Origin: Thermococcus aggregans
GTDB taxonomy: Archaea; Methanobacteriota_B; Thermococci; Thermococcales; Thermococcaceae
DNA length: 64,000 nucleotides
Direction: 5' to 3'
Assembly: GCF_024022995.1 (NCBI RefSeq)
Contig: NZ_CP099582.1
Span: forward strand, 620,001-684,000
Every line of letters starts with the position of its first letter. Positions within the stretch are counted from its first letter, which is position 1. The notes below the pieces were generated by a model. That model ran no database searches. It worked only from the letters and a program-made list of their open reading frames with translations, and was not told the origin of the DNA. The position numbers and the translations under genes were made by a program. This document shows, piece by piece, positions 1 to 64,000 of the stretch.

Positions 1-1250
1 CGATTGTGGTAGAGCTCCCGAAGAAATATCTTCCAAAAGTACCGGAATACATGGCAGTGCTCGTTGGTTCTCAAGATGGCTATGGCCCTGATAAGTGGAG
101 GCCTGTTGCGGTTGATGCCGAAGAGTGGAAGGGTGGTGGAGCTGATCCACAAGCGGTGATTGCCGGAGTTGCTCCAAGAGTTTACGATCTCTTAGTTCCA
201 GAAGGATTTAAACCAACACAAGAAGAGCAGCTAAGTAGCTACGATCCAGAGAGTGGAAAGAGGGCAATAGTAAAAATGGTACCAGTAACAGCAGCTACCA
301 ATGTAGTAGTGGAAGTTAACGACATACAGGGAGACGATCACGGGCTTGGAACATACACTTATCCAACCAATAAGGTCTTTGTTCCCGGACACTTGGATTT
401 ACTCAAATTCAGAATGCTTGACACTGGAGAGACCTATACTTTGGAATTCTACTTTGCAGACCTTGGCGGTAATCCATGGAACGGCCCCAATGGCTTTAGC
501 TTGCAGATAATTGAAGCGTACTTCGACTTTAAGGAAGGTGGAAACACCTCGGCAATCAAAATGTTCCCTGACGGGCCGGGAAGCAACGTAGATCTCGACC
601 CAGAACACCCATGGGATGTAGCTCTTAGGATAGCAGGTTGGGATTACGGAAACATAATAATCCTTTCAGACGGCACTGTATACCAAGGAGAAATGAAGAT
701 ATCAGCCGATCCAACTAAAAACGCAATTATAGTAGAAGTTCCCAAGAAATATCTCGAGATCAGCAAAGACAGCAAAGTGTATGGGGCTGTATTAGTTGGT
801 TCTCAAGATGGCTATGGCCCTGATAAGTGGAGGCCTGTTGCGGTTGATGCCGAAGAGTGGAAGGGCGGCGGAGCTCCAGCTGATGCAGTAATTGCTGGGG
901 TAGTTCCGAGAGTTTACGATCTCTTAGTTCCAGAAGGATTTAAACCAACACAAGAGGAGCAGTTAAGCAGCTACGACGCAAAGAATGGAAAGAGGGCAAC
1001 AGTGAAAATGACACCGCTGATTGGGGTTGAAGAAAAACCAACCGAAACTGAGACCCCAACTGAGACTGAAAGTCCAACACCAAGTGAAACTTCCCCAACA
1101 ACTACCTCTCCAAGCCCGACAACTTCTTCCCCAAGCCCAACAGAGAGTCCAACAAGCTCTCCAAGCGCAACAGAAACTGGAGGAATCTGTGGACCAGCAG
1201 CACTCGTGGGATTGGCACTAATCCCCTTACTAAGAAGAAGGAGGAGCTGA
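1..1250 (+). CDS. Amylopullulanase-type secreted glycoside hydrolase, C-terminal part (5' cut by window edge)
   Basis: The frame is open from the window edge to the stop at 1248-1250, so only the last ~416 codons are seen and the catalytic domain lies outside. What remains is a beta-rich module present twice (roughly residues 1-95 and 245-340, with a linking module between) that resembles the C-terminal domains of glucodextranase and archaeal amylopullulanases. A Thr/Ser/Pro-rich linker follows (about residues 345-392), then ICGPAALVGLALIPLL and a basic RRRR tail. That tail is the CGP-CTERM surface-anchoring signal typical of Thermococcales. The protein should sit outside the cell, attached at the surface, degrading starch or pullulan. 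The malK gene just downstream supports this, since amylopullulanase and malK are neighbours in the mal locus of Pyrococcus and T. litoralis. The exact enzyme name rests on context, because no catalytic residues are visible. Confidence 0.75.
   Translation, partial: IVVELPKKYLPKVPEYMAVLVGSQDGYGPDKWRPVAVDAEEWKGGGADPQAVIAGVAPRVYDLLVPEGFKPTQEEQLSSYDPESGKRAIVKMVPVTAATNVVVEVNDIQGDDHGLGTYTYPTNKVFVPGHLDLLKFRMLDTGETYTLEFYFADLGGNPWNGPNGFSLQIIEAYFDFKEGGNTSAIKMFPDGPGSNVDLDPEHPWDVALRIAGWDYGNIIILSDGTVYQGEMKISADPTKNAIIVEVPKKYLEISKDSKVYGAVLVGSQDGYGPDKWRPVAVDAEEWKGGGAPADAVIAGVVPRVYDLLVPEGFKPTQEEQLSSYDAKNGKRATVKMTPLIGVEEKPTETETPTETESPTPSETSPTTTSPSPTTSSPSPTESPTSSPSATETGGICGPAALVGLALIPLLRRRRS
63..955 (+). repeat. 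Internal tandem domain duplication in the amylopullulanase tail, period 732 bp
   Basis: Two stretches recur at an offset of exactly 732 bp (244 codons). Bases 63-133 match 795-865 without a mismatch (71 bp), and 177-223 match 909-955 without a mismatch (47 bp). The bases between these runs have diverged, as has most of the rest of the unit. Nucleotide identity that ignores third codon positions points to a recent duplication or gene conversion, not only protein-level selection. Confidence 0.85.
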
Positions 1251-1316
1251 GTTTTCCCTTTTTATAATTATTTTTAAAAAGATCAGCAAAAAACTGGAAA
1301 TCAAGGGGTGATTTAA

Positions 1317-2435
1317 ATGGCTGGTGTTAGGCTTGTGGGTGTCTGGAAGCAGTTTGGTGAGTTTGTTGCAGTTAGAGACATGAATCTGGAAGTTAAGGAT
1401 GGCGAGTTCATGGTTTTGCTCGGACCTTCGGGTTGTGGTAAAACTACAACCCTCAGAATGATAGCTGGTCTTGAAGAACCAACAAAAGGTCAAATCTATA
1501 TCGGTGACAAACTCGTTGCAGACCCCGAGAAAGGAGTTTTTGTCCCACCAAAGGATAGGGATATTGCAATGGTTTTCCAGAGTTATGCTCTCTACCCGCA
1601 TATGACTGTCTACGATAACATTGCCTTCCCGCTCAAGCTGAGGAAGGTTCCGAAGCAGGAGATTGACAAGAGGGTTAGGGAAGTCGCTGAGCTGCTTGGC
1701 TTGAGCGAACTATTGAACAGAAAACCAAGAGAACTCTCTGGCGGACAGAGGCCGCGCGTTGCTCTTGGCAGGGCAATCGTGAGAAAGCCACAAGTCTTTC
1801 TGATGGATGAGCCGTTGAGCAATCTTGATGCAAAGCTTCGTGTTAGGATGCGTGCTGAGTTGAAGAAGCTTCAGAGACAGCTTGGAGTCACGACGATTTA
1901 TGTGACGCACGACCAAGTTGAGGCCATGACGATGGGTGACAGGATTGCTGTGATGAATGCTGGTGTGCTTCAGCAAGTTGGAACTCCAGAAGAGGTCTAC
2001 GACAAGCCTGCGAACATGTTTGTCGCTGGGTTCATAGGTTCGCCGCCGATGAACTTCATTGATGCTACTATAACCGAGGACGGCTTCGTAGATTTTGGAG
2101 AATTCAGGCTTAAGCTTCTGCCAGACCAATTTGAAGTGCTGGAAGAGAAGGGCTATGTTGGGAAAGAGGTGGTGTTTGGTATCAGGCCAGAAGACCTCTA
2201 TGATGCGATGTTCGCTCAGGTAAAGATTCCCGGGGAGAATATGGTCAGGGCAATGGTTGACATAATAGAGAACTTGGGAAACGAGAAGATAGTCCACCTC
2301 CGCGTTGGGAAAGTGACGTTTTTGGGTGCATTCAGGTCAGAGTCCAAGGTCGTGGAGGGTCAGGAAGTAGATGTTGTCTTTGATATGAGGAAGATTCACA
2401 TCTTTGACAAAAACACCAAAAAGGCAGTATTTTGA
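1317..2435 (+). CDS. malK: Maltose/trehalose ABC transporter ATP-binding protein MalK
   Basis: This 372-residue protein is the ATPase subunit that energises maltose/trehalose (or maltodextrin) import by the MalEFG-type transporter, working at the inner face of the membrane. Visible parts are Walker A GPSGCGKTT (36-44), Q-loop near VFQSY (86-90), ABC signature LSGG at 140-143, Walker B FLMDEP (161-166), H-loop His198, and a C-terminal OB-type regulatory domain from about residue 240. Length equals that of T. litoralis MalK. A GGGGTGA ribosome-binding site near 1303-1309 fixes the ATG. A T-rich tract (1253-1275) separates it from the upstream hydrolase gene. An oddity is Pro146: the signature helix reads SGGQRPR where SGGQRQR is usual. 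I see no TATCAC/GTGATA-type glycolytic motif in the 66-bp gap. Confidence 0.95.
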   Translation: MAGVRLVGVWKQFGEFVAVRDMNLEVKDGEFMVLLGPSGCGKTTTLRMIAGLEEPTKGQIYIGDKLVADPEKGVFVPPKDRDIAMVFQSYALYPHMTVYDNIAFPLKLRKVPKQEIDKRVREVAELLGLSELLNRKPRELSGGQRPRVALGRAIVRKPQVFLMDEPLSNLDAKLRVRMRAELKKLQRQLGVTTIYVTHDQVEAMTMGDRIAVMNAGVLQQVGTPEEVYDKPANMFVAGFIGSPPMNFIDATITEDGFVDFGEFRLKLLPDQFEVLEEKGYVGKEVVFGIRPEDLYDAMFAQVKIPGENMVRAMVDIIENLGNEKIVHLRVGKVTFLGAFRSESKVVEGQEVDVVFDMRKIHIFDKNTKKAVF

Positions 2436-2470
2436 AAAACTTTTTAACTTCTCTTTTTCTTGTATCTCCC

Positions 2471-2887
2471 ATGAGTCTTGAGAAACTTGCCAGGTTTCTA
2501 ATTGAGAGACATCCAACTGGGAAATTCGCAGAGATAGGAGTGGGGTTCAACTTTAGGGTAGCGTTGGAATTAAAAAATCTTGGGAGAGACGTTTTAGTTG
2601 TGGATTGGAATCCAGAAGCAGTTAAAAAGGCCAAAGAACTTGGGCTGGAAGCTTATGTTGATAATGTTTTTTCGCCGAATTTGGAAATATATAGAGACGC
2701 CGTTGCTATCTATTCTATTCGGCCAACCCCGGAAATTGTTAAGCCAATTTTAAAACTAGCTCAACTGCTCAAAATTCCCATGTACATTTTGCCATTTTCT
2801 CTTGATTCCATGCCCAGAATTCTAAGGCTTGAAAATTATGGGGGCTTGCCTATTTACACTTGGAAGCCATATGAAAAAGATATATAA
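2471..2887 (+). CDS. UPF0146 family protein
   Basis: The 138-residue product has an N-terminal helix, then a Rossmann-like start (EIGVGFNFRVALEL, then VLVVDWNP) resembling a shortened SAM- or nucleotide-binding fold. This matches the archaeal UPF0146 family, whose function is unknown. The frame is open back to a TTG at 2432 that overlaps the malK stop, but the ATG at 2471 is preferred. A TATA-like CTTTTTAAC lies about 25-30 bp upstream, giving a leaderless or very short-leader message, and the residues before this ATG do not look conserved. It is therefore probably transcribed separately from malK. Confidence 0.75.
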   Translation: MSLEKLARFLIERHPTGKFAEIGVGFNFRVALELKNLGRDVLVVDWNPEAVKKAKELGLEAYVDNVFSPNLEIYRDAVAIYSIRPTPEIVKPILKLAQLLKIPMYILPFSLDSMPRILRLENYGGLPIYTWKPYEKDI

Positions 2888-2917
2888 ATTGGCACCTAAG
2901 ATTTAGATGGTGATACG

Positions 2918-4288
2918 ATGAGGCTGTTTGGAACTGCAGGGATTAGGGGTCCTATTAACTCAAAAGTTACTCCAGAGCTCGCTTTAAATGTTGGAAAGGC
3001 TCTTGGTACGTATATCGATCACGGTACAGTAGTTGTCGGGAGAGATGCAAGAACTTCAAGTGTAATGCTTGAAAGTGCCGTGGTTAGTGGCTTGCTGAGT
3101 ACTGGTGTGGACGTTGTTAGAATCGGCCTTGTCCCAACTCCAATGCTTGCATGGGCTACAAATAAGCTTGGAGATGCCGGTGTAATGATAACAGCATCTC
3201 ACAATCCGCCCAGTGATAACGGCATTAAAGTGTTTAACGAGAGAGGGATAGAGTTCTTCTTGGAGCAGGAAGAAGAATTAGAAAAAATAATTTTCTCTAA
3301 GAGCTACAAAACGGTCTCATGGGACAAAATTGGAAGCGTAAAAGAGTTAGACCTAAGGGAACAGTACATTAAGGACATATTAGACTATGTAAATCACGAG
3401 ACTAAATTGAAAGTTCTCCTGGATATGGGGAACGGAGCTGGTAGTTTGATAACTCCCTACCTATTGAGAGAGATGAGGGCAAAAGTTGTAACGTTAAATT
3501 CTCATCCTGATGGGCACTTCCCCGGTAGAAAATCCGAGCCGAGATATGAGAATATCGCGTATTTAAGTGATCTTGTGAGAGAACTGGGATTTGATTTAGC
3601 AATTGCCCAAGATGGAGATGCGGATAGGATTGCAGTATTTGATGAGAAGGGTAACTATGTAGAGGAGGATACCTTAATAGCCCTCTTTGCAAGGCTTTAC
3701 GCTAGAGAGCACGGAGGAGGAAACATTGTAGTCTCAATAAACACCTCCTTTAGAATTGATAAGGTTGTTGAGGAAGAAGGCGGAAAAGTATACAGGGTTC
3801 CCTTGGGTCAGCTTCACGATGGAATAAAGAAATACAATGCAATATTTGCATCAGAACCTTGGAAATTTATCCACCCCAAGTTTGGACTGTGGATTGACAG
3901 TTTCGTGACAATTGGGCTGTTGATAAAAATAATAGACCAAGAAGGAAAACCCCTTTCGGAGATAGTTAAGGACATTCCAAAATACTATATGATTAAAAAG
4001 AATGTCAAGTGTCCGGATGAAATAAAATATCAAGTTGTCGAGAAGGTAAAAGAACAGTTGCAAGAGCTCTTGAAAGACCAAATTGAAGAAGTTATCACGA
4101 TTTCCGGCATAAGGTTAAACCTTAAAGATGGATCTTGGGTGCTGGTGAGGCCAAGTGGAACCGAGCCAAAAATAAGGGTCGTTGTAGAAGGAACCACAGA
4201 AAAAAGAAGAGAAGAGCTATTTAACTTGGCATACAACTTGGTTACCAAACTGGTTTCAGAGTTCTCTAGCGGGTCTAAGAGTTCTTAG
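2918..4288 (+). CDS. Phosphohexomutase (phosphoglucosamine mutase / phosphomannomutase family)
   Basis: This 456-residue alpha-D-phosphohexomutase interconverts hexose or hexosamine 6- and 1-phosphates in the cytosol, supplying precursors for nucleotide sugars. Motifs in order are FGTAGIRG (4-11), the phosphoserine loop TASHNPP (Ser94), the Mg-binding DGDADR (232-237), a variant sugar-binding loop ASEPWK (311-316) and the phosphate-binding RPSGTEPKIR (411-420). The loop lacks the usual GEXSG form, a variant I associate with archaeal GlmM-like enzymes. GlcN-6-P is thus the favoured substrate, but Man/Glc-6-P remains possible. GGTGAT (2909-2914) is the ribosome-binding site, and a TATA-like GATATATAAATT at 2878-2889 overlaps the end of the previous gene. 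The last 33 bp overlap the convergent gene at 4256-5071. Confidence 0.85.
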   Translation: MRLFGTAGIRGPINSKVTPELALNVGKALGTYIDHGTVVVGRDARTSSVMLESAVVSGLLSTGVDVVRIGLVPTPMLAWATNKLGDAGVMITASHNPPSDNGIKVFNERGIEFFLEQEEELEKIIFSKSYKTVSWDKIGSVKELDLREQYIKDILDYVNHETKLKVLLDMGNGAGSLITPYLLREMRAKVVTLNSHPDGHFPGRKSEPRYENIAYLSDLVRELGFDLAIAQDGDADRIAVFDEKGNYVEEDTLIALFARLYAREHGGGNIVVSINTSFRIDKVVEEEGGKVYRVPLGQLHDGIKKYNAIFASEPWKFIHPKFGLWIDSFVTIGLLIKIIDQEGKPLSEIVKDIPKYYMIKKNVKCPDEIKYQVVEKVKEQLQELLKDQIEEVITISGIRLNLKDGSWVLVRPSGTEPKIRVVVEGTTEKRREELFNLAYNLVTKLVSEFSSGSKSS

Positions 4289-5071
4289 TTTTATATCGTT
4301 TTTTTCCATTTTAACCTTGAATCCTTCTTTTGCGACCAAAGTCTTTACTCCTGTAGTATTTTCTATAAACTTGGCCTCTTTGTATGGGTTTGCAAAGTGC
4401 ATTTTCATGCCTATGTGGCTCATTATAAGCATTTCTGGCTTTTGGCTCATCTCTTTTAGCATGTAAATTACATCTTCAGTGCAGAGATGGTAGGGAATCT
4501 TCATGTTTGTTGGTCTTGTCACTGAAGCTATTAGCAGCCTAACACCGTTGTATATGTGTTTCAACTCCTCAAAATATTCTGTGTCCGGGATATACCCAAT
4601 CTTCCCTACTGGGGTTTTTAAGATGAAGCCTATTGTGGTTGGATCTGAGTGCACGGTAGGCGTTATTGTCATTTCATCCTCTCCGAGCTGTATTCTTTCT
4701 CCCGGGTTTGGGATATGGACTTCCTCTAATGAATTTAGGTGGTACTTGGAGATTGCGGGAGTGTGGTCCTCGTCTCCATAAACTACGCTTTTCGATGCTA
4801 TAAGGACACCTCTCTTTTTTGTAACCCCCACTGTCATCCCTTCTACCATAACTTCGGCATCGTTGCAGTGATCAGTGTGTCTATGGGAAACAAAAAGTAC
4901 GTCTATTTTTCTTGGGTCTATCTTGTATCTCCATGCTCTAACCAACGCTCCGGGACCGGGGTCAATGTATATCCTCTTACTTGAGTTTATAAAAAACCCT
5001 CCGGTAGGTCGGAACTGCGTTATTGTAATGAATCTTCCGCCACCGCTTCCCAAAAAAATTATTTCTACCAA
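4256..5071 (-). CDS. Metallo-beta-lactamase fold hydrolase
   Basis: The 271-residue protein has the dinuclear metal motif of the MBL superfamily, SHRHTDHCND, with His63, His65, Asp67 and His68, and later histidines (TVHSDP, MSHIGM) that would complete the site. The compact size, with no extra nucleic-acid domain, resembles uncharacterised archaeal RNase Z-like hydrolases; the substrate cannot be told. The start is TTG at 5071, chosen because GGAGGGAGGGG lies just upstream and no ATG fits the frame. A TATA element ACTTATATAG (minus strand, 5121-5130) is well placed. The 3' end overlaps the phosphohexomutase gene by 33 bp, so the two convergent transcripts could be antisense to each other. Confidence 0.8.
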   Translation of the reverse strand: MVEIIFLGSGGGRFITITQFRPTGGFFINSSKRIYIDPGPGALVRAWRYKIDPRKIDVLFVSHRHTDHCNDAEVMVEGMTVGVTKKRGVLIASKSVVYGDEDHTPAISKYHLNSLEEVHIPNPGERIQLGEDEMTITPTVHSDPTTIGFILKTPVGKIGYIPDTEYFEELKHIYNGVRLLIASVTRPTNMKIPYHLCTEDVIYMLKEMSQKPEMLIMSHIGMKMHFANPYKEAKFIENTTGVKTLVAKEGFKVKMEKNDIKLRTLRPAREL

Positions 5072-5302
5072 TGTCCCCTCCCTCCGCTTTTTTAGCGATA
5101 TTAATAGTTGGAGTAAATGCCTATATAAGTTCTATGGATAACACCATTGAGGAACACTGAAAACATTACTTGATTTTTGTTATCTGTTTCAGTAACCTCT
5201 TGAAGTGTTTTTCTTAGTTGTTATATCAACTTTGCCTGCATACTACAAGTTTGAACCAAAAATTACTTTAAGGAGAGTTCAAAATTAAAAATGGTGGTGC
5301 AA

Positions 5303-6565
5303 ATGAATATGGAGGCTGTTTTTAGGGAAATTGAGTCTTTTAGGGATGAGATGGTGAATACTTTGATAGAGCTTATTAAAATCCCGGCAATTAGTCCGGA
5401 TAGTGGTGGGGAGGGCGAATATGACAAGGCTCAGAAGCTACTCGAAATAATAAAAGACTGGCCGTTTGACAAAATTGAACGCTATGATGCTCCCGACCCA
5501 AGAGCAAAGAACGGTGTAAGGCCAAACATTCTAGCGTACTATTATGGTGAACAAGGCGAAGAAAGCCCGAGATTATGGATTCTTACGCACTTGGACGTCG
5601 TTCCTCCAGGAGATTTGAGCAAGTGGACTGTTACAAAGCCTTTCGAGCCTGTTGTAAAGGATGGTAAAGTTTATGGCAGGGGTAGTGAGGATAATGGTCA
5701 GAGTTTAGTGGCTTCACTTTATGCTGTCAGGGCTTTGATGAACCTTGGGATAAGGCCTAAGAGGACGATAATTCTCGCTTTCGTGAGTGATGAGGAAACT
5801 GGGAGTAAATATGGTATAGAATGGTTGATGAAGAACCACCCGGAACTCTTCAAAAAAGACGACCTAGTACTAGTGCCTGACGGTGGAAATGAAGAGGGAA
5901 CATTCATAGAAATTGCTGAGAAAAGCATTCTCTGGATGAAGATTAAGGTTAAGGGCAAGCAGGTTCATGCAAGCATGCCGGGATTGGGATTAAATGCTCA
6001 CAGGGTTGCCATTGATTATGCGAAAGCCCTTGATGATTTCCTCCATGAGAAGTACAATGCAAGGGATGAGCTCTTTGATCCTCCAGAGAGCACTTTTGAA
6101 CCCACAATGGGAGGTAATCCAAGCGATGCTCCGAACATTGCTCCGGGAGAGCATGAGGTTGTTTTTGACTGCAGGGTATTACCCCAATACAAGCTGGATG
6201 AGGTTTTAAGTGATGCCCAAGATCTCGCTGAGAAGGTTAAGGAGAAATACAAGAAGGAGATCGAGGGCAAAGTATTGCCCGAGATAGAGATAGAGGTTTT
6301 ACAGAGACTTGATGCTCCAGCACCAACTCCCAAGGATAGTGAGATTGTCAAGCTCTTGCAGAGGGCAATAAGGGAGTTCAGGGGAAAGGAGGCTAAAGTT
6401 GGAGGAATAGGCGGGGGAACTTTTGCAGCCTACTTCAGAAGGCTCAGAATTCCTGCGGTTGTATGGGCCACTCTTGATGAGACTGCCCACCAGCCCAATG
6501 AGTACGCCAAGATTGAAAACATGGTCGAAGATGCAAAGATAATGGCCGCCTTAGCCCTTCTCTGA
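5303..6565 (+). CDS. M20 family metallopeptidase / deacylase (ArgE/DapE/CPG2-like)
   Basis: A cytosolic zinc amidohydrolase of about 420 residues. Visible family features are the first metal segment THLDVVPPGD, the second VYGRGSEDNGQ, SDEETGSKYG with the catalytic Glu pair, a dimerisation lid after VKVKGKQVHASMPG, and the C-terminal ETAHQPNEY providing the last metal ligand. Likely substrates are acylated amino acids or peptides; the sequence does not decide which. The frame opens at ATG 5291, but 5303 is preferred because GGTGGTG (5293-5299) sits just before it, while AGGAG at 5271-5275 is too far from 5291. The 218-bp divergent gap to the MBL gene holds a TATA-like TTATATC near 5220. Confidence 0.85.
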   Translation: MNMEAVFREIESFRDEMVNTLIELIKIPAISPDSGGEGEYDKAQKLLEIIKDWPFDKIERYDAPDPRAKNGVRPNILAYYYGEQGEESPRLWILTHLDVVPPGDLSKWTVTKPFEPVVKDGKVYGRGSEDNGQSLVASLYAVRALMNLGIRPKRTIILAFVSDEETGSKYGIEWLMKNHPELFKKDDLVLVPDGGNEEGTFIEIAEKSILWMKIKVKGKQVHASMPGLGLNAHRVAIDYAKALDDFLHEKYNARDELFDPPESTFEPTMGGNPSDAPNIAPGEHEVVFDCRVLPQYKLDEVLSDAQDLAEKVKEKYKKEIEGKVLPEIEIEVLQRLDAPAPTPKDSEIVKLLQRAIREFRGKEAKVGGIGGGTFAAYFRRLRIPAVVWATLDETAHQPNEYAKIENMVEDAKIMAALALL

Positions 6566-6611
6566 TTTTTCTTAACTATTCTCTAAAATTATTTGGAACA
6601 ATGGAAAAGAG

Positions 6612-6617
6612 TTTATA
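6612..6617 (+). promoter_or_regulatory. TATA box of the serpin gene
   Basis: TTTATA at 6612-6617 lies about 25 bp before the ATG at 6638, implying a leaderless transcript. It is followed directly by the palindrome GTGATCAC (6619-6626), which lies between TATA box and start and could be an operator. Confidence 0.5.
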
Positions 6618-6637
6618 CGTGATCACTTAACTTTTTT

Positions 6638-7909
6638 ATGGTGAGGTTAGTGAGAAAAATTATAAGCCCACTACTGGTGCTCATTCTTGTTGGTATAATG
6701 TTTGCAAGCGGCTGCATCAATACTAACTTTCCGTCCCTTAGTTATACGGAATCAACCTCTGTTGTTCCGTACACGCACAATGACACTCTTAGGTATAAAA
6801 TACCGCCCGTTAACGACTTCGCATTTCTTCTCTATCACCATCTCCCTAAGAAGGAAGACAACATCTTTCTATCGCCCTACAGCATTTTGACGGCTCTTGC
6901 AATGCTGTACGAAGGAGCCGAAGGTACGACGAGGAATGAGATGAGAGAAGTTCTCAATCTTCCGGAAGATGATTTGGAGAGAAGAGAGGAATTCAGATAC
7001 CTGATTTTGAGGATCAACAACCCTGCAAGCGATGCATATATCTTGAGAACTGCAAGTGCTCTCTGGATCCAGAAGGATTATTCCATCAAGGAAGATTACA
7101 TCGATGTCATAAGGAGATACTACTTTGCTGATGTTAGAGAGCTTGACTTCTCAGAAGACCCTGAAGGGTCAAGAAAGACTATAAACGAGTGGGTTGAACG
7201 ACAGACTGAGAGAAAAATTGCCAACCTAATACCTCCAGGTGCTATCGACGAATTTACAAGGCTCGTAATAACCAATGCGATTTACTTCAAGGCTAACTGG
7301 TCAAGTAAATTTGAGCCGGAGAACACGTACAATGAGACCTTTACACTTACTTCAGGTGAAAAGATAAAAGTCGAAATGATGCATCAAGTAAACAGTTTTA
7401 ATTATATGGAAACTGAAGAATTCCAAGCCTTAGAAATGCCTTATAAAGACAATAGACTTTCGATGCTCATAATATTGCCGAAAGAGAATGATATAAGTGT
7501 CCTCGAAGAAAAGCTCACTTCAGAATTTGTGGAGAATATTCTGAGCAGTATGAAAGTGGAAAAAGTTGAGGTTGTTATTCCCAAATTTAGCTTTGAAAAA
7601 TCTTACATTTTGAACGATGTTCTTCAGGAGATGGGAATACGGGAAGCATTTACAAATAAAGCTGATTTTTCTGGGATAGCTGAAGATAAGCTTATGATAA
7701 GTGTCGTTGTTCACAAGACCTTCATTAGGGTCGCTGAAAGTGGCACTGAAGCTGCTGCTGCGACAGGGGTAGGCATGACAGTTGCTGCTCCATCAAGCAA
7801 GGAGCATCCCAAGGTTTTCAGAGCAGATCATCCTTTCATATTTCTCATTAGGGACAGAGAAACAGGAGCAGTTTTATTCATCGGCAGGCTGATGGATCCA
7901 AGAGGCTAA
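6638..7909 (+). CDS. Serpin, membrane-anchored lipoprotein
   Basis: A 423-residue serine protease inhibitor. The N-terminus is a lipoprotein signal: a hydrophobic core (about residues 11-25), then lipobox ASGC, so the mature protein should be tethered outside the membrane by its cysteine. The serpin core follows from about residue 55 (FAFLLYHHLP, then NIFLSPYSI) to the end. The reactive-loop hinge ESGTEAAAATG has the small residues at P12-P9 needed for loop insertion, so it should be inhibitory. Counting from the hinge places P1-P1' at Ala-Ala, suggesting elastase- or subtilisin-like targets. The secreted serpin of T. kodakarensis, which inhibits subtilisin-type proteases, is a known parallel. 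The gene stands alone with its own leaderless promoter. Confidence 0.92.
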   Translation: MVRLVRKIISPLLVLILVGIMFASGCINTNFPSLSYTESTSVVPYTHNDTLRYKIPPVNDFAFLLYHHLPKKEDNIFLSPYSILTALAMLYEGAEGTTRNEMREVLNLPEDDLERREEFRYLILRINNPASDAYILRTASALWIQKDYSIKEDYIDVIRRYYFADVRELDFSEDPEGSRKTINEWVERQTERKIANLIPPGAIDEFTRLVITNAIYFKANWSSKFEPENTYNETFTLTSGEKIKVEMMHQVNSFNYMETEEFQALEMPYKDNRLSMLIILPKENDISVLEEKLTSEFVENILSSMKVEKVEVVIPKFSFEKSYILNDVLQEMGIREAFTNKADFSGIAEDKLMISVVVHKTFIRVAESGTEAAAATGVGMTVAAPSSKEHPKVFRADHPFIFLIRDRETGAVLFIGRLMDPRG

Positions 7910-7939
7910 ACTTTTAAGCTTCTTTTTCCAATCCTTTTT

Positions 7940-8686
7940 ATGCCCTCGTGGAAAGATGGAAAGCTTGGACTGCCAGTTAGAGAAGCGGTTAAAATTTTCC
8001 CCGAGCTTGAAAAATATCTTGATGATGAGGGCAGGTTGGATTTATCAAACAGAAGGGCAAGAATTCTGTATAACAAAGCAATCGCTAGAGCTGTTTTTGG
8101 TATTGAGGTCAAATATCATCCTAAAGGGCTTATCACGACACCAATTTCCCGCTTTATATTTCTAAAAACTTTTCTGAGAGGGGGAGAAAAAGTCCTGGAA
8201 ATAGGGACTGGGCATTCTGCTTTAATGGCAATAATGGCGGATAAACTTTTCAACTGCGAAGTGTGGGCAACTGAAGTGGATGAAGAGTTCTTTGAGTATG
8301 CAAAGGCCAACATTTCCGCAAACAGTTCCAAAGTGCGGCTTATAAAAAGCAATGGAGAAATTATCGAGGGGATAATCCCAAAAGGTGAGAAGTTTGATGT
8401 GATATTTTCTGCTCCTCCGTACTACGAGAAACCTACAAAAGGTGTTTTGACAGAGCGCGAAGGTCTGGGTGGAGGCAAGTATGGGGAGGCTTTTTCCGTA
8501 AGAATTCTTGAAGAGGGATGGAGATATTTGAAGAAAAATGGAAAAGTGGCGCTGTTTCTACCGGACAAGCCAAGCTTGCTCAAAGCAGTAATTAAAAGGG
8601 GTGTGGAGCTGGGCTATACATACCGTGATATCAAATTTAGAGTAGGAACAAGATATCGGCACTCGTTGATATTCTTTAAACGATAG
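7940..8686 (+). CDS. Class I SAM-dependent methyltransferase with APPYYE motif (probable N6-adenine RNA MTase type)
   Basis: The 248-residue protein has an N-terminal helical segment and a Rossmann methyltransferase core: motif I VLEIGTGHSALMAI, an acidic residue ending strand 2 (WATEVDEEF) and catalytic motif IV SAPPYYE, related to the NPPY/F of amino-methylating enzymes. The overall arrangement recalls the RlmF/METTL16 group, so an adenine in RNA is a reasonable guess but unproven. The ATG at 7940 is about 25 bp from a TATA-like CTTTTAAGC (7911-7919), giving a leaderless message. A C/D box sRNA begins 30 bp after its stop. Confidence 0.75.
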   Translation: MPSWKDGKLGLPVREAVKIFPELEKYLDDEGRLDLSNRRARILYNKAIARAVFGIEVKYHPKGLITTPISRFIFLKTFLRGGEKVLEIGTGHSALMAIMADKLFNCEVWATEVDEEFFEYAKANISANSSKVRLIKSNGEIIEGIIPKGEKFDVIFSAPPYYEKPTKGVLTEREGLGGGKYGEAFSVRILEEGWRYLKKNGKVALFLPDKPSLLKAVIKRGVELGYTYRDIKFRVGTRYRHSLIFFKR

Positions 8687-8716
8687 ACTTATATTGAACT
8701 TACAGCACAAAAAGTA

Positions 8717-8782
8717 TGGCAAATGAGGAGAAAGCACCTCCACTGAGCACTGCGATGAAGATACGCCCACGGTCTGATGCCA
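8717..8782 (+). ncRNA. C/D box sRNA (2'-O-methylation guide)
   Basis: Order of elements: terminal stem TGGCA (8717-8721) pairing perfectly with TGCCA (8778-8782); box C ATGAGGA (8723-8729, one change from RTGATGA); box D' CTGA (8743-8746); box C' GCGATGA (8752-8758); box D CTGA (8774-8777). The guide segments are 8730-8742 and 8759-8773. It fills the 98-bp gap between two convergent genes. By the D+5 rule the predicted modified bases pair with 8738 (a G in the target) and 8769 (a U). I could not assign the targets. The imperfect boxes lower confidence slightly. Confidence 0.75.
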
Positions 8783-8784
8783 AA

Positions 8785-9987
8785 TCATTTCATGTCCTCT
8801 ACATAAAGGAACAAGCACTTCAGATATTCGGTGTCTTTAGACGCCATTAATATCGGATGGTCTGGTGCTTGGGTTCTGTAGGGTTCAAGGAGTTTTAGGA
8901 ACTTTCCAGCTTTTGCTGCGGCGGCTATTATCATATCCTTGAACATCTGCATGTCAACGTGTTGGGAGCATGAAGCTGTTACCAAGATGCCTCCGTCCTT
9001 GACAAGTTTTAAGCCTTGATAATTTACGTTGAAGTATGCCCTGAGGCCTCTCTTAAGGTCTTTCTCATGCTGTACAAACGCCGGAGGGTCTAAAATCACA
9101 ATGTCAAACTTTTCTCCCCTTTTTTGCAGTTCTTCCATAACTCCAAATGCAGATCCGACAATGAATTCCATTTTGTCTTCAACACCGTTAAGTTTGGCGT
9201 TCTCTTTTGCCTGTTCTATTGCTGATGGAGACTTATCAACTGCAACAACCTTTTCTGCCCCTGCAACTGCGGCATGAATTGCAAAACCGCCTGTGTATGT
9301 GAAGACATCAAGTACTTTTTCTCCGCCCTTAATGTACTTTTCCAGTGCGATTCTGTTTTCTCTCTGGTCTAAAAAGAACCCAGTTTTTTGACCCCTCATA
9401 TCCACAATGAACTTTGCGTTCCCTTCTTCGATGATCGTGCGGTATTTTTCTTTTCCAAGCAAGACCCTTTCTATCTCAGGTAGGCCTTCTCTTCTTCTTG
9501 ATCTTCCGGTATTTTTCTCAAAAACAGTTTCGATTTCGGGTTCTACCTCAAGGATTGCCTCTGCAACCTCAAGCTTGAATTTCTCCATACCTGCACTTGA
9601 AATCTGGAGAGATGCTATGTCGTTAAACCTATCCACGATCAGACCTGGCAGATAATCTGCTTCTCCATACACCATTCTGTAGGCTTTGTCATATCCTAAA
9701 ACTTTCTTTCTGTACTCATTTGCCTTTCTTATGCGCTCCTTGAACAGCTCTTTGTTTATCTCTACGTCTCTCTCCTTTGTAACTAAGCGGACCATTATGT
9801 TTGAATTGGGGTTGGCAAATCCTTTTCCTAGGAATTTCCCGCCTCTGGAGTAGACTTCCACTATGTCTCCCGGTTTAATCTCGCCTTCTGTTCGTATCAC
9901 ACCTTTTTTGAAAACAATCATCGCTCCTTTCTCAATTGCCCTGTAAGCTTGAGCGTCAACATACACTTTACCCCCTACTTTGCTCAT
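8785..9987 (-). CDS. PUA-domain SAM-dependent rRNA cytosine methyltransferase (RlmI-like)
   Basis: About 400 residues in three parts: an N-terminal PUA RNA-binding domain (residues ~1-75), a central EEHEE-like domain, and a C-terminal Rossmann methyltransferase. The last shows motif I VLDVFTYTGGFAIHA, VVAVDKSPSAIEQ, motif IV ILDPPAF and motif VI TASCSQHV, with the Cys typical of m5C enzymes. It should methylate a cytosine in 23S rRNA; bacterial RlmI (m5C1962) and the crystallised P. horikoshii PUA-methyltransferase are the known relatives. The frame opens at 9996, but ATG 9987 (MSKVGG) has GGTGAG four bases upstream and is preferred. Confidence 0.88.
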   Translation of the reverse strand: MSKVGGKVYVDAQAYRAIEKGAMIVFKKGVIRTEGEIKPGDIVEVYSRGGKFLGKGFANPNSNIMVRLVTKERDVEINKELFKERIRKANEYRKKVLGYDKAYRMVYGEADYLPGLIVDRFNDIASLQISSAGMEKFKLEVAEAILEVEPEIETVFEKNTGRSRRREGLPEIERVLLGKEKYRTIIEEGNAKFIVDMRGQKTGFFLDQRENRIALEKYIKGGEKVLDVFTYTGGFAIHAAVAGAEKVVAVDKSPSAIEQAKENAKLNGVEDKMEFIVGSAFGVMEELQKRGEKFDIVILDPPAFVQHEKDLKRGLRAYFNVNYQGLKLVKDGGILVTASCSQHVDMQMFKDMIIAAAAKAGKFLKLLEPYRTQAPDHPILMASKDTEYLKCLFLYVEDMK

Positions 9988-10061
9988 TTTTCTCACCCTT
10001 CCAGAGTTGAGGCGATAGGTATTTAACCCTTGACCTCTATATATAATATGGGGTGAGTTCT

Positions 10062-10376
10062 ATGAACTTAGAAGTAATAAAAGAGTTTCTGGATGCAATT
10101 GGGGCAGACTATACAGAGGTAGATGGGGAGATCCATTTAGCCCCAGAGGTTTTTTATGAAGTTTGGAAGTATGTAGGGCAGCCAGAAATTAAAACGTACG
10201 TAATAGAAGACGAAATTGTCGAGCCCGGTTCATATGACCCTCCTGAGATGAAGTATACCGATGTTAGGAAGATTAAAATTAAAAAGGCATATTTCGAGAC
10301 ACTTGAAGGGGTTAAAATTGTTACTGATTATGCAGATTTCCAGAAGATATTAAAAGAAAAGAAAGAGGAGCTTTAG
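10062..10376 (+). CDS. Conserved hypothetical protein, 104 aa
   Basis: A small acidic/basic mixed protein without membrane segments or recognisable motifs. Predicted character is an alpha/beta fold with a Lys/Glu-rich C-terminal helix (FQKILKEKKEEL). Start ATG 10062 is preferred over 10053 because GGGGTGAG lies at the right spacing. A TATA-like CTATATATAA precedes it (10036-10047). It is divergent from the RlmI-like gene and convergent with the COG1784 gene. I do not recognise its function. Confidence 0.6.
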   Translation: MNLEVIKEFLDAIGADYTEVDGEIHLAPEVFYEVWKYVGQPEIKTYVIEDEIVEPGSYDPPEMKYTDVRKIKIKKAYFETLEGVKIVTDYADFQKILKEKKEEL

Positions 10377-10389
10377 CTCTTCTATCTTT

Positions 10390-11550
10390 TTACGAATTAT
10401 TAGTTATCATTATTTTGAGCATTAAAACGCCCATACAGGTTGTTCGTTTTACCTTAAGGATACTGGTACTAATCCCTATTGTTGCGGCCGTTAGAAGAAC
10501 TCCTAACCCAAGTATCCCGTCAAAATAAAGAGACGCAGTTGCTATAAAAAGCAGTATTCCCAGATTTAGTTTTGTGTAGTCTATTTTTGATATCGCCTTC
10601 CCAATTATTGTTGAGAGTGACAAGCCATATAGATTAATAATGCTGCTCGTTATTATAGTTACAAGGAGCAGGATGATTAGTTCTTTAGAGCTTAGAGGGT
10701 AGTACAGGTCTTTAATCAGAACTAAGATGCCGTTTCGAGTTTTTCCAGTTGCATAAAAATTAACCAAGCTGAAAACGAAATTTGAAGTGTTGACTGAGAA
10801 AGCTATTGTTAGAAACGTCCGCTCATCCTTTGAGAAGAAACTCCCCAAAAGTGCTGCTTGCGATGACGTAAACGTTGGTAAAAGAGAAGCAAGCATCCCA
10901 AAACATGTGCCGATAAAGGAGAACTTTAAAAACCTTCTTTTTGACATTTGGATATCTGCGTTTCCTATTTCAATCTTCTGGTTGTTTTTTAGGGAAAACA
11001 CTATGGCGGAGACTCCAAATAGCCCAACAAAAACATGGAAATATGGCTCCTTAAGGGGAAGCCTATCAACAACAAGTCCAAAGATGCCAGAAATAAGGAA
11101 AATTAGCAAGGCGTATATTCTTTTTACGCCTTTTTCTGTGATTATGAGAAGGAAAGCGAGCACAAACACGGCAACCTTTCCAAAGGCGCTGGTGTAATGC
11201 TCCGCCAACACAACATAGGGGAAAGCTAAAGGAATAGCAAACACTACTGCCAAGAGACTTGCTTTTAGAGATATGTTGATGACTTCAAGCCCTTGTCCGT
11301 GAAGGGCAAGTTTGTGGGCTGGAAGGATACTTACTGCCGTTTCTTCCTCTGGGATCCCGAAAAACGTTGAAGGGAATGCATCCAAGAATGTATGTGTCAA
11401 ACCCATTGAATAGAGAAGCATCACATATGAGAACCCTCCCGGCGAGGTTAAGAGGGTTTCAACAATAGACGCTAGGGTGTTAACGTGTAAGGCAGGCGTA
11501 ATGCCTGTTACAGTCCCAAACAAAATGCCTAACAAGACCCATTTAAGCAT
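10390..11550 (-). CDS. COG1784/DUF112-type integral membrane protein (TctA-like permease)
   Basis: A 386-residue polytopic membrane protein with about ten hydrophobic segments. The N-terminus GTVTGITPALHVNT and the mid-protein FIGTCFGMLASLLPTFTSS are the two pseudo-symmetric re-entrant-like motifs of the TctA/DUF112 family, and the C-terminus VKRTTCMGVLML is also family-like. TctA proteins are the large membrane subunit of tripartite tricarboxylate transporters, but these archaeal members lack the partner binding protein, so the solute is unknown. It overlaps by 22 bp the upstream OB-fold gene, implying translational coupling and a joint role. Confidence 0.7.
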   Translation of the reverse strand: MLKWVLLGILFGTVTGITPALHVNTLASIVETLLTSPGGFSYVMLLYSMGLTHTFLDAFPSTFFGIPEEETAVSILPAHKLALHGQGLEVINISLKASLLAVVFAIPLAFPYVVLAEHYTSAFGKVAVFVLAFLLIITEKGVKRIYALLIFLISGIFGLVVDRLPLKEPYFHVFVGLFGVSAIVFSLKNNQKIEIGNADIQMSKRRFLKFSFIGTCFGMLASLLPTFTSSQAALLGSFFSKDERTFLTIAFSVNTSNFVFSLVNFYATGKTRNGILVLIKDLYYPLSSKELIILLLVTIITSSIINLYGLSLSTIIGKAISKIDYTKLNLGILLFIATASLYFDGILGLGVLLTAATIGISTSILKVKRTTCMGVLMLKIMITNNS

Positions 11551-12731
11551 ATATCATCCCTTGAAGGTATTTCAAAGGCAGGTTTTTCTCGATAAGTGGT
11601 ATAAAAGCCAAAGGCTGTAATTGTTTGGTTTGTCTCTAAGGAGATTCCTAGGGATTTGGGGAGTTTGAGTAAAATCCAACAGTTTTTATCTGTAACATTG
11701 GCAAGTCCGAAGCCGTTTTTGTACTGTTTTACCCATTCCACTTTCCCCTGTATTTTAAGGGGGACATTAGGTAGAGGGGAGCAGATTGAATTTGGGAGTT
11801 TCTCTCTGGGAATTTTTACCGTGCATTTAATGCAATAAAGGGAGTTTTTCCTTCTTATGCCATGGAACTCTATGATGTCTCCAAAGTTAGCTGAGAACCC
11901 GTACAATTTCAACTCCGTGCAGTTTAAGCTTAAAGAAACGCCCGTTTTCGTAACTTGGCATACTCCATGTGCTATCTCACCAATTCTTTCCTTTCCAATG
12001 GGTACGGTTTTTGCTTTTCCAATGACTTTCACGTCTTCGGGAGAGTTCACATAGATTGTCAGCGTTGAGTAAAGCCTTGCAGTTCCCAGTACTTCGACCT
12101 TATCGCCAAGTGCCAGCTTGGTTTTGTAGGGTAGATATACGTTGAATTCTTTGCTGCCGTTCCATATTGTTGCTGGAGTCGTATTTCGAATAACAACTCC
12201 TTTGATTTTAAAGGGCATCTTATCCATTGGAGTTTTCAAGAATCCCTTGGGAATGTAATCAACAACATGGAATTCACTTCCGTAGAAAAGGCCATAGACA
12301 TCAACCATTTCACCCTTGTTAGCGTTTAGGCATTTGCTAAGTTTGATTTTCTGGGGGGTTAAAAGATAGCATGAATAATCGATCCAGAAAGCTCCTTGAA
12401 GCGACTCTAGGATTAGGGTGCTGTGAGACGTTTCATTTATCTCAAAGACTTCTACAGAATGTTTTGATTCGTCGAGGAGTTTGCCCATGACTTCATAAGT
12501 TTTATCCATATCCAACGTCTCATATACAACAATTGTATCCTCTCCATTGTATAAAACGCTGAAGCCCTCTTGTGAATAAACACAGAGTCCTGTAAAATTT
12601 ACCAAGTCCCCTTCATCTGCTATTTCTAATGATACTGGGCTAGTGCTCTCTGTCCCTATTAAGTAGAGTAGCAAAATAGAGAAAAGAGAGGTCACCATTA
12701 AAACTATTCCAAGTTTCATTAATTTAATCAT
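11529..12731 (-). CDS. Membrane-anchored extracytoplasmic protein with OB-fold-like repeats
   Basis: This 400-residue protein begins with one hydrophobic signal-anchor (about residues 5-25) and then runs entirely soluble. It contains several repeats of the OB-fold pattern (for example DLVNFTGLCVYSQEG, EMVDVYGLFYGSEF, DKVEVLGTARLYSTL, DIIEFHGIRRKNSL) and scattered cysteines that could form disulphides outside the cell. I do not recognise a precise family. Its neighbour is a COG1784 permease with which it overlaps, so it may be an external partner of that membrane protein. A TATA-like CTTTTTAAC near 12756-12764 (minus) sits about 25 bp before ATG 12731, suggesting a leaderless start; ATG 12719 is the alternative. 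Confidence 0.65.
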   Translation of the reverse strand: MIKLMKLGIVLMVTSLFSILLLYLIGTESTSPVSLEIADEGDLVNFTGLCVYSQEGFSVLYNGEDTIVVYETLDMDKTYEVMGKLLDESKHSVEVFEINETSHSTLILESLQGAFWIDYSCYLLTPQKIKLSKCLNANKGEMVDVYGLFYGSEFHVVDYIPKGFLKTPMDKMPFKIKGVVIRNTTPATIWNGSKEFNVYLPYKTKLALGDKVEVLGTARLYSTLTIYVNSPEDVKVIGKAKTVPIGKERIGEIAHGVCQVTKTGVSLSLNCTELKLYGFSANFGDIIEFHGIRRKNSLYCIKCTVKIPREKLPNSICSPLPNVPLKIQGKVEWVKQYKNGFGLANVTDKNCWILLKLPKSLGISLETNQTITAFGFYTTYREKPAFEIPSRDDICLNGSC

Positions 12732-12850
12732 GATTAGTAGTAATAAAGGTGGGGGTTAAAAAGTTTTTGGGTGTAAGGTTTGTTATATGTTGTAAAATCA
12801 GCAATAAGCTCGCTCAAAGCTGAACAAAAAAAGAGAATAATACTAAGAGC

Positions 12851-13630
12851 TCACAAGTTTTGATTCTGTAATATAATTCCTCTTTCTGTTATCTCGTAAG
12901 GTACCCAAGAAAGAGCATGACGCGTTCTTCTCATTCCATAGACCCTTAGGTATCTTTTTAAAGTCTTCTCTTCTTCAAATAGCTTCATCTCTATGATTCC
13001 GTCCACTATTGCTTTAATTATAGTTTCGACATGCGGCTTTTCTACACCGGAGTTCATTTCCAGTATCCATACTTGCTTGTTTTTGTGGGCGAATGCCTTT
13101 AAATCTTCTAAGAATTTGTATATCTGCTTTTCTTCGGTTTCAAAGAACATTGGGGTTAAAGACGAAACTATACCAATGACTGGGGGATTCTCAACATGAG
13201 GGTTGTTTAGGATTATTTTGGTGGTTATGTCTTTTATTACGTCTATTACTTGAGAGGTGTCCCTGATATCTGGTATTACTTCTTCCGTAAATGAGAATTT
13301 GGGCCCTCCACGTAGTCTTTGAGTATATGCGTCGAGAATATAAAGCTTGTCGTTTAAATAACCCATTAGCCCCCATCCAAAATCAAGTGCATTGCTTATG
13401 AATTCATACTTGGATACGTCAATGAGAAGTCCGATAACGTTTGCTCCGGAAATTAGTTGATTGTACATAAACTGGGTTATAAAAGTTGTTTTGCCCGATT
13501 TGGGATCCCCTAGGATGAGGACGACACTGCCCTTTGGTATCCCGCCCGCTACTAAGGAGTCAATAATTCCTGTAGGAACTCGTTCTACCCTTTCCTCTAT
13601 CTCTCCTTGGGATGAAATACCTAGATTCAA
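12851..13630 (-). CDS. KaiC-like RecA-family protein, probably degenerate
   Basis: A single-domain KaiC/RadA-like P-loop protein of 259 residues with Walker A GDPKSGKTT (41-49). Where active KaiC domains carry a catalytic Glu-Glu after the second strand, this one reads LLIDVSKYEF, and the usual Walker B aspartate segment reads VIGIVSSLTP. Nucleotide may be bound, but hydrolysis looks doubtful. The start is TTG 13630 with GAGGGA upstream. It lies 11 bp after a canonical KaiC-like gene with the same C-terminal layout (RYLRVYGMRRTRHAL beside RYLLIRKMRGTKHSM), so the two are diverged paralogues, likely an active/regulatory pair. The cellular role is unknown. Confidence 0.7.
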   Translation of the reverse strand: MNLGISSQGEIEERVERVPTGIIDSLVAGGIPKGSVVLILGDPKSGKTTFITQFMYNQLISGANVIGLLIDVSKYEFISNALDFGWGLMGYLNDKLYILDAYTQRLRGGPKFSFTEEVIPDIRDTSQVIDVIKDITTKIILNNPHVENPPVIGIVSSLTPMFFETEEKQIYKFLEDLKAFAHKNKQVWILEMNSGVEKPHVETIIKAIVDGIIEMKLFEEEKTLKRYLRVYGMRRTRHALSWVPYEITERGIILQNQNL

Positions 13631-13641
13631 TTTGCATCCCT

Positions 13642-14391
13642 CTAATAAATTTCACCACTGGGATACACAACAACTCCATGATCGGTTATCTCAAAAGGAT
13701 ACTTTCTCATAGAATGCTTGGTTCCTCTCATCTTCCTGATTAAAAGATAACGTTTAAGCTCTATATTTTTCTCCTGAAGATCAAGGATAACAACACCTCT
13801 TGCTATATACTCCTCTATTCCGTATCTGCTTATCCTCCCTGCTTTTGGGTCTGGAGCCTCTGTAGTGAGGAGTGTTGTAACACCCATCTCGAGAAGAATC
13901 GTGTTCAACTTTAAGAGTACGCCCCTGATATCCTTCTCATTTTGAAGTCTAAAAGCTATTGAGGGTACAGAATCAATAGCAACTCTCTTTGCATTTATCG
14001 CTTTGGCTACTCGGTATATATATCTCAGGAAGCTATCTACGTTGAGGGTATCCTCCAGAACAAATCTTTCTTCAGACGGTATTCCAGAAATTGCGCTAAC
14101 ACCATCAACAATTGCAATTAATCCCTCTTTTTCATATTTTTTGAAGTCCCATCCAAACTGGGCCATTTCTCTTCTGATGTCCTTTGCCCTCTCTTCTAGG
14201 GTTACTAACACTCCCGGCTCTCCATATTCTTCTGCACCCTTGTATACGTATTGAGCTACAAAAGTAGTTTTACCAGTTCCAGTGCTACCTGTGATAAGGA
14301 CTGTTGATTCTTCGGGGAATCCTCCCCCAATTAGATCATCAAACCCCGGAATCCCGCTTTTTACCCTTCTCTTAGAAAAATCGTCCATCAT
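13642..14391 (-). CDS. KaiC-like ATPase (active-type)
   Basis: A 249-residue RecA-superfamily ATPase of the archaeal single-KaiC-domain type. It opens with SGIPGFDDLIGGGFPEES, has Walker A GSTGTGKTT (35-43), the catalytic Glu pair LEE (65-67) and Walker B ending at Asp140 (RVAIDS). The C-terminal segment RKMRGTKHSMRKYPFEI is the family subunit-interface region. Such proteins are thought to act as ATP-driven signalling hubs; no target is evident here. Two ATG codons in tandem (14391, 14388) follow AAGGTGAG. The copy is the promoter-proximal gene of a two-gene operon. Confidence 0.8.
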   Translation of the reverse strand: MMDDFSKRRVKSGIPGFDDLIGGGFPEESTVLITGSTGTGKTTFVAQYVYKGAEEYGEPGVLVTLEERAKDIRREMAQFGWDFKKYEKEGLIAIVDGVSAISGIPSEERFVLEDTLNVDSFLRYIYRVAKAINAKRVAIDSVPSIAFRLQNEKDIRGVLLKLNTILLEMGVTTLLTTEAPDPKAGRISRYGIEEYIARGVVILDLQEKNIELKRYLLIRKMRGTKHSMRKYPFEITDHGVVVYPSGEIY

Positions 14392-14593
14392 AATGACTCA
14401 CCTTGTATCATCATAATACTTCACACTTTTTGTCTACTAAAGTTACTACCTCTTAAAATATAAGGTTTTTGGAATTCATACCATACTATGCTTTCGATGT
14501 TGTAAAATTTTTAACAAATTGATGAATTTTCATGATAATCTGTCGGCAAAAGAGTTTTATTGTAAAATGGGTAGTATTCTAAAAGGTGAGTCA

Positions 14594-15787
14594 ATGTTAG
14601 ATCCATTCGGGAAGCGAGCTCAAGAGCTGTTAAATGAATTTGAAACTATTAACGACCTACTTGATACTATTCCTAGCTATTTAGACATGGAGCTAGCTCT
14701 TGAGAGAGTTCGATGGGTAAATACTGGTAGAATCCCTGATCATTTGTTGACTTTAGATGATTTGAAGGACTTGATGAGTTTTTATGCTCTCTTAGGTGCT
14801 TTGGCATTTTCCCCTTATGGAGTAGAGATGGAACTTGTTAAGGAGGCAAATCTGAAAATATATCAGACAAAGATAGAATCGTCAGAAAACTTTGATGAAC
14901 TTGCGCTTCCCTTAGAAAAACCCTCAGAAAATGAAATTCCAAAAAGGGATAGAACAATAATTGAAAAAACTCTTCATAAGGAATTACCCCCTGAAGAAAA
15001 AGAGGAAATTACCCTTAAATATAAAATGCCTCTGAAGACGTTTTTATCCTTAAACGAGGGGTCTCTTAAGGAATTTTACATAAGAAATGGGTACGTGTAT
15101 TTAAATAAAACACAAGTGATAGAATTATGGAAAAAGAGCTTTGAGAAAAACCTCGAAAAGGCAGTTAACATTCTCTACGATATTCGAGAAGAACTGCCTC
15201 AATACTACGTGGAGCTTTATTCTAGGTTAAGTGAGCTTGCTCGGGAATATTTCAAAGAAAGGATTGAAAAATTCAGCACAGCCGCTCAACCATTGCATTT
15301 TGATTTCTTTCCTCCTTGTGTTAAAATAGCCCTAGGGGGCGTTCCGAGCGGATTAAGAAACTACGCTATAACGGTGCTGCTGACTTCTTTCTTGAGCTAT
15401 GCCAGGATATGTCCAAATCCTCCCAAAAGGGATGTTAGAGTTAAAGACTGTATAAACGACCTTAGGGTAATAAAAGAAGAAATATTGCCCCTGATAATTC
15501 AGGCAGGCAACAGATGCAAGCCTCCTTTATTTGAAGATCAGCCGAATGAGATCAAGAACATATGGTACCATTTAGGCTTTGGTTACACCTTAGAACCAAC
15601 TTTAGAAGACAGCGGAAACTCAACGTGGTATTTTCCCCCTAATTGCGAGAAAATACGAGCCAGCGCCCCCTCTCTTTGTAAGCCGGATAAAGACTGTAGA
15701 TACATTAAAAACCCCTTAACTTATTATCTCAGAAAACTGTATTTGAGTAAGAAGAGCCAAGGTGAAAAGAATGAGCAGTCTGTTTAG
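14594..15787 (+). CDS. priL: DNA primase large subunit PriL
   Basis: The 397-residue large subunit of archaeal/eukaryotic-type primase binds an Fe-S cluster and helps initiate primers for DNA replication. The N-terminal helical domain starts MLDPFGKRAQELL. The C-terminal domain holds cysteines in PPCVKIAL, PPNCEKI, SLCKP and KDCRYIKNP, matching the four cluster ligands of the family. The frame is open back to 14519, but ATG 14594 is chosen: AAAAGGTGAG (14581-14590) precedes it and the family starts here. A TATA-like GTTTTATTG lies near 14554-14562. It overlaps priS by 17 bp, so both primase subunits are co-translated. Confidence 0.93.
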   Translation: MLDPFGKRAQELLNEFETINDLLDTIPSYLDMELALERVRWVNTGRIPDHLLTLDDLKDLMSFYALLGALAFSPYGVEMELVKEANLKIYQTKIESSENFDELALPLEKPSENEIPKRDRTIIEKTLHKELPPEEKEEITLKYKMPLKTFLSLNEGSLKEFYIRNGYVYLNKTQVIELWKKSFEKNLEKAVNILYDIREELPQYYVELYSRLSELAREYFKERIEKFSTAAQPLHFDFFPPCVKIALGGVPSGLRNYAITVLLTSFLSYARICPNPPKRDVRVKDCINDLRVIKEEILPLIIQAGNRCKPPLFEDQPNEIKNIWYHLGFGYTLEPTLEDSGNSTWYFPPNCEKIRASAPSLCKPDKDCRYIKNPLTYYLRKLYLSKKSQGEKNEQSV

Positions 15788-16805
15788 GGAGGCCACCAAA
15801 GAGGAGAGGGTAAAATACTATTCAAAAGAATGGAATTCAAAGAAAATCCCGAAGTTTATCCTTGACACCTTAGAAAATAGAGAGTTTGGGTTTGATCATA
15901 CTGGCGAAGGTCCCAACGACAGGAAAAATGTCTTCCAAGATATTAAAGATCTTGAAGATTACGTAAAAATTACGGCCCCCTATTCAATCTATTCCAGTGT
16001 AGCCTTGTATGAGGATCCAAAAAACATGAGCGGGTGGCTTGGGGCGGAGCTTGTTTTTGATATAGACGCAAAGGATCTTCCCTTAAAAAGGTGTAACCAC
16101 GAGGCTGGGACTGTGTGTCCTTTGTGCCTTGAAGATGCCAAGGAATTGGCTAAGGATACTCTTGTTATCCTGAGAGAAGACTTCGGGTTTGAAGACATTC
16201 ACGTTGTTTATTCTGGTAGGGGGTACCATATTAGAGTTCTTGATGATTGGGCCTTGGAGTTGGACTCAAAAGCCAGGGAGAGAATTTTGAGCTATACTTC
16301 AAGTGCCGAAGAAATTACATTTGAAGACATCCAAGAGAGGAAAGTGCTGTTGTCTTCAGGTTACTATAGAGTCTTTAGACTGAGATTTGGCTATTTCATT
16401 AAGAGAATCTCAGAATACCACTTGAGGAACATTGGATTGAATAGAAAGCAGATAAGTCTAATAATGGAAAACCGAGACGAAATTTATGAGAATTTCGTAA
16501 AAAAAGCCATACTAACGGCATTCCCGCAGGGCATTGGGTACAAGACTCTTTTAAGGCTGTTTGGCTTATCTACAGTATTTTCAAAAGCATACTTTGACGG
16601 GCGAGTTACCGTGGACGTTAAGAGAATCCTCCGCCTGCCTTCAAGTCTGCACTCGAAAGTGGGCCTTATTGCGACGTACATAGGAAGTAGTGAGAAAAAG
16701 CTTCAGTCTTTTGACCCACTTAAAGATGCTGTCCCCAAATTTAGGGAAAAAGAAGTCAAAGAAGCCTACAAGTTATGGAAAGAAGAGATGGAGGAGCACA
16801 CATGA
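15771..16805 (+). CDS. priS: DNA primase catalytic (small) subunit PriS
   Basis: A 344-residue archaeal primase polymerase subunit. The catalytic aspartates are in AELVFDIDA (Asp97, Asp99) with the third in VTVDVKRI. The zinc-binding knuckle is CNHEAGTVCPLC (Cys108, His110, Cys116, Cys119), and the nucleotide-binding segment VVYSGRGYHIRV is intact. Start ATG 15771 (MSSLF) is preferred over GTG 15762 because AAGGTGA (15759-15764) is its ribosome-binding site. It overlaps priL and then ends in an ATGA overlap with the DMT transporter gene, so all three are likely one transcript. Confidence 0.95.
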   Translation: MSSLFREATKEERVKYYSKEWNSKKIPKFILDTLENREFGFDHTGEGPNDRKNVFQDIKDLEDYVKITAPYSIYSSVALYEDPKNMSGWLGAELVFDIDAKDLPLKRCNHEAGTVCPLCLEDAKELAKDTLVILREDFGFEDIHVVYSGRGYHIRVLDDWALELDSKARERILSYTSSAEEITFEDIQERKVLLSSGYYRVFRLRFGYFIKRISEYHLRNIGLNRKQISLIMENRDEIYENFVKKAILTAFPQGIGYKTLLRLFGLSTVFSKAYFDGRVTVDVKRILRLPSSLHSKVGLIATYIGSSEKKLQSFDPLKDAVPKFREKEVKEAYKLWKEEMEEHT

Positions 16806-17659
16806 TGTATGGAAGGGCTAAAGTAATACTCTCCATGGCTATATGGGGAAGCGTGGGGATTTTTGCGAGGTATTCAAACTTAAGCGGCTTGAAATTAGCT
16901 TTCTACAGAGTGCTTTTGGGTAGCTTGATCTTCCTAGTTTTATATACTTTCAAGGATCCCGGATGGGTCAAAAAAGCGTTCTCAGAAATAAAGCCCAAAG
17001 TTCATTTGGTGTTTCTGCTGGGGGCAGTGCTTGGGTTGAATTGGGTGTTTTTCTTTTCGGCTGTCTTATACACGGACATAGCAAAGGCAACTCTCATTTA
17101 TTATTTGGCACCCATAATAGTTGTCATGTTTTCTGCGATATTTCTTAGGGAAGAAATAACAACAAGGAGAATAATTCTCATCTCCATGGCTCTTTTGGGG
17201 GCGTTTATAATAGGAACGCAGGGGGGGATTTCTCTTAAGAGCAAGGACTTTTTGGGAATGATTTTTGCGTTTTTAGGGGCTTTATTTTATGCCAGCGTAA
17301 CTATTCTGGGCAGGTATTTAAGGGACATCAAAAGCTCGTATTTGACATTTTTTCAACTCTTTTTTGCTACGCTGATTCTTTTCCCATTAGTGGAAGCCTT
17401 TGAGGGATTGGCAATATCTCTTTATTCTTTATCAGTTGTTGGAATTATCGCTGTAGTTCATACTTCATTTGCTCTTCTAATTTATATGGATGGCCTCAAG
17501 GAAGTAGAAGCGAATGAGGTAGCGCTTTTAAGCTATATTGACCCTCTCAGTGCGGTTATATATGCTCTAGTAATCTTTGGGGAAGTACCCACGATAAGAA
17601 CGATAATTGGAGGGAGTTTGATTTTGTTAGCCTCTCTTTTAGACTTAAAGAGTAGGTGA
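16802..17659 (+). CDS. EamA/DMT-superfamily transporter
   Basis: A 285-residue inner membrane protein with ten predicted helices formed from two EamA repeats (IWGSVGIFARYSNLSGLKLA opens the first; YASVTILGRYLRD the second). Drug/metabolite transporters of this family export amino acids, nucleosides or other metabolites; the substrate is unknown. It is the first of three DMT genes here (others at 21947 and 49619). ATG 16802 overlaps the priS stop (ATGA), with GGAGG at 16791-16795. The stop codon lies within the 3' end of the oppositely oriented RNase P RNA. Confidence 0.82.
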   Translation: MMYGRAKVILSMAIWGSVGIFARYSNLSGLKLAFYRVLLGSLIFLVLYTFKDPGWVKKAFSEIKPKVHLVFLLGAVLGLNWVFFFSAVLYTDIAKATLIYYLAPIIVVMFSAIFLREEITTRRIILISMALLGAFIIGTQGGISLKSKDFLGMIFAFLGALFYASVTILGRYLRDIKSSYLTFFQLFFATLILFPLVEAFEGLAISLYSLSVVGIIAVVHTSFALLIYMDGLKEVEANEVALLSYIDPLSAVIYALVIFGEVPTIRTIIGGSLILLASLLDLKSR

Positions 17660-17974
17660 GGGGGCTATAGCCCGCCTTCTGTACTTTCGGGGCATTCGAC
17701 TAAGCGGCCTACCACGGGCCTCACACCGGGAACTCATCGGCCCTTTCTTGGCCTTGCACCCCGCGGGACGGCCGTTTCACCGCTCCCCTCGGGATTGTCT
17801 GCGGGTTAACTCGGCTCCCGTCACCGGGAGCCTTCACCGCTTTCATCCACACCCCCCGAGGGGCGTGTCGTTTCTGCGCCGTTGCCCTCCCTCTCGGGAG
17901 GTGCCTCACGGCACCGCGGCCCCGGTGCGGTGGGCGGAACTTCCTCCTTGCGGACAGCCCCAGCCCCCTCACCT
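17654..17974 (-). ncRNA. rnpB: RNase P RNA
   Basis: A G+C-rich block of about 320 nt in A+T-rich surroundings. Read on the minus strand, the ends pair as helix P1 (GGTGAGGGGGCTGG near the 5' end with the CCCCCTCACC side at the 3' end). It carries the archaeal core GGAGGAAGTTCCGCCC after P1/P2, the ACGGCGCAGAAACG region, and the 3' signature ACAGAAGGCGGGCTATAG. It is the catalytic RNA that trims tRNA 5' leaders. Exact ends are estimated from P1. The 3' end covers the stop codon of the convergent DMT transporter gene. The open frames seen across this block are artefacts of its composition. Confidence 0.93.
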
Positions 17975-17994
17975 TGTTAAATTAAGAAAAAAGA

Positions 17995-18003
17995 GATTAT
18001 AAA
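17995..18003 (-). promoter_or_regulatory. TATA box of the RNase P RNA gene
   Basis: On the minus strand TTTATAATC lies 21-29 bp before the predicted RNA 5' end at about 17974, the standard archaeal spacing. It directly abuts the 3' end of the gene at 18011-19657. Confidence 0.6.
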
Positions 18004-18010
18004 GATTTGG

Positions 18011-19657
18011 TCATTTCTTGGGCAATTCTTTGTACTCTCTAATCTCAGGCTCCTTTGGCTTTTTAAATCTGCCTAACGGGGATTTTCTCCTTGGTTTAGG
18101 ACGTTTCCTTCTTCTTTTTGATTTTTGGGATTTCAAATAATAACCAACTAGAGCTAGTAGAAGCAGTAAAGACAAAGCTATTGCAACAGCATAGTATTTT
18201 GTTGAGCTTTCCTCAAGAGGGACTGTACTGGAGCTGGAGGATGAGCTTGTTGATGAAGGAGAACTTTGAGTTGAAGATGTAGTTGATGGGGTTGGAGATT
18301 CTAGTTTTAGGGCCCCATAGACTTTTTGTTCTTTTCCATAGCTTTCCAGAGAAATCTCATATTCGATTTTCCCTAGAGGGAGTTTTACAACGAACTCTAC
18401 TTCGTTTTCTCTTGGTGCCAATATGAGGTCTTTGGAAGCCTTTAGTACTGTGCCATTAACACCAAAAAAGCTATAATAAAGAATTCCACGAATTTCGTAA
18501 GGATTTTTGTTGCTAAGCTTTACCAGAAACTTAACCTCTCCTGTAGGGAGTTTTTTGTATGAGATGCTTTCAATCTTAGGATATGCTAGTACATCGTAAC
18601 TGGAATAGTCTTGGTCGAGTATTATGTCTCTAAACGATATTTTTCCTGTTATTTTTTTGTAGCCGGGCGGTAAAGGTGGGAGAGTTACTCTCACAACATT
18701 GCTGCCTTTATTAAGTGTGATTTCTTTGGTTTGGTTGTAAATATGCTCGTTGTTGATTCCATACACCTCAATGCTGAGATTCACTGGAATAACCCTTTCG
18801 GACAATATTGTAAAATACGCGGTATTGGAGTCATCTTCCATTATTTGGGTTTTTTCTAGAGAAATTTCAACTAAATCAACTCCAAAAGATACGTAGATTT
18901 CTTTTGAGAACGAATAAGTACCTTTTGAATACGTAAGGGTATATACCAGCTTATACTGTCCAGAAGGGAGATCATAGGGAATTGGAAGGGTTATCTGAAC
19001 TGAGTTCTCTCCTGGAGTTAAGTCTATTGCAATGTCTTTTTTAAGGTACTGTTTTCCGTCCTTTTCCAAATACACACTCCCTTTTATAGATACAGGAGAA
19101 GTTTTGAGATTGTAGATTGTTGAATATACTTCTAGGGTCTCTCCATTTAGTACGTGGAATGCTGGAACACCGCGTTCTTTTATCTGCACATGGATTTCTT
19201 TGAATATTAGCGGGATATCAGTAACCTCAAGTGGAACGGGAACTGTGATAATGTTTATTTCTCCCGATTCTAAGAATCCCCAGAGAACTATGAAGAGGGT
19301 GTATTTTCCGGGTTTTACACTTTCATCGACATAAATTTTGTACCGCAAGGTTTTCTTTTCGCCAGATTTCCAATATGTATAGATGACTCCAGAAGATACC
19401 GGTTCTCCTGTGGGCTTATAAACCTCGAGCTTAATTCCAGAAACTTCTTCATGGTTCTCATCGACCACATAATACCTCCGATAGCTTACTACTTGGAATT
19501 CCTTGTCAGCATTATTTACAATAGTGAGAGTTCCCTCCTTATAGTCCCCAGACACTACACGGATATTGCTTTCTATTGTCGAGAAAAATAATTGTTGAGA
19601 GGCCACTAACGATGAAATCATTAGCAATGTTATGATTGCTGGGATAACCTTCTTCAT
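18011..19657 (-). CDS. Secreted, C-terminally anchored protein with Ig-like/NEW3-type repeats
   Basis: A 548-residue cell-surface protein: signal peptide MKKVIPAIITLLMISSLVAS, about four beta-sandwich repeats of the extracellular adhesion type (phrases such as GDYKEGTLTIVNN, LPSGQYKLVYTL and LPPGYKKITGKI), then a Ser/Thr-rich stalk (about residues 460-485). It ends with one transmembrane helix AVAIALSLLLLLALVGYYL and a very basic tail. It would face outward with the tail inside. The family is not recognised beyond this layout. ATG 19657 is chosen over 19687 because AGGGGAAG precedes it and it begins the signal peptide. Confidence 0.7.
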   Translation of the reverse strand: MKKVIPAIITLLMISSLVASQQLFFSTIESNIRVVSGDYKEGTLTIVNNADKEFQVVSYRRYYVVDENHEEVSGIKLEVYKPTGEPVSSGVIYTYWKSGEKKTLRYKIYVDESVKPGKYTLFIVLWGFLESGEINIITVPVPLEVTDIPLIFKEIHVQIKERGVPAFHVLNGETLEVYSTIYNLKTSPVSIKGSVYLEKDGKQYLKKDIAIDLTPGENSVQITLPIPYDLPSGQYKLVYTLTYSKGTYSFSKEIYVSFGVDLVEISLEKTQIMEDDSNTAYFTILSERVIPVNLSIEVYGINNEHIYNQTKEITLNKGSNVVRVTLPPLPPGYKKITGKISFRDIILDQDYSSYDVLAYPKIESISYKKLPTGEVKFLVKLSNKNPYEIRGILYYSFFGVNGTVLKASKDLILAPRENEVEFVVKLPLGKIEYEISLESYGKEQKVYGALKLESPTPSTTSSTQSSPSSTSSSSSSSTVPLEESSTKYYAVAIALSLLLLLALVGYYLKSQKSKRRRKRPKPRRKSPLGRFKKPKEPEIREYKELPKK

Positions 19658-19700
19658 AACTCTTCCCCTGAATAATTTGCAGTTCAATAAATATAAAGTT

Positions 19701-19967
19701 TCACATTATGAGCAATAGAATACCTAAGAGTGTGAACATTATAAAAAGCAACAGGCTTATTCGGTATAGTGACAGTTTTGAAAAGTGATTTTTAACTATT
19801 GCAGCTATTATAATGAGCAGAATTCCGTAAAAAGTGGCAAATACTCCGAGTGCTTTCTTTAAATCGATGTGTAATATGAGAAGAATAGCTAGAATTGCCC
19901 CAGCAAAGACAGTTATGTGGGGAATCGTGAACATATAGTAGTGAATCAGGGTTCTGTTTTCGTCCAT
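19701..19967 (-). CDS. Small membrane protein, three predicted helices
   Basis: An 88-residue protein with hydrophobic segments at about residues 15-35, 42-60 and 68-88 and a short hydrophilic N-terminus (MDENRTLIHYY). No family recognised. GGAGTGAT sits just before ATG 19967, which is preferred over GTG 19976. It lies between a UPF0216 gene and a large surface protein gene, all on the minus strand with gaps of 17-43 bp, so they may form an operon. Confidence 0.6.
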   Translation of the reverse strand: MDENRTLIHYYMFTIPHITVFAGAILAILLILHIDLKKALGVFATFYGILLIIIAAIVKNHFSKLSLYRISLLLFIMFTLLGILLLIM

Positions 19968-19984
19968 TTTTATCACTCCTAAAC

Positions 19985-20392
19985 CTACTCTATTATAAAC
20001 GCGTAAGTTGTCGCTGTAGGCAACTTTTTTCGGATTTGTGGAATTAGATAGCGGGGAAAGATTGCTTCACTTTTCTCTTCGAGTGGATCATACATCCCAA
20101 GTACCTTTTCAATAACCTTGACTGCAATCTTTCCTTTAACTCTGAAATATCCATGCCATGTTGGTGTAATCTCAAGTACTATAGGAAGATAAAGGGAGTT
20201 GTATTCATCGTTGTCGAGTAAACTGCTAAGATACTTCAGCTCTTTTTGCTTAAAAAAATGAAACTGGCCATCCCTAAGCTCTACCTTCGGGTCATCCTCC
20301 TCAAGGAGGGTTTTGAGGGTCTTTCTGCTTTTAGGTAAGTGAGAATTTAGCCGCGAGAGTTCTTTTTGGATTAGTTCATCTTCTTTGATCAT
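19985..20392 (-). CDS. UPF0216 (DUF61) family protein
   Basis: A 135-residue soluble protein whose body (LNSHLPKSRKTLKTLLEED, then VELRDGQFHFFKQKELKYL and LPIVLEITPTWHGYFRVKG) matches the archaeal DUF61/UPF0216 family. The function is unknown. It starts with ATG 20392 and is divergent from glnA across a 223-bp gap that contains inverted repeats. Confidence 0.75.
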   Translation of the reverse strand: MIKEDELIQKELSRLNSHLPKSRKTLKTLLEEDDPKVELRDGQFHFFKQKELKYLSSLLDNDEYNSLYLPIVLEITPTWHGYFRVKGKIAVKVIEKVLGMYDPLEEKSEAIFPRYLIPQIRKKLPTATTYAFIIE

Positions 20393-20513
20393 ATATTGGT
20401 TTTTCTTTAGAGGAGAATAAAAAACTTTCTTGATGTATCATTGACAAGAAAGCATCAAAATTCCTTCTTAACATTGCAATATTTAAACATAAATCTGGCA
20501 TAGCTGGGGTTAT

Positions 20514-20528
20514 TTGACATTTTGTCAA
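20514..20528. promoter_or_regulatory. 15-bp inverted repeat upstream of glnA, candidate Lrp/FFRP operator
   Basis: TTGACATTTTGTCAA is a perfect palindrome with a three-T centre. Its core TGACA-TTT-TGTCA has the 5-3-5 layout with an A/T centre described for archaeal feast/famine (Lrp/AsnC) regulator sites. It lies about 100 bp before the glnA ATG and upstream of two TATA-like elements (GTTATATTG at 20545-20553; TGTATAAAG at 20561-20569). A second, looser pair (TTGATG 20430-20435, CATCAA 20453-20458) lies nearer the divergent UPF0216 gene. Confidence 0.5.
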
Positions 20529-20615
20529 TAGTTCATCAGAAAAAGTTATATTGTAAACATTGTATAAAGTTACGTGCCTAATGCTGAATATATCATCAAA
20601 AAAGGTGAGATAAAA

Positions 20616-21938
20616 ATGAACAAAGTTAAACCATTTATCGACCATAGTCCGAAAAAACCTGCGTTCTTGCAACTGGTTTTTGTTGATATAAACGGGATTC
20701 CAAAGGGAATGGAAGTTCCAATTGAACGATACGAGGAAGCAGTGACTGATGGGATATCCTTTGATGGCTCTTCAATCTCAGGATTTCAGGGAATAGAGGA
20801 CAGTGATCTTATCTTTAAAGCAGACCCAACCACTTACGTGGAAGTTCCTTGGGAAGGGATAGCAAAGGTGTTTGGGTATATCTACAAAGATAATAAACCC
20901 TACCATGCTGATCCCAGGAGAATATTAAGAGCAGTTGTGGAAAAATTGAAGGAGAAGGGAATAACAGCATATATAGGCCCCGAGCCAGAATTTTACCTTT
21001 TTGAAAAGAACGGCTCGTGTGAGCTCAAGCTTCCCGATGGGGGAGGTTATTTTGACCTTGTTGGTTTGGATAAAGCGAGAGAGATAAAGAGGGTTATAGC
21101 CCGTTATATGCCCGCGTTTAAGCTAATTCCAGAAGTTTTGCATCATGAAGTTGGGCCGGGACAACATGAAATAAATTTCCGCTTTGCAGATGCATTAACA
21201 GCTGCCGACAATATAGTCAAGTTTAAGTACTTAGTTAAAGCAGTGGCAGAAAGCTATGGCCTTTACGCCACCTTTATGCCAAAGCCCCTTTTTGGTAAGC
21301 CTGGTAATGGAATGCACTTACACATAAGCCTCTGGAAAGATGGGGAGAACATTTTTAAAGGAGAGAATGACCTAAGTGACGAAGCCCTTTACTTCATAGG
21401 GGGTATCTTAAAGCACGCGAGAGCTTTAACAGCGATAACTAACCCTACTATTAACTCTTACAAGCGTCTTGTGCCGGGATATGAAGCTCCGATATATGTC
21501 TCATGGGGATACAAAAACAGAAGTACACTGATAAGAGTTCCTGCCTATACGGGAAATGGAGCGAGGATAGAATATCGCTGCCCGGATCCAAGTGCAAACT
21601 CATATCTTGCGTTTGCGGCAGTTTTAATGGCCGGTATGGATGGGATAAAACACAAAATTGAGCCGTTTGCCTATGTGGAAGAGAACGTATATGAATTGGG
21701 AGAAAAAGAGAGGGATTCTTTGGGGATAGACCTTCTGCCAGATACTTTAGAAGAGGCCCTCGAAGAACTAAAGAAAGACAAGGTGATCAAAGAGACTCTT
21801 GGGAGGGCTTACCACAACTTTATAGAATACAAGACAAGAGAATGGGAGGACTATCAGAAATATTTAGAAAAGAAAGGGATTGATAAGAAAACAACAAAGG
21901 TTACAGAATGGGAGCTTGAGCGCTACTTTTATCTTTAA
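20616..21938 (+). CDS. glnA: Glutamine synthetase, type I
   Basis: A 440-residue GS-I makes glutamine from glutamate, ammonia and ATP in the cytosol. Family motifs in order: the grasp domain with DGSSISGFQGIEDSD; GPEPEFYLF (metal-binding glutamate); EVGPGQHEINFRF; GNGMHLHISLW; NRSTLIRVPAYT; and RIEYRCPDPSANSYLAFA. I see no bacterial-type adenylylation tyrosine loop, as is usual in GSI-alpha archaeal enzymes. Start ATG 20616 follows AAAGGTGAGA (20601-20610); the frame open to 20574 is untranslated leader. A palindromic operator candidate lies upstream, suggesting nitrogen control. The next gene is convergent. Confidence 0.95.
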   Translation: MNKVKPFIDHSPKKPAFLQLVFVDINGIPKGMEVPIERYEEAVTDGISFDGSSISGFQGIEDSDLIFKADPTTYVEVPWEGIAKVFGYIYKDNKPYHADPRRILRAVVEKLKEKGITAYIGPEPEFYLFEKNGSCELKLPDGGGYFDLVGLDKAREIKRVIARYMPAFKLIPEVLHHEVGPGQHEINFRFADALTAADNIVKFKYLVKAVAESYGLYATFMPKPLFGKPGNGMHLHISLWKDGENIFKGENDLSDEALYFIGGILKHARALTAITNPTINSYKRLVPGYEAPIYVSWGYKNRSTLIRVPAYTGNGARIEYRCPDPSANSYLAFAAVLMAGMDGIKHKIEPFAYVEENVYELGEKERDSLGIDLLPDTLEEALEELKKDKVIKETLGRAYHNFIEYKTREWEDYQKYLEKKGIDKKTTKVTEWELERYFYL

Positions 21939-21946
21939 CTTTTTCA

Positions 21947-22780
21947 TTATTTCTCTTCTACATGCAAGATGAGAGAGCCTAAGATTATCAGCATGGCTCC
22001 AATCATTTGTTTGGTCGTTAAAGTTTCATGGAATATAAGATAAGCAAGGACTAGAGCGACCACTGGTTCTACTGTGGCAATTATCGATGCCCTGCTAACC
22101 TCTATCTCCTTGAGTGCGGTGTTGTATAAGATATACGCCAAAAACGTTGGAAAGAATGCGAGGCCGAAAAGATATGGGAGAGCTGAGATGGGAATTTTAA
22201 ACTCTGAAAACGGGAGCAGAAAAATAGCTCCAAAACCTATTGTGTAAAGAAGGGCTTCTTCTGGTCTTTCGTTTTTTACAGCAAATTTTGCTAGAATCCC
22301 ATAGAGAGCATATGTAAATCCAGAAAGAAGCCCTAGTGCAATAGCTATTTTGCTTACGTTCTCTCCATTGGGGTTGACAACTAGAAGCACTCCTGTTATT
22401 GCCATTACAAGTGCTATGAGCTTTATAGACGTGATTCTTTCATTAAAGATGAAGTATCCCAGTATCGTGGAATAAACTGGGGCGGAATACAGCAAGAGGA
22501 CTGCCAAAGATACCGACGAAATTTTGACAGTGTAGAAATATAGTATGTAAAACAAGAATACTGCAAAAAATCCGTAAAATGCATAGAAAGGCAGTCTGTG
22601 TTTTTTAATCTGGAAGCCTTTGAAAATGTTGTAAACAAGGAGAAGGGCGAATGCTATTAAGGCTCTATAAAACGTTATTGTGAAAGGGTCTAATCCAAAT
22701 CCATAGAGCAATTTAGCGAAAATACCGAGAGTTCCCCACATACTTGCGGCTAAAAATACAAGTATATATCCTTTTTTCAA
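21947..22780 (-). CDS. EamA/DMT-superfamily transporter
   Basis: A 277-residue, ten-helix exporter-type permease. The first EamA repeat begins AASMWGTLGIFAKLLYGFGL and the second GFTYALYGILAKFAVKN; AILLVV-type ends close each. Substrate unknown. It lies 12 bp after nadE and has the same orientation, so it is probably the third gene of the operon 24047-21947. Confidence 0.82.
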   Translation of the reverse strand: MKKGYILVFLAASMWGTLGIFAKLLYGFGLDPFTITFYRALIAFALLLVYNIFKGFQIKKHRLPFYAFYGFFAVFLFYILYFYTVKISSVSLAVLLLYSAPVYSTILGYFIFNERITSIKLIALVMAITGVLLVVNPNGENVSKIAIALGLLSGFTYALYGILAKFAVKNERPEEALLYTIGFGAIFLLPFSEFKIPISALPYLFGLAFFPTFLAYILYNTALKEIEVSRASIIATVEPVVALVLAYLIFHETLTTKQMIGAMLIILGSLILHVEEK

Positions 22781-22792
22781 CTTGCTTCACCC

Positions 22793-23554
22793 TCAGAGCT
22801 CTGGTCCTATGGGGAGTCTTCTCTTGTGCTCGCTTTTTTTGACTAGATGCTCGACGTACTCAACTTTCTCAACTGGAATGCCTAACTCTTCAGCAATTTT
22901 ATCTTTTTCCATTTTTAAATCTACCAATCTGTAGAGGATTTCATCTAAGAGCTTGTAGCTAATTCCTAGTTCATCTTCGTCGCTTTGCCCTTCCCATAAT
23001 CCAGCACTTGGTTTTTTGTTTATTATCTTTTCTGGGACTCCAATTCTTTTAGCAATTTCCCAGACCTCAGTCTTGTAAAGGTTTATGAGGGGAGCGTAGT
23101 CACTGGCACTGTCGCCCCATTTCGTAAAATACCCTGTCAAAAATTCGCTTTTATTAGAAGTGCCCAAAACGAGGTAGTTTCTTGAGTTTGCATGGGCATA
23201 CAGCAAGACCATTCTTATCCTGGACATGACATTCCCTTTGCTCTTGATATCAAGTCCCCCAACGGATTTTTCAATCTCGTCCACGAGGGGCTTAATGCTT
23301 ATTAGTTTGTATTCAATTCCAAGGTTTTCGCAGACGAGTTTTGCATCTTCAACGTCGTGGTTCTCGTAATACGGCATTATTAAGCCTAGAACTCTCTCTT
23401 TTCCAAGAGCTTTTGTTGCAAGATAAGCAACCGTTGCGCTATCTACTCCACCACTGATTCCAATCACCACACCATTTGCTCCAGCCTCATTGACTTTTTC
23501 TTTTGTGAACATCACTATATTGTTTATGACTTTATCGTAGTCTATGGTTCTCAT
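22793..23554 (-). CDS. nadE: NH3-dependent NAD+ synthetase
   Basis: The 253-residue enzyme amidates nicotinic acid adenine dinucleotide to NAD+ with ATP and ammonia. The PP-loop is [15 protein letters not shown] (SGGVDS at 34-39). Other family segments are [48 protein letters not shown] (read here as two linked motifs) and [18 protein letters not shown]. No glutaminase domain is present, so free ammonia is the donor. It overlaps the preceding membrane protein gene by 23 bp. Confidence 0.95.
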
Positions 23555-24047
23555 TTTTCTCCCTCCTCTTTTTTGCTACAGCTTTTTCCTTGAGAGACTC
23601 TAAGAAGCTTAAATATCCCTTAAAAGCTATGATACTCCCCACGATCATGATAAAAAATGCCGGAAAGCTGAGATACGTGTATGGATAATCAACCCACTTT
23701 ATGGTATATGAATACCTAACATCCCCCTTTTCAACCAAAACTGAGGGCTTTGAAGTAAATTCCAGTGTCTTAGTGTCCCCCAGTAAAGTGTATGTGTTTT
23801 CTATACCATTTGTGATTATCTTAACTGATGCGTTGTCTGAGGAAATTTCAAGACTTATACTCATGATATCCCCAGAGGCTTCTATTTCGTCCCCAATAAC
23901 GTAAGTTCCAGGGCCCCAAACACCTGTTTGGAGTTCTTCTCTAGGGACATTATAAGAAGCTCCTAGAGACATCAGAAGAGCCAAGAACAGCAATAGTAGT
24001 CCTGTTCTAATTGGTGGATAAGTAAGACCCTCCTTAAAGCTACTCAT
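23532..24047 (-). CDS. Hypothetical membrane protein with extracytoplasmic beta domain
   Basis: A 171-residue protein with an N-terminal helix (about residues 14-30), an external domain of about 90 residues containing the pattern [18 protein letters not shown], a second helix ([16 protein letters not shown]) and a Lys/Arg-rich cytoplasmic tail. No known family recognised. ATG 24047 is preferred over 24068: GAAGGTGAT precedes it. The coding overlap with nadE indicates coupled translation, though a functional link to NAD synthesis is not obvious. Confidence 0.6.
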
Positions 24048-24108
24048 TGATATCACCTTCAACAACACATAAAAGAATTAAGTAAGAGAATAAAAAAGTT
24101 ACGCGAAC

Positions 24109-24246
24109 TCAGTATTTTCCTATTAGGTGGCATTCTGCCCAGTGGTTGTGTTCGTACTCTACCAATTGCGGGTGTTTGGCGTCACAAAGCCCCTTTTCCA
24201 TGTAGAGACACCTTGGATGGAACCTACATCCAGGAGGTATATTCAC
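24109..24246 (-). pseudogene. Remnant: C-terminal tail of a dipeptide/oligopeptide ABC transporter ATPase (DppF/OppF-like)
   Basis: Reading the minus strand from 24246 gives a 45-codon frame with IPPGCRFHPRCLYMEKGLC, then QLVEYEHNHWAECHL and a stop at 24109-24111. The CRFHPRC cysteine motif and the HWAECHL end are diagnostic of the last ~45 residues of OppD/OppF-type ATPases. Nothing upstream in this frame continues the ATPase: stop codons appear within two codons, and the M1 peptidase gene ends at this very point. So the nucleotide-binding part has been deleted and only the tail survives. It is unlikely to be translated. Confidence 0.8.
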
Positions 24247-25814
24247 AGCACGTCAACAATTTCAAAAGTTAGGAAGTATTTATCATCCCTCTGAGTTACA
24301 CTTAAGTTTCTTACTTCATAATCAGGCACTTTTGGGGTGTAAAACCATTCCTTGAAGAACCAGTCTAAGTCCTGCCCACTAACTTTCTCGAAAACGTTTT
24401 GAACGTCCGTTAAATTGCATTCTTCACCATGACACCCCCTCAAAAGTTCTCTTAAACCATTAAAGAAGGCCTCGTTTCCAAGAACAAACTGCAGAGAACG
24501 GAAGATGAAAGCACCTCCATAGTATCTAACACTATTCCTCACATCTGGATTAGATATACCCTCCTCATATGATTTAGCCAACGGCTTTCCATAGATGGGA
24601 AAATAAGTCAGTATATCCCCTTCAATTGAATCTAACCTGGTAGAATCTTCCAAACTGATGGTCATATAGGTGGCGAGACTTTCTTCTATCTTTCCAAGAT
24701 GAGTATAGCTTCCAAACCATACATGGGCAACCTCATGTCCAAGTGTTGATAGAAAGTCCGCTACCCCGACACTACCTTGAATACCAACTATTGCAACTCC
24801 TCTCTCTTCAAAATCCTCAAATTCCTCCCCATTTCCATAAGGTAAATCTGGATAAAAAATTACGTTGATTTCAGAGTACGGGACGATTTTTAGGAGTTCT
24901 GTGTAACTCTTTATCATTTCCATGGTGACATTTGATAGTTCCCTAAAGCCTAACATCGTATTCTTTGGAGCATAAACTTTTACTTTGGTGTTATTCATAG
25001 TGAATTCAGCTTCTTGGAAAAAGCCTCTTTCGTAGATATAAACAGAGCCCCTCAGTTTGGAGATATCAAGCCTTAAAGTTGTCTTATCATTCACATACTC
25101 CACTTTCAAGGGGTATTCAGACCTTACCTCGTATTTTGAATGGAAGGTAACAAGGAGAGTTCCATTAGAATAGAGTCCAAGAATTCCCACGGGAGATATT
25201 GGAAAAACAAAGTTTTGCGAAAAGTATATCACGTGAGGATAGTTTTGTGGGAAATAAAAACCTCCCAAAAATTGCCTGGAAAGTGGGAGCAAGTAAGCAA
25301 GCAGGAGATTTGTTCTTGTTTCGTATTCTATTACTCCCTGTATCGGTTTGTCTTTTGGATAACTCACGTTCAGAAACAGTATCTTCGCTTCATAGTAAGG
25401 TAACGAGTAGTGAGACAGCTTTGATAAGTTAACTGGTTGGTCTTTAATTACCAAGCTCAAGTTGCCAAAGTTTGGGGATAAAATGTAAATCGTTGTATTT
25501 TCCTGGCTTCTGTTCATAATCAAAAAACTCCACTTAATTTTAACAAGATCGGGTGTAATTAAAGCACTCAGATTTCCAACAACAGTATAGGGGTGATAGG
25601 TATAATTAGCGGAAAGATCCCTAAAAACTTCTGTTATAACTGATCCATATGACACCTTTGCACTTGGTTTTTCTGGATACAAAATACGAAGTTCTAAATT
25701 CTCTGCTTTAGGAATATTATGTTTTTCCATAGCTGGAGAAGTATCCCATGCTATCCAACCAACGAAAAGAATAAGGAGTACAAGAACTGCAAAGAGCATC
25801 TTTCTCTTCGACAT
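24243..25814 (-). CDS. Membrane-anchored M1-family metallopeptidase, probably 3'-truncated
   Basis: A 523-residue gluzincin: one N-terminal signal-anchor (about residues 5-22), a long beta-rich external region, then the zinc site HEVAHVWFG (His360, Glu361, His364) and the downstream glutamate in IEESLATYM. Helices RSLQFVLGNEAFFNGLRELL and SGQDLDWFFKEWF match the M1 C-terminal portion. It should cleave peptides at the cell surface. ATG 25814 has GGGGGAG directly upstream; the open frame to 25868 is not needed. The protein ends at EIVDVL exactly where a DppF-like tail begins, so its natural C-terminus may have been lost by deletion. Confidence 0.75.
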   Translation of the reverse strand: MSKRKMLFAVLVLLILFVGWIAWDTSPAMEKHNIPKAENLELRILYPEKPSAKVSYGSVITEVFRDLSANYTYHPYTVVGNLSALITPDLVKIKWSFLIMNRSQENTTIYILSPNFGNLSLVIKDQPVNLSKLSHYSLPYYEAKILFLNVSYPKDKPIQGVIEYETRTNLLLAYLLPLSRQFLGGFYFPQNYPHVIYFSQNFVFPISPVGILGLYSNGTLLVTFHSKYEVRSEYPLKVEYVNDKTTLRLDISKLRGSVYIYERGFFQEAEFTMNNTKVKVYAPKNTMLGFRELSNVTMEMIKSYTELLKIVPYSEINVIFYPDLPYGNGEEFEDFEERGVAIVGIQGSVGVADFLSTLGHEVAHVWFGSYTHLGKIEESLATYMTISLEDSTRLDSIEGDILTYFPIYGKPLAKSYEEGISNPDVRNSVRYYGGAFIFRSLQFVLGNEAFFNGLRELLRGCHGEECNLTDVQNVFEKVSGQDLDWFFKEWFYTPKVPDYEVRNLSVTQRDDKYFLTFEIVDVL

Positions 25815-25907
25815 TATTCTCCCCCAGATAGTCCTAAGTATACTTCTGTGAGTATAACTACGCAACAATTACTTATAAAAATTAGGATTTAAGGAAGAAT
25901 TAAACTA

Positions 25908-26699
25908 TTAACCAGCAATCTGCAAAACCATCTGCGCCGGATCCCTTATCGCCGGCCCCAATCCGAGTATATAGACTGCCAGATACCAAAACCTTCTCTC
26001 TTCTTCATCGGGCACCAAATACCTCAGCCCGTAATAGACGACAGCCAATATGAGCACTATCCAAGGATAGTAAACAAACGCTCCGAACTTTTGAACAAGA
26101 AGGTTCTCAATCCAGTGGACTTCTCTGTAGCCGTAATAATGGATGGCCACCACCGTCGAGCCTATGTCAAAGATGTGGGCAAATACAGGGAAAAGGTACA
26201 ACTTCTCAAAAGGCCTGAACTTGTAATAGGCCAAAATCGGCAGGAAAAAGATCACAGTATAGAAAAGCGTCAGTTCATATGGCCTCCAGCTTTTAACATG
26301 TGTTACAAGAAGATAGTTCGCATAGAGGGCTAAAATTGTTCCCCATCCAACGGTTATTTTTGGATAAGTTTTTAGCTTTGAATCTGCAAAGAGAGCCGGC
26401 AAGATCAAGAAAAATGCAGTAAAGAATATCCCGGGAGTCAAGATGAGGGGATGGGGCTCTAAAACCCCCCCATCAACCAGTGCCCTAACAGTTGCTCCAA
26501 AAACAATCATTGGAGTAACGGCATAGAAGAGCTTTTCATCAACCTTTATCTTGAGGGGCTTTATTATCCACCTGTATGTGTAGATAATCGCCAGTCCAAG
26601 AATGATCGCATAAACAATGGTATTGTAAGGGTTATATCCCTCTCTCGTGTACATCGGTTCTATAAAATACTCCCATAAAAACCTCTCTACTGATTCCAT
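25908..26699 (-). CDS. DUF63 family integral membrane protein
   Basis: A 263-residue protein with about seven hydrophobic helices. The opening FLWEYFIEPMYTREGYNPYN, the TPMIVFGATVRALVDGGVL segment and the ending LGLGPAIRDPAQM are characteristic of the archaeal DUF63 family, whose function is unknown. It starts at ATG 26699 and lies between the M1 peptidase gene and the decayed gene at 26807. Confidence 0.75.
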   Translation of the reverse strand: MESVERFLWEYFIEPMYTREGYNPYNTIVYAIILGLAIIYTYRWIIKPLKIKVDEKLFYAVTPMIVFGATVRALVDGGVLEPHPLILTPGIFFTAFFLILPALFADSKLKTYPKITVGWGTILALYANYLLVTHVKSWRPYELTLFYTVIFFLPILAYYKFRPFEKLYLFPVFAHIFDIGSTVVAIHYYGYREVHWIENLLVQKFGAFVYYPWIVLILAVVYYGLRYLVPDEEERRFWYLAVYILGLGPAIRDPAQMVLQIAG

Positions 26700-26806
26700 T
26701 TTACATCCCCAGAAGGCTTCTCTTTGCTCCCTTAAAGCTTTTTCTACCCAAGAGTGAAAAGGCTAATAAGAAAATATCGCTAATAAGTCAGTTAAGGTGA
26801 AGTATT

Positions 26807-27177
26807 ATGCCAATGGGGCCACCAATTGTTCCTGGACTTTTTGCTGCAATGGGATCCATGGCAGTGATAGCAATATTGATTGCTCTTGTGATTGCAGGGT
26901 TTTCCTGATGCTTGGAGCCAAACTTGCTGGAATAGGGGATGTGACACTTGGAAAATCCATGATAGCCGTCGTTGGCGGGGAATTTTGGCCTGCTTACAGG
27001 ATGGATACCTATCATAGGGTGGATACTAAGAATACTTAGTGTATATTTGGGTAATAAAAACAGTGTTCAACACAGATTGGGGAAAAGCAACAATAGCTTG
27101 GCTCATGACAATAGTTAGAAACAATAGTAATGTTTGCTTTTATGGTACTCTTAGGCATTGGTGTGGCACTCTTTTGA
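26807..27177 (+). pseudogene. Decayed small membrane protein gene with several frameshifts
   Basis: ATG 26807 with AAGGTGAAG upstream opens a 33-codon frame (PMGPPIVPGLFAAMGS, then a hydrophobic helix) that stops at 26908 after a T4 run. One extra T would lead into LMLGAKLAGIGDVTLGKSM in the next frame. After VVGG the third frame continues NFGLLTGWIPIIGWILRIL, and another gives VIKTVFNTDWGKATIAWLM. The last piece is TIVMFAFMVLLGIGVALF with a stop at 27175-27177. The pieces join into one protein of about 120 residues with three or four helices, so at least three lesions separate it from an intact gene. Family not named; the N-terminal 33-residue frame could still be translated. Confidence 0.75.
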
Positions 27178-27217
27178 TTTTTAATTTTTATTGTTAAGTA
27201 AAATAAGAAAAGAAAAG

Positions 27218-28243
27218 TCAGTTGCTCTTCTTATGTCTGTATTCGTATGCTATGCCACCGTCGATTATGACATAAATGTCCTCTCCACCTTCTGTGTAAT
27301 GGAGAATTGGCTTGTCTAAAAGATCGAAAGTCTTCTTCAGATCATCTTTTGTAGCTAAGATAACTCTCTTCTCTACTTCAACAGGGGCTCCTTCTGTAAT
27401 GTAGGGAGCTAGATCCTTAAATTCATTCTTGGGTCTCTGAGCCCTGATTGTATAAACTCCTCCTATAAGGGGTGTTAAGAATAGCAATGCTAATATTGGA
27501 GCCACTTTCTTTGCAGTATCGGCGTAGAAGGGCAGCCCAGCAATCCTCACTATCGTCTTTTTTGTTCCTTTTTCTACCACCGTTTTCTGCGTGCTTTCCT
27601 TCTCATTGGTGAAGTAGTAAAGACCAGAGCTTGAATCTTTAACTAAAGACGAGCTGTGCTCAAAGCTTTCAGTTATCTCTCTCCCATAAACGTTTCCTTC
27701 AACATTAACCTTCGTAACAAACGTTATCTTTCGGTTCAACCTCTTTAAGCCAAGCTGCTCTATTATCTCATTAGTTCTGTTTGCAAGTTTGGTTAAATTG
27801 AGCTCATACTGTACGGTAAATTTACCATCCTTTAGCTCTCCCGATTTCTCGAAGAGCCTTTCCTCCCATAAGACAACCTCTTCACTACCCTTATTTACGG
27901 TATATTGAACTATCCCCTGAGTCACATAGCTTCCCTTTATTGAAGTCATGGGAGTAAAACGATAGCTGTACGTGATCACAAAGCTCTCTACAAGGGGAAT
28001 GGGGTATTCCTCCCTTCTTAGTGTTTCTCCATAAAGCGTGTTGTTCTTTAACAAAGCCATATGAATAAGCTCCCCCTCCTGAGTATATTCACCAACCGTC
28101 TGCTGGATCGTTACGACAGAGCTAACTCCCATTAACTTTATTGAATAAAATCCAAAAAACAAGAAGAGAACAAGCGACACTGCGAGAACTTCTCTTCTAG
28201 TTACCCATTTTTTCAGTTTTTCTTTATCAATACTTCCACTCAT
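27218..28243 (-). CDS. DUF5305-type membrane protein of the secreted-protein island
   Basis: A 341-residue protein with an N-terminal helix (about residues 19-36), a large extracytoplasmic beta-rich domain (ITYSYRFTPMTSIKGSYV and a YELNLTKLANRTNEII segment) and a second helix near 245-265 (VAPILALLFLTPLIGGVYTI). A cytoplasmic C-terminal domain of about 75 residues follows (EKRVILATKDDLKKTFDLLDKP). This layout fits the archaeal DUF5305 family. Such genes tend to sit beside SipW-type signal peptidases; here it is the last gene of that cluster, 26 bp after the DUF11-like protein gene. A role in assembling or anchoring the secreted products is an inference. Confidence 0.65.
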   Translation of the reverse strand: MSGSIDKEKLKKWVTRREVLAVSLVLFLFFGFYSIKLMGVSSVVTIQQTVGEYTQEGELIHMALLKNNTLYGETLRREEYPIPLVESFVITYSYRFTPMTSIKGSYVTQGIVQYTVNKGSEEVVLWEERLFEKSGELKDGKFTVQYELNLTKLANRTNEIIEQLGLKRLNRKITFVTKVNVEGNVYGREITESFEHSSSLVKDSSSGLYYFTNEKESTQKTVVEKGTKKTIVRIAGLPFYADTAKKVAPILALLFLTPLIGGVYTIRAQRPKNEFKDLAPYITEGAPVEVEKRVILATKDDLKKTFDLLDKPILHYTEGGEDIYVIIDGGIAYEYRHKKSN

Positions 28244-28269
28244 CTAAATTTCCTCCATACGCATAATAT

Positions 28270-29274
28270 TTAACCTCTTCTACCAGAGCGTTCTCCGCCC
28301 TCAGTCCGATTGCCGCTGACTTCTGTAGTGTTACCGCTTCCAGTAGATCTATCCTTATCTTCGCAATCAACATTTGCCTCTACCGTAATATTGTTGCTAA
28401 CTATCCCATAACCAACTATCTCTGCACCCTCATTAAGGTAGTATGAACCGCAGGAGGTAAATTCCCATTTTCTACATCTTCCACAAGGTCCAGTTTTCAC
28501 ACATCTTGTGGAGATGGTTATATTCATGTGGGCACTTTCTCCTGGGCCTAATTCAACATTCCATTCTAAATGATCCGACTTTCCGTGCCTAGTAAAGGTA
28601 TAATTCCCTTTGCTTGCGCTTGTTCTGCTTAGATCTACATCGAATTCTCCCGGGATCACGTCTTTTATGGTTAGGTTTCTCGGTGTTCCCGAATTGTTAA
28701 CTTCTATCTGGAACACCCATTCTTGGTAGGTTTTCAATGGAATGTTAGTTGTATTCCCGCTTAAGAGAACCTTTCTAATCTTCGGCCCGCTTAGGATTAC
28801 CACTTTTATTGAACAGGTTTCTATTACTGCATCCCCTCCATCCCAAGTAGCATAGAGAGTTATAGGAACTTCATAAGTCCCCGGATCCGCATTCCCAACG
28901 CTGATGTTGCCCCAGAAGGTATAGTATTCCTGGGAATCAATCGGCCTTGTTATACCATCTTCACTCTCTATCCACATTTCGACACCACTTGGAAGGTTAG
29001 AGTAATCCGGATCAAGCCAGATATTGACGGTTTTAAGTTCATTTAAGTAGTTGCCAATTGTTAATGCATCAAAAGTAAGTTCGCTGTTCTGGTCAACTAT
29101 TACCGTAGCTGCGTATCCATCGTAGCACATGAAGCTTATGTATTCTCTGTCATGAGGAACAACTGCAACTTTTACCTCTCTTTCCGCATTAAAGTAGATG
29201 AAAGTCCCGCTTGAACCGATGACTATCAGTGATGAGAGAAGCATCAAAAGTATAACTGGAATAAGTTTTCTCAT
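28270..29274 (-). CDS. Secreted DUF1102-like protein with a DUF11-type domain
   Basis: The 334-residue product starts with a hydrophobic signal, MRKLIPVILLMLLSSLIVIG, followed by GTFIYFNAEREVKVAVVPHD, the same pattern (TFxxYxAxRxVxxxIV) that opens the three shorter secreted proteins of this cluster. A middle beta domain and a DUF11-like domain follow (VNNSGTPRNLTIKDVIPGEF, then GPGESAHMNITISTRC), with clustered cysteines (CVKTGPCGRC) and a Gly/Arg/Ser-rich hydrophilic tail without an anchor. It may be a minor tip or base component of an extracellular fibre. ATGA overlap with the gene upstream (29271-29274). Confidence 0.65.
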   Translation of the reverse strand: MRKLIPVILLMLLSSLIVIGSSGTFIYFNAEREVKVAVVPHDREYISFMCYDGYAATVIVDQNSELTFDALTIGNYLNELKTVNIWLDPDYSNLPSGVEMWIESEDGITRPIDSQEYYTFWGNISVGNADPGTYEVPITLYATWDGGDAVIETCSIKVVILSGPKIRKVLLSGNTTNIPLKTYQEWVFQIEVNNSGTPRNLTIKDVIPGEFDVDLSRTSASKGNYTFTRHGKSDHLEWNVELGPGESAHMNITISTRCVKTGPCGRCRKWEFTSCGSYYLNEGAEIVGYGIVSNNITVEANVDCEDKDRSTGSGNTTEVSGNRTEGGERSGRRG

Positions 29275-29957
29275 CTTCCAAACACCTCCATTTTGATTTG
29301 CCTCAATAAGCTGGATCTTTTATTTCTGATTTTCAATACGTCCTCATTCCCAATGCCCGAGATGAAGTATAGAACTCCAAGAAATACCGAAGTCTCAAAA
29401 AGGATTGCAAAAACAGGCAACACAGGATTTACTCTGTATAAGGAACCTATAATCGATTCAGGAAGAAGTGGAATGTAGGCGTTTACCCTAACCTTATCTG
29501 TGAACAGGGAAGTTTCCTCGGGAGCGCTTATTGTAACTTTAGCCGTCTCTTCCTCTTGAGGTCCCAATTCGAGCTGGGTCTTTGATATGCCTGAAATCCC
29601 CCCGGTTTGGGGCTCAAGGTAGTAAATCATAGGATAGAAGTTCCCGTTTTTTATTGTTATCTCCCTTTCAAACGTAGAACCCGGCAAAACCCATCCTTCT
29701 CTCTGCCCTCCGGCTGAAGTTACTGCATATTCTATTGGAAACATCTGCCACGAAGCGAATATCGAAACCGAGAGCATTATTAAGAGAAAGGCTGATGTCA
29801 AGATGTAAAGCGTTTTGAACTTGATCTTGATGAACTTTGGCCTTTTTCTTTTGTGCTTCGGCTCTCCAGTAAACGCGAGGGCACCAATAATTATCATGGC
29901 AGCCGCAAGGAACATTTTATTCCTCCCTGAGATCCCCCTCTGGATGTAAGTGCCCAA
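29271..29957 (-). CDS. Probable detached C-terminal half of the SipW-like signal peptidase
   Basis: A 228-residue frame with hydrophobic segments MFLAAAMIIIGALAF, LYILTSAFLLIMLSVSIFAS and VFAILFETSVFLGVLYFIS and an external beta domain of about 110 residues (EREITIKNGNFYPMIYYLEP). Its first residues, GTYIQRGISGRNKM, do not look like a natural start. They continue exactly, in another frame, from the signal peptidase at GNSPLK(V)PQL, so one extra C in the G5/C5 run at 29972-29976 would fuse both into a protein of about 355 residues. If separate, ATG 29915 is the likelier start. The neighbour order supports a role in secretion of the DUF1102 proteins. Confidence 0.6.
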   Translation of the reverse strand: MGTYIQRGISGRNKMFLAAAMIIIGALAFTGEPKHKRKRPKFIKIKFKTLYILTSAFLLIMLSVSIFASWQMFPIEYAVTSAGGQREGWVLPGSTFEREITIKNGNFYPMIYYLEPQTGGISGISKTQLELGPQEEETAKVTISAPEETSLFTDKVRVNAYIPLLPESIIGSLYRVNPVLPVFAILFETSVFLGVLYFISGIGNEDVLKIRNKRSSLLRQIKMEVFGR

Positions 29958-30337
29958 TTGTGGGACTTTAAGGGGGAATTGCCAATAGTAATAAGCTTTC
30001 CCGCTATTTTATCTTTTGAAACTGGACTTGCCCTACCTTCTTGCTGATCGGTTGCAACGTTGTTATCGCCTTTGGTGATATATCCATCCTCAACAATCGC
30101 CACAACTCTATGAACAGTCCAGCTGCCTCTTAAGTTAAAAACTATTATATCCCCAACGTCCGCACTCCTTGAGAAAGGATTTATAAAGAACAAATCTCCC
30201 TTATTCAACGCAGGGGTCATACTCTCTGAAGAAACATAAGACATGAAGACGGGTCTATCAAGAAGAGCCCCGACGATAGACCCCACAACAAAAGCGGTAA
30301 CCGCCAGAATTAGGAAATATTCAATGAGCTTCTTCAT
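29894..30337 (-). CDS. Signal peptidase I, archaeal/ER (SipW-like) type; C-terminus apparently frameshifted
   Basis: An S26B-type peptidase: N-terminal helix (about residues 5-25), catalytic Ser39 in VSSESMTP, then VGDIIVF, the His76 that replaces the bacterial lysine (TVHRVVA) and YITKGDNN with the conserved aspartate. It cleaves signal peptides at the outer membrane face. Here it sits among secreted proteins that share one signal-peptide style, as Bacillus SipW sits with TapA and TasA. After GKLITIGNSPLK the reading frame ends in an unfamiliar tail (SHNWALTSRGGSQGG), whereas the next frame gives the expected continuation. Overlap with the following frame is 64 bp. The start overlaps the upstream stop by 4 bp (ATGA). 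Confidence 0.85.
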   Translation of the reverse strand: MKKLIEYFLILAVTAFVVGSIVGALLDRPVFMSYVSSESMTPALNKGDLFFINPFSRSADVGDIIVFNLRGSWTVHRVVAIVEDGYITKGDNNVATDQQEGRASPVSKDKIAGKLITIGNSPLKSHNWALTSRGGSQGGIKCSLRLP

Positions 30338-30840
30338 TCACATGAGCCTCCAAAGGCTTGTATCGTGATGTGTTGATTATAATCTCCCAAGGGCAATCCT
30401 GCAGTGTCGAACCGCATTCCTACCTTTACACTTTGATTTGCTGGGACTTCAAACTCTATGCTCTGGCTCCAGGTGCCGGTATAGGGACTCACAAAAAGTC
30501 CAATAGCTGGAGTTGGAGAAGTTACACTCACGCATATCACACTTTCCCCCGTTTCAGTTTCGTTGTTGTATATCTCAAAAACATCATTAAAAACATAGAC
30601 AGTATCGGGCGAAAGACCCTCTCCAAAACCCGGATAAAGGGGACTTTGGTTACTGATATCGATCTTTAGATAACCGTTGCTTAGAAAAGCATAAGGTGGA
30701 AGAGGGTTTTCTATAGAAACTGAGGTGTTATCATCAACAGCAAGAACAACGGGAATCGGCTTCACAACAAAAACTCCCCACATAAAAAACATCATAACTA
30801 ATATGATCGGCAGAACAGCAAATTTAATAACTTTTCTCAC
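30334..30840 (-). CDS. Secreted DUF1102 family protein (candidate fibre subunit)
   Basis: A 168-residue protein with a signal-anchor (about residues 7-25), then VVLAVDDNTSVSIENPLPP and PYAFLSNGYLKIDIS, and GFGEGLSPDTVYVFNDVFEI. The same blocks appear in order in the proteins at 30907 and 31452, so the three are paralogues. It has one late cysteine pair (VICVSV and FGGSCE). DUF1102 proteins resemble TasA/AbpA, jelly-roll subunits that polymerise by donor-strand exchange; the link is from family knowledge. Overlap with the signal peptidase gene implies coupled expression. Confidence 0.7.
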   Translation of the reverse strand: MRKVIKFAVLPIILVMMFFMWGVFVVKPIPVVLAVDDNTSVSIENPLPPYAFLSNGYLKIDISNQSPLYPGFGEGLSPDTVYVFNDVFEIYNNETETGESVICVSVTSPTPAIGLFVSPYTGTWSQSIEFEVPANQSVKVGMRFDTAGLPLGDYNQHITIQAFGGSCE

Positions 30841-30906
30841 TTTTTTCTCCCCCTAAAATGTTAGATAAAAGGAGCAAAGGCTCCAAGATGGAAAGGTTAA
30901 ATTAGA

Positions 30907-31455
30907 TCAATCGCATGTACCCTTCCATGCATGTATGCTCATCTGAACTTGTATATCACCGGGGTTGACACTTAGTCCCATATTTGAAGTATCAAATACC
31001 ATGCCTACGCTAACTGGGGTGTTGTGGTATACTGTGAACTGAAGCTGAGTACCTGAAGTTTCAGCCCAATCTCCCTCGAATATCTCAACGCCGCTTCCTT
31101 GAGTAATTGAGATCTGAACACAGATTGGAAAGTCGGTCTCATTGTTTTCCCAAAGCTCGTTGCTTACATTGAACATGTGCTCAAACACGTAGGTGGTGTT
31201 TGGGCTCAGACCTCTACCAAATCCCAAAGTTTCATTGTAGTTCGGGTTGTTTGTGCTGATCTCAATTGTGAGTTTGCCGTTGTTGAGATATGCATACGGC
31301 TGTGCTGGGGTTAAATCAATAAATTCATTCTCATCTGAAACTATTGCTACAGTTATACCTCTATCTGCCTCATAGTACCTAAAGGTAGCACCTGCCCCCA
31401 CTGCCAGCATCATGCCGATTAAGAGTATTGCCAATCCTATTAGTTTATTCATCAT
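30907..31455 (-). CDS. Secreted DUF1102 family protein (candidate fibre subunit)
   Basis: A 182-residue protein: signal peptide MMNKLIGLAILLIGMMLAVG ending near GATF, then RYYEADRGITVAIVSDENEF, QPYAYLNNGKLTIEIS, GFGRGLSPNTTYVFEHMF and a C-terminal IQVQMSIHAWKGTCD. Compared with its paralogues it is the most canonical. A SipW-like peptidase would be expected to cut before ATF. Start ATG 31455 overlaps the upstream stop (ATGA) and has GGGGGTGG before it; the open frame to 31473 is within the previous gene. It is followed by a 66-bp gap and then the third paralogue. Confidence 0.78.
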   Translation of the reverse strand: MMNKLIGLAILLIGMMLAVGAGATFRYYEADRGITVAIVSDENEFIDLTPAQPYAYLNNGKLTIEISTNNPNYNETLGFGRGLSPNTTYVFEHMFNVSNELWENNETDFPICVQISITQGSGVEIFEGDWAETSGTQLQFTVYHNTPVSVGMVFDTSNMGLSVNPGDIQVQMSIHAWKGTCD

Positions 31456-32093
31456 GATCCACCCCCATGGCATCCTGATGGTAATTCTTGGGGTTCGGTA
31501 CCCAACCTGTATGCCTTAATTGTCATCTTTGCGTTCCAAACGTCATTTGGGCTGTCACCATCTGCGCTAAGGTCTATGCCTATCTTCTTAGCTTCTCCTC
31601 TGTTCAAAATGAAGCATACATCATCTCTTGCGCTGTCTGAGGCTGTCGCCAGAGCTCCACCATCAACTGCATATACTCCTCCTTCATGCCCGTAGAACTC
31701 TATGTTCGAGAGGTTTGACGTTATCCTTACTACTATGGTGGTGTCTTCCCACAGATCATTGCTCACTTCAAAGACTTCATCGAAGTTGTACTCGCTTGAT
31801 GGGCTGATTCCGTCTCCGTATCCGGGATATTTTGGATTGTTTGCTGAGAAGTCAATCACCAAAACTCCGCCATTGTTTATATATGCATATGGCTGAAGTG
31901 GGTTTAGGTCAATAAGTTCCGTATCGTCTGTTACAATCGTCCAGTGAACGCTTCTGCTTGCATTGTAGTCCCTGAACGTTGCGCTGGTGGCTAAGGCGGC
32001 TGCAAAGGCCACTAACAGGCCTAACATTCCAAGTGCTAAAACTTTTTTCAAATCTTTCGCCTCCAATTTTTTCGAAGGGTGCCCCATTGACAT
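31452..32093 (-). CDS. Secreted DUF1102 family protein, first gene of the island (candidate major fibre subunit)
   Basis: Up to 213 residues: a basic N-terminus, hydrophobic core VLALGMLGLLVAFAAALA, cleavage region TSATF, then RDYNASRSVHWTIVTDDTEL, LQPYAYINNGGVLVIDFS, GYGDGISPSSEYNFDEVFEV and an insert rich in Ala/Asp before MTIKAYRLG and a Gly/Ser tail. The start is uncertain. ATG 32093 lies about 12 nt after the predicted transcription start; a TTG at 32051 with GGAGG upstream would begin LKKVLALG and give a more usual signal peptide. Its promoter is the strongest-looking in the cluster, consistent with a major subunit. Confidence 0.75.
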   Translation of the reverse strand: MSMGHPSKKLEAKDLKKVLALGMLGLLVAFAAALATSATFRDYNASRSVHWTIVTDDTELIDLNPLQPYAYINNGGVLVIDFSANNPKYPGYGDGISPSSEYNFDEVFEVSNDLWEDTTIVVRITSNLSNIEFYGHEGGVYAVDGGALATASDSARDDVCFILNRGEAKKIGIDLSADGDSPNDVWNAKMTIKAYRLGTEPQELPSGCHGGGS

Positions 32094-32123
32094 GAGGCAC
32101 TCATTACTCTCTTACTCCCTTTG

Positions 32124-32134
32124 AGTATATAGTT
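32124..32134 (-). promoter_or_regulatory. TATA box of the DUF1102/signal peptidase operon
   Basis: ACTATATACTC on the minus strand, preceded by a purine-rich BRE-like stretch, lies about 30-40 bp before ATG 32093. It separates the two regulator genes from the secreted-protein genes, so the latter have their own promoter. Confidence 0.55.
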
Positions 32135-32189
32135 AATTCCGGCTTACCTTCGGGTAGTCTGTCATTACTTTATAAACTTCTACATTTTA

Positions 32190-32687
32190 TTAGTCGCCAG
32201 ATCTCTTGATAACTTTGTAAGTCTTGAAATGCTGAATAATTGACAAAGTGAAATATATTCCTGAAATTATCACGAGGGGCACGTTGTTGAGCCAGAGGCC
32301 CAAAAGGGCAAAGAGAACCGAAATTCCTGAATAAAAGGTACTCCAGCTTATGTCATGCTTTGAAACTACTTCCATGTAAACATCTACATCCTCCGGAACC
32401 CTAAGCAAAGTTACCCAGTTGTGATCAAATTTTATTATCCCTGCTCTCTCCATTTTTGGAAGGTGAGTTTGGAGCAGACTTACATAAACGCTCTTTCTGT
32501 GCTTTCTATTGTTTTGTCCCTCGTTTTCAGCTATAAAGTCCACAATCTCTCTTAACTCAGCCTTACCGTTGTTATTTTGGAGAAACTCCAGAAGAAGCAT
32601 TCTTCTATCGTTCCCCAAGATCATTGAGGAGGGGCTCATTGTATTATTCTCTCCCTTCACTCCGATCCCTCCTGGAATGGTGTTCAT
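32190..32687 (-). CDS. Winged-helix protein with two C-terminal membrane helices (DUF7344-like)
   Basis: A 165-residue protein. Residues about 25-95 form a winged-helix domain (RRMLLLEFLQNN, ELREIVDFIAENE, KSVYVSLLQTHLPKMERAGI, then a wing with VTLL). Two hydrophobic helices follow (about 115-150). It would be a DNA-binding protein held at the membrane, well suited to sense secretion or surface state. The start ATG 32687 overlaps the stop of the preceding winged-helix gene (TAATG). The operon of secreted proteins begins 97 bp downstream, making it the natural candidate regulator. Confidence 0.7.
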   Translation of the reverse strand: MNTIPGGIGVKGENNTMSPSSMILGNDRRMLLLEFLQNNNGKAELREIVDFIAENEGQNNRKHRKSVYVSLLQTHLPKMERAGIIKFDHNWVTLLRVPEDVDVYMEVVSKHDISWSTFYSGISVLFALLGLWLNNVPLVIISGIYFTLSIIQHFKTYKVIKRSGD

Positions 32688-32908
32688 TACCCCACCAGCC
32701 GGTAGTGTCTTCTATGGTTTCCGTTTCTATAGAAAAACTCAACTTTTCCAGCCTGTGAAAGCCTTCTTAGGGTCCTTTCAACCTTCTGTCTTGTACATTC
32801 AACACCTCTCTCATTGAGAAAGCGGGTTAGGAATGAAACCGTGAGCTCTCCTTTTTCCTTAAGAAGCTGAAGAATCTCTTCTTCAATGCCAACGTGTATT
32901 TTTTCCAT
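32687..32908 (-). CDS. Small winged-helix DNA-binding protein
   Basis: A 73-residue protein that is almost only a winged helix: EEEILQLLKEKGELTVSFLT, a recognition helix around QKVERTLRRLSQAGKV and a basic wing YRNGNHRRHYRLVG. It resembles archaeal MarR/LexA-like minimal repressors but no precise family is claimed. It is co-translated with the membrane winged-helix gene and probably helps regulate the DUF1102 cluster downstream. Confidence 0.7.
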   Translation of the reverse strand: MEKIHVGIEEEILQLLKEKGELTVSFLTRFLNERGVECTRQKVERTLRRLSQAGKVEFFYRNGNHRRHYRLVG

Positions 32909-33336
32909 GAAATATCATCTCCTGACGAATGTTAAGTTAAACAAACTGATTTAAAAATAGGTCAAATTACAACAGCCACTTGGAACTTGTAGGTGCTGGT
33001 GGTATATAAACGTTTCGGAAAAGTTCGATTTTCAAGTATTTTGGCATTTTGTACCCCAAATAGAGCAAAGAAGTTTGTTGTTATGTTAACAGTCTCAGAA
33101 AAGGCGTAATCTCCGTTAAAGTCATTTAAGTCCTTTTTGGTCATTGCACAATACTTTATCAAAACTACTAAAACTTACATATATTCCAAATCCGACCCTC
33201 TCAAAATGCCCTACTGTGTTCACTGCAGCACTTCCAATCAACTTACTCTAAGACTTATTAAGTAGAAAGTTAGAAAATATCCAATGCCAAATTTCTGCTC
33301 AAAAAATATAAATACTAAGACATCAAAGTTTTATTG
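32909..33336. other. 428-bp gap between divergent genes, no convincing gene
   Basis: A+T-rich. A 66-codon minus-strand frame (33162-32962) lacks a clear ribosome-binding site and family match; its beta-rich Asn/Thr content could be a relic of a secreted protein. TATA-like elements occur near 33303-33311 (AATATAAAT, for the gene at 33337) and around 33176-33186 (ATATATG on the minus strand). No sRNA boxes or strong hairpins seen. Confidence 0.5.
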
Positions 33337-33987
33337 ATGTCGATGTTTTTCAGGCCAAGTGACACTCAAAAAAAGGTTATTGAGATACTGGAAGAGCTCA
33401 CTCCACTAGTTGGTGGATTAGAGAACAGCAGCATAGCCGGGGTTATAACGACGGACGCTCTTGCTCAAACCCTAATCCAGTATTCCGCCATTGCAAACGC
33501 TCTGAATTTAGAAATCCCAACTTACTACCTCGAACCCACCAATGGATTTTCCCTTAAGATGCTCAACAAGTTTTCAGAGAAAAGCGAGAATGTCTTAATG
33601 GGTAAGGTCTATACTCTGGGAGACCTTCTCGATGCACTTGAGATGGTTCTTGATGACTCATTTGTTTTTGTTTCAAACTTTGGAATCCTTGAGGAGATAG
33701 ACAAAAAGGGCATGCTGGAGTTAAGAAAAATCGTCGATAGGAGGGGCATATTCCTGGTACTCTCTCATAACGCCCTCGAGATAAACGAATTAAATTTAAT
33801 CTCGGAGTTTAGAAGGCTCTTCTTCATCCCCGAACTTTTTGAGCACCTTTTAGTAATGAGAGTCAGTGGCTATAGGGGCCACTACAGGTTAAATTTAAGC
33901 GTTCTTAAAGCTCCTCCAGAATTTGTGAAAAATACGGGGGAGCACAGCATACCGATAGACTCAAAGATAAAGCTGATTTTAGAATAG
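33337..33987 (+). CDS. Hypothetical protein, 216 aa
   Basis: A soluble protein with alternating helices and strands (VIEILEELTPLVGGLENSSI, SIAGVITTDALAQTL, DDSFVFVSNFGILEEI, IFLVLSHNALEINE, HLLVMRVSGYRGHYRLNLSV). The order of strands recalls a RecA/KaiC-like fold whose P-loop region has been lost, but no Walker A is present and I do not assign it. Start ATG 33337 is about 30 bp after a TATA-like element; ATG 33343 is an alternative. The stop overlaps the convergent ecfT gene by 9 bp. Confidence 0.6.
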   Translation: MSMFFRPSDTQKKVIEILEELTPLVGGLENSSIAGVITTDALAQTLIQYSAIANALNLEIPTYYLEPTNGFSLKMLNKFSEKSENVLMGKVYTLGDLLDALEMVLDDSFVFVSNFGILEEIDKKGMLELRKIVDRRGIFLVLSHNALEINELNLISEFRRLFFIPELFEHLLVMRVSGYRGHYRLNLSVLKAPPEFVKNTGEHSIPIDSKIKLILE

Positions 33988-34737
33988 CTTGATGTACCCG
34001 ATGCCGAGGAAGTACCTCATGTAAACTGCAAAGAGGAATGAGGCAAGGGTTATTCCCAAAGCAATGTAATCTTTCGTCTTCATTTCAATGTTGTGGAGAA
34101 AAGTCCTCCTTTTGCTCGCACCAAATGCCCTGCTTTCCAGCGCTATGCTGAGTTCATGGGCGGTTTTTATTGATGCTACTATTAAGGGAATTAGAATCGG
34201 GATTGTATTCCTGGCCTTTTGGATGAAGTTGCCCCTTTCAAGCTCAAGTCCCCTGGACTTTTGAGCATCCATTATCGTCTGTGCCAGCATGTAAAGGGTT
34301 GGTATGTAACGGAGGGCTATTGTTAAGGTAAGACCGATTTCATACGGCATTCCCATTTTGATGAAACCAAGGATTAGGTCCCGTTGTGGGGTTGTCATTA
34401 TCAAGCCTAAAGTGACTAGGGCAACGGAAAGAAGTCTTATTCCATAGCCGAAACCTATAAAGAGACCAAAATACCAGGGCTTCAAGATAAACGGCCATAT
34501 AATCATTGCAATTACCGAAATCGGAATGAGGGGTTTAAGGACCTTGAAGATTTCTCTAGGGGTTATCTTACCAAGGGTAACAAGGGTAAGTACTATGAGG
34601 AGGAAAAGAGAAAAAAGCAAAACTGGAGAGTTAAAGAGAATTAGGACGACTACACTGAGAAGGGAGCCTACTATCTTAACCCTTGGGTCGAGGCTGTGAA
34701 GGAGCGAGTCCCTCTTGAGGTATAATGTGTACATCAT
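33979..34737 (-). CDS. ecfT: Energy-coupling factor transporter transmembrane protein EcfT
   Basis: A 252-residue CbiQ-family membrane protein that links ATPases to substrate-binding S components of an ECF vitamin transporter. Five or six helices are visible, and both coupling-helix motifs are present: SRGLELE and ESRAFGA, whose Ala-Arg-Gly-like cores contact the ATPase grooves. ATG 34737 overlaps the ecfA stop (ATGA). The divergent bioY gene encodes an S component. Confidence 0.88.
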   Translation of the reverse strand: MMYTLYLKRDSLLHSLDPRVKIVGSLLSVVVLILFNSPVLLFSLFLLIVLTLVTLGKITPREIFKVLKPLIPISVIAMIIWPFILKPWYFGLFIGFGYGIRLLSVALVTLGLIMTTPQRDLILGFIKMGMPYEIGLTLTIALRYIPTLYMLAQTIMDAQKSRGLELERGNFIQKARNTIPILIPLIVASIKTAHELSIALESRAFGASKRRTFLHNIEMKTKDYIALGITLASFLFAVYMRYFLGIGYIKLF

Positions 34738-35522
34738 GTTCTCATCTCCAAAGCGTTTACGAACTCTTCAACACTCCTGACAAATCCCAAACCCACTTCT
34801 TTGCTGATTGTAAGAAGCTTCGGATGATCCAGACCATACTTTCTCAAATCGAGCTCAAAAAACCCTTCAACATCTCCATCAAAAACCTCCTTTCCGTTAT
34901 ATAAAAGCACAACCCTTTCCGCCAGTTCAAGAACAAAATCCATCTCGTGGGTTATTAAGAGAATTCCGTGACCTTCTTTGTAGAGCTTTCTGATTATATC
35001 TTTCACTCTCTCGGCATTTTTTTCATCAAGCCCGGTTGTGGGTTCATCGAGAATTAGATATTTGGGCTTCATAGCCAAGATACAGGCTATTGCCAGACGC
35101 TGCTTTTCTCCACCACTGAGAGAATAAGGTGAGCGATCCTCATAACCTTCAAGGTTGACCTGCTTTAATGCCCACTTGACTCTCTCTTCAATTTCTTCCG
35201 TCGAAAGACCGAGGTTCTTAGGACCAAAGGCCACTTCCTTAAATACGTTTTCCTCAAAGAACATGTGCTCCGGATTCTGAAAGACGTAACCAACAACCCT
35301 CGCAAGCTCGGCAACGGTATGCTCTTTGGTATTCATCCCATCCACTATGACTTCTCCTTTCGTTGGCTTTAAAAGTCCGTTCAAATGTTTTGCGAGGGTC
35401 GTTTTTCCAGAGCCGTTAGGTCCAACTAGGGCTACAATCTCGTTTCCGAAAGTTAAGCTGACTCCTCTTAAGGCCTCTTTTTTCCCCTCGTAGACATGCC
35501 ACAGATTTCTTACCTTTATCAT
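34734..35522 (-). CDS. ecfA: Energy-coupling factor transporter ATP-binding protein EcfA
   Basis: A 262-residue ABC ATPase of the ECF type: Walker A GPNGSGKTT (34-42), Q-loop YVFQNPEHMFF, signature LSGGEKQR, Walker B YLILDEPTTGLDEKN and H-loop LITHEMD. The single ATPase suggests a homodimer with EcfT. It powers uptake of biotin through BioY, and perhaps other vitamins through S components encoded elsewhere. The start at ATG 35522 is divergent from bioY over 176 bp. Confidence 0.9.
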   Translation of the reverse strand: MIKVRNLWHVYEGKKEALRGVSLTFGNEIVALVGPNGSGKTTLAKHLNGLLKPTKGEVIVDGMNTKEHTVAELARVVGYVFQNPEHMFFEENVFKEVAFGPKNLGLSTEEIEERVKWALKQVNLEGYEDRSPYSLSGGEKQRLAIACILAMKPKYLILDEPTTGLDEKNAERVKDIIRKLYKEGHGILLITHEMDFVLELAERVVLLYNGKEVFDGDVEGFFELDLRKYGLDHPKLLTISKEVGLGFVRSVEEFVNALEMRT

Positions 35523-35657
35523 CTTTCAAGGATTGGAGAAAGGGCTTAAAAAATTGTCTGAAATGTTACGACGAATTTCCTTGGAAAGCTTCTTTCTGAA
35601 TTCAAGCAATCAGTCTCTTGAGAACCTCAGATTTTTCCTCGATCTTTTCTCTAAAAA

Positions 35658-35667
35658 TTTTATAAAA
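35658..35667 (+). promoter_or_regulatory. TATA box of bioY
   Basis: TTTATAAAAG ends 31 bp before ATG 35699; AGGTGGT (35690-35696) is the ribosome-binding site. I looked for a BirA-type operator in the 176-bp divergent gap and found no convincing inverted repeat. Confidence 0.55.
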
Positions 35668-35698
35668 GTCAACACATGGTTACAACGTAGGTGGTAAA

Positions 35699-36214
35699 AT
35701 GAGGGCAAGAGAAGTTGCATATTCAGCACTTTTTGTAGCACTAACCGCAGTAGGTGCCCAGATATCAATCCCCATTGGTACCGTTCCAATAACCCTTCAG
35801 GTGCTTTTCGTACTGCTGAGCGGACTTATCTTGGGAGCTCGCTTGGGGTTCTTGAGCCAAGCAATATATGTTTTCATGGGTGCGATTGGACTTCCAGTGT
35901 TTGCCGGGTTTAGCGGTGGCTTTGCTCATGTCTACGGCCCTACGGGAGGATACCTAATAGCATTTCCGATAGCGGCTTTTTTAGTGGGCCTTCTGGCCAA
36001 GAAAAAAGATAATATTGTGGGGTATATCTTGGCAGTTGTAGTTGGAATAATCGTAATCTACCTTCTTGGCTGGCTTAGGTTAGGACTTTTTATGAAAGGG
36101 AACTTTGAAAAGGCGTTCTTAGTAGGAGTGGCTCCGTTTGTTCCTATAGACTTGGTGAAAGGAGCCTTAGCTGTGGTAATTGCAGATAGAGTGAAGAAAG
36201 CGATTAAGGCCTAA
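35699..36214 (+). CDS. bioY: Biotin transporter S component BioY
   Basis: A 171-residue, six-helix membrane protein that captures biotin. Family motifs: AREVAYSALFVALTAVGAQI, the PITLQVLFVLLSGLILGARLG stretch (read as PITLQ then GLILGARLG), GLPVFAGFSGG and PTGGYL. It should work with the divergent EcfT/EcfA. The stop overlaps the convergent gene at 36211 by 4 bp. Confidence 0.92.
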   Translation: MRAREVAYSALFVALTAVGAQISIPIGTVPITLQVLFVLLSGLILGARLGFLSQAIYVFMGAIGLPVFAGFSGGFAHVYGPTGGYLIAFPIAAFLVGLLAKKKDNIVGYILAVVVGIIVIYLLGWLRLGLFMKGNFEKAFLVGVAPFVPIDLVKGALAVVIADRVKKAIKA

Positions 36215-36804
36215 AGCCCACTTTTTAAATTTTCTTCGGCAAATTTTATATCAAAGGGAGTTTTCACTTTTAGGAAACTCAACGAAACCTTTGGGTTTTT
36301 CTTAATAAGCTCTTCTATGCTAACCGTCTCATAATCAAGGTACTCTGCAATACAGCTTATCCTTCTTTCGTTTTCACTCAAGCATGCTTCAACAGCTTTT
36401 CTTAGGGCTCTGGCGTTGTAAAAAGCGTGGGTAACTTCAAGGCTCCCATCGGCCCACATAGGAATCAAGGCATCGGCGTAGCTTTCGTAAAACAGCGTTG
36501 AGAGATAATTTACCAAGAAGGGCATCACCAAAGGCATGTTTCCCTCTACAAGGAAAATATCGCCCGAGAAGGGCAAAGCTTTGTGAAGAGCTTCAAGTTT
36601 ATTTCTAGCATTTACGCCAATAGGATTTGAAACGTGAAGGGAGAACTTTTTCAAGTCACTTTTTCTGACAATTGTAAAGACCTCATCAATTCTTTTTGCA
36701 TTTAAAAGTCTTCTCTCCACTATTCTTATCATAGGCTCTTCAAGTATTGGAGTCAGGTAGCTCTCCCATTTTTTCTCCCGAAAGCCGAGTATGTATGCCC
36801 GCAT
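36211..36804 (-). CDS. MobA-like nucleotidyltransferase-fold protein, catalytically doubtful
   Basis: A 197-residue protein with the outline of a small NTP-transferase: an N-terminal strand-loop (YILGFREKKWE), EEPMIRIVERRL in the place of the usual sugar/cofactor-pocket PLIERV, VFLVEGNMPLV where enzymes have DMP/DQP, and a C-terminal FDIKFAEENL similar to the NIDTPEDL ending of MobA-type proteins. The GGxSxRMGxxK nucleotide loop is missing, so activity is doubtful. It could be a relic or have a changed role. No molybdenum genes are nearby. Confidence 0.55.
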   Translation of the reverse strand: MRAYILGFREKKWESYLTPILEEPMIRIVERRLLNAKRIDEVFTIVRKSDLKKFSLHVSNPIGVNARNKLEALHKALPFSGDIFLVEGNMPLVMPFLVNYLSTLFYESYADALIPMWADGSLEVTHAFYNARALRKAVEACLSENERRISCIAEYLDYETVSIEELIKKNPKVSLSFLKVKTPFDIKFAEENLKSGL

Positions 36805-36887
36805 GGGTAGAGGTAAAGAAGATGCTTTAAAAACCTTCTTGGGATACGTTTATAGGGCTAGTCTGTCAGATATATATGGGGAGAAAC

Positions 36888-37502
36888 ATGGAAGAACTCA
36901 GTCCAGCACTTACTGTACTTTTGTTTCTCGAAGACTTTGCAAGGGAGAATCCCTCGATTAAGAAAGGTGTCAAGTATTTCGAGTGGCAGAAGAGATATGA
37001 CGGGTATGATGTTGCTTACTCTGTTGTGGGGGCTACGCTCGCAGAGCTACTCCATGAGGGGTACATAGAGCTAGAAGTCAAGAAAAGACTGTTCGGAAAG
37101 AGTGTAATATTCACGAGAAAAAAGCCAATTCCAGAGAGATACGGAGTGCTAGGAAAGGGTTTAAACTCAATAAGCGAATACACACCTACGCCTCTTCATT
37201 CCGCCTTGTTCCTTGTATTTCCAGTATCAAGCTTTCCCGCCGCATTTTTGGGGACATACATAATTCAAAAAGAGCTGAAAGAGAAAGAGCCAGAAAAACT
37301 GAGAAGCGACCCGGAAGTTATAAAGTATAAGGAAAAGCTCAAGGCGTTGCTGGAAGAGTTTAAAAAGAAAAACCCCGAGTTATGGAGTGGAATTAAAAAA
37401 GAGGTAGACAAGGCATGTCATCTTGTAAGGGGAAAACAGGGGTATACTCTCTATTCCCCGCTTGATATGTTGGAGGAAAGAAAAAATGAAAGTAAAAATT
37501 AG
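36888..37502 (+). CDS. Hypothetical protein, 204 aa
   Basis: A soluble, charged protein with an N-terminal helical region that may be a winged helix (ALTVLLFLEDFAREN, then YSVVGATLAELLHEGYIELE and a basic hairpin KKRLFGKSVIF). This is followed by a hydrophobic stretch (LFLVFPVSSFPAAFLGTYII) and a Lys/Glu-rich C-terminal coil. The first part resembles a GPP34-like helical region, but I do not assign a family. ATG 36888 with GGGGAG upstream is preferred over 36876. It overlaps the JAMM protease gene by 17 bp. Confidence 0.55.
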   Translation: MEELSPALTVLLFLEDFARENPSIKKGVKYFEWQKRYDGYDVAYSVVGATLAELLHEGYIELEVKKRLFGKSVIFTRKKPIPERYGVLGKGLNSISEYTPTPLHSALFLVFPVSSFPAAFLGTYIIQKELKEKEPEKLRSDPEVIKYKEKLKALLEEFKKKNPELWSGIKKEVDKACHLVRGKQGYTLYSPLDMLEERKNESKN

Positions 37503-37854
37503 GAAGGGCCTTCTAGAATATCTCCTCCAGCTTGCAAGAGATTTTTATCCCAATGAATTTGGAGGATTTTTAAGAGAAAAAGATGGGATTTTTGAGGAAG
37601 TTTTGATAATTCCAAGGGGGTACTTCGGCAAGGAATCCATTTATTTTGATACGTGGTTGCTGCCTCACGACGAGAACATAAAGGGAACTGTTCACTCGCA
37701 TCCAATTCCTTCTCTCAGACCTTCCCAAGCAGATGTAAGCTTTTTCTCAAAATTTGGGGGAATCCACATAATAATTGCATATCCCTTTGATAAAAAGAGC
37801 GTAAAAGCCTACAACAGCGAAGGAAAAGAAGTCGAGATGGAGATAGTTGAATGA
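37486..37854 (+). CDS. JAMM/MPN+ metalloprotease (M67 family)
   Basis: A 122-residue stand-alone JAB1/MPN+ domain. The full zinc motif is present: Glu24 in NEFGGFL, then His70 and His72 in VHSHP, Ser80 and Asp83, fitting HxHx7SxxD exactly. Archaeal enzymes of this kind, such as P. furiosus JAMM1, remove ubiquitin-like SAMP modifiers, so a desampylase role is likely but unproven. GGAGGA (37472-37477) precedes ATG 37486. Translationally coupled to the unknown gene before it. Confidence 0.88.
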   Translation: MKVKIRKGLLEYLLQLARDFYPNEFGGFLREKDGIFEEVLIIPRGYFGKESIYFDTWLLPHDENIKGTVHSHPIPSLRPSQADVSFFSKFGGIHIIIAYPFDKKSVKAYNSEGKEVEMEIVE

Positions 37855-37918
37855 CGTTAGAATTCATATGAAAATTTTTATAAATAGTGGTCCTCTTAAA
37901 TACCTCTGGTGACAGTCC

Positions 37919-38296
37919 ATGAAAGTTAGGGAACTCCTCGAGAGCTTAAATGAAAAGCAAAAAAGAACTGTCCAAAAATGCCTAGAGTCATGTGAGATAT
38001 TGGACTTGGAAGAAGAAATCGAGACTGAACTTTCTAGGGATTTAATGGACTTCATAAAAGTGTTATCAAACCCAATAAGAGCAGGAATACTGAAAATGCT
38101 CAAAAACCGGTGGATGTGCGTGTGTTTAATAGCAAAGGCGCTAAACCAAGATCAGACCCTTATAAGCCATCACCTCAGAACCCTCAAGAAAATGAACCTT
38201 CTGCACGAGAGGAGAGAAGGAAAACTCAGATTCTACAGGACAAACCTCGGGGAACTTAAGAAGTACATTGATATGTTAGAAAAGGAACTCCTCTAA
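37919..38296 (+). CDS. ArsR-type winged-helix transcription regulator
   Basis: A 125-residue regulator: a charged N-terminal coil of about 40 residues, then LSNPIRAGILKMLKNRWMCV, a helix-turn-helix (CLIAKALNQDQTLISHHLRT) and a wing (RREGKLRFYRTN). The CVC pair just before the recognition helices could bind a metal or act as a redox sensor. A TATA element TTTTTATAAATAG at about 37874-37886 is 35-45 bp before ATG 37919. The MazG gene follows within 26 bp. Confidence 0.8.
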   Translation: MKVRELLESLNEKQKRTVQKCLESCEILDLEEEIETELSRDLMDFIKVLSNPIRAGILKMLKNRWMCVCLIAKALNQDQTLISHHLRTLKKMNLLHERREGKLRFYRTNLGELKKYIDMLEKELL

Positions 38297-38321
38297 AATT
38301 TTATTTTGCTTGGTGAGGATT

Positions 38322-38621
38322 ATGGAGAGGCTTCAAAGAGAGGTAGACAGGGTAATAAAAAGTTTTGGTGGATACTGGGAACCTTTTGAAATGCTAGCTG
38401 CAGTCGTTGAGGAGCTTGGAGAGCTATCCAGAGAGATGTTGAAGCTGGAAGGCATTAAAGAAAAAGGAGAAAAAGATAAAGTTAAAGAAGAACTTGGCGA
38501 CGTGCTGTTTGCTCTTTTGTGCATTGCTAACTACTACGGAATAGACGTAGAAAAAGCTCTTCTCGATACAATCTCCAAGTACTCGACAAGAGACCAAAAT
38601 AAATGGTGCAATAAAGACTGA
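38322..38621 (+). CDS. MazG-like NTP pyrophosphohydrolase
   Basis: A 99-residue all-alpha protein with the metal-binding pattern EELGE (30-34) and EELGD (56-60) of MazG/dUTPase-like enzymes, which hydrolyse (d)NTPs to monophosphates and pyrophosphate. Substrate not determinable. GGTGAGG immediately upstream favours ATG 38322 over GTG 38310. It is likely co-transcribed with the ArsR-type regulator. Confidence 0.8.
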   Translation: MERLQREVDRVIKSFGGYWEPFEMLAAVVEELGELSREMLKLEGIKEKGEKDKVKEELGDVLFALLCIANYYGIDVEKALLDTISKYSTRDQNKWCNKD

Positions 38622-38731
38622 ATCTCTACAACTTATTAGTCAATAAAGTATTTATTCATTCAGCACTCTGTTAGGGATTTTTCGAAATACTTATATAAAT
38701 TGGTAACAAAAAATATATGAGGGGAGCATAT

Positions 38732-39181
38732 ATGAGGAAAAAAATTGACAAATTTGATTTACAGATAATAAAACTGCTCTCGAAAAATGCAAGACTAAAC
38801 TATAGACAACTAGCGGAATACCTAGGTACAACCCGTCAAAGAGTCTCAAGACGCCTAGAGAAGTTAGAAAGAGAAGGAATAATAAAAAAGTACACAATCA
38901 TCCCGGACTTTGACAAACTTGGATACATATATGTGGTGCTTGGGATAACTGTGACCCCGGGAACCCCCTTGGAGGAACAAATAGAGATTCTCAAAAACGA
39001 TGAAAGTGTCAAAGTAGTAGAAAGAGCGATTGGAACCCACAACCTTGTAGTTCACATCTTGGTGCCCAAGGATATGAAAGAAGTTGAGAAAAAAATAACC
39101 GAAATAACTGGAAGACTCAAAAATGTTGAGAAAGTTGATGTTACATTCATAACAGAAATCGCCAAATTTGAGCTCGTCTGA
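38732..39181 (+). CDS. Lrp/AsnC family transcription regulator (feast/famine type)
   Basis: A 149-residue regulator: N-terminal helix-turn-helix (DLQIIKLLSKNARLNYRQLA, then TTRQRVSRRLEKLEREGII) and a C-terminal RAM effector domain (VVLGITVTPG, VVERAIGTHNLVVHILV, VDVTFITEIAKF). Such proteins form dimers and octamers and respond to amino acids. ATG 38732 follows GAGGGGA; a TATA-like CTTATATAAATT (38689-38700) is nearby. It is a candidate to bind the palindrome before glnA, but that pairing is only inferred. Confidence 0.9.
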   Translation: MRKKIDKFDLQIIKLLSKNARLNYRQLAEYLGTTRQRVSRRLEKLEREGIIKKYTIIPDFDKLGYIYVVLGITVTPGTPLEEQIEILKNDESVKVVERAIGTHNLVVHILVPKDMKEVEKKITEITGRLKNVEKVDVTFITEIAKFELV

Positions 39182-39269
39182 AATTTTTTCTTTTTCGGCA
39201 ATAAGTGAAAGAAAAGCTAATAAAAGCCAGGGAAAAAAGAGACAAGCAGAGTTACAGACGGTGAGAACG

Positions 39270-39974
39270 ATGGACATTACCACTATTGCAGTGATTGCAC
39301 TACTGGGGACTTTGGCATACAAAGTAAAGGCCCTCGATGGTAAAGGGGTCTCAGCTGCAGTGCTGATTGGAACGACAACCATTGTATTTGGGGGTGTTTT
39401 CCCGTTTTTAGCCTTACTTACCTTTGTTCTTCTTGGGGTTCTTGCTACAAAGTACCGTCTTGCTGAGAAAATCAAGAAAGGAATTGCTCAAGAGGGTAAA
39501 GGAATACGAAGCTGGCAAAATGTTCTTGGAAACGGTCTCGCAACTGTGATATTTTTGTTAATTGAATACTATACCAAGCAAGATGTATTTTGGGCTGCTA
39601 CGTTCTCTTCAATAGCAACCGCAAATGCGGACACGCTCGCCAGTGAGCTGGGAAAGGTGTTTGGCAAAGTTCCAAGAATGATAACCACCCTAAAACCTGC
39701 GGAAGTAGGAGAAAACGGAGCAGTCTCATGGCAAGGTGAAATCATAGCGTTAATCGGGGCATTCATAATAAGCATCTTTGCAGTGTTTTTAACCACTCAA
39801 AAAGTTGAAATGCTCCTCGCGGTAACCCTCGGTGGGTTTATAGGGTGCAACATCGACAGTTTAATTGGTGCAACATTAGAGAATAGAGGAATTGTAAACA
39901 ACCATCACACAAACTTTTTAGCTACCCTCTTAGGAGGAATAATTGGAGGAGCAATTTTCCTTTCCCTGCTGTGA
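39270..39974 (+). CDS. DUF92 family membrane protein (phytyl-phosphate kinase-like)
   Basis: A 234-residue protein with about six helices. Signature segments are LDGKGVSAAVLIGT, RSWQNVLGNGLATVI, FSSIATANADTLASELGKVFG, NGAVSWQGE and CNIDSLIGATLENRG, typical of the DUF92/TIGR00297 family. Plant VTE6, a phytyl-phosphate kinase, belongs here, so a role with polyprenyl phosphates is possible. GGTGAGAACG just before ATG 39270 decides this start over 39168. Its stop codon lies inside box C of the adjoining sRNA. Confidence 0.78.
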   Translation: MDITTIAVIALLGTLAYKVKALDGKGVSAAVLIGTTTIVFGGVFPFLALLTFVLLGVLATKYRLAEKIKKGIAQEGKGIRSWQNVLGNGLATVIFLLIEYYTKQDVFWAATFSSIATANADTLASELGKVFGKVPRMITTLKPAEVGENGAVSWQGEIIALIGAFIISIFAVFLTTQKVEMLLAVTLGGFIGCNIDSLIGATLENRGIVNNHHTNFLATLLGGIIGGAIFLSLL

Positions 39975-40023
39975 TGAAATGGCGGATTGCTGAGTCGTGA
40001 TGACGACCTTAGGATCTGAGCTA
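39968..40023 (+). ncRNA. C/D box sRNA, predicted 23S rRNA 2'-O-methylation guide
   Basis: All four boxes are canonical: C GTGATGA (39971-39977), D' CTGA (39990-39993), C' GTGATGA (39997-40003), D CTGA (40016-40019). Guide segments are 12 nt each (39978-39989 and 40004-40015) with a 3-nt D'-C' spacer, the ideal compact archaeal geometry. The second guide CGACCTTAGGAT pairs with the universal 23S rRNA segment GUCCUAAGGU. The D+5 base A40011 points to the U of that CCUAA. The terminal stem is weak. It occupies exactly the gap between two convergent stop codons, overlapping the DUF92 stop. Confidence 0.88.
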
Positions 40024-41076
40024 TTCATTCTCTTCCTTTTTCCTTAGTTCCTCTTCATAAACTGTCCAAAGGGCTATCAATACTGCTGGGATTCCGTGCT
40101 CTGTTGCAAAGGTCATATATGGCGCGAGATCAACAACATAATCTGCATACCTAAAAAGTCCCCGTGGGATGCCTTCTCTTGAACCTATAAATACCACAAC
40201 CTCCTTAGCATAGTAGAGGTCTTTTGCCAGATTTTCCTTTATCTCAGAAATGCTGTGTCCTTTTGGGTCCGTAATTATAAGAAGCCTTTTATTTCGTCTT
40301 TTGTCCCTTATAACTTGGTAAAGATCCCACACGCTAACTGGAACCTTTTCAACTTTCCAAGGATAAGCTTCTCGCTGAATTTGGTGCCTAGACTCTTGGC
40401 CTATTTTTACCCCCCTTATAAATTCCATCAGCTCGTAAGCGTCTATCTTTTCTTTTGGTGCTATAATAAGCTCTTTTACCTCAAAAGCCTGGGCAGCCCT
40501 TCCGATTTTTTCGCCAAAATTCCTGCAGGCTTTGTAATCGCCCCAATAAGGCATCTGGACAATTGTAACTTTTTTGAAAAGCTTTCTGGCATCAATTTTA
40601 TCGGGAGTATACTTTTTCCACTCTTCTTTTCCGACAATAGAAATGTAAGCTCTATCCCCAATAATTTCAACTAAAACTGTCTTATCGGGAAAAGTTAAGT
40701 CAACCTCAGCGTTTGTCAGCTCCTTTATTTTTCCTCCGAGGGCAACATTGACGTCAACACTTGAGAACTCGTGCTTTCCCCTTCTCTTGGTTTTAACCGC
40801 AAAGCTTTCTCCTTCTTTTATGTGGGAGGCTATTTTTTCCGCAAGGTTTAAAATGTCCTCAATTGTGGCAGAAGTTTCAAAGAGAACTGGAATAACCCTC
40901 TCAATCTCAGGAATCTCAAAAAGCTTCTTTTCTGCATCTTTATCCTCACTTTCTACAAGGACAAGACCAGAATATCCATAGGGGGCTATCCAAACTTTGG
41001 CATCTTCGAGAAGCTCTTTAATATAGTTGGCAGCAACGGCTTCCATTCCCCTCTGGGTCTTAACCAAAAACTTCAT
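40021..41076 (-). CDS. THUMP-domain SPOUT-superfamily RNA methyltransferase-like protein
   Basis: A 351-residue protein with an N-terminal THUMP-like RNA-binding region (MKFLVKTQRGMEAVAANYI up to about residue 165, including SFAVKTKRRGKHEFSS) and a C-terminal SPOUT-like part. The latter has the characteristic knot sequence VVVFIGSREGIPRGLFRYAD and LAPYMTFATEHGIPAVLIAL. It should bind SAM and modify tRNA or rRNA; the target is unknown. ATG 41076 with CGGTGAT upstream is preferred over 41085. The 3' end abuts a C/D sRNA. Confidence 0.75.
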   Translation of the reverse strand: MKFLVKTQRGMEAVAANYIKELLEDAKVWIAPYGYSGLVLVESEDKDAEKKLFEIPEIERVIPVLFETSATIEDILNLAEKIASHIKEGESFAVKTKRRGKHEFSSVDVNVALGGKIKELTNAEVDLTFPDKTVLVEIIGDRAYISIVGKEEWKKYTPDKIDARKLFKKVTIVQMPYWGDYKACRNFGEKIGRAAQAFEVKELIIAPKEKIDAYELMEFIRGVKIGQESRHQIQREAYPWKVEKVPVSVWDLYQVIRDKRRNKRLLIITDPKGHSISEIKENLAKDLYYAKEVVVFIGSREGIPRGLFRYADYVVDLAPYMTFATEHGIPAVLIALWTVYEEELRKKEENE

Positions 41077-41111
41077 AAGAATCACCGAAAGTTAAGAGAA
41101 AAGAGAAACAA

Positions 41112-41714
41112 TCAAGCCTCTGGCTCTGCAAGAACCTTTATCTTTCTTATTTCGGCCCTCTTGAGTGGGTATATTTTCTTGGCTTCTTTTGCTATCTCTG
41201 CTGCCATCTTTCCGTTAACTGCCTCAAGCACGAAGTCTGCAAAGTTAAGCTCTTCGGCTTTCTTGCGTATGATCTTCTCCATTATTTCTCTAATGGCTCT
41301 TTCTTGGCTTGTCTGTATTCTTCTTATTGCTATAACCATGCCCATAACTCTGAGCTTGTAACCGTCCTTTGTGGTTATGTTGAAGATTCCATCTATTCTT
41401 GTGGTTCTTCTCCTGACAAGGCTTCTTATGTAGCTCCTTGCCAGTTTGTGACCCTTAAACTTGGTGTAGGCATTTTGCCCCTTAACGTCGTAGACCTGGA
41501 AGTAAAGCTTTACATGACCCTTTGTGAAGTCTCCAGTTAAGTCCCTCAAAGTGGTCTCAATAACCCTTCCTTTTACCTTTTCGGGGTCATCTGCGGGGGT
41601 CAAACCTATTTCTTTGCTTCCAAAAAACTCTGGAGCGTAAACTACATACCATTCCTTAAGCTTCCACTTATCCCTTGCAGCTGCAGCCCTTTTCCTTGGG
41701 TTGGCTCTTGCCAT
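41112..41714 (-). CDS. rps3ae: 30S ribosomal protein eS1 (S3Ae)
   Basis: A 200-residue small-subunit protein found in archaea and eukaryotes. Recognised by [57 protein letters not shown] and the [20 protein letters not shown] segment. A basic N-terminus ([17 protein letters not shown]) fits rRNA contact. GGAGGTGTTGAG lies before ATG 41714. It is part of the minus-strand cluster uS15-GAN-Pcc1-eS1. Confidence 0.96.
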
Positions 41715-41730
41715 CTCAACACCTCCACTT

Positions 41731-41976
41731 TCATTTCTTTATGACATCCTCAGCGATCTTGATTGAAAACACCAAATCATCTAGCGCTACTATCAAGCTT
41801 TCAATCTCACCAAGGTATTTAACTTTTGTTATGACTCTACCATCTTCCCAGTAAGTTCTAAATTTAAAGTTTTCTGGTAAATTTAAATTGTCCACTTCAA
41901 CAGCCCCAGCAATGGCCTTAGCAATGCTTTCGTCTCCATACTCCCAGATTATCTCTGCTTTGGCCTTAATTTTCAT
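41731..41976 (-). CDS. KEOPS complex subunit Pcc1
   Basis: An 81-residue Pcc1-type protein ([20 protein letters not shown], then [20 protein letters not shown]). It is the dimerising subunit of KEOPS, which makes the t6A modification of tRNAs. ATG 41976 is directly preceded by GGAGGG and is preferred over the longer frame from 42006. It overlaps the end of the RecJ-like gene by 11 bp, so translation is coupled. Confidence 0.85.
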
Positions 41977-43393
41977 GCCCTCCACCGCTTGAATTCTGCT
42001 CTCCAAGAAGTTTGTCTATTAGCTCAGCAAACTCGTCTACTTTGTCCTTTGGAATTCTTATTCCTGCAGCTATTGCATGCCCTCCTCCTTCTCCACCTAG
42101 GATTTCTGCAGCTTTTCTTAAGGCTTCCCCTAAGTCGTATCCTTTTTCAATTCCTCTTTTCGTTGTTCTTGCGGAACCCTTTACAAGTCCATTTTCTTCG
42201 CTGTCTGCTAGGACAATTACAGGCTTTTCAGGATTTGCGAGCTGAGAATTTATTGCCATTGTTGCTGCTATCCCTACCATTGTATCTTTGATATTTTTGC
42301 CCGCATAAAATATGTAAGCATGTTCTTTTTCAATTACACTATTCCAGTTTTGAATTAGGTATCTCCTCATTTCTATCTGCTCTCTCTTGTACTCATCTAC
42401 GAGCTTCAGTGCTTCTTTGAAAGATTTTTCGTCTCCTAGGCATATCGCAACTCCGAGAGTGCCCATGTTGAGCCTTCCTGTGGCGTTTAGAAGGGTTGCA
42501 AATTCTCTTGCCTCATGTCTTGGGTCTCCTTCGGGATAGAGCTTAATCAGCACAACATCCCCAATAAGTCTGTCAATATCTTCTTTAGAGGCATTGTTCT
42601 TGATTAGGTGGATAACAAGAGCATCGTGGAGCTTTCTCTTTTCCTCTTCTTTAAGCTGCCAGTACTTCATGTCGGGATCAAAATCCTTGCTGCGTAGGAA
42701 TTCTATTGCATTTCTTAGGTCTCCTGTAATTCCAGGAAGTTCAGGATTTGAAGCATAAGCAAGCATTTGAGCTAAAGTCCTAGTTTCTCTCCCAAAGAGC
42801 CTTAGCTCTTTACGAAGCTCTATTAGATCCAGACTTTTTGCATCTTCTATTATGTCGAGGTTCATGCCATGAAATTGTCCATCAATTTCCTGCATGTCTC
42901 CAACTGCACCAACCAACGCTAGGTAGCTAAGATCCTTGTTTTTTTCGTTTATCGCCTTCGCTACGAAGTACGCTACTCCAGAACCGCTCAGATCTCTAAC
43001 ACTGTCCGCCCCAAACTGAGTTGGATTTACAAGTATGTGATTTTCCTGCTCAATTTCACTATCTTCTGGAGGGTGATGATCTGCTATAACAACACTGGCA
43101 TCCTTCAGATAATTCTCAATTAACTTTATAGAGCCGCTTCCAAGGTCGCTGAAAACATAAATCTTCTGCTTTTCTTCTGCAAGTTCTTTTAATATGTCTT
43201 CTCCAAGCTGTTTCACTATGCTAAGGTGAAAATCTGCACCTTCTCTAGCCAATGCTTTTGCCAGAATTGCACCAGCAGTTATGCCATCAGCGTCCCTGTG
43301 CGAAACAATTCGGATAGTATGGCCTAACTCAATGTGCATCTTTATTAGTTCCGTGCCTTCTCTAACCTTCTCTAAAAATGCGTTCTTATCCAT
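41966..43393 (-). CDS. RecJ-like DHH-family single-strand nuclease (GAN type)
   Basis: A 475-residue DHH phosphoesterase. The N-terminal DHH domain has [33 protein letters not shown] and [13 protein letters not shown]. The C-terminal DHHA1 domain has [20 protein letters not shown] (20 residues) and [15 protein letters not shown]. In Thermococcus the homologue, GAN, binds GINS and works at the replication fork as the archaeal counterpart of RecJ/Cdc45. Its place between uS15 and Pcc1/eS1 is a conserved archaeal arrangement. Confidence 0.92.
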
Positions 43394-43426
43394 TATACCA
43401 CCTGTAATAAGGAAAAAGGTGAAAAA

Positions 43427-43882
43427 TCAGCGAACGAGAAGCTTCGCTTGTTCTGGATCGTATCTCCACTTGGCAGGTAGCTTTCCTGTTCTCCTGTAGT
43501 ACTTTACAAGCCTTCTGATCTTGCTCTCAGTAAGCTGAAGGCCTCTCATTGAGTGAAGGTCTTTGGGGTGCTGCTCTAAGTGTTTCCTAAGCTTGACTGC
43601 CTTCCTAATGAGGAACATTAAGTCTTCGGGAATTTCTGGAGCAAGACCGTGCTCTTCAAGTATCTTGGTTATTTTCTTTCCAGTGATAAGTTTAACACTG
43701 GGAATTCCGTACTGGTCTCTCAAAATCGTGCCTATCATAGCGGTGCTATAGCCTTCTTTCCTGAGCTTAACAACAAGATTCTCAACTTCTTCGGCTGTAT
43801 ATTCCACCCATGTAGGTGGAGCAGTCCTCGGTGGTCTCTTTGATCCAGATTTTCCCCTTTTTCTTGCGTGCAACCTTGCCAT
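43427..43882 (-). CDS. rps15: 30S ribosomal protein uS15
   Basis: A 151-residue archaeal S15 (S13e): [39 protein letters not shown], then [19 protein letters not shown] and the S15 core [20 protein letters not shown] ending [13 protein letters not shown]. It binds 16S rRNA early in assembly. ATG 43882 follows GGGAGGTGTTGG; the open frame to 43891 is leader. It heads the cluster down to eS1. Confidence 0.96.
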
Positions 43883-44080
43883 TTCCAACACCTCCCGGTG
43901 ACGGCCAGCTCCAGCCAGCCGCCCCTTATAGGATTGCCAGTAGTTGGTGATAAAAGGGTTTTAAAAAGTTTGCCCCTACACGGTTTACGCTTTCAAAGGA
44001 TAAGGGACAAGATAATCTACATTACGAAATTCTTATTAACCTCAAAGGCGAATATATTATTCAGAGCGGAGGGTCAGTTA

Positions 44081-44818
44081 ATGAGGATTGAAATCAAACT
44101 CAGACCTGAAAATAAGAATGTTATAGTACCATTTAACTACAACGGTGAAATTCACGACCAGTTACTCGATAAGATTTTCACTGCAGTGCCAGATTTGGCA
44201 GAAATGCTTAAAACGGAATACAAAGATTACTTCACTTTTTCCAGAATAATGATTAGGGAGAGGGAAATTATCCCAGATAAGGGAATTAAAGTGCTCTCAG
44301 AAGACGTATCACTCTACGTCTCTTCTTCTCTTACTGAAATCATAAAAGCTATTGCAGAAGGATTTATCTCGAATCCCGTCCTAAAAGTGGGAGATGCTAC
44401 ATTCCATATGGCCGACATAAAGATACTCCGGGAGCCAAAGATAAAGGATGGAACGCTTTTTTCGACGCTAAGCCCTATAGTCGTGAGAACAGCCAAGTTT
44501 GAAGACAACAAGGTAAAAATTTGGGACCTCTACCCAAGTAATGAGGACTTCCAAGACAAGCTTAGGAAAATAATGCTCACAAAGTTTTCGGAAATGAATG
44601 GCAAACTCCCAGAAGATACTGAGTTTCACCTTGATGTCATAAAGTTCAAGCCGGCCAGAATAAAAGTAGGGAAGAGTTATTATAGAGGTTCTCTCATGGT
44701 TTTCCGCTACTATGGATCAAAAGAAATAGCAAAGTTTGGATATGAAAACGGTTTTGGAAATAAGACCAGCTATGGTTTTGGGATGGTCAAAGTAATTGAT
44801 GAAGAAGAAGGACAATAA
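44081..44818 (+). CDS. cas6: Cas6-family protein, solitary, probably non-catalytic
   Basis: A 245-residue RAMP protein. Family features are MRIEIKLRPENKNVIVPFNY, the middle LREPKIKDGTLFSTLSPIVV, and the Gly-rich C-terminal motif FGYENGFGNKTSYGFGMVKV, very close to Pyrococcus Cas6. Cas6 cuts CRISPR repeats into guides. Compared with my recollection of P. furiosus Cas6, the catalytic Tyr31/His46 positions are filled by Lys or other residues (LLDKIFTAV and AEMLKTEYKD). A non-cleaving Cas6 is known from P. horikoshii. No other cas gene or array is in the window. ATG 44081 has GGAGGGTCA upstream; the long frame from 43868 is not supported. Confidence 0.85.
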   Translation: MRIEIKLRPENKNVIVPFNYNGEIHDQLLDKIFTAVPDLAEMLKTEYKDYFTFSRIMIREREIIPDKGIKVLSEDVSLYVSSSLTEIIKAIAEGFISNPVLKVGDATFHMADIKILREPKIKDGTLFSTLSPIVVRTAKFEDNKVKIWDLYPSNEDFQDKLRKIMLTKFSEMNGKLPEDTEFHLDVIKFKPARIKVGKSYYRGSLMVFRYYGSKEIAKFGYENGFGNKTSYGFGMVKVIDEEEGQ

Positions 44819-45686
44819 GTCCTAAAACTGTCTCTATCCCCCAAACCATTGCAACGAGTTGGGGCTCTTTCACTTTTTTTATTCTCATTAATAAGCCCAA
44901 AAAACTTAGATAAGGTGGAGCTTTTAACGTCCCATCTTCCAAAACCTCCGTCTTCCCCAATGGTCTGCCTTTAAATCGTATTTTCGACTTAAGAAGAAAA
45001 TCCACAAAGTGGGGCAACAATAGGAACGCTGCAAAGATCTCAACTTTGCCTAAAATGCCAACGAGCCCTATTAGAGCTCCGAGAGATAATGTTCCAGTAT
45101 CCCCGGGAAAGATCTTAGCAGGATATTTGTTCCACCATAAGAACCCGAAGGCTACAGCAGCTCCAGTCAATGCTAAAATTTGGGCACTGCCAGAGGTTAT
45201 TAACCCTAAAAAGAGAAGGGCTATGGCCGAAGTCCCCACTTCCAACCCGTTGAACCCTGCCAGCAAGTTTACCAGATTAGCAGAGCCGGTTATGAAAAGT
45301 ATTGCAAAAAGGTAGTATAATACCCCCAGTTCCATGGATGCCAGAAGAATATCTAACCCAGTATTTACAGGAAGTGAGATAACAAGGGAAGAAACCAACA
45401 AAGACAACAAAACTTTGTGAGATTGTTTAAGCCGTGTTATGTCGTCTATTATGCCTATAACACCAAACAGAAGAAATATCACCAGAGCTTTTGCAAGGGC
45501 ATCATTTAAGAGAGAGACAAGGCTTAAGGGCAACGCGAGCAAAAGAACAATACCCCCCATTTCTGGAACCTCAGGCTTTTCCAATTTGTGAATATCCTTC
45601 CCGACTATGCCAGCTTTCCTCATAAGTGCACCAATGTAAGGAGTTAGAATGAGCGAAAGGATAAAACCCACAATAAGCGTTATCAT
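44787..45686 (-). CDS. MraY/WecA/Alg7-type polyprenyl-phosphate sugar-1-phosphate transferase
   Basis: A 299-residue, ten-helix glycosyltransferase family 4 membrane enzyme. Key segments: KPEVPEMGG, the metal-binding GVIGIIDDITRL, ANLVNLLAGFNGLEVG, and KIFPGDTGTLSLGALIG; the cytoplasmic loop FKGRPLGKTEVLEDG ends with APPY. It would load UDP-GlcNAc (or a related sugar) onto dolichol phosphate, the first step of N-glycan assembly. ATG 45686 with GGTGGT upstream is preferred over 45704. It overlaps cas6 by 32 bp tail-to-tail. Confidence 0.85.
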   Translation of the reverse strand: MITLIVGFILSLILTPYIGALMRKAGIVGKDIHKLEKPEVPEMGGIVLLLALPLSLVSLLNDALAKALVIFLLFGVIGIIDDITRLKQSHKVLLSLLVSSLVISLPVNTGLDILLASMELGVLYYLFAILFITGSANLVNLLAGFNGLEVGTSAIALLFLGLITSGSAQILALTGAAVAFGFLWWNKYPAKIFPGDTGTLSLGALIGLVGILGKVEIFAAFLLLPHFVDFLLKSKIRFKGRPLGKTEVLEDGTLKAPPYLSFLGLLMRIKKVKEPQLVAMVWGIETVLGLIVLLLHQLL

Positions 45687-45764
45687 TATAACCACCAAGG
45701 GCAAGTTAAGTAAGGACTTAATAACTCTTCCGCTACCACAAGAAATACTACAGGGTGGAAAAGC

Positions 45765-47087
45765 ATGGATATCAAACTGGTCGTCTTTGATCTCGATGGA
45801 ACACTCGTAGGTGCTCCAATGAACTTTGAGGAGATAAAGGAGAGATTAAGAGGAAGACTAGAAAAGGAAGGGGTACCCAAGAAGCTTATTGGCGATTTAA
45901 CGCCCATGTATGAAACCCTTATTAAGATATCTCAAGCCACAGGTATAGATTTCAATAAGTTGCACTCATTCCTTGTTGAACTGGAAGTGGAAAGGGCTAA
46001 GGAGAGCTATTTATTTGAAGGTTCTAGAGATCTTCTGAAGCTGTTAAGAAAAAGTGGAATAAAAATAGCCCTTATGACGAGAAGCTCTAGAAAGGCCACA
46101 GAATATGTTTTAAAAAAACATGGAATTGAGGAGTTTTTTGATCTCGTTGTTACCAGAGATGACGTGGCACCAGAAGACGTAAAGCCAAACCCCGGCCATT
46201 TAAAAAAGATACTTGATCATTTTAACATTCCACCAACAAAAGTGTTTGTTGTTGGAGATCATGGATACGACTTAATTCCCGCAAAAAAATTGGGATGCAT
46301 AAGTGTGCTTATAACCTCCAACGAAAGCGGAAGAATGAGTTTTAAAGTTGAAGAAGAGGCGAACTTTGAAGTAGCAAATGTTAAAGAAGCCATTGAGCTG
46401 TTCAAACGACTGCTTAGAACATATGTCGTTGTGCCCGCATACAATGAAGAAAAAACCATCGGCGATGTTTTAGAAGACTTGCTTCAATATTTCAAGAAAG
46501 AGGAAATCGTAGTGATAAATGATGGAAGTAAAGACAGAACTAGAGAAATAGCAGAGGGAAAAGGTGTCGTCGTCTTAAATCACCTTGTAAACAGAGGGTT
46601 AGGAGGAGCGCTGGGGACGGGGATAAGATATGCCCTCCTCAAAGGAGCTGAATTGATAATAACCTTTGACGCCGACGGCCAGCATTTGATTGAAGATGCT
46701 CTAAGGGTTATGAAGCTAGTTGCAGAGGGAAAAGCAGATTTTGCCGTCGGCTCAAGACTGAAAGGAGACATAAGCGCAATGCCGTTTGTAAAACGCTTTG
46801 GGAATTTTGTTCTTGACTTTATAACGGCGATATTTGCAAGGAAATACGTTACCGACTCCCAAAGCGGTTTAAGATGTCTGAACAAAGAATGCGCCTCCAA
46901 AATAAAAATTACATGCGATAGATATGCTGTTTCAAGTGAGCTAATAATCGAAGCCTCAAAGCACGGGTGCAGAATAGTTGAAGTCCCTATAAAGGCTGTT
47001 TACACAGAGTATGCCAAAAAGAAAGGGACAAATATCATAGAGGGTGTAAAAATAGCATTTAATTTACTGTTAGATAGGATGAGGTGA
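45765..47087 (+). CDS. Fusion of HAD-family phosphatase and GT2 glycosyltransferase
   Basis: The 440-residue protein joins two domains. Residues 1-210 form a HAD hydrolase: VFDLDGTLV (Asp9, Asp11), IALMTRSSRKATEYV, KPNPGHLKKILDHF and VVGDHGYDLIPAKKLG. Residues 215-440 are a dolichyl-phosphate-mannose-synthase-like GT-A transferase: VVVPAYNEEKTIGDVL, VVINDGSKDRT, TFDADGQH and the DSQSGLRCLNK segment. It probably makes a polyprenyl-phosphate sugar; the HAD part could dephosphorylate a sugar or lipid phosphate in the same path. The DUF2304 gene follows within 6 bp, a common partner of such transferases. Confidence 0.88.
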   Translation: MDIKLVVFDLDGTLVGAPMNFEEIKERLRGRLEKEGVPKKLIGDLTPMYETLIKISQATGIDFNKLHSFLVELEVERAKESYLFEGSRDLLKLLRKSGIKIALMTRSSRKATEYVLKKHGIEEFFDLVVTRDDVAPEDVKPNPGHLKKILDHFNIPPTKVFVVGDHGYDLIPAKKLGCISVLITSNESGRMSFKVEEEANFEVANVKEAIELFKRLLRTYVVVPAYNEEKTIGDVLEDLLQYFKKEEIVVINDGSKDRTREIAEGKGVVVLNHLVNRGLGGALGTGIRYALLKGAELIITFDADGQHLIEDALRVMKLVAEGKADFAVGSRLKGDISAMPFVKRFGNFVLDFITAIFARKYVTDSQSGLRCLNKECASKIKITCDRYAVSSELIIEASKHGCRIVEVPIKAVYTEYAKKKGTNIIEGVKIAFNLLLDRMR

Positions 47088-47092
47088 TAAAA

Positions 47093-47455
47093 ATGTACGC
47101 GGTTCAGTATATTGCCGTCATCATTGTTTTGGCACTCATGGTATATGTGCTCGGAAAGTATGGGAGAAATGAACTTGATTGGCAGGATTTGGTGTTTTGG
47201 GAGGCTTTGCTCTTTATAATGCTGGTAGTTTCCCTGAAACCAGTGGAAATATCGACGACAATAAGAAAAATCCTGGGACTCGGCAGGGGATTAGATGCAT
47301 TGTTCGTAGTTGCTATAGGCCTCAGCTATTTGCTGCTGTTTAGACTTTACATCGCAATAGACAAAGCTGAAAGGGAGATAACCGAGCTGACACGTCAGAT
47401 CGCAATAGAATTTCAGGAAATTCGGGAAATGTTGAAAAAACTTGAGAAAGATTAA
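47093..47455 (+). CDS. DUF2304 family small membrane protein
   Basis: A 120-residue protein with three helices (AVQYIAVIIVLALMVYVLG, VFWEALLFIMLVVSL, ALFVVAIGLSYLLLFRLYIA) and a C-terminal coiled coil (REITELTRQIAIEFQEIREM). DUF2304 proteins accompany GT2 polyprenyl-sugar transferases and may act as anchor or flippase helper. AGGTGAT precedes ATG 47093, preferred over 47084. Its end overlaps the deaminase gene by 4 bp. Confidence 0.78.
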   Translation: MYAVQYIAVIIVLALMVYVLGKYGRNELDWQDLVFWEALLFIMLVVSLKPVEISTTIRKILGLGRGLDALFVVAIGLSYLLLFRLYIAIDKAEREITELTRQIAIEFQEIREMLKKLEKD

Positions 47456-47982
47456 TCTTTTCCAAAGAGTTCTTCCAGAAATATTCTAACTCTCTCCTTG
47501 GGGACTTTGAATTGCCTTATTTTTACAATCCCTTTTTCTTGGGCTTCTTTTAGCAAGATCTCAGTAGCCTCATTTGGGTACATTTCCTCATAAACTATCT
47601 CTTTAATTCCCGCATTTACCAGCAATTTAAAGCAGATATCACAGGGAAAATGAGTAACATAAAGCGTTGCTCCTTCCAAGCTTATGCCTTTTCTAGCGGC
47701 CATTGCTATGACGTTCTGCTCCGCATGGACAGCTCTGTGACAGTGACCATCTACTACTAAACACCCCCCATCTATACAGTGATCCATATTCCTCGGGGCT
47801 CCGTTATATCCGGTTGCTAAAATGTAGCCATCTTTTACTGCAACTGCCCCAACCCTAAGTCTAGGACATGTAGCCCTTAGGCTCACGAGTTTTGCAATAA
47901 GCATGAAGTACTCATCTTTTGTGGGACGAATTCTCTTTATATGTTCCGCCCGCTCTTTATCTAGAAATATCTCCACTCCCAT
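47452..47982 (-). CDS. dCMP deaminase family protein
   Basis: A 176-residue zinc-dependent deaminase converting dCMP to dUMP (or a ComEB-like relative). The active site reads VHAEQN (His86, Glu88) and PCDICFK (Cys114, Cys117). An extra CHR just before is typical of the dCMP-deaminase group, as is YNGAPRNMDHC. ATG 47982 follows GGTGGTGAT and is preferred over the longer frame to 48033, which overlaps the M48 gene. Confidence 0.88.
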   Translation of the reverse strand: MGVEIFLDKERAEHIKRIRPTKDEYFMLIAKLVSLRATCPRLRVGAVAVKDGYILATGYNGAPRNMDHCIDGGCLVVDGHCHRAVHAEQNVIAMAARKGISLEGATLYVTHFPCDICFKLLVNAGIKEIVYEEMYPNEATEILLKEAQEKGIVKIRQFKVPKERVRIFLEELFGKD

Positions 47983-48029
47983 ATCACCACCTAATAAAGA
48001 GGAACCAAAGAACTTAAAAGAATTTTTGA

Positions 48030-48824
48030 TCAACTGAACATCCTTTCTCTGGGGTTCATAGCCTCAATTTCCGCCATAATCCTCCAGATTCTTTCTTCAT
48101 AAGTTGGATGTGTCTCAAAAAGCGACTTTTGGTGAGGGCGCTCTATCGTTGGTTCGATAGATGGGAGCGCAGACTCCTTGACTCTAACTCTCAAGTCCTC
48201 ATAATACTTAAGCTCTTCAAGAGCTCTCTTTAAGGCCAACGGGACGGGGATCAAGTGCAGTGCTGTTTCATCAGCCTTAAATTCTCTCTGTTTTAGCCAA
48301 TGTGACCTGCACACTTCATATAGAAGGTAAAGGGTGAAAGAAGCTAATGAACCAAAGGTGCTTCTGGAAAATAAGAATAAGAGATTCAAAAAGGCCATAA
48401 CCAACATGAAATACCTTCCACAAGAAACCAGCGGGAAAAGAAGCGTGTCTCTATTCTTTATGTGACCTATCTCATGAGCTGCAACGGCAAGAATTTCTTC
48501 TTCATCGAGAACTTCAAACAGACCCAGAGAAAGCACAATTGAGTTCCTAAAGGAGTAGGCGTTTGGGATATAATCATCCAGCAGGTAAACTTCGGGAGTC
48601 TTTATTCCCGCTTTGTTTGCCATTTTCATTATTCCCTTATAAAGCCACGGCAAGTCTTCATATGAGATCTTTCTGTGTTTCTTCTTTAGGAAGTTCTTAA
48701 CAGTCCACAAGTACAATCCGACGAGAGTAAGAAATACCCCTAATATTAACCACAGCCCGATTTTTCCCAAGTATAAAAGCGTAATCAACACTTGGGCGAG
48801 GAGTATAAGCTCAAGCACAAACAT
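48030..48824 (-). CDS. M48-family membrane metalloprotease (HtpX-like)
   Basis: A 264-residue zinc protease: two N-terminal helices (about residues 1-50), the site AAHEIGHIKNRD with the downstream glutamate in REFKADETALH, helices between them (LVMAFLNLLFLF), and a C-terminal substrate domain ending HPTYEERIWRI. HtpX-type proteases clear damaged membrane proteins. It is 6 bp after a BlaI-like repressor gene, so the pair may form a protease/repressor switch like bacterial BlaR-BlaI. Confidence 0.85.
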   Translation of the reverse strand: MFVLELILLAQVLITLLYLGKIGLWLILGVFLTLVGLYLWTVKNFLKKKHRKISYEDLPWLYKGIMKMANKAGIKTPEVYLLDDYIPNAYSFRNSIVLSLGLFEVLDEEEILAVAAHEIGHIKNRDTLLFPLVSCGRYFMLVMAFLNLLFLFSRSTFGSLASFTLYLLYEVCRSHWLKQREFKADETALHLIPVPLALKRALEELKYYEDLRVRVKESALPSIEPTIERPHQKSLFETHPTYEERIWRIMAEIEAMNPRERMFS

Positions 48825-48830
48825 CTGCTA

Positions 48831-49196
48831 TCACTTCTTGATTTTTGAGAGGTATGCGACTGTTGCTTCTTTAAAATTGCTCATAAGAGCATTCAAAATG
48901 CTCTCAACGACTTTTTTCTCGAATTCTTCCTTGCTCGTGGCTATGCTATAAACATATCTCATTCCTCCCCTACCAGTGTCCACGCTCCTCTTTAACAAGC
49001 CCTTTTCACACAGCCTGTTCATTAATATGCTAACTGTGGAACGCCTTAGGTTTTCATGTCTTCTTTTTAAGTACTCATAAACCTCTCCAGCAGTTGCAAC
49101 CTTTGCTTTCCACATATACTCCATTATCTCAGCTTCCATCGGAGGCAAAACTGCCCTTAAACCCTCCTCATTTAGCTTGAATTCATGAGGTTTCAT
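48831..49196 (-). CDS. BlaI/MecI/CopY-type repressor
   Basis: A 121-residue winged-helix regulator: LPPMEAEIMEYMWKAKVATA, a recognition helix NLRRSTVSILMNRLCEKGLL, wing GRGGMRYVYSIATS and a dimerisation helix KKVVESILNALMSNFKEATV. Bacterial members are inactivated by proteolysis. ATG 49196 follows GGAGGTAGATG and is preferred over 49226. It is the first gene of an operon with the M48 protease. Confidence 0.82.
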   Translation of the reverse strand: MKPHEFKLNEEGLRAVLPPMEAEIMEYMWKAKVATAGEVYEYLKRRHENLRRSTVSILMNRLCEKGLLKRSVDTGRGGMRYVYSIATSKEEFEKKVVESILNALMSNFKEATVAYLSKIKK

Positions 49197-49278
49197 AACA
49201 TCTACCTCCAGTTTGATTATAAGCAAATACCATACATAAATTTTTTGGAAAACTGAATGCCTTACAGAAGAGCCTATT

Positions 49279-49356
49279 TGGCGGGCCGGGGGGGATTTGA
49301 ACCCCCGACCTGCGGATTAAGAGTCCGCCGCTCTAACCATGCTAAGCTACCGGCCC
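49279..49356 (-). tRNA. tRNA-Lys (anticodon CTT)
   Basis: On the minus strand the acceptor strands GGGCCGG (49356-49350) and CCGGCCC (49289-49283) pair fully, the anticodon loop is CTCTTAA between GCGGA and TCCGC, and the T-loop GTTCAAATC is intact. The discriminator is G and CCA is encoded (49281-49279). No intron is visible. Confidence 0.97.
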
Positions 49357-49458
49357 ACGCCCAATCCAATAAGGATTGAAGACTATTTATAAACCTTTCG
49401 GTCAAGGAAAATAGAAAAATTTATAAACAAACTAAGAAGACAAATAAACGACGCTCTT

Positions 49459-49546
49459 GCGGGGGTTGCCGAGCCTGGTCAAAGGCGCGGGATTGAGGGT
49501 CCCGTCCCGTAGGGGTTCCGGGGTTCAAATCCCCGCCCCCGCACCA
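49459..49546 (+). tRNA. tRNA-Leu (anticodon GAG)
   Basis: A class II tRNA with long variable arm (GTCCCGTAGGGGTTCC region). Acceptor GCGGGGG pairs with CCCCCGC, the anticodon loop TTGAGGG carries GAG, the T-loop is GTTCAAATC, and the discriminator A with encoded CCA ends at 49546. It is divergent from tRNA-Lys. Confidence 0.97.
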
Positions 49547-49618
49547 AAATTCTTCGTTAGTTCTGGTCGGTTTGATAGATAAGTAAGATTTTTAATCGCT
49601 TTTTCAAATACTTTCATC

Positions 49619-50446
49619 ATGTCCAAAAAGCATGCAATTGGAGCAGTTTTTCTTTGGTCAACGGTTGCATCTGCGTTCAAGCTCTCGCTTCAATATTTAA
49701 CGCCCCTTCAGCTAGTCTTTTATGCCTCATTAACTTCACTGCTTATTTTTGGTGTTTTCTACGCTAAGGATTTTAGACTAAAAAGAGAGAATCTTCATTC
49801 TGCTTACCTTGGTCTGATTAATCCGCTCGTTTATTACGTGGTACTTTTCTCAGCTTACGACCGCCTGCCAGCTCAAGAGGCACAGGCCCTTAACTATACA
49901 TGGCCCCTAATGCTGGTTATTCTCTACGCAATTGTCTTCAAAAAGAAGCCCAAAGCTAAAACAATAGCTGGCTTATCTCTTGGCTTCTTGGGAGTTCTGG
50001 TTGTTGTAGCTAAGGGAAATCCAACCGAACTAAACTTTACCAATCCTTTTGGTATCATGTTGGGCCTTGGAAGTGCCGTGATATGGGCGACTTATTGGAT
50101 ACTTAACCTCCGCGATGAAAGGCCATTAGTTGAGAAGATGTTCTGGAACTTCTTTTTTGGCTTTATCTATGTAGCAATTGTAGCTTTCGTTACTGGGGCC
50201 TTAATTATCCCAGAACTAAAAGCCCTGATGGGAGCTGTCTACATTGGTCTCTTTGAAATGGGCATAACATTTTTGCTCTGGTATCAGGCAGTAAATGACG
50301 ATGTAGCTTTTGCGTCAAATCTAGCATATGTAGTCCCATTTCTATCTTTAGTTTTCATTTCGGTGATTGTGGGTGAAACGATAGCTCCATCAACGGTTGT
50401 AGGACTAATAATGATAGTCTGCGGAATTATTATTGGCCGAGAATAA
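49619..50446 (+). CDS. EamA/DMT-superfamily transporter
   Basis: A 275-residue, ten-helix protein with two EamA repeats (AVFLWSTVASAFKLSLQYLT; GSAVIWATYWILNLRDE). The LNYTWPLMLVILYAIVFKKK segment marks the end of the first repeat. It is the third DMT gene in the window and does not group obviously with the other two. ATG 49619 has no clear Shine-Dalgarno and a TATA-like GATTTTTAATC about 30 bp upstream, so the message is probably leaderless. Substrate unknown. Confidence 0.82.
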   Translation: MSKKHAIGAVFLWSTVASAFKLSLQYLTPLQLVFYASLTSLLIFGVFYAKDFRLKRENLHSAYLGLINPLVYYVVLFSAYDRLPAQEAQALNYTWPLMLVILYAIVFKKKPKAKTIAGLSLGFLGVLVVVAKGNPTELNFTNPFGIMLGLGSAVIWATYWILNLRDERPLVEKMFWNFFFGFIYVAIVAFVTGALIIPELKALMGAVYIGLFEMGITFLLWYQAVNDDVAFASNLAYVVPFLSLVFISVIVGETIAPSTVVGLIMIVCGIIIGRE

Positions 50447-50495
50447 ACTCCTACTAAAACAGTTTTATGGAAAGTATGAAAATAGAAAAACAAAA

Positions 50496-51731
50496 CTACT
50501 TCCCAAACTTTTCCTTGTACAGTTCGGCAAGCTTCTTAATTCCCACTGGGATATCTTCTTTGCTTGGCCTTGAGAAGTTAAGCCTTATGGCATTTCTTCC
50601 GCTCTCATCTGTGTAAAACGGCTTTCCTGGCACTACGACTACTCCTTTCTTCTCCATTAGTTCGCTGGCAAAGGAGATTCCATCCGCACCCTCTGGCAAG
50701 AACAACATAACAAACATTCCCGCTATTGGTCTTGTGAACTCCGCATCTGGAAGGTTCTCTTCCAGAGCTTTTAGCATGATGTCTCTCTTTTCTTTGTAGC
50801 CCAGTAGTGCTCCTTCCAAATGGTACTTCTCGAAATAGCCTCTCTTTAAGTATTCCAGGGCGATGTACTGAGAAATTGCCGGGGCACAGAAGTCAATGGG
50901 CTGTTTTTGCATGAGAACCTTTTTGAGAATTTCTCTCTCTGCTATTATCCATCCAACTCTAAATCCAGTTCCAAGAACTTTGCTGAGTGTGCCGGCCACT
51001 ACAACCCTTCCTTCCTTATCCAGGGCTTTTAAAGGAACTATATCCTCTCCCTCGTACCTCATGAAGTTGTAAGCAGTGTCCTCAATTATCAAGAGGTCAT
51101 ACTTAGCTGCAATTTCTAGCAGAGCTTTTCTGCGCTCCATGCTCATTGTAACTCCCATAGGGTTCTGACCAGTGGGAATTGTGTAAATGAATTTAATCTT
51201 CTGTCCCTTGGCTTTAAGTTCCTTTATCCTTTCCTCCAGCAAATCTATTCTCATTCCTTCATTGTCAACTGGAACTCCCTCGATTTTTGCTCCCAACTGT
51301 TCAAATGCCAGCAAGGTGTTAATGTACGATGGATTTTCGGTTATTACAACATCTCCCGGATCTATCAAAACCCTTCCAAGAAGATCCAGTGCTCCCGTTC
51401 CCCCTATTGTAATAACAATATTTTCTGGAGAAACCTCCAAATGATCATACTTCTTTAGAAATGCTGCTAACTCTTCTCTAAGTTCAGGAATTCCGTTTGC
51501 TGGAGTATACATAACGGATTTTGGTTCTTTTTCAAGAACTTCCTTTGCTATCTCTCCGAGAACATCTCTTGGAATTAAATCTGGGTCAGGGTCTCCAGCT
51601 GCGAGAGAAATCAACTTCATTCCTTTCTTTTGAAGTTCTGATGCTTTTTTCATTACTTCAGCTAACGCTGAGCCTTTAATCCAATTCGCCCTTCCGGCTA
51701 AGTATTTGGTATAATCCACAGACATCACCAT
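50496..51731 (-). CDS. PLP-dependent class I aminotransferase (2-aminoadipate/kynurenine/aromatic type)
   Basis: A 411-residue fold-type I aminotransferase. It has the ISLAAGDPDPDLIP motif in the place of the usual NxxxGxPxxxxxP, GGTGALDLLGRVL at the cofactor phosphate pocket, TIPTGQNPMG, and the PLP lysine in GTLSKVLGTGFRVGW. The final NAIRLNFSRPSKEDI holds the substrate-carboxylate arginine. Relatives such as the P. horikoshii kynurenine aminotransferase and LysN use aromatic or aminoadipate substrates with 2-oxoglutarate. A TATA CGTATAAATATC (near 51750-51761, minus) fits a leaderless start at 51731; ATG 51725 is possible. It is divergent from gyaR. Confidence 0.85.
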   Translation of the reverse strand: MVMSVDYTKYLAGRANWIKGSALAEVMKKASELQKKGMKLISLAAGDPDPDLIPRDVLGEIAKEVLEKEPKSVMYTPANGIPELREELAAFLKKYDHLEVSPENIVITIGGTGALDLLGRVLIDPGDVVITENPSYINTLLAFEQLGAKIEGVPVDNEGMRIDLLEERIKELKAKGQKIKFIYTIPTGQNPMGVTMSMERRKALLEIAAKYDLLIIEDTAYNFMRYEGEDIVPLKALDKEGRVVVAGTLSKVLGTGFRVGWIIAEREILKKVLMQKQPIDFCAPAISQYIALEYLKRGYFEKYHLEGALLGYKEKRDIMLKALEENLPDAEFTRPIAGMFVMLFLPEGADGISFASELMEKKGVVVVPGKPFYTDESGRNAIRLNFSRPSKEDIPVGIKKLAELYKEKFGK

Positions 51732-51792
51732 TGATTAAATCTTTTGTAAAGATATTTATACGTTTTGACCGTTATCTTAGAAGGGGAATGTC

Positions 51793-52797
51793 ATGAAACC
51801 TAAGGTGTTTATAACTCGACAAATTCCGGAAAATGACATTAAGATAATTGAAAAATTCTATGAAGTAGAAATCTGGAATGATCCAAAAGCACCTCCTCGA
51901 GATGTTCTCCTAGAGAAAATTAGAGACGTTGATGCGCTGGTGACTCTCGTAACAGACAAAGTAAATGAGGAGTTACTAGAAAACGCCCCCAAGTTGAGAA
52001 TAATAGCTCAATATGCAGTTGGTTATGATAACATCGACATTGATGCAGCCACAAGAAGAGGAATATACGTTACAAACACGCCCGGAGTGCTCACGGATGC
52101 AACGGCAGACCTTGCATTTGCATTGCTTTTAGCAGTGGCAAGAAGAATTGTAGAAGCTGACACCTTTGTAAGGAGCGGGGAATGGAAGAAAAGTGACGTT
52201 GGATGGCATCCGTTGATGTTTTTGGGATATGGACTAAAAGGAAAAACCTTAGGGATAATCGGCTTTGGAAGAATTGGTCAAGCCTTAGCAAGGAGGGCTA
52301 AGGGATTTGGAATGAAAATCATTTACTACTCAAGAACTCGCAAAACTGAAGCAGAAAAGGAAATTGGTGCTGAGTACGTGGATTTTGAAACTCTTTTAAA
52401 GGAGAGCGACTTTATAAGCCTCCACGTTCCACTTACTAAAGAGACCTACCACATGATAGGAGAAAGAGAACTTAAGCTCATGAAGCCCAATGCAATCCTC
52501 ATAAACACCTCAAGAGGAGCCGTTGTTGATACAAACGCTCTAATCAAAGCATTGAAAGAGAAATGGATAGCCGGAGCGGGTTTGGACGTTTTTGAAGAGG
52601 AGCCATACTACAATGAGGAACTTTTCAAGCTGAAAAACGTTGTCTTGGCTCCACACATAGGCAGTGCAACTTATGAAGCTAGGGAGGGCATGGCAGAGCT
52701 GGTTGCAAAGAATTTGATAGCCTTTGCTAAAGGAGAGATCCCACCAAATTTAGTCAATAACGATGTTTTAAAAATTAGAAAGCCAGGATTTGAATAA
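51793..52797 (+). CDS. gyaR: Glyoxylate reductase (D-2-hydroxyacid dehydrogenase family)
   Basis: A 334-residue NAD(P)H-dependent reductase of glyoxylate (and hydroxypyruvate). Catalytic residues are Arg241 (NTSRG), Glu270 (DVFEEEP) and His288 (LAPHIGSA); the dinucleotide loop is GFGRIG (157-162). Residues 1-325 agree closely with the characterised T. litoralis enzyme as I recall it; the last ten residues differ. It may work with the divergent aminotransferase in glycine/serine or 2-oxoacid metabolism. GGGGAATGTC precedes ATG 51793. Its 3' end overlaps the frameshifted end of the DUF72 gene. Confidence 0.93.
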
Positions 52798-53495
52798 AAC
52801 GCTTAGCGTCCTCGCACATATAGACGTTGTTGAAATAAACATAGCTTTCCTCTTTATTCCACTCTTTAACTTTTTTTGGTTATCTCTCTCAGCTCCTTTT
52901 CGCTGTATTTATGCTTGTATGTTATCCTTTCCCCTTGATAACTGCCGTGAAGGCGGTAGTAGTTAATTCCTTTTCCGTGAAGGGGCTTTCTAACAACAGG
53001 GTCGGCAACGTCAATGAGGTCAAATTCTCTAACGAACTTCTTGATTCCCTCTTCACTCCAACCTCTAAGCTCCACAGCTATCTCAAACTCGTCTCTATCT
53101 ATTCGTGCAAAAAACTTCTCAGCGTTTGCAAAGCTCTCCTCACTTTCTTTAAAGCTCTTGGGAAGCTGAATTAGGATAAATTTTGCCCCTAGAACTTTAG
53201 CCTCTTTAAGTGTAAGCTCCCAGTATTTGAAAACTGCTCCAGTAGGTCTTAAAAACCCTACATCTCCAGATGGCTTTACATTACTTCGTCTCCACGTGGG
53301 GCTTGTTGGAGGATGTGTTATACCCTGAAATGCCTTAATGGAAAATATAAAATCTTCTGGAGCTTCCTCTCTCCATTTTTGGAGAGTTTCTTCTTGCAAA
53401 ATTTTGTAAAAAGTTTGCTGAACTTCTACAGTAGTGAAGTCCTTAAAATATTTCCTTCTCGCTTCACAAAAACCACATGTTCCAACAAATATCAT
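52775..53495 (-). pseudogene. DUF72 family gene, frameshifted near its 3' end
   Basis: The frame from ATG 53495 runs 209 codons (MIFVGTCGFCEARRKYF, then QQTFYKILQEETLQKW, FIFSIKAFQGITHPPTSP, VELRGWSEEGIKKF) and stops at 52866. Just before the stop lies an A7 run (T7 at 52871-52877 on the plus strand). Removing one A gives the normal DUF72 ending in the next frame: EWNKEESYVYFNNVYMCEDA, then KRF and a stop at 52775. The intact protein would be about 239 residues. DUF72 proteins are TIM-barrel-like and of unknown function. Either a late pseudogene or a sequencing error; the shortened protein would lose the last strand. Confidence 0.82.
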
Positions 53496-53688
53496 GATAA
53501 AGAATACAAGGAAGGAAGGTTAAATACCTTTCCCAAGTAGTACTAAAATTAACCCTTTATTGCATCATTGTTTGAAAAGTGTAGTGGCTTTCCTCACTCT
53601 GAAGGGATAAGCTTTCAAAATTTAATAGTTGTTGGGCAATTTTCAATGATAAAAAACTTTTAGAAGGGACGAAAGAAAAAAGAAACAT

Positions 53689-54258
53689 TCATTCTTCGTA
53701 TTCTTCTATTGCACCAAAGCGACATACGCTAGCACATACTCCACATCCGACACACTTGCTGGGGTCAATTTTATGCACTTTTCCGGGCGCACCTTCAATG
53801 GCATTTTGTGGACAGTTTCTGGCACACAATGTACATCCCCTACATTTGTCTGGAATTATGCGGTATTTCTTTGTTTTTCCTCCTTGCTTTGCGCGCAGTT
53901 CCTCAATTTCTTCATCTTTGAGCCATCTGAGGTTGTCATCGTATTTATCATAGGTTGCCAAAAGAAATTCATTGCTCATCTCTAATGCGTTTGTTGGGCA
54001 AACATCGACACACTGCTGGCAAAAGACACATCTTCCAAGCCATAGGGTCACCTTTTTAATTTCCTCCACGTATTCAAACACTCCCGCTGGACAAACTGTG
54101 ACACAGAGCTTACACCCTATGCACTTGTCAACATGGTAAACTACCTTTCCCCTAAATCCTTCTGGAGTTGGAACTGGGTCAGTGTGAGGGAAAGGATTTG
54201 TCGCTGGCTTCTTGAGGAGGTTGCTTAGGACTACGGAAAGAGTCGGAGGAATCTTCAT
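53689..54258 (-). CDS. mbhN: Membrane-bound hydrogenase ferredoxin-like subunit MbhN, with an extra 2[4Fe-4S] module
   Basis: A NuoI-like electron-entry subunit of 189 residues. The expected pair of cluster motifs is CIGCKLCVTVCP and CVFCQQCVDVCP, which carry electrons from reduced ferredoxin to MbhJ. After a charged linker, a second ferredoxin module follows: CRGCTLCARNCP and CVGCGVCASVCR (about residues 137-185). The P. furiosus subunit, as I recall it, is shorter and has only two clusters, so this could add two more. It is the last gene of the mbh operon, starting in an ATGA overlap with mbhM and preceded by GGAGGTG. Confidence 0.88.
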   Translation of the reverse strand: MKIPPTLSVVLSNLLKKPATNPFPHTDPVPTPEGFRGKVVYHVDKCIGCKLCVTVCPAGVFEYVEEIKKVTLWLGRCVFCQQCVDVCPTNALEMSNEFLLATYDKYDDNLRWLKDEEIEELRAKQGGKTKKYRIIPDKCRGCTLCARNCPQNAIEGAPGKVHKIDPSKCVGCGVCASVCRFGAIEEYEE

Positions 54259-55247
54259 GCGATCACACCTCCCAGAACGTCTATGGCAAGCAATATAACT
54301 CCTATCAAGCTCATTGGAATAATTCTGCTCCAGAACATGCCGACTGCCTGTGTAATCTTGAGCCTTCCAGTCACAGCCCTGAATACGCTCATGCTAACGA
54401 AGAGGACTGCAAAGACTTTAAGCGTGTGGAAAAGCAAGTCAATGATAAGCGCCCCGATGCCACTTATACCAAGGTATCCACTTAAGCCCCATGGGAAGAA
54501 GATTGCCACAACTAAGCTGGCACTTGCAAATTCTTTCAGTGCATTGCTTAGCTTAAACAGAGCTAAGTGTCTTCCACTGTATTCTGCCATAGGACCTTCC
54601 GCAACTTCTGTCTCTGCCTCTGGGATATTGAAGTATCCTACCTCGATTTCACTTGCAAGCCAGAATATAAACACGACAAGAAGGATAAGTGTACCAACGA
54701 TTGTTGCAGGGGTTCCAATTTCCCAGATGTTATACTGATAAAACGTCCCCAAGCTGAAAGGTTTTTCGACTCCAAGTTTGCTCAAACGCCATAGTATTGC
54801 GAATAGTCCCAACATCATGGGAACCTCTCTGGAAGCAATCATGACAATCTCTCTCTGAGCTCCTATCTGGGCATATGGAGACCCTGAGCTAACAGCACCA
54901 ATTACCCTTATGAATGCTATAAGGGTGAGCAGGTAAATGAAGACTATAACGTCTCCTTTTGTTGCCAAGAGTGGCTCGAATCCAAGAGGAGTATAGGCTA
55001 GGAGAGCTATTGAAGATGCCAAAGCCAATACTGGGGCAAGCTCGAAGAGCTTATTAGCATCCCTTGGAATTATTGACTCTTTGCTAAGCAGCTTAAGGAA
55101 GTCATAGAAAGGCTGGAGTATTGGAGGGCCTATTCTCCTCTGCATTCTTGCAACAAGTTTTCTGTCTAGTCCCTCCCAAAGGAGAGAGACGAATGAAACG
55201 TAAAGGTAAATTGCAATTAGTCCTAATGTTATGTAAATAATGTTCAT
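54255..55247 (-). CDS. mbhM: Membrane-bound hydrogenase subunit MbhM (NuoH-like)
   Basis: A 330-residue membrane protein of the NuoH/complex I ND1 family joining the hydrogenase arm to the ion-pumping arm. Recognised by RKLVARMQRRIGPPILQPFY, LLSKESIIPRDANK, the acidic loop SEIEVGYFNIPEAETEVAEG, and about eight helices. ATG 55247 follows GGAGGTGG and overlaps the mbhL stop (ATGA); the open frame to 55271 is within mbhL. Confidence 0.93.
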   Translation of the reverse strand: MNIIYITLGLIAIYLYVSFVSLLWEGLDRKLVARMQRRIGPPILQPFYDFLKLLSKESIIPRDANKLFELAPVLALASSIALLAYTPLGFEPLLATKGDVIVFIYLLTLIAFIRVIGAVSSGSPYAQIGAQREIVMIASREVPMMLGLFAILWRLSKLGVEKPFSLGTFYQYNIWEIGTPATIVGTLILLVVFIFWLASEIEVGYFNIPEAETEVAEGPMAEYSGRHLALFKLSNALKEFASASLVVAIFFPWGLSGYLGISGIGALIIDLLFHTLKVFAVLFVSMSVFRAVTGRLKITQAVGMFWSRIIPMSLIGVILLAIDVLGGVIA

Positions 55248-56542
55248 AAAAGACCACCTCCTCTCGGGCAACCTATTCCAATTCTCTCAGGCTTTGCTTT
55301 TATGCTTGGATTTATCTCTCTTGTCTTTTCAATTGAAGCTTTAAGAAGATCTTTTTCTGTGAATATCTTCTTTTTTCCAGTTTTAGCATCTATAACAGCT
55401 ACTCTGTCAGTACAGCTTAAGCATGGATCAATTGACGCTATTGCAACCGGCACATCAGCAAGCTGTTCACCAACTAATGCCTTGGCAACAGCAAAGATGT
55501 TCGGGAACGTGGGCTCTCTCGCTTTCCATCTGGCTGGGCCATCTCTTCCGGGTTCAGCCATCACGTAGTGAATTACTTCTCCCCTTGGAGCCTCATAACG
55601 CCCAATTCCTTCTCCTTCTGCTTTTTTAAGTTTAACAAGGACAACATTGTCCTTTGGAAATGCCTTTATTTTTCCTTCTGGCATCTGGTCTAGTGCCCTC
55701 TCAATAATCTCCATGCTCTGCCAAAGCTCCCCAACTCTAACGACCATTCTATCGAAGATGTCTCCCTTAACTATCCCTGTGAACTTCTTGGGAGTTATTG
55801 GCTCTATCCCTAAATCAGGGTATACACCAAGCTTTTCATTATATCTAACGTCTTTTTTAACGCCGCTTCCCCTTGCCGTTGGACCTTGAGCGCTGTATTC
55901 AATGGCCAGCTTCTTGGGTATAACACTCGAATCCCTAAGCCTTGCCTCAACTGTTGGATCGTAAAGGAACACCTCTTCGATCTTTGGCATAACCTTCTCA
56001 CGGTAGTATTTTATCATGTCCAATATTATGCGCTTGTGCTTCTCTGTGATGTCTCTCCTAACTCCTCCGATAGTGTTCATGGCGTAGTTGACTCTATTGC
56101 CACTTATTGTCTCTAGGACATCCATTACCTTCTCTCTAGCGAGCCAGCTTAGATGGAGAACGGTGTCGTAGCCTATGTTATGCCCAACAACTCCAAGGTT
56201 CAACAGGTGTGAGTGAATTCTTTCAAGCTCTCCGATTATTACCCTTATGTACTCCGCTCTTTCTGGCACCTCTATTCCGGCCATTTCCTCAACTGCTCTG
56301 GAGTAGGTGTGGTTGTGAGAAAACGAACAGATTCCACATATTCTTTCAGCTAGGTAAAGCACCTGAAGGTAATTCCTTCTCATTGCTATCCATTGAAGTC
56401 CTCTCAAGTTATATCCCAGCTTTACGTCAACGTTAACTATGCGCTCTCCATCGAGGGTAATAATGAATTTCTCAGGCTCCTCTAATGCCGGATGAATAGG
56501 ACCAAAAGGAATTTTAACCCAATACTCCACCTTGTTTTCCAT
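55244..56542 (-). CDS. mbhL: Membrane-bound [NiFe]-hydrogenase large subunit MbhL
   Basis: The 432-residue catalytic subunit reduces protons to H2 at a Ni-Fe centre. Both cysteine pairs are present: Cys69/Cys72 (ERICGICSFSHNH) and Cys374/Cys377 (DPCLSCTDR). This separates it from the sulfane reductase Mbs/Mbx paralogues, in which the Ni-Fe site is incomplete. There is no long C-terminal extension to be cut by a maturation protease; the protein ends GIGCPRGGGLL, as energy-converting hydrogenase subunits of this group do. It lies 2 bp after mbhK. Confidence 0.96.
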   Translation of the reverse strand: MENKVEYWVKIPFGPIHPALEEPEKFIITLDGERIVNVDVKLGYNLRGLQWIAMRRNYLQVLYLAERICGICSFSHNHTYSRAVEEMAGIEVPERAEYIRVIIGELERIHSHLLNLGVVGHNIGYDTVLHLSWLAREKVMDVLETISGNRVNYAMNTIGGVRRDITEKHKRIILDMIKYYREKVMPKIEEVFLYDPTVEARLRDSSVIPKKLAIEYSAQGPTARGSGVKKDVRYNEKLGVYPDLGIEPITPKKFTGIVKGDIFDRMVVRVGELWQSMEIIERALDQMPEGKIKAFPKDNVVLVKLKKAEGEGIGRYEAPRGEVIHYVMAEPGRDGPARWKAREPTFPNIFAVAKALVGEQLADVPVAIASIDPCLSCTDRVAVIDAKTGKKKIFTEKDLLKASIEKTREINPSIKAKPERIGIGCPRGGGLL

Positions 56543-56544
56543 CT

Positions 56545-57066
56545 CTAACCCTCCTTCTTCATTTTGTAAGGATGACCTGCGTTCTTTACCATTGACTCGC
56601 TGATACCTTTCTCATCTTTCCTAAGAGGATAAATGCCCTCTGGAAAGTCGTCCGGCAAAAACAGTCTCCTCGGATCGGGTATTCCTTCATAGAATATTCC
56701 TAAGAACTCTTGGACTTCTCTCTCATACGGGAGGGCACTTGGGAGAATGTCCGCAATGCTTGGAAGTGTTGGATCGTCTTTGGGGCATTTGGTCCCTACT
56801 ACCAGTGATATGCTCGGAGCTTGCTCATAGAACAGTTCAAGGTGGTACTTAGCTTCCAAGTAGTCCCCTCCGTCCCTCCCTATTATTATTGAAAGCTGCG
56901 CATTTGGGTCAATCTCTTTGATAAGCCTCATAAGCTCTTTGAACTTCGTCCTATCCACATTTAGCCAAACTCTCTTTCTTGGATGAGGAAGTTTGTTCTC
57001 GCGGATTTCTCCCTCAACGTCAGGGAATTTTTCCATGACAGTGTTTAAAAACTCTTCAGGAGTCAT
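56545..57066 (-). CDS. mbhK: Membrane-bound hydrogenase subunit MbhK (NuoC-like)
   Basis: A 173-residue NuoC-type subunit of the peripheral arm. It has FKELMRLIKEIDPNAQLSII, the YHLELFYEQAPSISLVV strand pair, PSALPYEREVQEFLGIFYEG and the family ending RRLFLPDDFPEGIYPLRKD. It stabilises the large subunit. The start overlaps the mbhJ stop (ATGA). Confidence 0.93.
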   Translation of the reverse strand: MTPEEFLNTVMEKFPDVEGEIRENKLPHPRKRVWLNVDRTKFKELMRLIKEIDPNAQLSIIIGRDGGDYLEAKYHLELFYEQAPSISLVVGTKCPKDDPTLPSIADILPSALPYEREVQEFLGIFYEGIPDPRRLFLPDDFPEGIYPLRKDEKGISESMVKNAGHPYKMKKEG

Positions 57067-57533
57067 TTCTTCTCACCTTCTATCTTTTTTATGAGCTTCT
57101 CCAAACCTAATACAACACCGTAGAGGATTGCTTCCGGCCTTGGTGGGCATCCCGGAACAAAGACATCCACTGGAATGTGCTTGTCTAGGGGGGCATTTGT
57201 GAATGGGCTCTCAAAGAACACACTGCCCCCGGTTGGGCATGCTCCTACGGCAACAACCACTTTTGGGTCTGGGGTTTGCTCATAGATTAGCTTAACCCTT
57301 TCAAGGCTTTGATCTGTAACTGGCCCCGTTACCAGCAAGATATCGGCATGCCTAGGGGTTCCAACTAGCTTTACTCCAAATCTCTCTGCATCGTATCTAG
57401 GGGTCAGAGCAGCTATTATTTCAATATCGCACCCATTGCATGATCCGCTGTTAACGTGAAATACCCAAGGGGATCTTCCAAGATACTTGCAAAGTGCTGA
57501 AAGTCTTTTCTCAAGTGTTTCCCTCTCACTCAT
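57063..57533 (-). CDS. mbhJ: Membrane-bound hydrogenase small subunit MbhJ (NuoB-like)
   Basis: The 156-residue small subunit carries the proximal [4Fe-4S] cluster next to the Ni-Fe site. Cluster ligands are in NSGSCNGCDIEI, GACPTGG and VPGCPPRPE. VTGPVTDQSLERV is the usual connecting segment. It receives electrons from MbhN. ATG 57533 follows AAAGGATGAG and lies 4 bp after mbhI. Confidence 0.95.
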   Translation of the reverse strand: MSERETLEKRLSALCKYLGRSPWVFHVNSGSCNGCDIEIIAALTPRYDAERFGVKLVGTPRHADILLVTGPVTDQSLERVKLIYEQTPDPKVVVAVGACPTGGSVFFESPFTNAPLDKHIPVDVFVPGCPPRPEAILYGVVLGLEKLIKKIEGEKK

Positions 57534-57537
57534 CCTT

Positions 57538-57885
57538 TCACCCCCAAATGACTAGCGCTCCAAGCACTATTGCTACAGTAATCAAGAGGTATACGACATA
57601 ATCTGTAAGTAACCCAGTGTGTTCTCTTCTAAATGCCAAAAACATCCTGTGAACTCCTCTTATTAAGCCCCACATTACATGCCTGCCGGTGAAATATCCC
57701 TCAAGATGTTCGAACTGAGGAATAACTTTATCTTGATCTTCACCGCTAATGTAGATTTTTGTTCCGTCTCCAGCCCTTCTGGTTCCCATGCTAGCGTTTT
57801 CTGCCCATTTCATGATCAAATAGCTAATTACCAGACCAATAAGGAAAGCATAAAGGAAATAGAGGGCATCCCAATAACCGAACAT
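57538..57885 (-). CDS. mbhI: Membrane-bound hydrogenase subunit MbhI
   Basis: A 115-residue protein with two helices (ALYFLYAFLIGLVISYLIM near the N-terminus, VVYLLITVAIVLGALVI at the C-terminus) and a hydrophilic loop between. In the P. furiosus complex MbhI bridges the ion-pumping and hydrogenase parts; position between mbhH and mbhJ fixes the assignment. GGAGGTGCGTGAA precedes ATG 57885, preferred over 57900. Confidence 0.88.
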   Translation of the reverse strand: MFGYWDALYFLYAFLIGLVISYLIMKWAENASMGTRRAGDGTKIYISGEDQDKVIPQFEHLEGYFTGRHVMWGLIRGVHRMFLAFRREHTGLLTDYVVYLLITVAIVLGALVIWG

Positions 57886-57886
57886 T

Positions 57887-59470
57887 TCACGCACCTCCAA
57901 TGAATTTTAAGAGAGCCATTATGTACTCTCCATTTAGCTGTTCAAGCATTCTTGCTGTTGGTAGCATCACTTTGTCGTTTATCTGCCATGGAAGGAGCCC
58001 CATCACAATTATTACCACTACCAGAATCAGCATTGGAATTATCATGCTCTTTTCTGGCTCTTTTGCCTCTTTTATTCTATCGCTTTCTCTGCCTAGGAAG
58101 GTAAAGAGCACTCTAGTGTAGGCGGCAAGAGAGAACACTGTACCAACAACGGCAATAGCTGCTAAGATTGGGTTATACATGGCAGAGCTTTCGTAGATAA
58201 TCCACTTGCTTGCAAATCCATTCAATGGTGGAAGACCAATTATTGCAGCCGCTCCGATTATGAAGGAGAACGTTGTTAATGGCATTCTCTTTGCCAGTCC
58301 ACTCAACTCGTTGAGGTTCTTTGTTCCTACTTGGTGAATAACAGCACCGGCCACAAGGAAGAGGAGAGCTTTTATTAGTGCGTGGTTTACTATATGGTAG
58401 ATTGCTCCGGCCAGCGCTAATTCTCCTGCTTTAGTGCCATAGGCTAGAATTCCGATTCCAATTCCGAGCAGAATATATCCTATCTGCCCTACACTTGAGA
58501 AGGCAAAAAGCCTCTTCATATCGGTCTGCACTACTGCCATTGCATTTCCTACAAGGAGCGTTAGGCAAGCAAAGAACACTATAACCCAACCTACCACATT
58601 CATATCGACTGCAGGAGCATTGAATGCCCTTAGGTATGCATGCAGTCCGGGGTTGAAGATACTGAATATTATTCTAGCCACGGCATAAACTCCACCAGCC
58701 TTAATTACCAGTCCAGAAAGCATTGCTGAGATTGAACTTGGAGCCGCTGGGTGTGCATCGGCTAGCCACATGTGGACTGGAACAGCACCACTCTTGAAGA
58801 GCAGTCCTCCGATGAAGAATGCCAAGGCAACTTTTGCTACAACTGTTGGGTTTTCAGCTATTTTTATGGCGAGATAGCTCATTGTAAGTGTTCCGTACTG
58901 GCCATAAAGCAGAGCAATGCCCAAGAGAATGAAGGAACTTGCAAGTGAACCGACGAACATGTATTTTACTCCTGCCTCAATGCCTTCCCATGTGTCGTTT
59001 CTGAAAGCAACTAACGCGTAGCTTGCAATGCTCATTATTTCCAAGAACACATAGAAGTTGAAGATATCCCCAGTGATTACAATTCCCAACATTCCCAGTT
59101 CCAAAATAAGTATTAAGGTGTAGTATTTCTCCAAGCCTGTGTCATGCTTCATGTATCCGAGAGAGTATACTACCGCTAGAAAGCCCACGAAAGCTATTGT
59201 TAAAGCTAAAAGGGCACCAAATAAGTCCACTTCCCACACGATTCTAATTGGGAACTTCACTCCTTGACCGATTGGGCTATCGCTTCCTAGTGTATAGAGA
59301 ATGATCTCGTTGGTCTTCCATACCGTGTAAAATATTTTGGCGGAAACCGCAAGTGTAGCACCACTAATGATGACTGCCCAGTACTCCTTGACTTTCTTGC
59401 CAAGTAGGCTCACTATTGGCATTGAAAATGCTCCGAATAAGGGGATTATAATTAGAAATGGGAGCATCAT
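57887..59470 (-). CDS. mbhH: Membrane-bound hydrogenase subunit MbhH (MnhD/NuoN-type antiporter)
   Basis: A 527-residue, about 14-helix antiporter-like subunit that translocates ions. Recognised by LELGMLGIVITGDIFNFYVF, SIASYALVAFRNDTWEG, KSGAVPVHMWLADAHPAAPS, RLFAFSSVGQIGYILLG and the discontinuous-helix IVNHALIKALLFLVAG. Key charged residues (Glu in LELG, Lys in KSG, Lys in HALIKA) are present. The start overlaps mbhG (ATGA). Only one such subunit is encoded, unlike Mbs, which has two. Confidence 0.94.
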   Translation of the reverse strand: MMLPFLIIIPLFGAFSMPIVSLLGKKVKEYWAVIISGATLAVSAKIFYTVWKTNEIILYTLGSDSPIGQGVKFPIRIVWEVDLFGALLALTIAFVGFLAVVYSLGYMKHDTGLEKYYTLILILELGMLGIVITGDIFNFYVFLEIMSIASYALVAFRNDTWEGIEAGVKYMFVGSLASSFILLGIALLYGQYGTLTMSYLAIKIAENPTVVAKVALAFFIGGLLFKSGAVPVHMWLADAHPAAPSSISAMLSGLVIKAGGVYAVARIIFSIFNPGLHAYLRAFNAPAVDMNVVGWVIVFFACLTLLVGNAMAVVQTDMKRLFAFSSVGQIGYILLGIGIGILAYGTKAGELALAGAIYHIVNHALIKALLFLVAGAVIHQVGTKNLNELSGLAKRMPLTTFSFIIGAAAIIGLPPLNGFASKWIIYESSAMYNPILAAIAVVGTVFSLAAYTRVLFTFLGRESDRIKEAKEPEKSMIIPMLILVVVIIVMGLLPWQINDKVMLPTARMLEQLNGEYIMALLKFIGGA

Positions 59471-59829
59471 CCTCTCAACCTCCTTAGCTTGTTAACGTCA
59501 AGTGTGCCGTAGTGTCTGTAAGCGTTTATCGTTAATGCCATAGCTAGTGAAAGTACACAAACTCCAATGACTATGCTCGTAAGCACTAAAGCTTGTGGTA
59601 TTGGTCCAACCATTGGAGTGCCCTTCAGTGTTTCATAGCCAGTATAAATTGGCGCCGTTGGAGGAATTCCATTTTCTAGTCTGTATCCCAAGCTTATTAG
59701 CAGGAGGTGTATGCCTGCATCAATTAAATTGAGAGCCAAGATAAGCTTGATGAGGTTCCTCTTGTATAAGAACGCATAAATGCCCATGAAGACCATTAAA
59801 AATGCCGTGATAAACTGAAGGGGTATCAC
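59467..59829 (-). CDS. mbhG: Membrane-bound hydrogenase subunit MbhG (MnhC/NuoK-like)
   Basis: A 120-residue, three-helix subunit of the Mrp-type module (AFLMVFMGIYAFLYKRNLIK, LILALNLIDAGIHLLLISLG, and LVLTSIVIGVCVLSLAMALT). The insertion ENGIPPTAPIYTGYETLKG is on the outside. GTG 59829 overlaps the mbhF stop (GTGA) with GGAGGTGG upstream and is preferred over GTG 59838. Confidence 0.9.
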   Translation of the reverse strand: MIPLQFITAFLMVFMGIYAFLYKRNLIKLILALNLIDAGIHLLLISLGYRLENGIPPTAPIYTGYETLKGTPMVGPIPQALVLTSIVIGVCVLSLAMALTINAYRHYGTLDVNKLRRLRG

Positions 59830-60272
59830 TTCCTCCACCTCCTAAAAAGGGCTATTGCAAACACAGCACTCATTAGTCCAGTGTAAACCTTCAGGCCTAC
59901 AGCCAAGTTCATTATTGGAAGGTATCCGGCTGATAGAAGCGTACCGGGTTCTCCGTTGAGTATAGGGCCATTGTGCCATAGGGTGTTGTAGAAAAATGCC
60001 ACACCGAGACCAAGCATGGCAGCTCCTAGAAAAACTAAGCCGCCCAATCCTTCGAGGGCTGAATAAAGGTTTTTGTTTATCCTTTTCTTAGCCTCATCTA
60101 ATCCAAATGCTATTATGAACAATATACCTGCTCCAGCAATTGTCGCTCCACCCTGGAATCCTCCTCCAGGCGTGAGATGTCCATGAGAAACTACGTAAGC
60201 TCCAAAAATTCCGATGAGGGGTATAGTTGCCCTTGCCATTGTTTTAACTATGAGTCCCATATCACTCTTCAT
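59826..60272 (-). CDS. mbhF: Membrane-bound hydrogenase subunit MbhF (MnhB-like)
   Basis: A 148-residue, four-helix MnhB-type protein: TMARATIPLIGIFGAYVVSH, HLTPGGGFQGGATIAGAGIL (the family hallmark) and a C-terminal VGLKVYTGLMSAVFAIALFR. It belongs to the sodium/proton antiporter module. GGAGGGATG gives best spacing to ATG 60272; it overlaps mbhE by 11 bp. Confidence 0.9.
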   Translation of the reverse strand: MKSDMGLIVKTMARATIPLIGIFGAYVVSHGHLTPGGGFQGGATIAGAGILFIIAFGLDEAKKRINKNLYSALEGLGGLVFLGAAMLGLGVAFFYNTLWHNGPILNGEPGTLLSAGYLPIMNLAVGLKVYTGLMSAVFAIALFRRWRK

Positions 60273-60561
60273 TTTCATCCCTCCATTTTCTAAGCAATGC
60301 AACCGCTCCCGCTATTGATGTGAAGAGAACAGTGGCCTCTCCAAGGGTATCGTATCCTCTGTAGTCGAAGACAATGTCTGTAACGATGTTAGTTCCACCG
60401 ACTTCTTCAATACCGTGATCAATATAGTACTGGTCAGTATAGCGGTATTTTTGCCAGTCTTCTCCCCCTAGACCAAATTTCAAGCCATAATCTGGATGAG
60501 TAATTAGCAATAATACTCCCAATATAAAAAGCAATGCCAACGCTCCAAAGGTCTTTCTCAT
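60262..60561 (-). CDS. mbhE: Membrane-bound hydrogenase subunit MbhE
   Basis: A 99-residue subunit with helices at residues 5-22 and about 72-88 and an outside loop (YGLKFGLGGEDWQKYRYTD, then GIEEVGGTNIVTDIVFDYRG). The DYRGYDTLGEATVLFTSIAG end is shared with MnhA/B-type proteins. Assigned by position and this ending. It starts in an ATGA overlap with mbhD. Confidence 0.88.
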   Translation of the reverse strand: MRKTFGALALLFILGVLLLITHPDYGLKFGLGGEDWQKYRYTDQYYIDHGIEEVGGTNIVTDIVFDYRGYDTLGEATVLFTSIAGAVALLRKWRDENEE

Positions 60562-60824
60562 GGCCCTTCACGCTCCCATCTCTCGGTTTTTGAGATACCA
60601 TAAACCACTATAGCCGTAACAACACCAGCGCCAACAGCCGCCTCTGCTATGGCAACGTCTGGGGCATGGAGCATGTAAAACTCCAAGCTAAGAAGAAGAC
60701 TCATGGCTGCAGATGCTAAAGCTGCTGAAAGTAAATCCCTCGTGGTTATCATCCAGTATGAAGAAAGCAGAATCCCTATGAGAATTCCCATTTGAATAAT
60801 CATATCAAAAGTTAACACGCTCAT
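60558..60824 (-). CDS. mbhD: Membrane-bound hydrogenase subunit MbhD
   Basis: An 88-residue, three-helix subunit (MIIQMGILIGILLSSYWMIT, LLSAALASAAMSLLLSLEFY, then PDVAIAEAAVGAGVVTAIVV). The DVAIAEAAVGAG motif is shared with the C-terminal part of MnhA/MrpA. It starts in an overlap with mbhC (ATGA) and belongs to the ion-translocating module. Confidence 0.9.
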   Translation of the reverse strand: MSVLTFDMIIQMGILIGILLSSYWMITTRDLLSAALASAAMSLLLSLEFYMLHAPDVAIAEAAVGAGVVTAIVVYGISKTERWEREGP

Positions 60825-61186
60825 GCGCTCTCACCCCTTAACTTTCTCTCGTAAGCATCTACAACGGCCCTTGCTGGTTTATAACCACTCAAATGTGCAG
60901 CCTTGGCTATTGCGTGAGCACCAGTTGGGTTTGTGAGCAACAATGCTATTAGTGCAACCAAGCTGTGGAGAGCCATCTGAAGGTACTTTGGATTTCCTGT
61001 TTCCTTTATCTGCCAGATTGCATGGACAACTACAGCCAAAACAGCGAATATTGTCCCAAAAGTAGTACACTTTGTGGCTCCGTGTAAACGAGTATAAACA
61101 TCAGGGAATCTGTGAAGCGCAAAGCTCCCCAATAAGTTGAACGTAATGCTAACTGCCAGAAAAGCATATATTATGCCCTCAATCAC
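60821..61186 (-). CDS. mbhC: Membrane-bound hydrogenase subunit MbhC (MnhG-like)
   Basis: A 121-residue, three-helix MnhG-type protein; FALHRFPDVYTRLHGATKCT and LTNPTGAHAIAKAAHLSGYK are diagnostic. GTG 61186 overlaps the mbhB stop (GTGA). Part of the Mrp-like antiporter module that couples H2 evolution to a sodium gradient. Confidence 0.92.
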   Translation of the reverse strand: MIEGIIYAFLAVSITFNLLGSFALHRFPDVYTRLHGATKCTTFGTIFAVLAVVVHAIWQIKETGNPKYLQMALHSLVALIALLLTNPTGAHAIAKAAHLSGYKPARAVVDAYERKLRGESA

Positions 61187-61446
61187 TCTAATCCCCCCTG
61201 AAGGTACTTAGCAATTACCAACGTCCCGATATAACTGAGCAAAGCGTATACTATGGCTATATCAATGTAAATTACTCTATCATACGCCGCTCCTAAGAGA
61301 ATCATTCCTGCCACTACGAGCGTGTTTAGGGTGTCAACACCAACAACCCTGTCGGGAACGCTAGGACCAAGCATTATGCGAATCAATGTTATGAACGCCG
61401 CAAGTGCGATTGCAATTGCCCCATAAAAGAACTCAGTAAAGATCAT
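61183..61446 (-). CDS. mbhB: Membrane-bound hydrogenase subunit MbhB (MnhF-like)
   Basis: An 87-residue, three-helix MnhF-type protein with LIRIMLGPSVPDRVVGVDTL, the family signature, and IDIAIVYALLSYIGTLVIAK. ATG 61446 follows GGAGGTTGGG and overlaps the mbhA stop (ATGA); the longer frame from 61467 lies inside mbhA. Confidence 0.92.
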   Translation of the reverse strand: MIFTEFFYGAIAIALAAFITLIRIMLGPSVPDRVVGVDTLNTLVVAGMILLGAAYDRVIYIDIAIVYALLSYIGTLVIAKYLQGGLE

Positions 61447-61943
61447 CTTCCCAACCTCCTTGCCCATTTTTCAAACGAACCTGCGACAGGCTCTGATGTT
61501 TTTGGTTCCTCTTCTCTTACATAAATCCAGTGGACATAGAGAGCTTTTTCTTCTGGACAAGCATCTACAGTCAAAGTTCCTGGAGTAAGTGTGATTGAGT
61601 TGCTCAATATCGTATATTGGGCATCGTTTTCGAGATCAACAGGTACTCTAACAATTCCAGGTTTTATTTTTCCAGTAATCACTCTGTAAGCCACGTCTAA
61701 ATTCGCCTTTGCCATTCCCCAGAAGAGGGGACCTATAACATAAACAATAAAGCCGAGCCATTTTACTGGGTTTAGAAATCTCTGCGTTTTTTCTCCTATG
61801 ATGTTCCTTGTGGAAAATCCGACTATTATTGCAAATATTGCCCCTGCTATTAGCTCCTCAGTGCTCCAGAGCATCCCATTTGTACCTGCTGTAAGTACAA
61901 GCCAGAGCACAAACGACCATATAAATGCGACAAGGAAACTCAT
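61443..61943 (-). CDS. mbhA: Membrane-bound hydrogenase subunit MbhA (MnhE-like)
   Basis: The first gene of the 14-gene mbh operon encodes a 166-residue MnhE-type subunit: helices near the N-terminus (FLVAFIWSFVLWLVLTAG), LIAGAIFAIIVGFSTRNIIG, and the family motif LSNSITLTPGTLTVD in the cytoplasmic part. ATG 61943 follows GAGGTGGG and is preferred over GTG 61952. A SurR operator lies about 130 bp upstream. Confidence 0.92.
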   Translation of the reverse strand: MSFLVAFIWSFVLWLVLTAGTNGMLWSTEELIAGAIFAIIVGFSTRNIIGEKTQRFLNPVKWLGFIVYVIGPLFWGMAKANLDVAYRVITGKIKPGIVRVPVDLENDAQYTILSNSITLTPGTLTVDACPEEKALYVHWIYVREEEPKTSEPVAGSFEKWARRLGR

Positions 61944-62075
61944 CTTTCCCACCTCGAGTCTTAAGTTAAACCTTAGTTCTCACCAGTTTTTGCCATGGTC
62001 GATGCAAATTTCAACAGTTTCTTTTAAAAGACTTTTGTAAAAGCCCAAATTAACAATAAAAGTACAAAAACCCTT

Positions 62076-62092
62076 GTTTTTAACCAAGGGTT
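62076..62092 (+). promoter_or_regulatory. Complete SurR operator upstream of the mbh operon
   Basis: GTTTTTAACCAAGGGTT fits GTTn3AACn5GTT, the extended site of the sulfur-responsive regulator SurR of Pyrococcus, at every defined position. The site also lies within an inverted repeat CCCTTG (62071-62076) / CAAGGG (62085-62090). On the minus strand, TATA-like ACTTTTATTG (62051-62060) and CTTTTAAAAG (about 62019-62028) lie downstream, fitting SurR activation of mbh when sulfur is absent. The 361-bp gap (61944-62314) otherwise holds only the promoter of the TRAM gene. Confidence 0.8.
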
Positions 62093-62270
62093 ATGTTAGA
62101 AAATGTTCATTTATATCATGTCATTAACCAATATGACCCAATAATATATATCAAGCAACGTTTAAGCACATTGTTGTTATTCATTACTCGCAAATTTGGA
62201 ACGGAGAAGCTTCTTTAAATATTTTGGCAAAAATGCAAACCTTTATAAACCCACAAAAGAACTAAATCTG

Positions 62271-62287
62271 GCACTCTTCTGGAGTGC
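62271..62287 (+). other. Hairpin in the 5' leader of the TRAM protein gene
   Basis: GCACTC and GAGTGC pair perfectly around a 5-nt loop TTCTG. With a TATA element CTTTATAAA at about 62241-62249, transcription would start near 62270, placing the hairpin at the very 5' end of a leader of about 45 nt. It could affect mRNA stability or translation. Confidence 0.55.
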
Positions 62288-62314
62288 TGAAAATTTGAAA
62301 GGAGATTGTTGGAA

Positions 62315-62530
62315 ATGTATGGAGATAGATTTGGTGGAAGAAGGTTTGAAGCTCCAGTTAAAGTTGGAGAAAGGTATAAGGTAAAAATAGAGAGCATCGG
62401 CCAAGGCGGAGATGGAATTGCTAGAATCAAAGGGTTTGTAGTCTTCGTCCCAAACACAAAAGTAGGGGATGAAGTAGAGATCGTCATTAACAGTGTGAAG
62501 AGAAAATTCGCCTTCGCCGAAGTTATCTGA
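62315..62530 (+). CDS. TRAM-domain RNA-binding protein
   Basis: A 71-residue protein that is one TRAM beta-barrel: [40 protein letters not shown] and the ending [19 protein letters not shown]. Stand-alone archaeal TRAM proteins act as RNA chaperones, induced in the cold in methanogens. Start ATG 62315 has GGAG at 62300-62303; a short basic head [10 protein letters not shown] fits RNA contact. Probably monocistronic. Confidence 0.88.
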
Positions 62531-62650
62531 TGTTTATTTAACCTTAAAAGTCATCCTAAGAGTTAAATTCGACTTTTCTCTTAATTTTTACACTTGAACT
62601 GCGAAAGGTTTATTTACTATGATGCTAGTTAGTCTCTATAGTGACCTACA

Positions 62651-63469
62651 ATGGAGTATTACCAGGCCGTTTTTATTGGGCTATTGCAAGGAATTACAGA
62701 ATGGTTGCCGATAAGCAGCTCTGGGCAGATAATGCTGTTTTTGATAAATCTTCTAAAGATTCCTCCAGAACAAGCTTATTCCTACTCAATACTTTTGCAT
62801 TTAGGAACCCTTATGGCTCTTCTTTTTAAGTTCAGGTATGATTTAGGAAAGATCTTACTTAAATTGATCCTTCTTAGATGGGACGAAGAGGAGAGATTTT
62901 TATTTTACTCTACGTTATTCACGGGCATAATAGGCTTACCTATTTACAAAACGTTCAAGATAATCGCATCATCATTTAATGGAGAAGCCATTAATGGTAT
63001 AATCGGCATAGCCTTGATACTTACTGGCATAATTTTAAAGAAAGCCCAAAAAGCCCCCTTGGAAAAGCTGGAAGAGGGGCTAAAAAAAGAAAAAGAAGAA
63101 GTTACAATACTCGATGCAATAGTTGCAGGAGTTGCCCAAGGAATAGCAGTAATCCCCGGAATATCAAGATCAGGAATGACAATAGGGAGCCTTTTGCTTT
63201 TAGGCGTAAAACAAGAAAAAGCCGTAAAGCTTAGTTTTTTAATGGCCATTCCGGCTATTACTGGAGCACTGTTTTTAGAGTTACCTGAAGTCTCAAGCAC
63301 TCCTGAGACCTTAACAATTACTCTAACTGCAGTAATGACTGCATTTATCGTGAGCCTTCTTACAATTGAGGCTATGCTAAGAATTGCCAGACGGCTTGAT
63401 TTTTCCAAGTTCTGCATTTTCTTTGGCTTCATAGCCTTAGTAGTCTCTCTCCTGGGGGTGTTGATATGA
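62651..63469 (+). CDS. uppP: Undecaprenyl-diphosphatase-like polyprenyl pyrophosphatase UppP
   Basis: A 272-residue, about eight-helix BacA/UppP enzyme that recycles polyprenyl diphosphate to monophosphate. Both catalytic motifs are present: GLLQGITEWLPISSSGQ (Glu-rich motif 1) and VIPGISRSGMTIGSLLLLG. In archaea the substrate is probably dolichyl or another C55-type diphosphate released by glycosyl transfer. A TATA-like TTTATTTA (62609-62616) suggests a very short leader before ATG 62651. Its stop overlaps the next start (ATGA). Confidence 0.92.
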   Translation: MEYYQAVFIGLLQGITEWLPISSSGQIMLFLINLLKIPPEQAYSYSILLHLGTLMALLFKFRYDLGKILLKLILLRWDEEERFLFYSTLFTGIIGLPIYKTFKIIASSFNGEAINGIIGIALILTGIILKKAQKAPLEKLEEGLKKEKEEVTILDAIVAGVAQGIAVIPGISRSGMTIGSLLLLGVKQEKAVKLSFLMAIPAITGALFLELPEVSSTPETLTITLTAVMTAFIVSLLTIEAMLRIARRLDFSKFCIFFGFIALVVSLLGVLI

Positions 63470-64000
63470 AGGGTGTAGTACTCGCAGCCGGAAAAGGCGA
63501 AAGGTTAAGGCCTCTCACAGACGATAGACCGAAAGTCATGCTCAAAGTTGCAAATAAAGCGATAATAGATTACGTATTTGAAAACATATACCCATTCGTC
63601 GATGAATTTATAGTAATCGTGAGGTACCAAAAAGAAAAACTCATGGAGCACTTAGGGGACGAGTATGGCGGAAAACCAATAACTTATGTAGAACAAATAG
63701 AAGGAGAAGGAACAGCAAAAGCTATTTACTCTGCAATTGAGTATATTGAAGATGAGGAGTTTTTAGCCGTTAACGGAGACATATATTTTGAAAGGGAAGG
63801 CATAAAAACGCTTTTACAATCCTTCAGAAAAAGTAATGCTGATGCTGCATTGCTTGTGAAGGAATTTGAGGATCTAACTCATTTCGGAATGGTAGAAGTG
63901 GAAGGAGAACTCGTAAAGAGTATTAAAGAAAAGCCGGGGGCTGTTCCTGGATATGCAAACTTGGGAATTTACATCTTTAAGCCAGATGTTTTTAGGTTCA
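63466..64000 (+). CDS. Sugar-1-phosphate nucleotidyltransferase (3' end outside window)
   Basis: The first 178 codons are seen. KGVVLAAGKGERLRPLTDDR and PKVMLKVANKAIIDYV form the nucleotide-binding start of Glc-1-P/GlcNAc-1-P nucleotidyltransferases; EQIEGEGTAKAIYSAI and FLAVNGDIYF give the base and metal contacts, and GYANLGIYIFKPDVF the sugar pocket. It may be the archaeal GlmU-like bifunctional UDP-GlcNAc enzyme if an acyltransferase domain follows, which cannot be seen. ATG 63466 overlaps the uppP stop, with GGGGGTG upstream. Confidence 0.85.
   Translation, partial: MKGVVLAAGKGERLRPLTDDRPKVMLKVANKAIIDYVFENIYPFVDEFIVIVRYQKEKLMEHLGDEYGGKPITYVEQIEGEGTAKAIYSAIEYIEDEEFLAVNGDIYFEREGIKTLLQSFRKSNADAALLVKEFEDLTHFGMVEVEGELVKSIKEKPGAVPGYANLGIYIFKPDVFRF

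What the first reader, a model, noticed from the sequence alone, without database searches (positions are those of the whole stretch)
27218..32908. Island of DUF1102 secreted proteins with a dedicated SipW-like signal peptidase: a candidate archaeal TasA/AbpA-type extracellular fibre system
Three paralogous secreted proteins (30334, 30907, 31452) share ordered blocks: the TFRxYxAxR start (clear in the last two), PYAxLNNGxLxIxIS, and GxGxGxSPxTxYxFxxxF. A fourth, longer one (28270) shares the start. They are interleaved with an S26B signal peptidase, a DUF5305-like two-helix protein and two winged-helix proteins, one carrying membrane helices. Bacillus SipW with TapA/TasA and archaeal AbpA bundling pili are known donor-strand fibres with similar jelly-roll subunits. 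Here subunits, processing enzyme, possible anchors and a membrane-held regulator appear together, suggesting a self-contained, regulated fibre or matrix system.
Basis: partly seen in the sequence, partly recalled or inferred. Interest (0 to 1): 0.75.

Follow-up and report, generated by a model that had tools for sequence, protein, structure and literature searches.

The report
Second archaeal TasA-like surface-fibre operon
A heat-loving archaeon carries a conserved operon of secreted DUF1102 proteins with its own signal peptidase; their predicted folds most resemble archaeal bundling pili and bacterial strand-exchange pili, so it probably builds an extracellular fibre by a route parallel to, but distinct in sequence from, the known TasA/AbpA system.

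Summary
Three DUF1102 (PF06510) genes, an S26B signal peptidase, a longer protein, a DUF5305 protein and two winged-helix proteins form one operon, in near-constant order in about 60 Thermococcaceae loci and in Archaeoglobales, and in diverged form in haloarchaea. The peptidase (29894) and gene 29271 are halves of one gene, intact in 63/63 other loci, broken here by a C6-to-C5 deletion. D1 starts at TTG 32051. The long protein's N-terminal domain is DUF1102-related.

AlphaFold models of D2 and D1 have disordered N termini. Their best PDB matches are donor-strand pilins: AbpA (rank 1 for D1, rank 2 for D2), FimA, Sulfolobus thread (D2) and a "Hyper2 tube" (D1). TM-scores are only about 0.4. Sequence profiles do not join DUF1102 to TasA.

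The same genome has a true TasA-family operon with its own peptidase extension and DUF5305; DUF5305 in Thermococcaceae occurs almost only beside DUF1102 or TasA genes. I favour a second donor-strand fibre system (0.7); polymerisation is untested.

New: D1-D2 were swapped in from another operon class as a cassette, and the D1 leader is structured with a covarying hairpin.

The parts
32687..32908 (-). Small winged-helix protein, first gene of the operon
   Evidence: Weak wHTH hits; orthologue in the same place in most loci
32190..32687 (-). DUF7344 winged-helix protein with membrane segment(s)
   Evidence: PF24035 E=7.6e-19; hydrophobic segment 122-140
32126..32157 (-). Imperfect palindrome TACC-N4-GGTA followed by BRE/TATA (GGAATTAACTATATA) upstream of D1
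   Evidence: Conserved element in other genera, perfect in several (GTTACC-N4-GGTAAC)
32052..32100 (-). Structured leader: hairpin 32100-32079 and Shine-Dalgarno GGAGG 32064-32060, predicted partly sequestered
   Evidence: MFE z=-3.2; 9/9 pairs kept in 9 sequences, 3 pairs with double changes; no Rfam match
31452..32051 (-). D1, DUF1102 secreted protein, candidate major fibre subunit; N-terminal SATFRDYNASR
   Evidence: PF06510 E=3.8e-54; start codon by RBS and orthologues; fold nearest AbpA
30907..31473 (-). D2, DUF1102 secreted protein, candidate major fibre subunit; N-terminal ATFRYYEADR
   Evidence: PF06510 E=2.6e-47; AlphaFold pLDDT 80.7; fold nearest FimA/AbpA/thread
30334..30840 (-). 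D3, DUF1102 protein without the N-terminal motif; candidate cap or anchor (optional, absent in Pyrococcus-type loci)
   Evidence: PF06510 E=8.6e-32; alignment; distribution
29271..30337 (-). One gene split in two ORFs (29894-30337 and 29271-29957): S26B signal peptidase, then two TM segments, an extracellular domain and a last TM; frameshift at C run 29972-29976
   Evidence: Single ORF in 63/63 other loci; DNA alignment C6 vs C5; Ser and His motifs in 63/63
28270..29274 (-). LONG: DUF1102-related N-terminal domain plus a second beta domain; candidate minor or nucleating subunit
   Evidence: hhalign to DUF1102 probability 92-95 over 101-103 columns; alignment
27218..28243 (-). DUF5305 membrane protein, candidate assembly platform
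   Evidence: PF17231 E=1.5e-12; two TM segments; family found beside DUF1102 or TasA genes

Best explanation
The operon makes an extracellular fibre assembled by donor-strand exchange. D1 and D2 (and LONG) are exported by Sec, trimmed by the operon's own S26B peptidase, and released with a free N-terminal strand (ATFRxYxAxR) that completes the beta sandwich of the next subunit. LONG, with the same N-terminal segment and an extra domain, would start or cap the fibre; D3, without it, would be an acceptor-only cap or anchor; the membrane extension of the peptidase and DUF5305 would form the assembly site. A winged-helix pair and a structured D1 leader would control subunit output. Shown: genes, synteny, families, predicted folds, accessory module shared with a TasA-family operon, leader hairpin. 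Inferred: cleavage, polymerisation, roles of LONG, D3 and DUF5305, and regulation.
For: Top Foldseek hits among 350,542 PDB chains: D1: AbpA 7ueg E=4.6e-5 prob 1.00, then FimA, then a 'Hyper2 tube' 9bab; D2: FimA 5lp9 E=2.1e-4, AbpA 7ueg E=7.7e-4 prob 0.99, Sulfolobus thread 7pnb E=9.7e-3. Disordered N termini, residues 1-7 and 1-15. Peptidase linked in the loci and additional to the housekeeping one (three in genome). The genome's TasA-family operon has the same module: TasA-like protein, peptidase with TM extension, DUF5305; other Thermococcus genomes show wHTH, two TasA-family proteins, two small genes (one with a TasA-type N terminus), peptidase, DUF5305. DUF5305 is almost confined to these two contexts. 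LONG shares the subunit N-domain. TasA/SipW/TapA precedent: PMC9674648.
Against: TM-scores only 0.27-0.45 and rmsd 6.6-10 A for the pilin hits; D1 model pLDDT 68.8; the alignment behind both models has only 11 sequences; no TasA among the 50 listed hits. No sequence match to TasA/AbpA in PDB; hhalign to TasA-family profiles probability 8. No multimer model, microscopy, proteomics or expression data. The peptidase gene is frameshifted in this very genome.
Confidence: 0.7

Rival explanations
1. DUF1102 proteins are secreted or envelope-bound beta-sandwich proteins (sheath, S-layer-associated coat or adhesins) that need a dedicated peptidase but do not polymerise by strand exchange.
For: Fold resemblance is moderate (TM ~0.4); DUF1102 also occurs fused to VWA/NEW3 or Laminin_G/CARDB regions in large proteins of Archaeoglobales and haloarchaea, which suits adhesins.
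Against: The listed top PDB hits are nearly all strand-exchange pilins; the N-terminal segment is conserved yet outside the predicted fold; paired subunits plus an N-domain-sharing minor protein mirror TasA-family operons.
Confidence: 0.2
2. The genes are a secreted anti-microbial or pore-forming system.
For: One weak profile hit to Cyt1Aa (E=0.012).
Against: The hit is one short segment with no support in the fold searches; no immunity-like gene identified; near-universal conservation in the family (87/94).
Confidence: 0.04
3. The operon is a domesticated virus or mobile element structural module.
For: Operon beside tRNA-Gln in several genera; class exchange between lineages.
Against: No integrase or replication gene identified in the operon; no relative found in one scan of viral contigs; constant gene order and vertically inherited accessory genes within the genus.
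Confidence: 0.05

Closest known systems
Archaeal bundling pili, AbpA of Pyrobaculum calidifontis (PDB 7ueg)
   Same: Best structural match of D1 and second of D2; archaeal donor-strand fibre structurally related to TasA (literature, PMC9674648).
   Different: Not detectable by sequence; TM ~0.4; DUF1102 is a separate Pfam family. The AbpA paper itself is not held, so whether it lists DUF1102 is unknown to me.
Bacillus TapA-SipW-TasA / B. cereus SipW-TasA-CalY
   Same: Operon logic: fibre subunits, dedicated SipW-type peptidase, minor partner with similar N terminus (PMC9674648, PMC10151520, PMC13082335).
   Different: Subunits are DUF1102, not camelysins; the peptidase carries extra TM segments and a further domain; DUF5305 and the winged-helix genes have no Bacillus counterpart that I know of.
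Thermococcales TasA-family (PF12389) operon, e.g. G000:C1 453890-456654 (L143)
   Same: Peptidase with TM extension and DUF5305 next to the subunit gene.
   Different: Subunits not shown to be related by sequence to DUF1102; no DUF7344 gene seen beside them.
Sulfolobus thread Saci_0406 (7pnb), FimA type 1 pilin
   Same: Fold-level hits; donor-strand filaments.
   Different: No sequence link; threads have no dedicated peptidase that I know of; FimA uses chaperone-usher, absent here.

Membership tests
DUF1102 (PF06510) | Score above Pfam gathering cut-off 22.2 | tested here: met
   110.7, 161.0 and 183.2 bits for the three genes
TasA/camelysin (PF12389) | Score above Pfam cut-off 22.5 | tested here: not met
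   No PF12389 hit for D1-D3; own-genome hits lie elsewhere
TasA/camelysin (PF12389) | Profile-profile homology | tested here: inconclusive
   hhalign E 0.004, probability 8; decoys E about 0.05-0.2
AbpA/TasA-type donor-strand fibre system | Beta-sandwich pilin-like subunit fold | tested here: met
   AlphaFold plus Foldseek, AbpA prob 0.99-1.00, but TM ~0.4
AbpA/TasA-type donor-strand fibre system | Free N-terminal segment able to act as donor strand | tested here: inconclusive
   Mature residues 1-7 / 1-15 disordered, motif in 121 of 160 DUF1102 ORFs; strand exchange itself not modelled
AbpA/TasA-type donor-strand fibre system | Dedicated S26B signal peptidase in the operon | tested here: met
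   63/63 loci, SxSMxP and [TV]HR motifs in all; one of three peptidases in the genome
AbpA/TasA-type donor-strand fibre system | Subunits polymerise into filaments | not testable with these tools
   Needs microscopy or biochemistry
Type IV pilus / archaellum | Secretion ATPase and TadC/FlaJ membrane protein in the locus | tested here: not met
   None among operon genes
Bacillus SipW equivalog (NF046067) | Score above curated cut-off 190 | tested here: not met
   30.7 bits; it is an archaeal S26B relative, not SipW itself

The most novel reading that the evidence does not exclude
DUF1102 is a second family of donor-strand fibre subunits, not linked to TasA by sequence, in Thermococcales, Archaeoglobales and haloarchaea that plugs into the same peptidase-DUF5305 assembly module as archaeal TasA-family proteins. 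The D1-D2 pair behaves as an exchangeable cassette replaced between lineages while the machinery is inherited vertically, and its output is set by a new structured mRNA leader that hides the ribosome-binding site.
Probability: 0.35. Interest if true: 0.78.

Novelty: new variant of a known kind. Interest (0 to 1): 0.62.

Why it matters
DUF1102 and DUF5305 have no assigned function, and neither name occurs in the open-access library searched. If right, they become parts of a fibre or matrix system present in most Thermococcales and in Archaeoglobales and haloarchaea, with a genetic host available (T. kodakarensis). A shared peptidase-DUF5305 module would link two fibre families that sequence alone does not join, and would give archaeal biofilm research a defined operon to delete and image. 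The natural cassette swap points to selection on surface-exposed subunits.

Tried and rejected
PDB search with one sequence gave only a bacterial lectin at E=0.06; with the family profile only Cyt1Aa at E=0.012: both treated as chance. The PF12389 scan of the own genome was meant to re-find DUF1102 as TasA; it found two other loci instead, which changed the argument from membership to shared module. The NCBIfam TafA hit (E=0.016, no stretch passing) was dropped. The viral-contig scan gave nothing. The reading of 29271 as an independent anchor protein was dropped once fused orthologues were seen. RNAalifold on the long leaders of other Thermococcus species returned only the SD-sequestering hairpin; a longer-range helix competing with it was tallied by script but not tested statistically, so no riboswitch is claimed. 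N-glycosylation sequons are only mildly enriched over shuffles (2.1 vs 1.5 in D1, 2.6 vs 1.6 in D2), so nothing is built on them. A sub-threshold Rfam hit (ctRNA_p42d) antisense to the peptidase gene was treated as chance.
Full report
OBSERVATION. The window lies in a 1.889-Mb Thermococcaceae chromosome. Pfam assigns DUF1102 to 31452 (D1), 30907 (D2) and 30334 (D3), DUF5305 to 27218, DUF7344 to 32190, and S24/S26 peptidase to 29894, with NCBI's archaeal signal peptidase I model above cut-off. The genome has three such peptidases: one at 1512529, which I take as the housekeeping enzyme (best score), one beside a TasA-family gene at 455454, and this one.

CORRECTIONS. In 63 of 63 other loci the peptidase and the downstream gene 29271 are a single ORF of about 326-401 codons. 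DNA alignment shows the window has CCCCC where its closest relative L035 (95-96% identical proteins) has CCCCCC, at 29972-29976. The catalytic part stays intact, but the extension (two TM segments, an extracellular domain, a third TM) is out of frame. Sequencing error, mutation and phase variation cannot be separated here. D1 starts at TTG 32051 behind GGAGG; many orthologues have ATG there. The 28270 protein (LONG) has a full DUF1102-related N-terminal domain (hhalign probability 92-95 over 101-103 columns; reversed decoys below 1) followed by a second domain.

CONSERVATION. DUF1102 is in 87 of 94 Thermococcaceae genomes and only marginally in one of the other Thermococci searched. The order DUF7344, D1, D2, (D3), peptidase fusion, LONG, DUF5305 recurs on one strand in essentially all full-length loci; in several Pyrococcus-type loci LONG was too diverged for detection or absent. 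In the phylum of a Geoglobus genome 58 of 393 genomes have DUF1102. The same operon is present in genomes whose lengths match, from memory, Archaeoglobus fulgidus, A. profundus and A. veneficus, and a diverged version in larger genomes that I take to be haloarchaea.

STRUCTURE. AlphaFold on mature D2 gave pLDDT 80.7, pTM 0.78, with residues 1-7 disordered; D1 gave 68.8 and 0.72, residues 1-15 disordered. Both are rich in beta strands. Foldseek against 350,542 PDB chains: for D2 ranks 1-7 are FimA (five entries), AbpA 7ueg and the Sulfolobus thread; for D1 rank 1 is AbpA (E=4.6e-5, probability 1.00), ranks 2-6 FimA, rank 7 a 'Hyper2 tube'. TM-scores are 0.27-0.45 and rmsd is high, so this is resemblance of topology, not close superposition. 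By sequence there is no significant link to AbpA or TasA; profile comparison with Thermococcales TasA-family proteins is marginal (E 0.004, probability 8, decoys near E 0.05-0.2), although the aligned stretch places the DUF1102 block 'GLSPxTxYxF..FxVSN' on the TasA-family block 'xMKPGxxxxxxFxLKN'.

PARALLEL OPERON. The same genome has two TasA-family (PF12389) genes. One heads an operon with an S26 peptidase that also carries a TM extension and with a DUF5305 gene. In other Thermococcus genomes the operon is wHTH, two TasA-family genes, two small genes (one with 'ASFSYFSDTET' behind its signal sequence), peptidase, DUF5305. Of the DUF5305 genes found in 94 genomes, almost all lie beside DUF1102; in nine genomes where both families were searched the extra copy lies beside a PF12389 gene; a few fragments or weak hits are unassigned (compared by coordinates). 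A peptidase-DUF5305 module serving two subunit families is the strongest non-structural argument that DUF1102 proteins are handled like TasA-type subunits.

EVOLUTION. D1 and peptidase-fusion trees both split the operons into two deep classes with the same membership, except for the window species: its accessory genes are about 68-93% identical to its genus, but D1 and D2 only 51-55% and 40-46%, while D1 is 69-77% identical to another genus and 77% to a Geoglobus genome. Joining the window's D1 with its genus is rejected (p-AU 3.5e-6), as is joining its peptidase fusion with the other class (2.8e-5); for D2 the comparable test against class B was not decisive (0.17), though its tree places it in class A. 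D1-D2 were therefore probably replaced as a cassette.

REGULATION. Upstream of D1 a palindrome (TTACC-N4-GGTAA in its best forms) precedes BRE/TATA. Between TATA and the start codon lies a hairpin kept in all nine distinct sequences aligned (eight of the genus, one of a neighbour genus), with double substitutions in 3 of 9 pairs (2 of 500 shuffles reach the covariation score); most leader folds are more stable than shuffles (z about -2 to -4; exceptions L078, L076 and L053). In other Thermococcus species the leader is about 110-170 nt and ends in GCCTCC...GGAGGC, hiding the Shine-Dalgarno, with an upstream strand able to compete. No Rfam family matches.

MECHANISM. Best reading: Sec export, cleavage by the operon's peptidase, and polymerisation by N-terminal donor strand, with LONG as starter or cap, D3 as acceptor-only end or anchor, and the peptidase extension plus DUF5305 as membrane assembly site. 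Only the parts list, synteny, predicted folds and RNA hairpin are shown; cleavage, polymerisation, roles and regulation are inferred. Literature anchors: SipW processes TasA and TapA, and TasA polymerises by N-terminal donor strand (PMC9674648); TasA homologues occur in archaea (PMC10151520); threads are donor-strand filaments (PMC9715654).

VERDICT. New variant of a known kind; interest 0.62.

Noticed in passing
window 29972-29976: One-base deletion in a C run splits the peptidase-fusion gene; intact in 63 other loci, including the closest relative.
   Followed up: yes
window 30907-32051: D1-D2 belong to a different operon class from the rest of the operon: subunit cassette swapped by recombination (strong for D1, tree placement only for D2).
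   Followed up: yes
window 32060-32100; D1 leaders of L061, L054, L060, L085: Conserved structured 5' leader with covarying hairpin; in other Thermococcus species a 110-170 nt leader with a hairpin hiding the Shine-Dalgarno and a competing upstream strand. No Rfam match; possible RNA switch or thermometer.
   Followed up: partly
L143 6355-9224; L142 8656-9252: Genuine TasA-family genes elsewhere in the same genome: one in a peptidase-DUF5305 operon, one without these partners.
   Followed up: yes
L123 7459-9057; L129 8511-9974: Large DUF1102 proteins with VWA and NEW3 regions, or Laminin_G and CARDB regions: possible tip adhesins.
   Followed up: no
L043, L045, L049, L054, L055, L060, L063, L065, L071, L093: In other genera the operon lies close to tRNA-Gln (CTG), for both operon classes; in the window's genus it has different, conserved flanks.
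   Followed up: partly
genomes G026 and G041: Nearly complete Thermococcaceae genomes without any DUF1102 match: the system is dispensable.
   Followed up: no
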